Of a stretch of 32,129 nt of DNA, positions 1 through 32,129 are shown one piece after another (the stretch's first letter is position 1; each line of letters opens with the position of its first letter). Under the pieces are notes generated by a model. That model saw nothing but the letters and a program-made list of their open reading frames with translations, did not search any database and was not told where the DNA came from. The stretch spans positions 1-32,129 of the forward strand of contig JALOLT010000028.1 of the NCBI GenBank assembly GCA_025455775.1. The letters run 5' to 3'. A program made the position numbers and the translations under genes. This stretch comes from Fimbriimonadaceae bacterium. GTDB lineage: Bacteria > Armatimonadota > Fimbriimonadia > Fimbriimonadales > Fimbriimonadaceae.

Positions 1-1389
1 GAGGAGATGGGAATCACGATCTCCGAGCTGGCAAGTGCCCTCGAAAGCCAAATCCGAACCTTTCGTGCGAGTGGTGAGCAGATTCCGGTCGTCTTTGGGC
101 CAGCCAACCGTCGCCTGTTTGATACCAGAGTCGAGGTGACCGAAACTGGGTTTCGAATTACCAGAGAGTCTGATCGTGTGATTTATGTCGAGGCTGGCCA
201 AGCCCTTGGGGTGCGGCCTGGTTACCGGTTTGCCATTGTCCCGCGAAGCGCGAGGCGATTCACTCCTGGTCAGGAAGGGGCGATCCTGGCCAGAGTAGCC
301 AATGAGAAGGATATTGAGCCAGATCGGACGAGGATCGTTCTTGATCAACCTTTGCCCAATGCTTCCGGGATGAAGGCATTCATCGCCGAGGTGAGCCCCG
401 ACATGGTGCTCAGAGTCGATTTGGATTCCTTGATCGGGACAAAATATTACGACCTCGCTCGGCAAGTCTTGTCCCCCCAGATTCAGGAGAAGCAAAGGGG
501 GCGGGGGGCAGACGTCGTGATCTTGCCTCCTTCGCCAGTACCTGTCCGACCTGGTTTCCCTCATCAGGCAAAGGCCTTCGGGGTCTATTCCAACTCCGGT
601 ACGGTTGACTTTGCCGAGGACAAGAAAAGGAATGGGTTCGACAGTGTCACCCGTTCAGCCTCCTTGTCGGCAGATCTTCCAGACGGGGAGTGGGTTTCTA
701 GGCTCGCCAGGATCTTTCGCAACGCCAGTCGCCACAAAGCTCTTCTTGCGATCAAGCCAGTGCCGGATGTCGTTGTGATCGAGGCAGAGATGGTCGAGGT
801 AGAGCTACCAGATGGAGTCGCAAATCCAGCAAACTACCGAATTCTTTCCGGCTCCGAGGAGCAAAGAAAGGGAGGGATTGCGACAGGGATCCGCTTCTTT
901 GGGCTCAAGATGCGATCCCAACAGAGGGGAGATCTGCTCCCTGGGCCAGGCTTCAGTCGCTTTTTGGATGTGCTCACGGTTACCCCTGATGGCGAAGTCG
1001 CTCATCTTTGGCCTAGAGGCGGGGCGGAAGGCGATACCAGACAGTCACTCCCAGCAAACGGCGAATGGTACTACCTTGGTCAACAAGGAAAACTGCTCCC
1101 TGTTTCCGGATACGGGGGTCAAGGAAAACTGGCAATCTTTTATCAGTCCCCCAATGAGCACGGTTTTGGCGAAGGAGTACTCAGAATCTTTGGTACCAAG
1201 CAAGCAGATATTCCATTCGCGAGCCTTGCGACTAATAGTAGCGACCTAAGCCGGAGCGCGACAACTTCTGGCAGTAGCCTTGGTAGTCTAATCAGTGATT
1301 TTGGCAGCGGAGGGAACTTCACAGACCGTTCTGCCATGAGGCTAGACGGCTGGAGCCTCGTAGACCTCCGCACCCAGTTCAAGAAATAG
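1..1389 (+). CDS. C-terminal part of a caspase-like protein with a DUF4384-like domain (5' truncated by window edge)
   Basis: The frame is open to base 1, and the first ATG (base 7) directly abuts GAGGAG with no spacer, so I read this as the 3' part of a larger gene. The first ~40 residues (GITISELASALESQIR, then GEQIPVVFGPANRRLF) align by eye with the end of the caspase domain of the next gene (GKVTVTTLLNYLNLAV, then GREQTPMFELRGKDVL). The missing upstream part is therefore probably a C14 caspase catalytic domain. Residues ~225-400 hold a beta-rich module (RFLDVLTVTPDGEVAHLWP, then a gap, then GKLAIFYQSPNE) that resembles DUF4384, a common partner of bacterial caspases. The tail (~405-445) is rich in Ser, Gly and Thr. 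Direction and spacing to the next caspase gene (54 bases) suggest a tandem pair. The catalytic residues lie outside the window, so the activity cannot be verified here. Confidence 0.7.
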   Translation, partial: EEMGITISELASALESQIRTFRASGEQIPVVFGPANRRLFDTRVEVTETGFRITRESDRVIYVEAGQALGVRPGYRFAIVPRSARRFTPGQEGAILARVANEKDIEPDRTRIVLDQPLPNASGMKAFIAEVSPDMVLRVDLDSLIGTKYYDLARQVLSPQIQEKQRGRGADVVILPPSPVPVRPGFPHQAKAFGVYSNSGTVDFAEDKKRNGFDSVTRSASLSADLPDGEWVSRLARIFRNASRHKALLAIKPVPDVVVIEAEMVEVELPDGVANPANYRILSGSEEQRKGGIATGIRFFGLKMRSQQRGDLLPGPGFSRFLDVLTVTPDGEVAHLWPRGGAEGDTRQSLPANGEWYYLGQQGKLLPVSGYGGQGKLAIFYQSPNEHGFGEGVLRIFGTKQADIPFASLATNSSDLSRSATTSGSSLGSLISDFGSGGNFTDRSAMRLDGWSLVDLRTQFKK

Positions 1390-1443
1390 CGACCCATTTG
1401 TAAGACACTCAGTACTGATCGACCCCCTAAATCCACTTCCACC

Positions 1444-3462
1444 ATGATCTTTAGAAATAGCCAATATGTCCTTGCGAAACGCGCGGGAGTGCTCCTGGCA
1501 ACTCTCATCTGTTCCGTTTCTTCCGCTTCTGCGATCCAGCACGCCCTCGTGATAGGGATCGATACCTACGAAAGCCCTTTGATTAACCCCTTGCGGGCAG
1601 CAGGAGCTGACGCCAGGGGCCTCGCGACTTTCCTCCAAACTTCGGCCAAGGTGCCTGGGGCAAACGTGAGGCTCCTCACGAGCGCTGGTTCGCTTAAGCC
1701 TCGCAAGAAGGTGATCCTGGAGGAGATCGAGAAACTCGCGAAATCCGTCAAGCCAGGCGACACTGTGTTTTTCAGCTTTGCCGGTCATGGCATGCAGCTT
1801 CGCGGGGGTGAGCCTGCCCTCTTGCCGATGGATGCCAATTTGACCAATGACGCAACCGCCAAGGAAACCACTTTATCGGCGGCAGAGATCCGGAGTGCCC
1901 TCTCCAAAATTCCCGCTGAATTGCTCATCGTGATGTATGACATGTGTCGAAATGATCCCATCGCTGGTTCGCGCCAGAGCGGCGGGAATTTCATGGGATC
2001 GAATCTCGCCAGGGCCACCTCGCTCGAAACTGTATCTGGGAACCAACCAGGGCCAAAGAACGTGGTGAACCTTTTCTCTTGCAGTCCCTCACAGCTGAGC
2101 TATGAGTGGACTGGGAAGGGGCGAGGCTTTTTTAGCTATTACGTTGAGCAGGGTCTCGCTGGGAGCGCAGCCAACAGCGAAGGAAAAGTAACAGTCACAA
2201 CCTTGCTCAACTATCTCAACTTGGCCGTACCAGGGGTTGTGCAGCGGGAGGTTGGTCGCGAACAAACCCCCATGTTTGAGCTACGGGGCAAGGACGTTCT
2301 GGGGCAAGTCGTTCTGTCCGGAAGAAAACCTGGCGGCGGGGGCCTCACGGCAGTGGTGATGGCCAATCCTAACCTGAAACCGAAGACTTACGAAGATCTT
2401 TTCCAACTTGGATACGAGGCGGCTCTTTCTGGTCGATCCCTGGCTGCCGAAGATTATTTCCAAGATGCCCTGAAGCTGAAGCCTAACTCTGTACAGGCGA
2501 TGATTGGGATTGCCAAGGCTTTCCACTTGGGAGGAGACACGAGAACTGCCCAGCAATGGTACGCAAAAGCCGTTAAGGCTGACCCGAAGAACCAAGAGGC
2601 CTGGGTGCTGGGTTACTCCATTTCCACGGAGGGTCACATGATTGATCCCTTTAAGTTCGATCGCAACGTGAACGGCCAGTTCGTGGAACGGTGGGACAAG
2701 ATCGTGGCTTTGGATAAGAGAAATCCATACGCCTGGTTTATGTCGGGAATCTTTTCCGTCTTGGCCCTGGATCTTCAATCAAGGGCTCGGGCTTTTCGTG
2801 CCATTAAAGAGCTTGTCCCTGCGGATCATCCTTATGTCCAGATGGTCTATCCAGATCCCTTGCAGCTGGTTGAGAAGGAGGATTGGACGACGCTCGAACT
2901 CCTCCATTCCGACCGTTCGACCGTAGAGATCCACAACGATGCGAAGTTTGTGAACATCGCTGAGAAAAGGGTGGACGAAGAGCCAGACCACTTGGCTCTG
3001 TGGGCTTTTCTCTACACAAATCGAGGGATGTGGCGCGAGCGAAAGCAGGGTAAGCAAGGATCTGGTGTCACATGGAGTCTGAGAGAGTTGCCTGAGCGTG
3101 GTGCTGCCTTTCAGAAGAAAGCAGAACAGGCCTTTGAACGTCTGAACCTCAATCGGGACGCCCGTCGTCCCCTTCGACCCTTGCCAGAGGAGCAGGCCAG
3201 ACTCGAATTAGCCTCGATTCAGGGAATGTACGCCAATATCATGTCTCCCTTCCAAGACTTTAAGAGCGGGGTTCGCTATGGTCTGAGGGTTTTTTGGGAC
3301 CAGGCCGAGAAGAGGTCGTTCGATAACCGCGTAGTTCCTCTTGGGAATGGCAACTTCCTGATCGATGATTCGATGAGTGGGGGACCTTATAGGGTCTACA
3401 CGCGGCTGGCGTCCAACCTATTGGTGAGCGAGGAAGGGGTCGTCATCATCCGGATCCTGTAG
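1444..3462 (+). CDS. Secreted caspase-like (peptidase C14) protein with TPR repeats
   Basis: This 672-residue protein starts with a probable signal peptide (hydrophobic VLLATLICSVSSASA, cleavage near residue 30). The caspase fold begins with HALVIGIDTY at ~33-42. The catalytic dyad is visible: His115 in FSFAGHGMQL and Cys168 in YDMCRND, the DxCRN form typical of bacterial caspase homologues. After the p20/p10-like region (to ~295) comes a TPR-like solenoid from ~315 to ~400 (YEAALSGRSLAAEDYFQDAL, LKPNSVQAMIGIAKAF) with further helical repeats to ~590. The C-terminus (~600-672) is of unknown fold. Such proteins cleave after basic or acidic residues in other bacteria; the substrate here is unknown. 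No Shine-Dalgarno site precedes the ATG. It follows a second caspase-type gene in the same direction, suggesting paralogues. Confidence 0.85.
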   Translation: MIFRNSQYVLAKRAGVLLATLICSVSSASAIQHALVIGIDTYESPLINPLRAAGADARGLATFLQTSAKVPGANVRLLTSAGSLKPRKKVILEEIEKLAKSVKPGDTVFFSFAGHGMQLRGGEPALLPMDANLTNDATAKETTLSAAEIRSALSKIPAELLIVMYDMCRNDPIAGSRQSGGNFMGSNLARATSLETVSGNQPGPKNVVNLFSCSPSQLSYEWTGKGRGFFSYYVEQGLAGSAANSEGKVTVTTLLNYLNLAVPGVVQREVGREQTPMFELRGKDVLGQVVLSGRKPGGGGLTAVVMANPNLKPKTYEDLFQLGYEAALSGRSLAAEDYFQDALKLKPNSVQAMIGIAKAFHLGGDTRTAQQWYAKAVKADPKNQEAWVLGYSISTEGHMIDPFKFDRNVNGQFVERWDKIVALDKRNPYAWFMSGIFSVLALDLQSRARAFRAIKELVPADHPYVQMVYPDPLQLVEKEDWTTLELLHSDRSTVEIHNDAKFVNIAEKRVDEEPDHLALWAFLYTNRGMWRERKQGKQGSGVTWSLRELPERGAAFQKKAEQAFERLNLNRDARRPLRPLPEEQARLELASIQGMYANIMSPFQDFKSGVRYGLRVFWDQAEKRSFDNRVVPLGNGNFLIDDSMSGGPYRVYTRLASNLLVSEEGVVIIRIL

Positions 3463-3488
3463 TTTCTTGGCTTGGAACGAGATCAACT

Positions 3489-3514
3489 AGCCCGAGGCGT
3501 CCCTGCTTCGGGCT
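3489..3514. terminator. Bidirectional hairpin terminator between convergent genes
   Basis: The arms AGCCCGA (3489-3495) and TCGGGCT (3508-3514) form a 7-bp stem, followed on the plus strand by GAATCTTTTGCTTT. It sits between the 3' ends of the plus-strand caspase gene and the minus-strand iron-sulfur cluster, where a shared terminator is expected. Confidence 0.6.
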
Positions 3515-3526
3515 GAATCTTTTGCT

Positions 3527-3973
3527 TTAGACAGGAAGAGCCAGAGCCTTTAGGTCTTGTTCGAGGAGCTTTTTTTCTTCTTCGTCGGTCACAGAAGGCA
3601 AGAGAGCCATAGCCTTTTGCAGATGGTCGCGGGCGGAGTCACTATCCCCCAGGATCAGTTCGGCTCTGGCAAGGGCTTCATAGGCATAGGCGAGGTAGAA
3701 GGCAGGCAGGTCGTGGCTATATTCGAGACAGCCTTGCGCCCATTTTTGGGCCATCGTTCCTTCGCGCAGGAGACAAAAGACCCGCGAAACTTGCCAGCAA
3801 CCGATCGACTTCTCTTTGGATGTCACGTCTGGTCGCCTTGTCCAATGAACGTAGCTGGCCATCGCGAGGGCGAGCATCTGGCGCTCTTCTTCTGCGTTCC
3901 TGCCCCCTTTTTCCATCAGGTGCCAGGCTTCGTTAAAGAACGTTGTGGAGTAAGGGGAGTGTGGGTCGCTCAT
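3527..3973 (-). CDS. Small TPR-like helical protein of unknown function
   Basis: The protein is about 148 residues long, has no signal peptide and is predicted cytoplasmic. Helix-turn-helix pairs such as LPAFYLAYAYEALARAELIL followed by DSARDHLQKAMALLP look like tetratricopeptide units in the C-terminal half; the N-terminal half is also helical. A GTG codon lies directly before the ATG at 3973; I chose the ATG because AGGGGTGATG resembles an extended Shine-Dalgarno site running into it. The gene starts 15 bases after the A-type iron-sulfur carrier and is probably the last gene of that operon. A scaffold or adaptor role in iron-sulfur assembly is possible but is only inferred from position. 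Confidence 0.65.
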   Translation of the reverse strand: MSDPHSPYSTTFFNEAWHLMEKGGRNAEEERQMLALAMASYVHWTRRPDVTSKEKSIGCWQVSRVFCLLREGTMAQKWAQGCLEYSHDLPAFYLAYAYEALARAELILGDSDSARDHLQKAMALLPSVTDEEEKKLLEQDLKALALPV

Positions 3974-3988
3974 CACCCCTAGTTTGCC

Positions 3989-4342
3989 CTAGGACTTGGG
4001 TTTGGGAGTGAAGCTGGTTCCACATCCACAATTTCTCTGGGCGTTTGGATTTTCAAAGGCGAAACCACCTCCCATCAGATTGCCTGTGTAGACAAGTTTT
4101 GCTCCCAGCAAGTATTGGGCAGATTTCTCGTCGCAGGCGATTTTGATTCCATCTTGTTCAAGGAAGGTGTCGATAGGTAGTTCCTTCGTATCGAGTCGGA
4201 AGACGTACTCGAGGCCAGAGCAGCCGCCTCCTTTGACTCCGATTCTCAGGAAGCTTCCTGATTCGCCTTTGCGCTGCAAGAGTCTGTGAATCTGCTCCCA
4301 TGCCTCTGGAGCAACCTCGACTGGGAACTGGGTGTTCTTCAT
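3989..4342 (-). CDS. sufA: A-type iron-sulfur carrier protein (HesB/IscA/SufA/ErpA family)
   Basis: This 117-residue protein is a typical length for A-type carriers, which accept iron-sulfur clusters from the scaffold and pass them to apo-enzymes in the cytoplasm. The three conserved cysteines are present: Cys41 in GGGCSGLEY, and Cys105 and Cys107 in NCGCGTSF near the C-terminus. Its ATG overlaps the stop codon of the upstream rrf2 gene (ATGA), indicating translational coupling. I cannot tell SufA, IscA and ErpA apart from sequence alone; the symbol follows the SUF gene context. The family assignment is secure. Confidence 0.93.
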   Translation of the reverse strand: MKNTQFPVEVAPEAWEQIHRLLQRKGESGSFLRIGVKGGGCSGLEYVFRLDTKELPIDTFLEQDGIKIACDEKSAQYLLGAKLVYTGNLMGGGFAFENPNAQRNCGCGTSFTPKPKS

Positions 4343-4866
4343 TTGGGCGCAGTCGGTTCTGGGTTGGGTATCACTCGCAGAGAGTTCCCTGTGTTGTAGG
4401 CGTGGACGTTGTATCCGGTTGGTTTCGGCAGGTGGGCAGTAGCTTTCTCGATATTGCCTGCCATCACGTCGGCGAGGGTGAGGTGATCGAGCACCGAGTC
4501 AACTGCGTCCTGGAGGCTGGCCCAGAGGGGTCGCAAGACGCAGTCGAAATGGTGAACGCATTGGGTGAGAAGCCCAGAGTGGCGATCACAGAAACGGGAT
4601 GTAAAGAGGCGACCTCCGAGGACAGCCAAGAGATCCTTGATTTGAATATCCTCAGGTTTTCGGGTTAGGTAGTAGCCCCCTGTTTGTCCTCGATGAGACT
4701 TGACGTAACCTGCTCTCCGCAGGATAGAAAGGAGTTTCGCCACATGGGAAGGGGTCAGGCCTTCGACCTTGCTAATCTCCGGAATCGTCAGCGACACCCC
4801 TTCTCCCCGAGAAGCCAGAACCATCAGGCAGCGAATGCCATATTCTTCTTGTGCGCTAAATTTCAT
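4339..4866 (-). CDS. Rrf2 family iron-sulfur-sensing transcriptional regulator
   Basis: This 175-residue protein begins MKFSAQEEYGIRCLMVLA, the usual N-terminus of Rrf2 regulators; a longer frame upstream to 4950 lacks family similarity and was not used. A winged helix spans ~1-65 (LTIPEISKVEGLTPSHVAKL is the recognition region). The cluster-binding loop carries Cys93, Cys103 and Cys109 (C-x9-C-x5-C), close to the C-x5-C-x5-C of IscR and NsrR but with a longer first gap. It lies between sufT and the A-type carrier, so it probably senses cluster status and controls the suf genes. A 12-bp palindrome between the likely promoter elements (4908-4919) is a candidate autoregulatory site. Direct spacing shows coupling to the downstream carrier gene. 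Ligand type and redox behaviour are unknown. Confidence 0.92.
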   Translation of the reverse strand: MKFSAQEEYGIRCLMVLASRGEGVSLTIPEISKVEGLTPSHVAKLLSILRRAGYVKSHRGQTGGYYLTRKPEDIQIKDLLAVLGGRLFTSRFCDRHSGLLTQCVHHFDCVLRPLWASLQDAVDSVLDHLTLADVMAGNIEKATAHLPKPTGYNVHAYNTGNSLRVIPNPEPTAPK

Positions 4867-4903
4867 AGTGTCTCTTTTTTTGTCAAGTCTACTGCAAGGT
4901 TTA

Positions 4904-4919
4904 ATTCTAAAACGTTTTA
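4904..4919 (-). promoter_or_regulatory. Putative rrf2 promoter -10 box with palindromic operator
   Basis: On the minus strand TAGAAT (bases 4909-4904) matches five of six positions of a -10 box and lies about 40 bases before the rrf2 ATG. It is overlapped on its upstream side by the perfect 12-bp palindrome TAAAACGTTTTA (4908-4919). A dimeric regulator bound there would block RNA polymerase. No good -35 hexamer is visible at 17 bases. That Rrf2 itself binds here is inference. Confidence 0.45.
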
Positions 4920-4946
4920 ATTTTTGAGTTTGGTCGCAAAACCAAG

Positions 4947-5309
4947 TCAAAATAGGCCGAGATCCACTCGGACATGCTCTGGAATTCGATCAATGGAAAA
5001 CGGAGGATCCCATACCAATTCGAGGGACGTGCCAGTAACTCCTTGCACCTGCCGAGCCGCTTCCTCGACTTCGCCTGGCAAGGTTCCTGCGACAGGGCAA
5101 GCAGGTGAGGTCAAAGTCATTTTGATGTCAACATGGCCTGTTTCCGAGATGTCGAGCCCGTAAATGAGGCCGAGATCGTACACATTGACCGGGATCTCGG
5201 GATCGTAGACCATGCGGATGCTCTCGATCACCTCGCCTTCCAGGATCGACTTTTCGATCGTGTTCAAGAGGCGCTTCGGTGGGTTTTCTGTCTCCATTCG
5301 TTCTGGCAT
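4947..5309 (-). CDS. sufT: SufT-like DUF59/MIP18 family iron-sulfur maturation protein
   Basis: This 120-residue protein is of the MIP18/DUF59 family, which assists maturation of iron-sulfur proteins. Characteristic segments are VYDPEIPVNVYDLGLIYGL at ~34-52 and MTLTSPACPVAGTLPGEV at ~64-81, containing the single conserved cysteine of the TSPxCP motif. The chosen ATG lies 5 bases after the sufU stop; an open frame reaching back to 5390 overlaps sufU and shows no family similarity. An alternative ATG four codons downstream (5297) is possible. Neither start has a clear Shine-Dalgarno site, consistent with coupling to sufU. In other bacteria SufT is often encoded in suf operons, as here. Confidence 0.9.
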   Translation of the reverse strand: MPERMETENPPKRLLNTIEKSILEGEVIESIRMVYDPEIPVNVYDLGLIYGLDISETGHVDIKMTLTSPACPVAGTLPGEVEEAARQVQGVTGTSLELVWDPPFSIDRIPEHVRVDLGLF

Positions 5310-5314
5310 GAGGG

Positions 5315-5755
5315 TTAAGGAAGTTCTTGGGATTGGGTCACGGGGGATTGCACCGCTACTTTGAGGGCATGCCAGGCAAGGGTGGCGCACTTGATTCGAT
5401 TGGCGTGGTCGCGGACTCCAATCAGGCAGTCTAGGTCTCCGATGCCGAGCTCTTCGTCAGAGGCATTGGTGACGGTGGCGTGGAATCTCTCAAAAAGGCC
5501 CAAGGCCTCCCCCACTTTTTTGCCCTTGATCGCACTGGACATGAGGCTCGCGCTGGCGAGGCTGATGGCACAACCACACCCTTCGAAAGAGATGTCCTGA
5601 ATCGTGTCGTCCTCGATCAAGAGGTGTACTCGAATTTGATCTCCACACAGAGGGTTGTGGCCTTCTGCGCAGTGGGTCACCATCGGTAACAGCCCAAAGT
5701 TTCTGGGCTTTCTGCCATGGTCAAGGATCGTTTCTTGGTAGAGCTCATTCAGCAT
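5315..5755 (-). CDS. sufU: SufU-type iron-sulfur assembly scaffold/sulfur transfer protein
   Basis: This 146-residue protein belongs to the IscU/NifU-N fold. Metal ligands are Cys37 (NPLCGD, with Asp39), Cys62 (EGCGCAIS) and Cys123 (IKCATLAW). The 60-residue gap between the second and third cysteines is that of the SufU type (zinc-dependent sulfurtransferase partner of SufS) rather than the shorter IscU. It lies between sufS and sufT, as in many Gram-positive and deep-branching bacteria. In known systems SufU takes persulfide from SufS and passes it to SufBCD, which is not in this window. No clear ribosome binding site precedes the ATG, and two small hairpins occupy the gap from sufS. Confidence 0.93.
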   Translation of the reverse strand: MLNELYQETILDHGRKPRNFGLLPMVTHCAEGHNPLCGDQIRVHLLIEDDTIQDISFEGCGCAISLASASLMSSAIKGKKVGEALGLFERFHATVTNASDEELGIGDLDCLIGVRDHANRIKCATLAWHALKVAVQSPVTQSQELP

Positions 5756-5769
5756 GACGACTCATACTT

Positions 5770-5814
5770 CACGTTCGCGTGCACATTCTATTCTACTCCT
5801 CCGCCGTTCCGGAG
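5770..5814 (-). other. Two short hairpins in the sufS-sufU gap
   Basis: The 73-base gap holds CTCCG/CGGAG (5799-5814, 6-base loop) and CACG/CGTG (5770-5781, 4-base loop). Neither is followed by a T-run in the direction of transcription, so they are unlikely to terminate. They could influence processing or translation between the two genes. Confidence 0.35.
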
Positions 5815-5828
5815 TCTGCATTCCAAGG

Positions 5829-7046
5829 CTAGGCAAAAATCTTTTGAACCTTTTGGACTCCTTTGATCAGAGCTTCGACATCTTCCGGCTGGTTGTAGAG
5901 GGCAAATGAGGCGCGCACGGTTGCTGGCACGTTGAGCCTTCTCATAAGGGGCATGCAGCAATGGTGGCCCGTTCGAACTGCGACCCCCTCAGAATCGAGG
6001 ATCGTCCCGATATCGTGGGGGTGGACGGAATCGAGGGTAAAGGAGACGATGCCAACCTTTTGGGATGCTGTCCCGCGCAGGACTACCCCAGGAAGAGAGG
6101 ACAACTCAGCTGCGGCTCTGTCAGCAAGATCGTTTTCAATGGCGGTAGCCTGGGGCAAGCCAAAAGCTGCGAGCCAATCGAGAGCTGCTCCAAACCCGAC
6201 AACCCCCGGCACGTTAGGTGTTCCTGGCTCAAACTTGTTCGGGATTTCGTTAAAGGTCGTTCCGTCGAAGCTCACAGTTCGGATCATGTCCCCGCCTCCC
6301 ATGAAGGGGGGCATCGATTCAAGCAGGCTCCTCTTGCCGTAAAGGGCTCCCACTCCCATCGGCCCGTAGGTTTTGTGGGCTGACATTGCGTAAAAATCCA
6401 CTCCCCAGGCCTGGACATCGACTGGTTCATGGGCGAGGCCCTGGGCGCCATCCACGATGCAGATTGCCCCAACCGAGTGAGCCAAGCGAACGACTTCCGC
6501 GATGGGATTGATCGTGCCGAGCGCGTTGCACACATGCTTGATGCCTACCACCTTGGTCTTTGAACTGACCATCTCGCTCAGTGCCTTCAGATCAAGTTCG
6601 CCGCTCTCGAATATGGGGATGGGGCGGACGACGGCACCGCACCGTTCCGCTGCCAGTTGCCAAGGAACGATATTCGCATGGTGCTCGCCGTGGGAGAGCA
6701 AAATCTCATCACCTGGTTTAAGATTTGCCAAACCCCAAGATTGAGCCACGAGATTGATCGACTCTGTGCAGCCTTTGGTGAAGATCACTTCTGCTGGCTC
6801 GGAGGCCTTGATGAACCTCGCCACTTTGGCTCTTGCTTCCTCAAATGCGTCTGTCGCTTGTTGGCTGAGGGTGTGAACGCCGCGATGAACGTTTGCGTTC
6901 AGGGTGCGGTAGATGCGATCCATTTCTTCTAGCACAGGGAGCGGCTTTTGGGTAGTGGCAGCGTTATCGAGGTAGGCCAAGCGATGACCCCTGACTTTCT
7001 CTTTGAGCAGAGGAAATTGGTCGAGCAGAGAAGTGTTGGTCATCAT
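5829..7046 (-). CDS. sufS: SufS-type cysteine desulfurase
   Basis: This 405-residue pyridoxal-phosphate enzyme releases sulfur from cysteine as a protein-bound persulfide for cluster assembly. Family landmarks are YLDNAATTQKP at ~25-35, the PLP lysine Lys225 in MSAHKTYGPMG, and the class II active-site cysteine Cys363 in VRTGHHCC, followed by a second cysteine at 364. The ordering sufS then sufU fits a SufS-SufU pair. Two ATG codons are adjacent at the start; AGGTG nine bases upstream of the first favours it. That AGGTG is part of a 12-bp palindrome (7057-7068), so a regulator binding there could affect expression. The gene begins the iron-sulfur cluster on this strand. Confidence 0.96.
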   Translation of the reverse strand: MMTNTSLLDQFPLLKEKVRGHRLAYLDNAATTQKPLPVLEEMDRIYRTLNANVHRGVHTLSQQATDAFEEARAKVARFIKASEPAEVIFTKGCTESINLVAQSWGLANLKPGDEILLSHGEHHANIVPWQLAAERCGAVVRPIPIFESGELDLKALSEMVSSKTKVVGIKHVCNALGTINPIAEVVRLAHSVGAICIVDGAQGLAHEPVDVQAWGVDFYAMSAHKTYGPMGVGALYGKRSLLESMPPFMGGGDMIRTVSFDGTTFNEIPNKFEPGTPNVPGVVGFGAALDWLAAFGLPQATAIENDLADRAAAELSSLPGVVLRGTASQKVGIVSFTLDSVHPHDIGTILDSEGVAVRTGHHCCMPLMRRLNVPATVRASFALYNQPEDVEALIKGVQKVQKIFA

Positions 7047-7056
7047 CTTGTTCTAC

Positions 7057-7068
7057 ACCTGATCAGGT
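7057..7068. promoter_or_regulatory. Perfect 12-bp palindrome in front of sufS
   Basis: ACCTGATCAGGT is a perfect palindrome lying 10 bases before the sufS start and covering its Shine-Dalgarno-like AGGTG. It is followed on the plus strand by TTTTT, so it could instead be a short terminator for transcripts coming from the opposite side. Operator function is inferred only from position and symmetry. Confidence 0.35.
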
Positions 7069-7103
7069 TTTTCCAGTGGCCGTGGAGTGGGACCCTTGTT
7101 TGC

Positions 7104-8534
7104 TTAAACGTCTTTGCTTTGCCACAAGGGAAGATCAAGGGTGAATGTTGTTCCCGTGGAGTCACTTTGAACGGAAACTGTGCCGAGATGCCGCTCGGCG
7201 ATCGCCTGGACAATAGCCAAGCCGAGGCCTGAACCTCCTGATTGACTATTGCGGGAAGAATCAACGCGATAGAATCTTTCGAACAGGTGGGGGAGGTGCT
7301 CGGCGGGAATCCCTTTGCCTTGATCTGAAACGGCGAACTGGATCCTTGCCTCGCGGATGACTACTTTCACCAAAACTTGGCCTGGCCCTCCGTGAGTGAG
7401 AGCATTTTGAATAAGATTTTGAAGGGCCCTGGTCGCCTCGTCGAATTGCCCCAGGAAGGCCGGATCCGCTGGATCGTTTTGAAAGGTGATCCTGGATCCC
7501 TCGTGAGCAAATGAGAGAGCCAGATCCTTCAGAAGAGCTGAAGCAAAGATTGGAACCATTGTCGCATCCCGCTGGGCGTCAATTTTGGCCAGGTCGAGGA
7601 GCCCGGCTGTCAGTTGAATCATCCGAGTGGCTGCTTCATCGATTGCGGAAATCGACTCTTGTTTATAGGCACTCTCTTCGGCGATTAAGCCACTGTGGGC
7701 TTTAATGATCGCGAGAGGCGTCTTCATTTCGTGGCTTGCGTCGGCGGTAAACCTCTTCTGCCGTTCCATCGCTTCTCGTAGTTTTTGATTCGCTTGCTTT
7801 TCGGCGGCAATCCCCTGAGAAAGTCGGCTGAGCATGTTGTTGAGGGTTGTAGCCAGTTCTGCAAACTCATCTTTTCCGACAACAGCCACTCTGCGGTTTT
7901 CATCGGCGACTTGGATTCCCTCGACTTCGGCGACGATCCGTCGGATGGGAGCCAGAAGTTGCCCCACGACAAGGAGGCTGACCAAGCTCGCAAGAGCCAC
8001 CCCTAAGGGAAGGACAAAGAAGAGAAGGGTCTGTCGCAACTCGGCCAGAGAGGCCAGAAAGTCGCTGAGAGGGGTCGATGCCTGGATCACCCCTTCGAGT
8101 CCATTTTCTAGGATCAGGGGGCGGCTGATGATTCTCATTGGTTCCCCCTGTGACACGACGGTTCGAAACTGCGTTGTTCCCTGTCTGGCAAGCCGCAGCC
8201 CCTCTGGATCCAGAGGCTCTGGTCGTGGGGTTTCCCCCGGACCAGGGGGCGGATTTGGAATGAAGATCGGCATGGAAAGGGGCCTGTTTCCTCTTGGGTT
8301 GGGCCTCCTTCTGCCCGTGCCAGGGTCGTCTTCGAATGGTCTGTCCAAAGGTCTCCGGGGGCCAGGCCCTCGAGTCGAAAAGTCTCTCGTCCGCCGGTCG
8401 AGCTCGCGGTCGATGGAACTGAAGACCGCCTGGTTAGTCGAGGAGTCAACGACCACAGCGACCAAGCAGAGAACCAAGAAGACACTGCCTGCGACGAGCC
8501 CGATGAGCTTAAGGCGCAGGCTTGCATGAGCCAT
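7104..8534 (-). CDS. Membrane sensor histidine kinase
   Basis: This 476-residue kinase has two membrane helices (~8-30 and ~168-192) flanking an extracytoplasmic region rich in Pro and Arg (~50-115) and a small sensor region to ~165. A HAMP linker (~192-245) precedes the dimerisation domain with phospho-acceptor His268 in FTADASHEMKTPLA. The ATPase domain shows the N box (Asn377, LIQNALTHGG), G1 (Asp404, DQGKGIP), F box (LFERFYRVD) and G2 (GGSGLGLAIV). Its start overlaps the response-regulator stop by one base (TAATG), so the two are translationally coupled. The gene pair is divergent from a Spy/CpxP-like gene, which suggests envelope stress sensing. The ligand is unknown; the unusually proline- and arginine-rich periplasmic loop may bind polyanions or metals, but that is speculation. 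Confidence 0.94.
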   Translation of the reverse strand: MAHASLRLKLIGLVAGSVFLVLCLVAVVVDSSTNQAVFSSIDRELDRRTRDFSTRGPGPRRPLDRPFEDDPGTGRRRPNPRGNRPLSMPIFIPNPPPGPGETPRPEPLDPEGLRLARQGTTQFRTVVSQGEPMRIISRPLILENGLEGVIQASTPLSDFLASLAELRQTLLFFVLPLGVALASLVSLLVVGQLLAPIRRIVAEVEGIQVADENRRVAVVGKDEFAELATTLNNMLSRLSQGIAAEKQANQKLREAMERQKRFTADASHEMKTPLAIIKAHSGLIAEESAYKQESISAIDEAATRMIQLTAGLLDLAKIDAQRDATMVPIFASALLKDLALSFAHEGSRITFQNDPADPAFLGQFDEATRALQNLIQNALTHGGPGQVLVKVVIREARIQFAVSDQGKGIPAEHLPHLFERFYRVDSSRNSQSGGSGLGLAIVQAIAERHLGTVSVQSDSTGTTFTLDLPLWQSKDV

Positions 8535-9211
8535 TACTCACTGCCTCCTACCTTCAGGACATAGCCAAATCCAACCACTGTGTGAATGAGTTTGACGTCA
8601 TGCAGCCGATCGACCTTCTTTCGAAGCGATGCGACAAAAACGTCCACCGTGTTCGAAACCGACTCTTCGTCACCCCAAACACGAAACTGGATTGTGTCTC
8701 TGGATAAGACCTTGCCTTGGTTCAGGGCAAGAGCCTCGAGTAACTCGAATTCTCTCTGGGTGAGAACCAAAGGTATTTCCGCGCGGCTTGCCTGTTTCGC
8801 CTTTCGATCGATGACGAGGTCGTGGATCGTGATCACCCCTGCCTTATTGATCTTGTCACGGCGCAGGAGGGCGCTCACTCTGGCAGCGAGTTCTTTGTTT
8901 TCGAAAGGTTTGGCCAAATAGTCATCTGCGCCTGACTCCAATCCCTGAACCTTATGGTCAGTATCGTCGAGCGCGGTGAGCATCAAAACGGGAACATTGT
9001 GCTTTCCGTTTCGAAGAGTAGAGAGGATCTCAAATCCGTTCTTTCCTGGCAACATCACATCAAGGATGACGAGGTCGTAGCGTCCGCTTTTCGCTTCCTT
9101 CAGGCCCTGATCTCCGTCTGGCACAACTGTGACGGTCTGACCGTTCGCCTCCAGAAGTCTTTGGATAGCTCTTGCCAGGGCTAGCTCATCTTCAACCAAG
9201 AGTATCTGCAT
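8534..9211 (-). CDS. OmpR/PhoB family response regulator
   Basis: This 225-residue regulator has a receiver domain (1-~118) with the acidic pair ED in LLVEDELALA, phospho-acceptor Asp51 in LVILDVMLPG, the conserved Thr in VLMLTALDD, and Lys in LAKPFENKE. The winged-helix effector domain (~125-222) contains the OmpR signatures LTQREFELLEAL and VDVFVASLRKKVD. The start has an AAGG Shine-Dalgarno site 9 bases upstream. Just upstream, two pairs of 11-bp-spaced TCTTCA repeats in opposite orientations are the form of site that PhoB/OmpR proteins bind as head-to-tail dimers, suggesting autoregulation and control of the divergent Spy-like gene. Confidence 0.95.
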   Translation of the reverse strand: MQILLVEDELALARAIQRLLEANGQTVTVVPDGDQGLKEAKSGRYDLVILDVMLPGKNGFEILSTLRNGKHNVPVLMLTALDDTDHKVQGLESGADDYLAKPFENKELAARVSALLRRDKINKAGVITIHDLVIDRKAKQASRAEIPLVLTQREFELLEALALNQGKVLSRDTIQFRVWGDEESVSNTVDVFVASLRKKVDRLHDVKLIHTVVGFGYVLKVGGSE

Positions 9212-9264
9212 TGGATTGCACCTTCGTGTTGAATTTGAGTGTGGCTGAATTTTTCCTGGAGCAC

Positions 9265-9321
9265 ATGAAGATCCTGTGAAGATGTGGCCGAACGGGGATT
9301 CTTCATGTCGTCTTCATGTCG
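9265..9321. promoter_or_regulatory. Putative response-regulator binding sites: two divergent 11-bp direct repeats
   Basis: On the plus strand the 11-mer TCTTCATGTCG occurs twice in perfect tandem (9300-9310 and 9311-9321). On the minus strand TCTTCA occurs twice with the same 11-base period (9282-9277 and 9271-9266). OmpR/PhoB regulators bind such direct repeats, one monomer per helical turn. The plus-strand pair ends (core TCTTCAT, base 9317) ten bases before a -10-like TTTAAT (9328-9333), matching the layout of PhoB-activated promoters. The sites lie between the regulator gene and the Spy-like gene, so both can be controlled. Identity of the binding protein is inferred. Confidence 0.65.
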
Positions 9322-9393
9322 ATTTCGTTTAATACCAAAACCGCAGTCTGCAACAGACAAGAGCCTGTTGAAATCCGAGCGGACAAGGAAAGA

Positions 9394-10119
9394 ATGATGA
9401 AGAACACAAGACAAACTCTTATTGCACTGAGCCTGGCCACAGTCATGGCTTTGTCGACCTCGCTTGTCCTGGCCCAGGCGCAGGGCGGGGGACCAGGGCG
9501 TCAAGGTCAGGGTGGCCCAGGTGGGGCAGGTGGACCTGGTATGAGAAGGATGGCCCCCCCGGGATTGATTCCACTTGCTCAGCTGATTCAACGCCCAGAG
9601 ATCCGAGAGGAGCTGAATCTGACCCAATCCCAAGGGGAAAGGATTCGAAGCATCCTTGAAGAGAACCGCCCCCAGCCAGGGGCAGAGCGCCCTTCTCGGC
9701 AACAGATCGAAGCTCACAGGGCCAAGATCGATGGCTTGGTGCTGAGTGTCCTGGACCAAGCCCAAGCCAAGCGGGCTCGTGAGCTCCAAATTCAGGTGAG
9801 CGGGCCGTCGGCAGTGTTTGACCCTGGCGTCCAGGCAAGTCTTAAAATCACGCTACAACAGAAGGCAGCCCTGGACGCCTTGCTGCCTCAACCCCCATCT
9901 GGTGGTAACGGCGGCTTCCGTCAAGGTGAACCAGGCCAAGGTAGGGTTGGGCCGGGCGGAGATCGACCGGGACCGCGTGGCGGCGACCCTGGTCAAGGCG
10001 AACGGGGTCGAGGTGGAGGACCAGGAGGTGACCGCCGAGACTTGGATCGCCAGATTCTGGAAATATTGACTCAAGGACAGAAAGATCAACTTCGCACCAT
10101 GGGAGGTGAGCCTCTCTGA
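9394..10119 (+). CDS. Secreted Spy/CpxP-like LTxxQ-motif protein, Gly/Pro-rich
   Basis: This ~241-residue protein has a signal peptide (TLIALSLATVMALSTSLVLA), cleavage predicted before QAQ. Three Spy/CpxP-type motifs are visible: LNLTQSQGERI near residue 77, ITLQQKAALDAL near 155 and ILTQGQKDQL near the end. Helical stretches carrying these motifs are separated by long Gly/Pro/Arg/Gln-rich segments (~28-55 and ~168-215). Spy family proteins are periplasmic chaperones or metal-stress proteins. Two adjacent ATG codons (9394, 9397) follow AAGGAAAG; the second has better spacing. A frame back to 9316 runs over the promoter and was rejected. The divergent two-component operon and intervening repeats suggest a CpxRA/CpxP-like regulatory circuit. 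Confidence 0.75.
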   Translation: MMKNTRQTLIALSLATVMALSTSLVLAQAQGGGPGRQGQGGPGGAGGPGMRRMAPPGLIPLAQLIQRPEIREELNLTQSQGERIRSILEENRPQPGAERPSRQQIEAHRAKIDGLVLSVLDQAQAKRARELQIQVSGPSAVFDPGVQASLKITLQQKAALDALLPQPPSGGNGGFRQGEPGQGRVGPGGDRPGPRGGDPGQGERGRGGGPGGDRRDLDRQILEILTQGQKDQLRTMGGEPL

Positions 10120-10170
10120 GCTGCCGAGAACATCCGGGAGGTTACCTCTAACGAGGTTAGTTCCGAGGCA

Positions 10171-10203
10171 AGAGGGGGCTGTCTCGAAAGAGGCAGCCCT
10201 CTT
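10171..10203 (+). terminator. Hairpin terminator after the Spy-like gene
   Basis: GGCTGTCTC and GAGGCAGCC pair around a GAAA tetraloop (one T-G wobble), extended by AGAG/CTCT across a two-base bulge, then CTTTGGG. The stem is very strong, but the T-tract has only three bases, so release may be partial. Confidence 0.6.
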
Positions 10204-10234
10204 TGGGCCTCCAAGAATGCAGTCCGATCGACTC

Positions 10235-10326
10235 TTGGAAACTCGCCTGCCCCGCCTCCCCGAGGCCACGCCCTCCCCTCCGCTGTGCTTCGGGGCTGCG
10301 CCTCGGCAGGGCAGGTGAGTTTCCAA
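10235..10326. repeat. Large inverted repeat / ~92-nt hairpin of unknown function
   Basis: The arms TTGGAAACTCGCCTGCCC (10235-10252) and GGGCAGGTGAGTTTCCAA (10309-10326) are complementary over 18 bases with one G-T wobble. Inside is a second stem, CCGAGGC (10260-10266) with GCCTCGG (10300-10306), then a C-rich loop. An alternative stem, CCAAGA (10211-10216) with TCTTGG (10233-10238), competes for the outer left arm. The interval 10204-10444 has no gene. It could be a structured leader of the GH127 gene, a small RNA or a miniature transposable element; no target duplication is evident. Confidence 0.6.
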
Positions 10327-10444
10327 TAGAAGGGGTTCGATCTTATTTGAGATGGCCCCTTTACCGTCGTTGCCGTCTTTATGCCACCAGCGAATCCAGC
10401 CAAACCAGAAAACTCGGTTGCCGAAGTGGGAGAATGGAAGCCAA

Positions 10445-12307
10445 ATGATCTTCCTCCCTCAGACAACTCTGACCGATCCGTTCTGGAATGCGAGGCAGAA
10501 ACCCTTTCTGGAAAATGGCCTCCGGCATCAATGGCAGATGTGTCAAGAGACTGGCAGGCTTGAGAATTTTCGACGTGTGGCTCTGGGCCAGACGGGAGGT
10601 CACCAGGGTTACTATTACAACGACTCCGACGTTTACAAGCTCCTGGAAGCGATGATCTACGGGCTTCACGCAAGCCCAAACTTGACCCCCGTTCTCCACT
10701 TGGTTGAAGAGGCGGTTGATCTCATCGAAGGGGCTGTGCAAGAAGACGGCTACATCAACACTTTCATCACCCTCGGGAAGCCAGATCGACGCTATGCCAG
10801 GTTAGCGAGTGAGCATGAGCTCTATTGCATGGGTCACCTGTTGGAGGCTTGTGCTGCTGCAGGGGAAAGCTGTCCAAAGGAAGCCTGGGCCAAGCGATTG
10901 GTTTCAGTGGGACACAAGGTCGTCGACCACCTCGTCGCCACCTTTGGGCCAGGACAGGTGAAGGGCTACTGCGGCCATCAGGAGTTGGAAATGGCCCTTG
11001 TCCGCTTCGGCAAACTCAGCCGTCGCTCCGATGCTTTGTCCCTGGGGAGATGGATGATTGAGGAGCGAGGATCGCGACCAAGCCCGTTCGAGGCAAGTCT
11101 TACAGATCCTTCCAGTCCCAGCTTCGACCAGACCTACTTTGATCGTTGCTTCGTGACCGGGCAGTACGACGGGCAGTATTGTCAAGATCACGTCCCCTTG
11201 CGGGAGATGGATCAGATCGTCGGCCATGCCGTTCGCGCTTGCTACTTTTTCTCTGGAGCCCTCGATAGCTTTGGTGACTCTGATCCTGCATTGAAGAAGG
11301 CCCTCAAGGCAGTTTGGCAAAACCTCACTGAATCGCGGATGTATATCACGGGGGGCATCGGATCAACTGCCGCCAACGAGGGATTCACAAGCGACTACGA
11401 TCTGCCGAATCGCAGCGCCTATGCAGAGACCTGTGCAGGAATCTCTTTGGTGATGTGGGGGGCAAGGATGGGATCCCTCTTCGAAGACGTTCACTATTGG
11501 GAGGTGGCAGAGAAGTCCCTTTATAACGGGGTTTTGAGCGGCGTGAATCTGGGTGGGGATCTCTACAACTATGTGAACCCTCTTGAGTGTTACGGAGACC
11601 ACACGCGCCAGCCCTGGTTTGCTTGCGCCTGTTGTCCCCCCAATATCGCCCGCATGATCTTGTCTGTCCAGAGATATGCCGGTGACTGGAACGACGCAAG
11701 ATTCTTGCTCGGCTTGCTGATCGGAGGCAGTTATCGCAGCCCCGACGGGATGGGAGCCTGGAATGTGGAGGGGGATAGTGCAACTGGTAAGGAATTTGCC
11801 TTTACTCCCGAGGGAGTCTTGCCGCAAGGACTTCTAATTCGCATCCCTTCGTGGGCGAGCTCGGCACGGGGCAAGGTAGCGGGAGAAGTTTTCTCCCTCG
11901 AGCCAGGCAGCTTCTGGCGAATTGAGCGAAACTGGGATCCTGGGGAAAGGGTAGAACTCGAGCTCGGGATCAAGCCAAAGGTTTGGGATTCTCATCCTTC
12001 GGTCTGGGAGAATCAGGGGCGCATCGCCTTCTCTCACGGCCCTTTTGTTCATTGCTTCGAGGAGTTTGATCTTGGGTTTGCCCCCCAAGAGATGGCAGTC
12101 TCGCAAGGGCCAATCTCCATGAGTGGCTCGTTCGAGGGAGTTCCTCGACTTCAGGTCTTTGGCGTCCGCGCCGGCAGGGCATCAAACGCTCTCTATGGGT
12201 CGCCCCTTGATCGGAGCCTGACAGAGGTGACTGCTTCTTCACTCCCCTATGCCTTTTGGGATAACCGGGGAAAGAACAGGATGCAAATCTGGGTGAGGGA
12301 AAGGTAG
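10445..12307 (+). CDS. GH127-family glycoside hydrolase (DUF1680, beta-L-arabinofuranosidase-like)
   Basis: This 620-residue protein has no signal peptide, so it probably acts on oligosaccharides in the cytoplasm. Start MIFLPQTTLTDPFWNAR is the normal family N-terminus; the frame extends upstream to 10352 without similarity, and GGAAG precedes the chosen ATG. Landmarks are YYNDSDVYKLLEA (~50-62), YAETCAGISLVMW (~325) and FACACCPPNIAR (~400). In characterised GH127 enzymes this CACC-type motif supplies the nucleophilic cysteine and zinc ligands together with the upstream Glu and Cys, all of which appear conserved. A C-terminal beta region (~450-620) fits the family. Predicted role is release of L-arabinofuranose from plant or glycoprotein glycans; exact substrate is inferred. 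Confidence 0.92.
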   Translation: MIFLPQTTLTDPFWNARQKPFLENGLRHQWQMCQETGRLENFRRVALGQTGGHQGYYYNDSDVYKLLEAMIYGLHASPNLTPVLHLVEEAVDLIEGAVQEDGYINTFITLGKPDRRYARLASEHELYCMGHLLEACAAAGESCPKEAWAKRLVSVGHKVVDHLVATFGPGQVKGYCGHQELEMALVRFGKLSRRSDALSLGRWMIEERGSRPSPFEASLTDPSSPSFDQTYFDRCFVTGQYDGQYCQDHVPLREMDQIVGHAVRACYFFSGALDSFGDSDPALKKALKAVWQNLTESRMYITGGIGSTAANEGFTSDYDLPNRSAYAETCAGISLVMWGARMGSLFEDVHYWEVAEKSLYNGVLSGVNLGGDLYNYVNPLECYGDHTRQPWFACACCPPNIARMILSVQRYAGDWNDARFLLGLLIGGSYRSPDGMGAWNVEGDSATGKEFAFTPEGVLPQGLLIRIPSWASSARGKVAGEVFSLEPGSFWRIERNWDPGERVELELGIKPKVWDSHPSVWENQGRIAFSHGPFVHCFEEFDLGFAPQEMAVSQGPISMSGSFEGVPRLQVFGVRAGRASNALYGSPLDRSLTEVTASSLPYAFWDNRGKNRMQIWVRER

Positions 12308-12362
12308 CTAACGGCGACGACCCAGACCCAATCACTGAGCCTTTCATATTCCAACCAAATGG

Positions 12363-13262
12363 TTAATCTCTCTCTTTCGGAATTGGTGGGGGTGAGGCGA
12401 AGATAAACCTCCCGATGGACTTACTGACCTCTCGCTCCTCGGCGATGTCGATGCAGACGACGTCGAGTGATTCTGCCTTTGCGAGTCTTTGCAATCGGTA
12501 GTTGATTCCAGCCTGGTACATCACGTGACCTGATCCGGCCAGGATCACGACCAGAGCTTCTTGGTGGGTCTGGCTCGCCTCCAGTGCTGTTTGTGCCATC
12601 GCTGTGTCCCACACAATTTGAGCGGCGATCATGTTCTCCCCTCTCTGACCTTCCAGGGGGTGTCCGCCAATCAGAGCTTTGAACAAGGCCCGATGGCGCT
12701 CGTTGCCCATGTACACTTCAGGAACCCACTTCTTTTGCTCTTCGGTAAGGATTCCTGGCCCGTTGCGCCCAACCTGTCTCACCCAGTCCCGGGGGGCATT
12801 GAGGGCGTAGAGAGGGAGCTTATGTCGCTTGATCGCGTCGAAAATCGGTCGGTAGAAGGCAAAGTCAAAGCCCCACTGGGTTTTCCAGTTGCTTTGAACG
12901 ATGAAGTCTTCTTCGCTCATGGTGCCACTCGACCAGGGAGCGATATTGGCCTGGTTGTCACGGGTGAACATTTCGAGCCCAACGACGACAGGACGACCAC
13001 TTTTCGCTGCCGCTTCGATGAGGGCTGCCTGGAGCTTGTGGTGCTCTGGGCTCGTATGAGACTCGCCAACCAAGAGGAATCGAACTCCCTTTGCTGCTGC
13101 GATGACGTCTTCTGGGGTGGCAGCCTTTCCCGTCGTTGAGTCGATCAAGCCTTGGCTGACCTTGACTGTGCCTGACTCTGGAAAGAGGAGCAAGGGATCG
13201 ACTGCTTGCTTCAGGCCCTCTTGGTGGAGGGCTATGAGGGCGAGACCAGAGGTCAGGATCAT
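12363..13262 (-). CDS. ChaN/Tiki-like haem-binding uptake family protein
   Basis: This 299-residue protein resembles the ChaN (DUF399) family of iron-regulated haem-binding proteins. Landmarks are RFLLVGESHTSPEHH (~61-75), VVVGLEMFTRDNQ (~92-104), LPLYALNAPRD (~149-159) and VVILAGSGHVMYQ (~236-248). The first residues are mildly hydrophobic and could form a weak signal peptide, but no lipobox cysteine is evident, so export is uncertain. The ATG overlaps the serC stop codon (ATGA), so it is translationally coupled to serC. The link between serine biosynthesis and this protein is not obvious and may be only transcriptional. Haem binding is assumed from family and not proven by visible ligands. 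Confidence 0.82.
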   Translation of the reverse strand: MILTSGLALIALHQEGLKQAVDPLLLFPESGTVKVSQGLIDSTTGKAATPEDVIAAAKGVRFLLVGESHTSPEHHKLQAALIEAAAKSGRPVVVGLEMFTRDNQANIAPWSSGTMSEEDFIVQSNWKTQWGFDFAFYRPIFDAIKRHKLPLYALNAPRDWVRQVGRNGPGILTEEQKKWVPEVYMGNERHRALFKALIGGHPLEGQRGENMIAAQIVWDTAMAQTALEASQTHQEALVVILAGSGHVMYQAGINYRLQRLAKAESLDVVCIDIAEEREVSKSIGRFIFASPPPIPKERD

Positions 13263-14338
13263 CCGTTCTGCCTCGCAAAGTGGCCCATGAAGTCAGCGAG
13301 AGCCTTCGCCCCTTCCATCGGAAAAGCGTTGTAGACACTGGCACGGCAACCTCCTACACTGCGGTGGCCCTTGAGCTCAACCATTTGGTTAGCCTTTGTC
13401 TCTGCCAGGAATTTTTCTGTCAAACTCTCGTCTGGGAGGACGAAAGGGATGTTCATGAGGGAGCGGTTCTCAGGTTGTGCGTGGCCTCGGTAGAAGCCTC
13501 CGCTTCCATCGATCGCATCATAAATCAACTTGGCTTTTTTTTCGTTGTGGGCTGCGACTGCTTCCAGCCCGCCAAAGTCGAGCCAGTGTTGGAAGACAAG
13601 CCCCATGACATAGATTCCCCAGCAGGGGGGAGTGTTGTACATTGACTCGTTTTCGGCTTGGACTCGGTAGTCAAGCATCGGGTGCAGACCTTCCTTTTGG
13701 GTCGCGAGGAAGTCTTCGCTTAAGATGACGAGGGTGACTCCGCTTGGCCCAAGGTTCTTTTGGGCACCGGCATAAATCAGAGAATACTTGCTGACATCAA
13801 AGGGTCGGCTGGCGATGCAGCTTGACATGTCGCACACGATATTTTCATTGATGTCGGGATCTGTCAGGAAATCGACCCCTTGGATCGTTTCGTTCATTGT
13901 GATGTGAACGAAATCTGGGGCAGAGTCAATGTCCAGGCTATCGAACTTGGGGGCGCGGTCGTAGTTGTGGGCTTTGCCATCCCAGGTTACGTGGCTTTCC
14001 CCGACCATCTTCCCTGCTTGGAGTGCCTTTTGTCCCCAGGCTCCTGTGACCACGAATTCTGCCCTTGTGTTCAAAAAGGCGTTGGCGAGCATCGTAAATT
14101 GGAGACTTGCCCCTCCCTGGAGGAACAGAACCTTGTAGTTGCTGGGAATTCCCATGAGCTTTCTGGCTGCCTCTTCTGTGGCTTGGGCGATTGAGAGGAA
14201 AGCCTTGCCCCTGTGACTCATCTCCATCACGCTCATGCCAGCCCCTTGCCAGTTCACCATCTCGTCTCTGGCTCTTTCCAAGACAGGGACTGGGATCGCG
14301 CCTGGGCCAGCCGAAAAGTTGAGAATTCGTTCACTCAT
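13259..14338 (-). CDS. serC: Phosphoserine aminotransferase
   Basis: This 359-residue PLP enzyme converts 3-phosphohydroxypyruvate and glutamate to phosphoserine and 2-oxoglutarate in serine biosynthesis, and can serve pyridoxal biosynthesis. Landmarks are LNFSAGPGAIPVPVLE at the N-terminus, MSVMEMSHRGKAF (~35-47), FLQGGASLQF (~72-81) and the PLP lysine in YAGAQKNLGPSG (~189-200). The C-terminal HRSVGGCRASVYNAFP closely matches the family. Length is normal. No Shine-Dalgarno site precedes the start. It overlaps the downstream chaN-like gene by four bases and is divergent from the pseudopilin-like gene, with about 70 bases between them. Confidence 0.97.
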   Translation of the reverse strand: MSERILNFSAGPGAIPVPVLERARDEMVNWQGAGMSVMEMSHRGKAFLSIAQATEEAARKLMGIPSNYKVLFLQGGASLQFTMLANAFLNTRAEFVVTGAWGQKALQAGKMVGESHVTWDGKAHNYDRAPKFDSLDIDSAPDFVHITMNETIQGVDFLTDPDINENIVCDMSSCIASRPFDVSKYSLIYAGAQKNLGPSGVTLVILSEDFLATQKEGLHPMLDYRVQAENESMYNTPPCWGIYVMGLVFQHWLDFGGLEAVAAHNEKKAKLIYDAIDGSGGFYRGHAQPENRSLMNIPFVLPDESLTEKFLAETKANQMVELKGHRSVGGCRASVYNAFPMEGAKALADFMGHFARQNG

Positions 14339-14409
14339 GGTGGTGAGTTTATCTTGTTTTGACAGGGGTTCTTGATACTCTTTTGGACTTGCTGTGGCAA
14401 ACTAGGACT

Positions 14410-15003
14410 ATGTCGATGCCCCCGCCTGAAGGAGGTTTTTCAGCCCCTCCCCCTTTAGATCAGCCAGCTAAGAAAAAGACTCCGGCTTGGGTGTGGTGGT
14501 TGATTGGCCTTTTGGGATTAGGGGCGTGCTCTTGTGTAGTGATCCCGGCCGCCCTTTTGGCCCCTGTTTTTGGCCAAGCCAACTTGGCCGCTAAGAAGAC
14601 GAAGGCCCTCACCAACGTGAAACTCCTTGCGACGGCTTTGCAAATCTACGCAGCCGACTATGATGACCGGTTTCCGGTATCGGAATGGGCTACGAACATC
14701 GATCCCTACACTGATGATCAAGGTGGGGATTCTCTGCTTTTGGATCCTCGTCTTCCCGATGAGACGAGGCCTGGAATCGGATTTAATGCTGATCTTTTAG
14801 GAATCAGCACGGCGGAAATAAATAACCCGGCTGGCACGGTATTGCTCTTTTCGACTCAAAAGTTCGGGAAGAACTCCACTGGGGGATCGTCTGATCTGCG
14901 CTTAACCAACGGGGAGGCAATTATCGGGTTCTCAGATGGTGCCGTTCGAGTGCTCAAGGAAGGTTTGGAACCTTCCTTGGTGTGGACAGCAAAGACTGAA
15001 TAA
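14410..15003 (+). CDS. Pseudopilin-fold membrane protein with proline-rich N-terminal tail
   Basis: This protein has about 197 residues. A Pro-rich cytoplasmic tail (~1-25) leads to a membrane helix (~29-50, WVWWLIGLLGLGACSCVVI). The segment after it, KALTNVKLLATALQIYAADY followed by DDRFPVS, is the signature of pilin-like DUF1559/type II G-type proteins common in Armatimonadota and Planctomycetota. The C-terminal third (LRLTNGEAIIGFSDGAVRVL) fits the display/beta region of that fold. No prepilin peptidase site of the usual G|FTLxE form is seen, so it is probably not processed like a pilin. AGGA at 14404-14407 is spaced better for a second ATG at 14416. The frame back to 14359 lacks similarity. 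Confidence 0.75.
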   Translation: MSMPPPEGGFSAPPPLDQPAKKKTPAWVWWLIGLLGLGACSCVVIPAALLAPVFGQANLAAKKTKALTNVKLLATALQIYAADYDDRFPVSEWATNIDPYTDDQGGDSLLLDPRLPDETRPGIGFNADLLGISTAEINNPAGTVLLFSTQKFGKNSTGGSSDLRLTNGEAIIGFSDGAVRVLKEGLEPSLVWTAKTE

Positions 15004-15025
15004 AGATCCTCGGGTCTGGTGAAAA

Positions 15026-15742
15026 TTACCAGGGCAGGACTTCGTCGTTGTGGAAGTAGCTTCCGGTGGGGCCATCTGCTTCGAGGAGAGCGAGTCGGAC
15101 GGCAGTTTGGGCTCCTTCCGTGACTTCGAGTTGGGCTCCTGGGCCACCGAGATCCGTCTTGACCCAGCCAGGGTGAGCCGAATTCACCTTGAGGGAAGTT
15201 TTCTCATACTTTTTGGCCCAGATCGCTGTGAGCATGTTGAGGGCTGCCTTGCTGGAGTTGTAGGCTGGGATGGCGAATTCACCCAGGTTTTGACTTCGGT
15301 TGACTGTGATGGAGCCGAGGATGGAGCTGTGGTTTACGATGCGTCCTGCGTCGCTCTTGAGGAGAAGAGGGAGGAGGGCTTCGGTGAGTTCCCAGACAGA
15401 AAAGAGATTGGTTTCAAAGGTCTTGCGGAAGGTGTCTCGGTTGACTTCCTCGGAGTGTTCGAACAGGACTCCTGCGTTGTTGACCAAGATGTCGAGGCGG
15501 CCAAATGTGGAATCAAAGTAGCTCGGGAGGTTCGAAATTGCCTCAGAATCATTGACATCGAGCAAAATGAGATGGGCGTCAATTTGTTCACCTGTCAGGG
15601 CTTCGAGGGCAGCTTGTCCTCTCGCCTTATCACGAGAACTGATCACAACTGTGATGTCGTGTTGGCCGAGTTGGCGAGCGATTTCCAGCCCGAGCCCTTT
15701 GTTCGCTCCCGTGATGAAGGCGACCTTTTTTTGGTGAATCAT
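15026..15742 (-). CDS. Short-chain dehydrogenase/reductase (carbonyl reductase-like)
   Basis: This 238-residue SDR has the nucleotide-binding motif TGANKGLGLEIA (~10-21), NNAGVL (~88), the catalytic Ser in VNHSSILGSI and the catalytic Tyr and Lys in YNSSKAAL. Arg in the second beta strand (SSRDKARG) suggests NADPH preference. The chain beginning MIHQKKVAFITG is the natural start; a longer frame to 15973 runs through the hairpin at 15799-15900 and has no similarity. It resembles carbonyl reductase-type SDRs, but the substrate cannot be predicted. Its 3' end converges with the pseudopilin gene, 22 bases apart. The stretch upstream contains the unexplained hairpin and could be its leader. Confidence 0.93.
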   Translation of the reverse strand: MIHQKKVAFITGANKGLGLEIARQLGQHDITVVISSRDKARGQAALEALTGEQIDAHLILLDVNDSEAISNLPSYFDSTFGRLDILVNNAGVLFEHSEEVNRDTFRKTFETNLFSVWELTEALLPLLLKSDAGRIVNHSSILGSITVNRSQNLGEFAIPAYNSSKAALNMLTAIWAKKYEKTSLKVNSAHPGWVKTDLGGPGAQLEVTEGAQTAVRLALLEADGPTGSYFHNDEVLPW

Positions 15743-15798
15743 AGGCTTGGTTCTACGCCAAAGGGGTTGGGGGTGTGGCGGACTAGCCCTAGAAGGTG

Positions 15799-15900
15799 CT
15801 CCCCGCGCTGCCTGGGAGCAGACCGGACGAGTGTTTGGAGCGGAACCTCCCAAGCCGGGAACCGGTCGGGTTTGGCCGTGGGACCAGGCAGCGCGGGGAG
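15799..15900. repeat. ~102-nt hairpin with perfect 17-bp arms, function unknown
   Basis: CTCCCCGCGCTGCCTGG (15799-15815) is exactly complementary to CCAGGCAGCGCGGGGAG (15884-15900). Inside, GACCGG (15821-15826) pairs with CCGGTC (15862-15867), and TTGGAG (15835-15840) pairs with CTCCcAA (15847-15853) with one bulge, giving a three-tier rod. There is no adjacent T-run, so it is not a standard terminator. It lies between tRNA-Pro and the dehydrogenase gene, which are both on the minus strand. A small RNA, a leader structure or a mobile palindromic element are possible. I could not match it to SRP RNA, 6S RNA or RNase P. Confidence 0.65.
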
Positions 15901-15947
15901 GATGGCCTACCTCCCCACCGACCAGATCGCCAAGCCAGAAAGAAAAG

Positions 15948-15985
15948 TCCCCTCGATTTTCGAGCGGACTCAAGAAGCGAGGGGA
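15948..15985 (-). terminator. Rho-independent terminator of tRNA-Pro
   Basis: On the minus strand TCCCCTCG (15985-15978) pairs with CGAGGGGA (15955-15948) across a 22-base loop, followed by CTTTTCTTT. It begins at the base directly after the encoded CCA of the tRNA. Confidence 0.8.
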
Positions 15986-16062
15986 TGGTCGGAGCGGCGC
16001 GATTCGAACGCGCGACCTCTTCCCCCCCAGAGAAGCGCTCTACCAAGCTGAGCCACGCCCCG
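15986..16062 (-). tRNA. tRNA-Pro (anticodon GGG)
   Basis: Folding by eye gives a full cloverleaf. The acceptor is CGGGGCG with CGCUCCG (one G-U), including the C1-G72 pair typical of bacterial tRNA-Pro. The D arm is GCUC/GAGC. The anticodon stem is CUUCU/GGAAG with loop CUGGGGG (anticodon GGG, reading CCC and CCU codons). The variable loop is AGGUC, and the T arm GCGCG/CGCGC has loop UUCGAAU. Discriminator A73 and CCA are encoded in the DNA. A G-rich anticodon loop with G at position 37 is normal for this isoacceptor. The 3' end abuts a terminator. Confidence 0.96.
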
Positions 16063-16120
16063 ATTTCTTTCGGACTCTGCCGCCCATTCAAAAAACGAGG
16101 GGAAAGCGAGCAGAGCTAAC

Positions 16121-16126
16121 AGTATA
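16121..16126 (-). promoter_or_regulatory. Possible -10 box for tRNA-Pro
   Basis: TATACT on the minus strand, 59 bases before the tRNA 5' end, is a good -10 match. The -35 region is poor, so this is only a suggestion. Confidence 0.35.
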
Positions 16127-16193
16127 CAAGATTCTCCCAACCTACGACGAACCCTAGGGTGACAAGTCCCGCTCTGGCCTTCGGTGAGGGCCT

Positions 16194-17360
16194 CTATCGA
16201 GTCGTTTTCCAACTTTGCCAGTAGTCCGGGTCTTCGAGAGCAAGGGCGTCAGTGGTCAGGACAAGGGGGCGATGGGTGTCCATCATGACCGCGAGCTCCT
16301 TCGTTTCCGTATGGCCGAGGCTTGCCTCGACTGCCCCAGGTTGGGGGCCGTGGGGAATCCCCAAGGGATGGAGAGTGATCGAGCCCTCTTCGATCCCCTT
16401 GCGGCTCCCGAATTTGTCATTACAATAGTAGAGAACCTCGTCGCTATCCACATTGCTGTGGTTATAGGGAATCGCAATCGCCTCGGGATGGAAGTCCAGC
16501 TTGCGGGGGCAGAAGGAACACACGACAAAACCCTGGCCGATAAAGGTTTGGTGAATCGGAGGAGGCATATGGAGCTTGCCCACGATGGGTTGGAAAGAGT
16601 GAATCGAAAAGGCCATGGGAAAGACGAAGCCATCCCAGCCAATGACGTCAAAAGGATGATAGGGATAGATGTAGAGAGTGTGGCGACCCCGCGCAGCCAC
16701 GATGACCTGAAACTCACCGCGAAGTTCCTGAGTTGGCAATCGATTGGGTGCCCTAAAATCTCGTTCTGTGAAGGGGGCATGCTCCATTAGTTGGCCATAC
16801 TCGTTTCGGTAGCGCTTGGGGGTCGAGACAGGGCCATGGCTTTCCATCACCACCACCCGTACCGGGTATTGCTGAAAGTCGAGGCGGTAGATGGTTCCGC
16901 GCGGGATCACCAAATAGTCCCCAGGCATCACATCCAGCTCGCCGTACATGGAGCGCAAGACTCCTTCGCCATCATGGACAAAGAGAATTTCGTCAGCTTC
17001 CGCGTTCTTGAAGAAGGTGTTTTCCTCCATCGCGTGGGCGACCATCGCTTGACTCCAAAGACAGTCGGAGTTACCCATCAGAGGGATACGGCCACTCACG
17101 AAGTCCCCACAGGGATTCAGGCGGCTCGTTTTCAGATGGCGGTGCCGGAGCGGCTCGTCTGGCACATAGTTGGGTTTGCGTGACCCCAAATCCTTCCAGC
17201 CAGAGACCTCGGTTGGTTGGTTGATGTGGTACAGAGTGGACATCGGGCCGGAAAAGCCATGGGTCGAGAAGAGCTGCTCTGTGTAGAGACCTCCGTCTGG
17301 CTTGCGGAACTGGATGTGTTTCTTGGGTGGAAGCTGGCCGAGAGAATGGTATCGAATCAT
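16194..17360 (-). CDS. hmgA: Homogentisate 1,2-dioxygenase
   Basis: This 388-residue cupin enzyme opens the ring of homogentisate to maleylacetoacetate in tyrosine and phenylalanine catabolism, using Fe(II) and oxygen. Landmarks are YHSLGQLPPKKHIQFRK at the N-terminus, AEADEILFVHDGEGVL (~120-135), MPGDYLVIPRGTIYRL (~144-159), and the iron-binding region YNHSNVDSDEVLYY followed by LHPLGIPHGPQPG. The conserved His and Glu ligands lie in these last two segments. The chain is shorter than proteobacterial HmgA (about 430), matching the compact type of other phyla. A GGAG Shine-Dalgarno site precedes the ATG. No other tyrosine-degradation gene (maleylacetoacetate isomerase or fumarylacetoacetase) lies nearby. 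Confidence 0.95.
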   Translation of the reverse strand: MIRYHSLGQLPPKKHIQFRKPDGGLYTEQLFSTHGFSGPMSTLYHINQPTEVSGWKDLGSRKPNYVPDEPLRHRHLKTSRLNPCGDFVSGRIPLMGNSDCLWSQAMVAHAMEENTFFKNAEADEILFVHDGEGVLRSMYGELDVMPGDYLVIPRGTIYRLDFQQYPVRVVVMESHGPVSTPKRYRNEYGQLMEHAPFTERDFRAPNRLPTQELRGEFQVIVAARGRHTLYIYPYHPFDVIGWDGFVFPMAFSIHSFQPIVGKLHMPPPIHQTFIGQGFVVCSFCPRKLDFHPEAIAIPYNHSNVDSDEVLYYCNDKFGSRKGIEEGSITLHPLGIPHGPQPGAVEASLGHTETKELAVMMDTHRPLVLTTDALALEDPDYWQSWKTTR

Positions 17361-17520
17361 CGTTGACTCCGGGGAAAGCGGGATTTGCTGTAAGTTATTT
17401 TACTTGTTGCTCGAGCGATGCTGACTTTTGGCCCGAAAAGTGAGAAAATGGGTCATGTCTGCCCTGCAGAAGCAGGAAATGATGACCGTGATATTTACCA
17501 GGAACGTCAGGTCTTGACGG

Positions 17521-17601
17521 AAAAATGGCACGACGGAGGCGACTCCGATCACGCAAAGCCACGGGTCTCGTTTAACTTCAAATGAGATCGCCGGGTTACC
17601 C
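17521..17601 (+). promoter_or_regulatory. GEMM / cyclic-di-GMP-I-like riboswitch aptamer upstream of flgM
   Basis: The conserved GEMM core is present: ACGCAAAGCCACGGGTCT (17551-17568) preceded by P2, CGGAG/CTCCG (17534-17547), with a GCGA GNRA tetraloop. It is followed by P3 TCTCGTTT/AAATGAGA (17566-17587) and ATCGCCGGGTTACC (17587-17600). The 5' strand (GGCACGAC) departs from the consensus GGGCAAACC, and a clear P1 partner for GGGTTACC is not seen, so this is a divergent member. The class senses cyclic-di-GMP; some variants prefer cGAMP. The aptamer lies 38 bases before the flgM start on the same strand. Confidence 0.75.
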
Positions 17602-17604
17602 AAA

Positions 17605-17632
17605 GAGGGATCCTTCCTCATCGCACTAGAGG
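17605..17632 (+). promoter_or_regulatory. Candidate expression platform and flgM ribosome binding site
   Basis: The Shine-Dalgarno site AGAGG (17628-17632) lies six bases before the GTG start. CCTC (17616-17619) can pair either with its GAGG (sequestering it) or, as TTCCTC, with upstream GAGGGA (17605-17610), freeing it. Mutually exclusive pairing just after an aptamer is the expected form of a translational switch, but the sequestering stem is only four base pairs. Confidence 0.5.
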
Positions 17633-17638
17633 TTTACC

Positions 17639-17905
17639 GTGAAGATTTCGAATGAACAGATCGCCAGAATTCGCGCCCAGAAAGGCTCCTTGACCCCGGA
17701 TGCTGCCCAGGTGGATACGGCTGTGATTAAGCTGACCGATCAAGCTCTCATCCAGCAAGTAACCGGCGACGTGCTGGAAATGGCAGACCGCGAAGAGGTC
17801 GTTGCCCAGCTGAAGGCGAGAATCGAGGCAGGCACCTATAGCCCCACCGGCGAAGAGATCGCGGATGCCATGATCCGTCGCAACATCGCAGACCGGATTC
17901 GATAG
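17639..17905 (+). CDS. flgM: FlgM-like anti-sigma-28 factor
   Basis: This 88-residue protein starts at GTG with a good AGAGG Shine-Dalgarno site. The C-terminal half, REEVVAQLKARIEAGTYSP then GEEIADAMIRRNIADRI, carries the FlgM family pattern (V..LK..I..G.Y....E.IAd.m). The N-terminal half is polar and probably disordered, as in known FlgM. FlgM holds the flagellar sigma factor inactive until the hook is complete, then is exported. Here it stands apart from other flagellar genes and has a c-di-GMP-type riboswitch in its leader, which would link second-messenger level to sigma-28 activity. A strong terminator follows. Small size makes the family call good but not certain. Confidence 0.85.
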   Translation: MKISNEQIARIRAQKGSLTPDAAQVDTAVIKLTDQALIQQVTGDVLEMADREEVVAQLKARIEAGTYSPTGEEIADAMIRRNIADRIR

Positions 17906-17967
17906 ACCCCTTCTGGTTCGCGCAAGAGCCCTCGCCCCCCTGATCAATTTTAGGCATCTGGCTCGGC

Positions 17968-18016
17968 CCCAAAAAATCTCCTCTCCCCGACAAACTAGGG
18001 TGAGGAGTTTTTTGGG
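17968..18016. terminator. Strong bidirectional terminator after flgM
   Basis: CCCAAAAAAtCTCCTC pairs with GAGGAGTTTTTTGGG (one bulged T), continuing inside with CCC/GGG. The T6 tract at 18008-18013 serves the plus strand and the A6 tract (17971-17976) the minus strand. Confidence 0.85.
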
Positions 18017-18075
18017 ACAGCTCACAGCAAAAGACAGGCCTTTCGCTCCCTGCAATAGATCGTCATAATCAGGCC

Positions 18076-18621
18076 GTGAACGTCACTCTCTATATCGCCA
18101 CCAGTCTGGACGGATACATTGCCGGGCCAGATGATGACTTGAGTTGGCTCTTCACTGATGCCGACTACGGCTACTCCGAGTTCTACCGTCAGGTGGATGC
18201 TCTGATCATGGGGAGAGGAACCTATGAGGTCGTGACAAAGATGGGGGATTGGCCCTACGCTGGCAAGCACGTGGTGGTTGTTTCGCGGGCGCAAGAAGTG
18301 ACGATCACAACCTCCGAGACAGAATTCCACTCGAGTTCTCTTTCGGCTCTTTTGCAGCAGCTACGCGAGAAGGGTTATCTGAAGGTTTGGCTAGTGGGAG
18401 GTGGAGATTTGGTTCGGTCATTTCTGAATGAGTCCCTTGTATCCCACATTCAGGTTTCCCTTCACCCGATTCTTTTGGGGAAAGGAGTTCCTCTCTTCCC
18501 AGGTGGCTTTCCTCGCACTTTGCTTCAGTTTGAAGGGGCAGAGGCTTACGAGAGTGGATTGGTTCAGCTCTCTTACTCGGTTCCAGCTGAGGCGAGGGTT
18601 CCTGTCACGACTTCGGCCTGA
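18076..18621 (+). CDS. Dihydrofolate reductase-fold (RibD C-terminal-like) family protein
   Basis: This 181-residue protein starts at GTG. Motifs of the DHFR/RibD-C superfamily are clear: TLYIATSLDGYIAGPDDDL (~4-22), DALIMGRGTYE (~41-51), VWLVGGGDLVRSF (~103-115) and HPILLGKGVPLF (~129-140). It resembles the YwjB/YyaP group of uncharacterised NAD(P)H-binding reductases more than folate biosynthesis DHFR. Function is unknown; it is probably a small cytoplasmic reductase. Its last 49 bases overlap the 3' end of the opposite-strand small gene at 18573-18869. Only a weak AGG site precedes the start. Confidence 0.87.
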   Translation: MNVTLYIATSLDGYIAGPDDDLSWLFTDADYGYSEFYRQVDALIMGRGTYEVVTKMGDWPYAGKHVVVVSRAQEVTITTSETEFHSSSLSALLQQLREKGYLKVWLVGGGDLVRSFLNESLVSHIQVSLHPILLGKGVPLFPGGFPRTLLQFEGAEAYESGLVQLSYSVPAEARVPVTTSA

Positions 18622-18869
18622 ACCATCCCGACTGTGAGGATGCCTCCTTCGTCACCAGGGGCTTCGTGCCAGTCGTAGAGATAGCCTTCGACAAAAGGGA
18701 ACTCCATGATGTTACACCGAACTTGGTAGGCGGGGAAGTAGCGATCCGCGAGGATTGGGTAGCACTCGCTCGGCAAGGGGGGTTGCATCAGGCGATAGTC
18801 ATCACTGACATCCACGATGACGACTCGCACCAGGTTGTATTCCCACAAATTGCCAATGATTTCCGCCAT
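18573..18869 (-). CDS. Small hypothetical protein
   Basis: This 98-residue protein has no signal peptide or membrane segment. The sequence is mixed and protein-like (LWEYNLVRVVIVDVSDDYRL, YLYDWHEAPGDEGGILTVGM) with a likely beta fold. I do not recognise the family. It is convergent with and overlaps the 3' end of the reductase gene by 49 bases. No Shine-Dalgarno site precedes the ATG. A plus-strand frame over the same bases (18666-19001) looks less protein-like. The gene is plausible but not proven. Confidence 0.5.
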   Translation of the reverse strand: MAEIIGNLWEYNLVRVVIVDVSDDYRLMQPPLPSECYPILADRYFPAYQVRCNIMEFPFVEGYLYDWHEAPGDEGGILTVGMVQAEVVTGTLASAGTE

Positions 18870-18955
18870 TCGTCAATGAGTCAGGACGGGGGCAGAGGGA
18901 AAAATGCGTCGGATATTTATCCACCAGGACCTTGGCTTTTAGGGGTACCGGCGCA

Positions 18956-18987
18956 CGGGAAGAAGAGCCTGTGGGAGAAGCTTCCCG
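18956..18987. other. Hairpin in the gap between two small minus-strand genes
   Basis: CGGGAAG (18956-18962) and CTTCCCG (18981-18987) form a 7-bp stem. The 192-base gap 18870-19061 has no convincing gene. No T-run follows on either strand, so its role is unknown. Confidence 0.35.
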
Positions 18988-19061
18988 GCGACGAACGTTA
19001 AGGCACATTTTTTGGGGCGATGCCCAATACTCTCGAGCCGATAAGCGATGCAAGCACCTAG

Positions 19062-19388
19062 CTACACGCCAGTACCGCTCTTGTAAGAGTGATGCAGGTG
19101 AGCGACTAGCTCGTCACAGGCAGGGCCGTTGAACTCTTGGGTCTCGACAAATTCCTCGAGGGCTTCTCTCATCCCTTCAAAGGTGGGAGATGTCCAAGCG
19201 CCGAGTGGCTCCTTGCTGGAATCAAGCTTGACGAGGGTAAGGCGAAGACAGTTTGGCCCAAACGCCAAACCATTTTCTCCGAGACCTTTGTTCATCAGGT
19301 CAGGGATGGAGGTGTAGACCCCCGTGATCGAGGAGGAGCCGTCGCTCCGTACAGCTTCCGTAACCCAGTAAAGTTTTCGAAACTTCAT
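19062..19388 (-). CDS. Small hypothetical protein
   Basis: This 108-residue protein starts at an ATG with a clear AAGGA Shine-Dalgarno site eight bases upstream, which supports a real gene. It has a beta-rich N-terminal half (KFRKLYWVTEAV, SITGVYTSIPDL) and a helical C-terminal half (FEGMREALEEFVETQEF). It is predicted cytoplasmic. I do not recognise the family. It lies upstream of the other small minus-strand gene (gap 192 bases) and downstream of the aminopropyltransferase gene, all on one strand, so they may form one transcript. Confidence 0.7.
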   Translation of the reverse strand: MKFRKLYWVTEAVRSDGSSSITGVYTSIPDLMNKGLGENGLAFGPNCLRLTLVKLDSSKEPLGAWTSPTFEGMREALEEFVETQEFNGPACDELVAHLHHSYKSGTGV

Positions 19389-19443
19389 TGTTTCTGTCCT
19401 TACAGTTTAAGATACCTTGAACCAGCCCATTAGTTCCCGTAGC

Positions 19444-20388
19444 TCAGGCGGTCCAGACGAAGGGCTCAGAGTCTGTGAGGACTCTGCCGTACTTTTGGGT
19501 GTCTCGCAGGATGTGCTCTGGGAGGGTGAACATGGCATTGTGAAACCTTGGGGTGTAGTAGCGGTTTGTGACCCCTCGGGCTGCGAGGCGATTCGCGATC
19601 TCTTCTGGGGTTAGGTCGAGAGGGTCGTGCTTCTTGCTCGCGATGATGAACCCCCAGTTGGTCATAAAGGTGGTGACTCCTGCCCAGTAGCCCCGAACAT
19701 AGGGGAAGGTTTCTTTCAGGCTCTCCAGAGTCGTGTGGACACAGGCAAAGCACTGGGGATAGGACTCACTGACTGCTCCGGACTGGAGGACAAAGACTCC
19801 ATCCTCGCTGAGGGCCTCTGCTACGTGGCGGAAATACTCTTGGGTGTAGAGGTAGAGGGCTGGGCCTCCTTCGACCGGGCCAGGCAGGTCAGACAGGATG
19901 ACATCATAACCATAACCCTTGTGGTCTTCTACCCATTTCCTGGCGTCCTTGTGCACGAGGGTGGTTCTGGGATCGTCAAAGGCTCCCTGGTGCCACTCTT
20001 CCATGTGAATTTTGACAAAGTCGATTAGCTCTCGATCCAGATCCACCATGTGGGCTTCCGTGACTGTCTTGTGCTGCAAGGCTTGCCAGAGAGTGGCACC
20101 TTCTCCCCCGCCGCACACCAAGACCTTTTGGGGGTTTGGGTGGAGGGTCATAGCAGGTTGAACCATTCCCTCGTGATAGACATATTCATCCAATAAACTG
20201 GATTGAATTCGGTAGTCGAGGAAGAGGGTCTTGCCAAAGACAGGGAGGTCGACAATTTGGTAGTCCTGAAACTCGGATCGGCCGACGGCCAGCATCTTTT
20301 GAACTGAAAAGTGCCAGGTCACAGCTTCGGTGAAGGTTTCGACGATCTGAACTCCCTCAGCCTGGGAGAATTTCAAGTTACCACTCAT
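19444..20388 (-). CDS. speE: Polyamine aminopropyltransferase, thermospermine synthase-like
   Basis: This 314-residue enzyme transfers aminopropyl groups from decarboxylated SAM to a polyamine. The SAM motif GGGEGATLW is at 93-101, YVYHEGMVQP at 69-78, and the substrate loop SDLPGPVEGGPALYLYT at 166-182. The VEGGPxxxLYT form and the later TTFMTNWGFIIAS resemble plant ACL5 thermospermine synthases and their bacterial relatives more than classical SpeE, suggesting that the product may be thermospermine or another long polyamine. No speD lies nearby, so decarboxylated SAM must come from elsewhere. The exact acceptor cannot be decided from sequence. The start lacks a good Shine-Dalgarno site. Confidence 0.9.
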   Translation of the reverse strand: MSGNLKFSQAEGVQIVETFTEAVTWHFSVQKMLAVGRSEFQDYQIVDLPVFGKTLFLDYRIQSSLLDEYVYHEGMVQPAMTLHPNPQKVLVCGGGEGATLWQALQHKTVTEAHMVDLDRELIDFVKIHMEEWHQGAFDDPRTTLVHKDARKWVEDHKGYGYDVILSDLPGPVEGGPALYLYTQEYFRHVAEALSEDGVFVLQSGAVSESYPQCFACVHTTLESLKETFPYVRGYWAGVTTFMTNWGFIIASKKHDPLDLTPEEIANRLAARGVTNRYYTPRFHNAMFTLPEHILRDTQKYGRVLTDSEPFVWTA

Positions 20389-20511
20389 GCCGGGCCGAGG
20401 ATACCGGGCCCCTTGTGGAGTCAGTGGGGCCGGTCAGGGATCGCAGGGATTTTCGTGAATAAATCAGTCTCTTGTTGGCATCGCCCCTTTTAGTTTGATA
20501 AGCTCCTCTTT

Positions 20512-21612
20512 GTGAAGAAAGTTTTGTTCATCTCACTGTCTCTGGTAATCGGAGCAAGTTTCGCCTTCGGCCAAAGGCCAGTCACCCTTGCTCAGAGAGC
20601 GACCGCCAAAGAGGTGAATCGAGCGATGGGAATGGGCTTCAACCTGGGAAATGCCTTTGACGTGGGGTTGCAGCCTACGACTTTTGCTGGGAACAAGGGC
20701 TTCATTGATCTTTACCGAGCCGCTGGTATGAAGCACATTCGGATCCCGATCACCTGGATGGATGGCTTTAACGGTGATCATCTGGCTGGTCCGGATGGGA
20801 CGATCCGGCAAAACCACCCGCGGTTGCGCGAGCTCAAGAAAACAGTGGACTATGCCCTCAGCCAAGGGTTGATCGTTGTGATCAATAGTCACCACGAGCA
20901 CTGGCTCAAGAAGAGTTATGACGACAGCCCTGCCTTTGATGGTCGGTTTGCCAGGCTTTGGACTGGGATTGCCACCACCTTTCGCAATGCTCCCAAGGGT
21001 CTCGTCTTCGAAACCCTCAATGAGCCAGAGGGCAAGTTTGGCCAATGGGGGGGTGATCCTGCTCCCCAAAGTGAGATCGCACTTCGCCGCACTCGCCATA
21101 TCAACGAGGTGGCCTATCGTGCGATTCGGGCGACCGGCGGAAACAACGCCACTCGGGTGGTGATGGTGGGGGTAAATGGCTTGGGGAACCAAGGAATGTT
21201 CGAACCTGTTTACCCAACCAGGGCGAGCTTGCCAGGAGGAGGTAGGGATCGGAACCTGATGGTGACCCTCCACACCTACGATCCTTGGAATTTTTGTGGT
21301 CAAGATGGCCTGAATCGCAACTACCCAGGGGATTCCGTGATCCTGGCTGGGATCGAGCGAGCTGGGGCTCATGCAAACAAACTCCAGGTTCCGGTGAATT
21401 ACGGTGAGTTCGGAGTCGGGAGGGATCGAAATCCTGAGGAGAGAAACAGTGATGTTGTTCGGAACTATTACCGAGTGATGAGGCTTGCTCTCGAGAGGCA
21501 GGGTTTCTCCGGGACTGTTTGGGATGATCGTGGGTGGTTTGGCTTGACTGAGCCGGCCTCCAGTGGATTCCAGTTTGTCCACGGTATCGTTCCCCACATG
21601 ATGAAGCGTTAA
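20512..21612 (+). CDS. Secreted glycoside hydrolase family 5 (cellulase-like)
   Basis: This 366-residue protein starts at GTG and has a signal peptide (VLFISLSLVIGASFAFG). A single GH5 catalytic TIM barrel fills the rest: GMGFNLGNAFDVG (~40-52), KHIRIPITW (~74-82), INSHHEHW (~124-131), acid/base Glu171 in LNEPEGKFG, His254 and Tyr256 in LHTYDPWNF, and nucleophile Glu299 in YGEFGVG. No carbohydrate-binding module or dockerin is present. Expected action is endo-cleavage of beta-1,4-glucan or related beta-mannan/xyloglucan outside the cytoplasm. Start site is fixed by the signal peptide. It is convergent with motB. A minus-strand frame of 354 codons across it is a shadow. Confidence 0.93.
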   Translation: MKKVLFISLSLVIGASFAFGQRPVTLAQRATAKEVNRAMGMGFNLGNAFDVGLQPTTFAGNKGFIDLYRAAGMKHIRIPITWMDGFNGDHLAGPDGTIRQNHPRLRELKKTVDYALSQGLIVVINSHHEHWLKKSYDDSPAFDGRFARLWTGIATTFRNAPKGLVFETLNEPEGKFGQWGGDPAPQSEIALRRTRHINEVAYRAIRATGGNNATRVVMVGVNGLGNQGMFEPVYPTRASLPGGGRDRNLMVTLHTYDPWNFCGQDGLNRNYPGDSVILAGIERAGAHANKLQVPVNYGEFGVGRDRNPEERNSDVVRNYYRVMRLALERQGFSGTVWDDRGWFGLTEPASSGFQFVHGIVPHMMKR

Positions 21613-21636
21613 GGGGGGAGGGGACAGTGCGAGAGG

Positions 21637-22539
21637 CTAGTGCCCTTTCTGGTTCATCTCGTGGCGGAGGTCCGGCAGGTTTGGGGCGACTCCTGGCTGA
21701 GGCGGCGCAGAGGAGGGGAGATTTGGTTTAGGTTTTTGGCTCCCATCTGGCCCTGCTTCTGAACCTGCCGCGTAGGGCAGGAGGATCGAAACTCTCCGAT
21801 TGCTGAAATGCAAGGGATCTGTGATGACCCTGGGCTCCCGGCTCCCCTTGCCCCGAACCTCGAGGATTTGGCTTTCTGGCACCCCGTTTTCCATCAGGAG
21901 GATGCGGACGGCGTTGGCGCGATCTGTGGAGAGGCTGATGTTGTCGTAGCCTCCCCGGTTCATGGGGTTTGCGTCTGTGTGGCCGTTGATTTCCATTTGC
22001 CTCTTGCTGAGGGCCAGGATCGGGGCGAGCTGGGCAAACATCTCTTTCGCTTTTGGGCGAACGATGGCACTGCCGAGCTGGAAGAAGGCTTCTCCGCCGC
22101 TCTCGTTTTCGATGAGCTCGATGGCGAGGCCTTTCGAGTTCATTTTGACTTCGAGATCCCCTTTGGCTTGGAGGTTTTGGAGGGTTTCGTCCTCCGAGAT
22201 TGTCTGGGCGATGCGGCCAGCAAGGTCCTGAACCTCTTTGGCGTCGTTCAGGCGTCCTCGGTCGCCGCTTGTGACTCCGCCAGATCCAGGAAGGGGGCTT
22301 TCTTGGGGGAGGATGTTCACTGGGTTGCGCGGGAGGTTCTTATCGAAACCGAGTGGGTCTCGGAAATAGGAGGCGATGTCTTTCTTTTGCTCTTCCGACA
22401 TTCCGAGGATCCACATCACCATAAAGAAAGCCATCATCGCAGTGACGAAGTCGGCATAGGCTACTTTCCAGGCTCCCCCGTGGTGAGCATGGCCGTGGCT
22501 CTTTTTCTTTTTGATGATGATGGGGGTGCCGTCTTGCAT
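21637..22539 (-). CDS. motB: Flagellar motor stator protein MotB
   Basis: This 300-residue protein has a basic, His-rich cytoplasmic start (KKKKSHGHAHHGGAWK) leading into a single membrane helix with the critical proton-binding Asp30 in YADFVTAMMAFFMVMW. The periplasmic OmpA-like peptidoglycan-binding domain shows FFQLGSAIVRPKAKEMF, INGHTDANP and LSTDRANAVRILL (~150-265). A Pro/Ser-rich tail of about 35 residues follows. MotB anchors the stator and conducts ions with MotA. It starts 13 bases after motA, so they form one operon. The conserved Asp with the Ala/Val/Thr/Met-rich helix suggests proton rather than sodium drive, though this is not certain. Confidence 0.96.
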   Translation of the reverse strand: MQDGTPIIIKKKKSHGHAHHGGAWKVAYADFVTAMMAFFMVMWILGMSEEQKKDIASYFRDPLGFDKNLPRNPVNILPQESPLPGSGGVTSGDRGRLNDAKEVQDLAGRIAQTISEDETLQNLQAKGDLEVKMNSKGLAIELIENESGGEAFFQLGSAIVRPKAKEMFAQLAPILALSKRQMEINGHTDANPMNRGGYDNISLSTDRANAVRILLMENGVPESQILEVRGKGSREPRVITDPLHFSNRRVSILLPYAAGSEAGPDGSQKPKPNLPSSAPPQPGVAPNLPDLRHEMNQKGH

Positions 22540-22552
22540 GAGGTCTCGTTAC

Positions 22553-23410
22553 CTAGGCGGCATCCTTTTCTTTCACGGCTGTTTCGAGTTCCGCAAATCC
22601 TGGGCGAATCGACGGCTCGATTTGGCGTCTGGCAAATTCCACGCAGGTGATCGGGGATTCGCCTCTGGCAAAGCTAAAGAGTGCGTGGCGGATGCAGTTC
22701 ATGTACATGCCATTGGAGCCGACTCTGGTGGCAATGGATTTGGCAAGAGGGGCACAGATGCAGTAGCCGACGAAGATTCCCATGAAGGTTCCGACGAGAG
22801 CGGCTGCGACTGATTGGCCAATAACAGAGGCTCCTGCGTCGATCTTGCCCATGGTGATGATGACTCCGAGAACGGCAGCGACGATCCCGACAGCTGGCAT
22901 TGCGTCTCCGACGGTTGTGAGGGCTTCGCTGGGCCTGAGCTCTTCTGTGTGGGCGACCTCGAGGTCGAGCTCCATCATTTCGCTCAGGTCATGGGGGCCA
23001 ACTGCTCCTGTGAGAATGACCTTCATGGTATCGCAGAAGAAGTGGGTAGCGTGGTGGTCGGAAAGGAACGAGGGAAACTTCTTGATGATCTCGCTCTCTT
23101 CCGGCTTTTCGATGTGGCGTTCGAGACCCAACAGGCCTTCCTTTCTGGCGACGCTAAAGAGTTGGTACATCATGCGGAGTAGCTCGATGTACTGCTGCTT
23201 TGCCCTATCTGGTTTGAGCATTGCAAGGATCGCCTTGATCGTTGCCTGGAATGTCTTGATGCCAAAGGAACCCAAGAAGATGCCAAGGGCAGCCCCGATA
23301 ATAATGATGATTTCGGTCGGCTGAATCAGAACCGCGACGTCTCCGTGGTGGAGGATGTACCCCAGCAAGGTGCAGACAATCGCTACGACGATCCCGATGA
23401 TGGCAAACAT
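22553..23410 (-). CDS. motA: Flagellar motor stator protein MotA
   Basis: This 285-residue inner-membrane protein has four membrane helices: ~1-20, ~32-50, ~150-170 and ~185-210 (estimated). Landmarks are IIIIIGAALGIFLGSFG near the second helix and the conserved prolines in GDAMPAVGIVAAVLGVIITM. The cytoplasmic loop (~70-140) is the part that meets the rotor protein FliG in other bacteria. It is the first gene of motA-motB. The ATG lacks a nearby Shine-Dalgarno site, but a strong AGGAGG lies about 33-38 bases upstream with a small hairpin (GAGGG/CCCTC) between them. With FlgM in the same window, this indicates a flagellated organism. Confidence 0.95.
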   Translation of the reverse strand: MFAIIGIVVAIVCTLLGYILHHGDVAVLIQPTEIIIIIGAALGIFLGSFGIKTFQATIKAILAMLKPDRAKQQYIELLRMMYQLFSVARKEGLLGLERHIEKPEESEIIKKFPSFLSDHHATHFFCDTMKVILTGAVGPHDLSEMMELDLEVAHTEELRPSEALTTVGDAMPAVGIVAAVLGVIITMGKIDAGASVIGQSVAAALVGTFMGIFVGYCICAPLAKSIATRVGSNGMYMNCIRHALFSFARGESPITCVEFARRQIEPSIRPGFAELETAVKEKDAA

Positions 23411-23837
23411 GGATGGTTGGTTGGCGAGGGAAACCCTCTGATCCTCCTTTATCTTTGGCTGTTCGTTGGCCTGATCTCAGGGATCACTGGGACATTTCCG
23501 AGTTCGGTGAGGCGAGCCCTGGGTAAATCCTTCGGTGGGAAACTCGGGAAAACTTCGGGAGCCGGACTGGCGGTGCGAGACGTCCTGATGGGTAAGGTTT
23601 TCTTTTTGCCTAAGCAGGCGAACTTCTGGGAGTCGTTGTTTGGGAGAGGTCGGGGGACGGACTCTTCTGATTGATTGGCAAACTTTTGACGTAAGATGAA
23701 GGAAGCTTGGCTGCAATGACAGGCTTGGAGCGAAGCGTTTTTTTAAAATCGGCTCGAAAGCCACTGGCTTATGGATCTGCAACAGAATCCCCGAAAATGA
23801 ATCCCCGACACCCTGAGATAATGACGCAAGAACAAAG
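23411..23837. other. 427-base gap between motA and mutL with no confident gene
   Basis: This holds the divergent promoters of motA and mutL. On the minus strand there is an AGGAGG plus a GAGGG/CCCTC hairpin in the motA leader. On the plus strand an 85-codon frame (TTG 23417 to 23674) encodes one hydrophobic stretch, LLYLWLFVGLISGITGTF, then a basic tail, and is followed by a weak terminator; there is no ribosome binding site. TTGATT and TAAGAT near 23680-23700 form a weak promoter for mutL. Confidence 0.4.
23723..23744 (+). terminator. Weak intrinsic terminator-like hairpin
   Basis: GCTT/AAGC (23723-23736) followed by G and seven T. The stem is only four base pairs, but the T-run is good. 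If real, it implies a plus-strand transcript starting within the motA-mutL gap. Confidence 0.35.
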
Positions 23838-25787
23838 ATGAGCATTGCCCTGACGAGCCCCATTGGTTTTCCGTCGGATCGGCCGACTGTTCAGTTGCTG
23901 GATCCCCATACTGTGAACCAGATCGCAGCGGGGGAGGTCGTGGAGCGTCCGGCAGCAGCCCTGAAGGAGCTTGTGGAGAATGCCTTGGATGCGAAGGCGA
24001 CGGTGGTCGAGATCGACCTATTGGAATCTGGCCGAAAGTTGATTCAGGTTTCAGACAATGGACTTGGAATGGATCGCGAGACAGCTCATCTGGCCCTCTT
24101 GCGCCACGCGACAAGCAAGATCCGTTCGGTGCATGACCTGAACTCCGTTCTGAGTCTCGGCTTTCGCGGCGAGGCCCTTCCTTCGATTGCTTCTGTGAGT
24201 GCTTTGACCCTGAGTAGCGGGCCAGCAGATGGTGCGAGGTCTGTCATTGAGATTGAGGCAGGGGAGATTCTGTCCGAAAGGGCGGAGAGTGGCCCCAGGG
24301 GGACGACGGTTGTGGTGAGGGATCTCTTTCTGAACACTCCTGCCCGTTTGAAGTTTCTCAAGAGTGATGCGACAGAGCTTTCTGCTTGTGTCGAGGTGGT
24401 GAGCAAGCTGGCTCTTGCCACCCCTTGGGTTGTCTTTCGCTTGCGCCATGGCAAGACGACTTTGGTTCAGACGAGTGGGAGTGGAGATCTCGCGACGACG
24501 GTTGGGGAGATTTGGGGCCGTGAAGTGGCGAAGGCTCTGGTTCCTCTCGACCATACAGTGAGTGGGATTCGGATTTTGGGCCTTGTGAGCCCACCTCATT
24601 TTACGAAGCCGACCAGGGCCCAGCAGTGGTTCTTTGTCAATGGCAGGATTGTGAAGAACCGCAGCCTGATGGCGGCACTGGATCAGGCTTACCGCAGCTT
24701 GACCCCGGAAAAGAGGTTTCCCTTGGCAGTTTTGGTGGTGGAGATTGACCCAGCGAGGCTCGATGTCAATGTCAGCCCGACCAAGAGCGAGGTGAAGTTC
24801 CACCAAGAGGGCCTCCTCTTTGACGCTGTGCGGCGGGGGGTCAAGGGGGCTCTTTTGGCTTCGGGAATGGTGCCGACCCTTGAGGCAGTGCAGGTAGCAG
24901 ACGAGGCTCTTCGCCAGGGGCGAGGGACTCCTCCTTTTGGTTTGGAGAGTGTGGCAGGTTCTGGGCCTTCGTCTGCTGGGGGTGGCTCGCTTGGTTTTTC
25001 CGCCTTTGATCCCGGAGCATTTGGCATGGCAGTCGGTCGTCCCTCTGGCCATATCGGTCTCTGGGCTCCTTTGGATTTGCCCCCTGGGCAGGGGGATCGT
25101 GGGTCCAGACCATTCGAAGGCGGATCTCTAGGGACCGGCGAGTTTGGGGCTGAGGCTCGGGTCGGACAGGATGGTGGCAGAGCCTGGGAGGGTCAGAGCC
25201 AGAAAGAGAAATTTCTCGATGGCCTGAGGGTCTTGGGCCAGGTGGATCAAACCTTTATCATCGCGGAGAATCGCAGTGGTTTGCTCGTGATTGACCAGCA
25301 CGTGGCCCACGAGCGGATCTTGTACGAGATGCTGGTTGCAACCAGGGGATCAGGGGCGGTTGAGGTTCAGCACCTTCTTGTTCCAGAGACCCTCCATGTG
25401 GATCGCAGGGCAGGGGAGCTCCTGATGGAGAGGCTGGAGGATCTCGCCGCGGTTGGCTTCGTTTTGGAGCCTTTTGGCGGTGATTCGTTCTTGGTGCGAG
25501 GTCTTCCCGCCGTGAGTCGTGGCAGGCCTCCGCGTGAGGTCTTGAGGGATCTGGTCGACGAGATCGCGGATGGGGCCAGAGGTGATTTAGTCGCAACCCG
25601 TGACGACGTTTACATCATGGCGAGTTGCAAGATGGCGATCAAGGCTGGCGATCGTTTAGGGATGCCAGAGATGGTGAAGCTGCTGGAAGACCTGGCAACC
25701 ACGGAAAATCCCTATCTGTGTCCCCATGGACGCCCGATCACCTTGGTCTTGCCCAAGGGCGATCTTTTTCGCAAGTTCAAGCGGTAA
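23838..25787 (+). CDS. mutL: DNA mismatch repair protein MutL
   Basis: This 649-residue protein contains the GHKL ATPase of MutL: VNQIAAGEVVERP (~27-39), LKELVENALDA (~43-53), VSDNGLGMD (~72-80), LGFRGEALPSIASV (~107-120) and LFLNTPARLKFL (~167-178). A Gly/Pro/Ser-rich linker (~370-455) leads to the C-terminal dimerisation domain. That domain has an endonuclease-like motif (DQHVAHERILYE, consensus DQHAx2Ex4E with Val for Ala) and the zinc-site motif CPHGRP near 629, so nicking activity is likely, as in bacteria lacking MutH. About 20 extra residues precede the usual N-terminus and the start has only a weak ribosome binding site, so the true start may be slightly later. ruvC follows four bases after the stop. 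Confidence 0.95.
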   Translation: MSIALTSPIGFPSDRPTVQLLDPHTVNQIAAGEVVERPAAALKELVENALDAKATVVEIDLLESGRKLIQVSDNGLGMDRETAHLALLRHATSKIRSVHDLNSVLSLGFRGEALPSIASVSALTLSSGPADGARSVIEIEAGEILSERAESGPRGTTVVVRDLFLNTPARLKFLKSDATELSACVEVVSKLALATPWVVFRLRHGKTTLVQTSGSGDLATTVGEIWGREVAKALVPLDHTVSGIRILGLVSPPHFTKPTRAQQWFFVNGRIVKNRSLMAALDQAYRSLTPEKRFPLAVLVVEIDPARLDVNVSPTKSEVKFHQEGLLFDAVRRGVKGALLASGMVPTLEAVQVADEALRQGRGTPPFGLESVAGSGPSSAGGGSLGFSAFDPGAFGMAVGRPSGHIGLWAPLDLPPGQGDRGSRPFEGGSLGTGEFGAEARVGQDGGRAWEGQSQKEKFLDGLRVLGQVDQTFIIAENRSGLLVIDQHVAHERILYEMLVATRGSGAVEVQHLLVPETLHVDRRAGELLMERLEDLAAVGFVLEPFGGDSFLVRGLPAVSRGRPPREVLRDLVDEIADGARGDLVATRDDVYIMASCKMAIKAGDRLGMPEMVKLLEDLATTENPYLCPHGRPITLVLPKGDLFRKFKR

Positions 25788-25791
25788 GGCA

Positions 25792-26292
25792 ATGGTGGTT
25801 CTCGCGATTGACCCGGGACTGGAGAGGGTGGGTTACGCAGTGGTTCGCAAGGAGGGTTCTCGGATGGTGGCCTTGGCGTATGGCCTGATTTCGACTCCGA
25901 AAGGCGAGCTTCCATTGAGACTGGCAAAAATCCGGGCGGAGATGACCCAACTGATCGAGGCTCACCAGCCAAGCGAGATTGCGACGGAGAGGCTCCTTTT
26001 CACAAAGAACACCACAACAGCGATGGATGTGGCGAAGGCATTGGGGGTGGTGCTCGTGACGACAGCGGACAAGGAGCTTCCCTGGCGAGAGTACAGTCCT
26101 CCGGAGATCAAAAGAACCGTTGTAGGAAATGGCAGAGCCGATAAGGCCCAGGTGACCTTTATGGTGACGAAGATCCTCGGTCTGGCTGCCCCTCCCAAGC
26201 CGGACGATGTGGCAGATGCCCTTGCGATTGCCATCACCCACTGCTTGATGAATCAGGGTCAGGGAAGGCTGCCAGGCGCTCCTCGCTCGTGA
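25792..26292 (+). CDS. ruvC: Holliday junction resolvase RuvC
   Basis: This 166-residue nuclease cuts Holliday junctions made during recombination. Start ATG lies four bases after the mutL stop with AAGG just upstream; a longer frame inside mutL (from 25726) has no family similarity. Catalytic acidic residues are Asp7 in AIDPGLERVGYA, Glu66 in IATERLLF, and the Asp pair in KPDDVADALAIAITH (Asp139, Asp142). The family motif GNGRADKAQV is present near 112-121. Length is normal. Operon with mutL is clear. No ruvA or ruvB lies in this window. Confidence 0.96.
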   Translation: MVVLAIDPGLERVGYAVVRKEGSRMVALAYGLISTPKGELPLRLAKIRAEMTQLIEAHQPSEIATERLLFTKNTTTAMDVAKALGVVLVTTADKELPWREYSPPEIKRTVVGNGRADKAQVTFMVTKILGLAAPPKPDDVADALAIAITHCLMNQGQGRLPGAPRS

Positions 26293-26322
26293 GGGGAGCC
26301 AATGGCACGAGAGGCCAGGAAC

Positions 26323-27613
26323 CTAGAGGGTCGCAGAGTCAAGGCGAGATTGGGCTGAGTGGGTTGGTAGCGGAACTGCATCTGGCCAGAGGGGGCGAGT
26401 TTCACGCACGAGTGAGTTCCCAAAGAGGCTTGGCTGGGAGGGCTTGCCACCTGAACCCTGGGCAAGGGCCCAGGGGATAATGCTTGGGAGACGAAGTCCC
26501 TGGCTGAACTCTTCAAAAGTGAGAGGGTCAAAAACGGTTGCCCCCAGGTGGCTGAGCCCTGTCGCCCCCTGGCCCTCCCCTGCAACCAGAAGGACGGAAC
26601 GTAACTTGCGCAGAGCCTCGACTGCCCCATGCCATGTGCCACCCTGGCGGAACCGGGGCTCGATCACGAAGGTGACTTGAGACAAAGCGTAGATGAGGGA
26701 ATTTCGCTCCATCGCCTGGGATGTGGAGAAGCCAGAGGTGGGGCAACACAAGCTGAGAGCCACCACCCCTTGGGCAGGTTGGGGTCGGTGTCTGGTCCCC
26801 CAGGCTAGTCCGTAGGGCCAGATTTCGACCACCGAGACTGGGCTTGCCTCCGCACCAGGGCAAGGCCCAAAACGTTCAGTTTCCGCGGGCCCCAAGGGCA
26901 GACCACCGATCAGCCCCCACTGCCCCCCCGGAAACGAGGATGCACCCGGCTTTGGCGATTGCCCCCCCGAGAGTCCAAGCCACTCTTTCTCCCATTTGCG
27001 AGAGCTGGCGCGAGCCAACGACCCCGATGACGGAGCCGGCTGAGCCCCCCTGGGATGAGGATCTCCCGCCAGGATCCCGCCCAGCAGAACCTGACAAAGC
27101 AGAACCTGACAAAGCAGAACCTGACAAAGCAGAACCTGGCCCAGCAACAGGTTCTGACAAAGCAGCACCAGCTGAAGACAGGCGGAGAGAGCCAAGGCCA
27201 GGGGGCAAGGGGCCAGAGGCCCAAAAAGCAGGAGGAGATCCAGAGCCAAGGCGGGTGAGCCAAGCGGCAGGGTAGGAAACACAGGCAGCTGTCACGACCT
27301 GACCTGTCTCGACGAGGGACAGGCCGTAGGCAAGGAAGCCGGTGCTACAGAGAGACGCTTCTTCCCAGAGGCCATTGCGCCGCAGGAGGCCAGGAACGTC
27401 AGAAAGGGGGACGTCACTTTGCAGCAAAAGGTCGCGCACTTGGGGCCACTTGCGGCGTGGCAACTTCTCGAGGGACTGAAGACTAGAGAGCCCGATGGGC
27501 GGAGCAGCACCTTGGGCAAAAGCCCCCCTGGCATACAGTCCCGCCAATACAGCCCTTGCAGACCACTCCCCTCTCTCCACCTTCTTAGTATACTCCCACT
27601 GCCAAGGCAGCAT
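26323..27613 (-). pseudogene. dprA: DprA-like DNA processing protein split by a frameshift
   Basis: Two overlapping minus-strand frames together encode a DprA-like protein, which loads RecA onto incoming single-stranded DNA in transformation. The N-terminal frame (to 26876) has a helical region, then the Rossmann motifs VIGVVGSRQ and ILVSGGAVGADRW, and stops after ALGARGN. The C-terminal frame (stop at 26323) continues with PTSGFSTSQAMERNSLIYAL and TFVIEPRFRQGGTWHGAVEA, matching the DprA end. A shift by one base within about 26880-26935 is needed; it lies near runs of G and the stop AAC TGA. The middle contains Gly/Ser repeats unusual for DprA. Possibly a real pseudogene, a sequencing error or programmed +1 recoding. 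I set the start at ATG 27613; a GTG at 27637 is the alternative. Confidence 0.75.
27084..27138. repeat. Tandem 15-bp repeat inside the dprA-like gene
   Basis: GCAGAACCTGACAAA occurs three times in perfect tandem (27084-27128), followed by ten bases of a fourth copy. The length is a multiple of three, so copy changes stay in frame. On the minus strand it encodes repeated SALSG units in a Gly/Ser-rich linker. It resembles a slipped-strand-prone microsatellite, not a CRISPR. Confidence 0.9.
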
Positions 27614-27625
27614 TTGGAACTCGCT

Positions 27626-30600
27626 ATGCAAAAGCACTCAGACATCACGACCAACAGGATTCGACAATTTATTGATTTCCAACTCCGGGAGAGGCTCCTG
27701 GGTGACCAGTTCCCCCTTGAGACGAGCTTTTTGCATCAGGCCTGTGGCACAGGAGAAAAGGCCATGGCAGAAACAGCCTGGCAGCAAATCGAGATCGGCT
27801 TCACCTGGGGACCAGCCTACAGTGAAGGTTGGTACAAGGTGACGGGAGTGATTCCGGAAGACTTTGCCGGCAAGACCCTCGTCCTGACCCATCCAAAGTC
27901 AGAGTTCAAGTGGGAAGCCTGGGGCACGGTCGAAGGCACGATCTGGAAGAAGGGAGTCGCGGTGGGGGGTATTGACTTTGGCCACGGGTTCTACCGACTC
28001 GAACCTGGGGCCAAGTCAGTGGATCTGATGATCCAGACCTTTGCCCCAAACAAGGAGACGACCGTTCATCGGCCAGAGGCACCTCGCACAGAAAAGCCGG
28101 CAGAGTTCCCCGGCTTTGTTGTCAAGGTGCTCGATGAGGCGATCTATCCCCTCTTCTTTGACTGCGAGTTTGTCTTTAGCCTGATGCAAGCCCAGCCAAC
28201 GACGGATCCAGCCTTTGCAACCCTTCAAAGGGCTCTCAATGATGTCTGCAACACCTACCGAGAAGGAGACCAAAGGGCGATCGCCAAGTGCCAAAAAATC
28301 CTCCGCGATGCCCAGGACAGCCTCTCGGGAGAGTTCAAGCATGCGATCACCCCAGTTGGTCACGCCCACCTCGACACTGCCTGGCTTTGGCCCCTTTCTG
28401 TCACTCATCTCAAGATGACTCACACGACGAGCATCCAGCTTGACTTGCTGGCGCGCTACCCAGAACATGTCTTTGTTCACACCCAAGCAAGCCAATACGA
28501 GTGGCTGGAAAAGGAACAGCCGAACCTCTTTGCCAGGGTGCAAGAGGCCTCGAAGCAAGGCAGATGGGAAGTGACGGGATCCATGTGGGTCGAGGCAGAC
28601 TGTAACCTGACCGGGAGTGAGAGCATGGTGCGCCAATTTCTCTATGGCCGCCGCTACTTCCAGAAGCACTTCGGGGTGGAAACAGAGGATATGTGGCTGC
28701 CAGACGTTTTTGGCTACTCGGCTGCCCTACCCCAGATCCTCACCAAGTTTGGGATCAAGTACTTCTTGACCCAAAAGATGAGCTGGAACCAAACCAACAA
28801 GATCCCCCACAACACTTTTTGGTGGGTTGGGATCGATGGAAGCCGCGTCTGGACCCACTTCCCTCCGGCTGACACCTACAATGCGAGTTGCACTGCCCAG
28901 GAGATCACGGAAAGTGTGCAGAAGCACCGCGACCACGGTAGGAGCGATAGGTCGCTCTACCTCTATGGATTTGGGGACGGAGGCGGCGGCCCGACCGAAT
29001 TCCACTTGGAACGCCTGCGCCGGGCCAGGCAAGCCCCCCAGATGCCAACGGTTGAGTCAGGCAAGAAGGCCTCTGATTTCTATCGCCGCGCCATGGCGGA
29101 AAGCAACGACCTTCTGAGCTGGGTCGGTGAGCTCTACTTCGAAATGCACAGGGGAACCCTCACCAGCCAAGCTGCCAACAAGCGCAACAACCGCAAGGCA
29201 GAATTCTTGATGAGAGATGCCGAGTGGCTTTGGTGTTTTAGAGACGACTTCAAGCGGTACCCAGCGGCAGAGCTCGAACGACTCTGGAAGGTGATCTTGC
29301 TCAACCAATTCCACGACATCATCCCGGGATCCAGTGTGAGGGAGGTCTACGAGGACAGCAACGAGCAATATGGCGAGCTTCTCGAAACAGCCAACGCCAT
29401 CATCAAGGATTCTGTCGCCCACATCGGCCGCAAACTCAACACAGAGGGAATGAGCCAGCCAGTGGCGATTTTCCACAATTCCCCTCTGTCGAGCGAGGCC
29501 TCCTTGCCGTGGGATCAAGAAGAAGTCCCGAACTCGATCCGCTGTGGCGATGAGAGCTCGCCAGTGCAACTTGTGGAATCCTTTGGCGAACGAAAATTGG
29601 TCTTTTCTGTGCCAAGCGCTGCACTCGGAAGCGTCGCAGTGGCTGATCTCAGCCAAGCCCAGCCAGACCATCGGCCAAGGCTGAAGGCGGCAGCGCGAAA
29701 GCTGGAAAACCACGAAATCGCGGTGAAATTTGACGGTAACGGCAACATCACCTCGATTCAGACTTTGGATGACGAGCCAACCGAGTTCGTCCTGCCTGGT
29801 CAGCTTGCGAACTTGTTCCAGATTCTCGATGACCGTCCTCTCTTTTGGGATGCCTGGGATACAGAGTCCTACGCCCAAGAAACAGCGATCGATCTTGTCA
29901 AGAGCGACAGTTTCGAAGTCGTTGAAAAAGGCCCGGCTAGGGTCGCGGTGGAAATCACAAAGACCTTTGGCAAGAGCAAAATTCGCCAGAGGATCAGCCT
30001 TGGCCCAACTCCTGGAATCAGGTTCGACACGGAGGTTGACTGGCAAGAGGATCACAAGTTCCTTAAAGTGGCTTTCCCGGTCAACGTCAACGCCACCAAG
30101 GCTTCGTTCGAAATCCAATTCGGCCACGTCGAGCGTCCAACTCATAAGAACACTTCGTGGGATGTGGCGCGATTCGAGGTTTGTGCTCAGAAGTGGGCTG
30201 ACGTCAGTGACGGAGGCTATGGCCTTGCCATCCTGAACCAAGGAAAGTACGGCCATGATGTCCAGGGTTCAACCCTGCGACTCTCGCTCCTGCGCTCACC
30301 CAAGGCGCCAGACCCGATCTGTGACCGAGGAGTTCACCGCTTCACCTATGTGGTCTTCCCTCACTTTGACCAGGTCGCCCACAGTGACGTGGTGCGAGCT
30401 GCTTACGCTGTGAACGCTGAGCCCCACGTAGTCCCTCTGGATCCGAGCGAAGGGTCAAAGGTGCAGCTCCCTCCGTTTGTCCACGTTGACTCACGCGATC
30501 TGATGGTAGAAACGGTGAAGAAGGCAGAAGATTCGAATCACCTGGTCGTGAGACTCTACGAAGTTCACAACCGACGGGGAACTGCCACCCTCTCGGTCGC

Positions 30601-30730
30601 CCAAGGAATCAAGCGTGCCTGGAATGTGGACTTGAACGAAATCCACCAGAGCGAAGTGGATGTGGTCGATAGCCAGATCAGTGTCAGCTACAAACCCTTC
30701 GAGATTATCACTCTGATGATCGAGATCTGA
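27626..30730 (+). CDS. GH38 family alpha-mannosidase
   Basis: This 1034-residue protein has no signal peptide, so it is probably cytoplasmic. An N-terminal beta region (~1-240) precedes the GH38 catalytic domain. Landmarks are GHAHLDTAWLWPL (zinc-binding His248 and Asp250), the catalytic nucleophile Asp360 in MWLPDVFGYSAALP, and LNQFHDIIPGSS, which supplies a further metal-binding His. The C-terminal half is the usual beta-sandwich of the family. The architecture resembles MAN2C1-type enzymes. Expected action is hydrolysis of alpha-mannosides from taken-up glycans. Frame back to 27419 overlaps dprA antisense and lacks similarity. The start lies only 12 bases from the opposite-strand dprA start, so promoters overlap its coding region; TATACT at 27589-27594 is a candidate -10. 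Confidence 0.94.
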   Translation: MQKHSDITTNRIRQFIDFQLRERLLGDQFPLETSFLHQACGTGEKAMAETAWQQIEIGFTWGPAYSEGWYKVTGVIPEDFAGKTLVLTHPKSEFKWEAWGTVEGTIWKKGVAVGGIDFGHGFYRLEPGAKSVDLMIQTFAPNKETTVHRPEAPRTEKPAEFPGFVVKVLDEAIYPLFFDCEFVFSLMQAQPTTDPAFATLQRALNDVCNTYREGDQRAIAKCQKILRDAQDSLSGEFKHAITPVGHAHLDTAWLWPLSVTHLKMTHTTSIQLDLLARYPEHVFVHTQASQYEWLEKEQPNLFARVQEASKQGRWEVTGSMWVEADCNLTGSESMVRQFLYGRRYFQKHFGVETEDMWLPDVFGYSAALPQILTKFGIKYFLTQKMSWNQTNKIPHNTFWWVGIDGSRVWTHFPPADTYNASCTAQEITESVQKHRDHGRSDRSLYLYGFGDGGGGPTEFHLERLRRARQAPQMPTVESGKKASDFYRRAMAESNDLLSWVGELYFEMHRGTLTSQAANKRNNRKAEFLMRDAEWLWCFRDDFKRYPAAELERLWKVILLNQFHDIIPGSSVREVYEDSNEQYGELLETANAIIKDSVAHIGRKLNTEGMSQPVAIFHNSPLSSEASLPWDQEEVPNSIRCGDESSPVQLVESFGERKLVFSVPSAALGSVAVADLSQAQPDHRPRLKAAARKLENHEIAVKFDGNGNITSIQTLDDEPTEFVLPGQLANLFQILDDRPLFWDAWDTESYAQETAIDLVKSDSFEVVEKGPARVAVEITKTFGKSKIRQRISLGPTPGIRFDTEVDWQEDHKFLKVAFPVNVNATKASFEIQFGHVERPTHKNTSWDVARFEVCAQKWADVSDGGYGLAILNQGKYGHDVQGSTLRLSLLRSPKAPDPICDRGVHRFTYVVFPHFDQVAHSDVVRAAYAVNAEPHVVPLDPSEGSKVQLPPFVHVDSRDLMVETVKKAEDSNHLVVRLYEVHNRRGTATLSVAQGIKRAWNVDLNEIHQSEVDVVDSQISVSYKPFEIITLMIEI

Positions 30731-30752
30731 ATTTAGTCTTCCATCTGGCTTT

Positions 30753-30796
30753 GGTGCCTTCTCTCGAGATTCGGGAAAAGGCACCTTTGTTTTTTT
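30753..30796 (+). terminator. Rho-independent terminator after the alpha-mannosidase
   Basis: GGTGCCTT (30753-30760) pairs with AAGGCACC (30778-30785) around a 17-base loop, followed by TTTG and seven T. This is a strong canonical terminator for the upstream gene. Confidence 0.88.
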
Positions 30797-30907
30797 GGCA
30801 AGGAGCAGATGAGTTCCCAGAGCCAAGGGCAAAAGGCCAGCAGTGAAGCGAACTAAGGGACTGCCCCAACTGACCGTCTGGCTCTGGAAAATTTAAGACA
30901 GGGAGCC

Positions 30908-32089
30908 CTACGCTTTCTGGGGCATGGAGAGAGCCCAGACGCGTAGAACCTTATCCAGGCCCCCTGCGACCAAGCGATCGCCACTGGGGCTAAACCCGAC
31001 GCAGCTGACCGGCTGGTGGCTCGCCTCGATCCTGCCATGGCCGATGCCATGGACGATATTCCAGAGGCCGACACTGCCATCTCGGCTTGCACTGGCCAGA
31101 AGCCAGGAGCGAGGGTGGAAAGCCAAACACTCGATCGGGCGCTGGTGACCAAAGAAAGTCTTGATCAGCATGCCGTTTCGCAGGTCAAAAACGCGCAAAG
31201 AGAGATCGACAGCTGCTACCGCCAGGGTGTTTTGGTCGGGACTGAATGCCAAGGACGTGACGGTAGACCGCACTTGGTTCAGGGTCATGAGTTCTCTTCC
31301 CGTTGCCCCGCACCAGATCTTGACCGAGGCATCGGCAGACCCAGTCGCAATCCTCGCCGAATCTTGAGTCCAAGCCAGGGCTGTGACAGAACCTGTGTGA
31401 GCGTGGCCAGTAAAACGCACCTGTCCATCGCTCGCTCTGACGACGCGCAAGGTGTTGTCCACCGTTCCTTCGGCAAGGCTTTGACCATCGGGAGCAGGGG
31501 CAACTGTGCAGACCCACTCTTTAGGGTTGTTGCGCCAGACCTTCACCCTTTCGCCTTCGACCGTCCAGCAGGCGAGGGATTGTTCTGTCGTTCCTGCCGC
31601 CAAAGCACCGTTAGGCCCAAAGGCAGCCACAGAGCTCACGACTCCACCCTCTAACTTCACTCGTTTCTCTACAAAACTAAGCTGAGGATCCCACCACAAA
31701 AGCTCATTATCGAAACTAGCTGTGACAAATTTGCCGCTGGCCCGGTGGAAAGACATCGCATAGACAGGGGTGCGGTGCTCCCGATGGCGGTGAATGACCT
31801 GAACCTGGACTGCATCTGGGTGGCGAGAATCGCGGTGGCTCGCTTCTGGCTCACTGTAGTCAGCCTGGCCAATCGAGACGTCGTACTCCATTCGCCTGAC
31901 AGGATCGCTCAAAACCTCGAAGGCCACGTTGATCTGAGCCATCTTTTCGTGAGCCTTAGGATCTGGGTTCACGTCTGGGTGAAAGGTACGGGCCAGGTTC
32001 CGATAGGCCGAGCGAACCGCATCGTTGTCTGCTTTTGGCGGAACGCCTAGAATGTCATAAAGGTTCGGCAAGGCAAAGCTATTATGCAA
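30908..32089 (-). CDS. DnaJ-like J-domain protein fused to seven WD40 repeats
   Basis: An N-terminal J domain (~8-70) contains LYDILGVPPKADNDAVR and the HPD motif (His37-Pro38-Asp39, RTFHPDVNPD) needed to activate Hsp70 ATPase. Residues ~100-390 form seven WD40-type repeats, each with a GH/SH-like start and a W/F-D or similar end, enough for one complete beta propeller (for example VTALAWTQDSARIATGSADA and IECLAFHPRSWLLASASRDG). The fusion suggests a substrate-recruiting Hsp70 cochaperone. The annotated start is TTG; the frame stays open to the window edge, and TTG at residue 7 (LPNLYDILG) is equally possible, so the N-terminus is uncertain. It is convergent with the mannosidase. Confidence 0.88.
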   Translation of the reverse strand: MHNSFALPNLYDILGVPPKADNDAVRSAYRNLARTFHPDVNPDPKAHEKMAQINVAFEVLSDPVRRMEYDVSIGQADYSEPEASHRDSRHPDAVQVQVIHRHREHRTPVYAMSFHRASGKFVTASFDNELLWWDPQLSFVEKRVKLEGGVVSSVAAFGPNGALAAGTTEQSLACWTVEGERVKVWRNNPKEWVCTVAPAPDGQSLAEGTVDNTLRVVRASDGQVRFTGHAHTGSVTALAWTQDSARIATGSADASVKIWCGATGRELMTLNQVRSTVTSLAFSPDQNTLAVAAVDLSLRVFDLRNGMLIKTFFGHQRPIECLAFHPRSWLLASASRDGSVGLWNIVHGIGHGRIEASHQPVSCVGFSPSGDRLVAGGLDKVLRVWALSMPQKA

Positions 32090-32129
32090 GATGCAGGCAG
32101 GATCCCCAGGGCAAAAGCTCCCTTTCCCG

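Follow-up and report, generated by a model that had tools for sequence, protein, structure and literature searches.

A putative class-I c-di-GMP riboswitch precedes flgM in many Armatimonadota and is predicted to turn the anti-sigma-28 factor on

Cyclic di-GMP is known to control flagella through master regulators, motor brakes and riboswitches placed on flagellar operons. Late flagellar genes are switched off by the protein FlgM, and WhiG is a sigma factor related to FliA. In Vc2, the Vibrio cholerae riboswitch of Rfam family RF01051, control is translational and works through the stability of the P1 helix (PMC9262584), as we propose for the switch described here. Cd1 of Clostridioides difficile belongs to the same riboswitch class, and flagellar proteins go down when its ligand is bound (PMC9262584). 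A link between c-di-GMP and an anti-sigma factor has been described at the protein level, where the nucleotide acts on the sigma/anti-sigma complex RsiG-WhiG (PMC8325347).

We analyzed a 32,129-nucleotide stretch of DNA from a Fimbriimonadaceae bacterium (the window), in which a riboswitch of this known class lies in the leader of the anti-sigma-28 gene flgM. Like Vc2, it has the aptamer core, a P2 with a GNRA loop, a P3 and a G at position 20. Unlike Vc2, it would regulate an anti-sigma-28 gene, is predicted to be an ON rather than an OFF switch, has a family-specific joining strand and, in most relatives, has a platform that pairs with flgM codons. The predicted outcome for flagella is that of Cd1, but Cd1 acts on transcription, as an OFF switch of the flagellar genes themselves, whereas the route here would be a rise of an anti-sigma factor. 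The nearest logic is that of RsiG-WhiG, in which c-di-GMP likewise raises anti-sigma activity; there RsiG acts with c-di-GMP bound, whereas the RNA in the window would set the amount of anti-sigma protein. The Geobacter 3',3'-cGAMP (GEMM-Ib) riboswitches share the fold but differ at the selectivity position, where they have A and the window keeps G. A literature search that covered the subscription literature in part found no paper on c-di-GMP riboswitch control of flgM, and none on the coding-strand platform described below. If the reading is correct, a riboswitch on an anti-sigma factor would make a short, direct path from a second messenger to sigma-28 activity.

When the entire window was searched with cmscan against all 4227 Rfam families, only two matches scored above gathering, a tRNA and RF01051. 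The latter, which spans the full model (1-87) at 44.6 bits (gathering score 35) and E 8.9e-6, lies directly upstream of the FlgM open reading frame, and is the one c-di-GMP-I match in the 2.99 Mb genome. A first-pass annotation, made by reading the letters, had placed a class-I c-di-GMP riboswitch here and suggested a covariance-model search; the match bears it out, and the core, the P2 with its GNRA loop, the P3 and the terminal GGGUUACC are all present as described. The element reaches farther 5' than had been drawn, with P1 and a conserved upstream element starting near 17501. The parts of the leader and its gene are as follows.

17501 to 17515, + strand: 5' strand of P1 and conserved upstream element (GGAACGUCAGGUCUU), pairing with 17603-17617 in the folded model
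17517 to 17603, + strand: c-di-GMP-I riboswitch aptamer (RF01051), located by cmscan
17527, + strand: G equivalent to Vc2 G20, the c-di-GMP/cGAMP selectivity position; in the Rfam model it is the unpaired G that opens GGCA
17534 to 17547, + strand: P2 hairpin, CGGAG-GCGA-CUCCG; all six of the six counted P2 pairs change on both sides in the family
17552 to 17559, + strand: invariant core CGCAAAGC, from the Rfam match and the family leaders
17557 to 17597, + strand: P3 hairpin, AGCC..GGGUCUCGUUU/AAAUGAGAUC..GGGUU, from the Rfam alignment, its base counted in the family
17603 to 17617, + strand: 3' strand of P1 (AAGA..GAU..UUCC), from the folded model, a window-specific pairing without independent support
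17628 to 17632, + strand: Shine-Dalgarno AGAGG, six bases 5' of the start codon, read from the sequence; GAGG is kept in many leaders of type B (below)
17639 to 17905, + strand: flgM, anti-sigma-28 factor, GTG start, 88 aa (PF04316, E 6.3e-11, 42.8 bits against a cut-off of 25)

The P2 strands CGGAG (17534-17538) and CUCCG (17543-17547) are capped by a GCGA tetraloop. In the folded model the P1 of the window is short and imperfect; P1 is clear in the relatives that we call type A and supported in those of type B. FlgM is encoded by a single copy in the genome, which also carries its sigma-28 partner (FliA_WhiG, TIGR02479, 236.4 bits against a cut-off of 189.6), flagellins and GGDEF proteins (eight GGDEF matches); motA (22553-23410) and motB (21637-22539) lie inside the window. 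Similar FlgM proteins occur in MAGs named Fimbriimonadaceae, Fimbriimonadia and Chthonomonas.

The position equivalent to Vc2 G20 has been described as contributing to the choice among cyclic dinucleotides (PMC9262584, PMC6274999). We mapped this numbering onto the window from the Rfam alignment and found G at 17527, rather than the A of GEMM-Ib; 71 of 74 family members, window included, have G there. As this guanine is kept, c-di-GMP, not cGAMP, is the predicted ligand. The first-pass annotation had noted that the 5' strand (GGCACGAC) deviates from the consensus, and had taken this as a hint of altered ligand preference. The strand does depart from the consensus, but the family most often has ACG where the consensus has AAA after GGC (45 of 74, scored over the A and the two bases that follow it), and this is a family-wide variant of the joining region, not a peculiarity of the window. 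Altered ligand preference was rejected as the main reading on the strength of the kept G20. Sensing of a different cyclic dinucleotide, for instance 3',3'-cGAMP, would fit the off-consensus strand and the A, a change linked to cGAMP recognition, that three flgM riboswitches (L006, L007 and L063, in genomes G042, G041 and G020) carry at the G20-equivalent position. We nevertheless think it quite improbable, given the G that the window shares with most of the family (71 of 74 members) and the GGDEF enzymes of the genome itself, where no cGAMP-synthase-type change was seen: the motif could be matched in two of the eight, both with the ordinary GD residue.

The association of aptamer and gene extends through the family. 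Among 85 Fimbriimonadaceae genomes, RF01051 matches in 68 and FlgM in 78, and the core is present 57-173 nt 5' of the FlgM match for 74 of the 80 flgM genes. The six flgM genes lacking it are a second copy (L092), those of genus g16 (L101-L103) and those of two small genomes (L104, L105); family genomes without flgM gave no aptamer match. In the family alignment, 95.3% of cells in P2 and the P3 base are paired, compared with 18-40% in slid controls. Over 46 distinct family sequences these helices show 56 two-sided changes against 13 in shuffles, none of 500 shuffles reaching 56, with the caveat that the cells are not independent since the sequences are related. The covariation of P2, together with conservation in the family, shows that the aptamer is real and under selection. 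Two strong canonical c-di-GMP-I matches in the same family (L002:1501-1589 and L003:389-482) stand before long exported-looking open reading frames and not before flgM.

Constraint on this scale bears on whether the aptamer might be a decaying relic, or might control mRNA stability or premature termination rather than flgM translation. At 44.6 bits it does score below the canonical copies in the phylum (70-90 bits), and U-tracts occur 3' of the aptamer in other families. But the ligand core and P2 are clearly constrained in the family, the window leader has no U-tract after the aptamer, and only 35 bases separate the end of the aptamer from the start codon, which favours a platform of the ribosome-binding-site (RBS) type. 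We hold a relic or a different function to be highly improbable, and return to translational control of flgM.

How a platform of this type could work can be read from the 49 leaders of type A. Their P1, GACAG/CUGUC, is paired in 97% of cells, and its 3' strand continues as CUGUCUGAAAUC, which is complementary to flgM codons 3-6 (GAUUUCAGACA); the helix with these codons puts the Shine-Dalgarno and AUG in its loop. The counts were made in a gapless alignment of the P1 strand, the post-aptamer strand and the first codons, cut out and joined. In the codon helix 86.1% of cells pair over 40 distinct sequences, against 25-47% in slid controls, a value reached by none of 500 shuffles. The P1 and RBS helices of the relatives are mutually exclusive and carry compensatory changes. 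In 39 of 40 sequences the silent third base of the serine codon has a pairing partner in the leader (UA 32, CG 5, GC 1, GU 1). TCA occupies the helix Ser codon in 39 of 49 genes but 13 of 179 other Ser codons of flgM; ATT fills the helix Ile codon in 39 of 49 genes, compared with 96 of 374 in flgM. These base-pair and codon counts ignore relatedness, but the CG, GC and GU variants are spread over several genera. Codons of flgM doubling as a regulatory strand would plainly exemplify how a riboswitch platform can constrain the coding sequence.

Type B comprises 21 leaders, including that of the window, and four (L005-L008) fit neither type. In type B the region from Shine-Dalgarno to start finds its pairing partner in an element immediately 5' of the aptamer, as in L011 (AUAAGCCUU with AAGGAGGCUUAU) and L029 (CAAC..GACUUC with GAGGUC..GUUG). 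Cognate duplexes of this element with the RBS average -14.8 kcal/mol, and swapped ones only -12.1 (0 of 10000 permutations), and the same element also pairs with the post-aptamer strand to form P1 (mean -9.7 against -7.3, 0 of 10000). The homologous upstream element pairs with both partners in the 20 other type-B leaders. Beyond the family, 11 leaders of the same order were read; each has the aptamer, and in 8 of them, by our reading, a copy of the 5' P1 strand (GACAG or GGCAG) sits between the Shine-Dalgarno and AUG and matches the leader's own 3' P1 strand (CUGUC or CUGCC). All of these arrangements appear to obey one logic, in which formation of P1 would release the RBS region; both helices are conserved in relatives and weak in the window itself.

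When the aptamer and P1 were both forced in folding, 47 of the 49 leaders of type A and 20 of the 21 of type B opened between -13 and +16, a result that is consistent with the model and not proof of it, because forcing P1 removes the competing strand by construction and is thus partly circular. On average the Shine-Dalgarno of type A itself becomes no more accessible once P1 is forced (0.60 to 0.51), and the opening is confined to the wider region of start and early codons. When the aptamer core alone was forced, in a run without ten of the leaders, the two states were alike in both types, and hence P1 had to be considered. The helices of the relatives predict an ON switch, in which c-di-GMP would give more FlgM and less sigma-28 activity. 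The first-pass annotation had expected an inverted logic from control of an anti-sigma factor; on the relatives' prediction, ligand would turn FlgM on and thereby silence sigma-28 and motility, the direction that c-di-GMP usually takes. Its proposal of translational action fares better: the switch probably acts on translation, and what relatives conserve is the competition between P1 and an RBS helix.

In the window leader, the duplex of the 5' element with the RBS is no better than chance (z -0.3), and ensemble folding with aptamer and P1 forced gives small or erratic changes in Shine-Dalgarno and start accessibility across transcript ends. The pairings that the first-pass annotation had read as the switch, GAGGGA (17605-17610) with UUCCUC (17614-17619) and CCUC (17616-17619) with GAGG (17629-17632), do exist as strings and are mutually exclusive. 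No counterparts were seen in the listed leaders of relatives, and the probabilities of the two pairings swing with transcript length; we rejected them as the switch. Because of the poor pairing of the 5' element, the inconsistent ensemble folding and the absence of these helices from relatives, the sign and the strand exchange that we propose for the window are read by homology.

The same two helices could instead make the aptamer an OFF switch, such that bound c-di-GMP leaves CCUC (17616-17619) available to cover the Shine-Dalgarno, lowering FlgM and raising sigma-28, the inverted logic of the first-pass annotation. Their mutual exclusion close to the Shine-Dalgarno fits this, forcing the aptamer alone moves CCUC:GAGG from 0.02 to about 0.55 in long transcripts, and Vc2 is itself a translational OFF switch (PMC9262584). 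Once the P1 base is also forced, however, CCUC:GAGG ranges from 0.01 to 0.65 according to transcript ends; the helices were seen in no other leader, and the relatives point to ON. We therefore judge an OFF switch unlikely.

Collectively, we consider it likely that a class-I c-di-GMP riboswitch heads the flgM mRNA and that its ligand stabilises P1 and opens the RBS region, so that FlgM is made. Without ligand, one strand of the P1 region would be free to pair with the Shine-Dalgarno, the start codon or the first codons, and FlgM translation would be low. The masking helix would consist of the 3' P1 strand with flgM codons 3-6, or of the 5' P1 strand with the Shine-Dalgarno and start region. With c-di-GMP bound, the stabilised P1 would withdraw the pairing strand, leaving the ribosome-binding region open and FlgM translated; FlgM would then bind sigma-28 (FliA) and late flagellar genes would be shut off.

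Upstream of the riboswitch, the window contains two promoter-like elements.

17464 to 17471, + strand: -35-like element CTGCAGAA (family form CTAAAGAA) of a putative sigma-28-type promoter, placed by the position of the family motif relative to the aptamer
17485 to 17492, + strand: -10-like element ACCGTGAT (family forms GCCGATAA and ACCGTTAT), assigned to sigma-28 by likeness to the consensus

Most family leaders carry CTAAAGAA-N12/13-(G/A)CCG(A/T)TA(A/T) about 60 nt 5' of the aptamer, a motif that closely resembles the sigma-28 consensus TAAA-N15-GCCGATAA. The window has CTGCAGAA-N13-ACCGTGAT (17464-17492) in the same place as the family motif, with a score reached by 5 of 300 shuffles. A sigma-28-type promoter thus seems to drive flgM, which would make the gene a target of its own sigma factor and let the riboswitch gate this negative feedback by the level of c-di-GMP. 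The motif was absent from the one flagellin upstream region read in this genome, and a genome-wide search for the exact promoter pattern gave one match, about the chance level. This sole exact CTAAAGA-N12-17-CCGATA match (G000:C150:1569-1595, - strand, L144) lies ~70 nt 5' of a membrane open reading frame that adjoins a GGDEF match; by our estimate, about 0.5 matches are expected by chance.

We then compared c-di-GMP-I and FlgM matches position by position, among the matches listed, in 291 Armatimonadota genomes. Outside the family, at least 48 flgM genes in ten other families have a c-di-GMP-I match on the same strand, 166-263 nt 5' of the FlgM match, and flgM genes with an aptamer in other Armatimonadota families come to at least 59. 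Aptamers from beyond the order show the canonical form, GGCAAAC. Families f41-f43 and f45 have flgM and no aptamer among the matches listed, so the link is widespread and not universal; nor is the riboswitch exclusive to flgM, since 98 of the 146 listed aptamers outside the family are not upstream of a listed flgM. The pairing suggests a direct RNA link across Armatimonadota from c-di-GMP to the flagellar sigma factor, and its recurrence over much of a little-studied phylum makes the link testable. On balance we favour a model in which the phylum has an ancestral riboswitch-flgM unit with its own sigma-28 promoter, whose ligand turns FlgM on, whose platform has been rebuilt several times and through which c-di-GMP sets the gain of sigma-28 feedback. 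The rebuilt platforms would be a P1 mimic between Shine-Dalgarno and AUG, pairing into flgM codons, and pairing of the 5' P1 strand with the RBS.

Eight leaders of other families (L119, L120, L121, L124, L125, L140, L141 and L143) have a U-tract, for example GGTTTGCCTTTTTT, 3' of the flgM aptamer, and GGTTTGCC in these U-tract leaders complements the aptamer's own GGCAAAC strand; the two features together suggest a transcriptional platform in those families.

Several other proteins caught our attention. A 436-aa protein (G000:C71:9286-10593, - strand, L048/L052) has sigma-70 regions 2, 3 and 4 and a C-terminal GGDEF domain with a degenerate-looking active-site motif (CRNGTSGFG), and so by its domain content is a fusion of a sigma factor with a c-di-GMP-type domain. 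Of the 85 Fimbriimonadaceae genomes, 73 have a match to the fusion at E<1e-80, and these represent 31 of 32 genera. Within the window, a 393-aa open reading frame (30908-32089, - strand) has a DnaJ domain followed by WD40 repeats, and another (1444-3462, + strand) joins a caspase-like (Peptidase_C14) domain and TPR repeats in a single frame.
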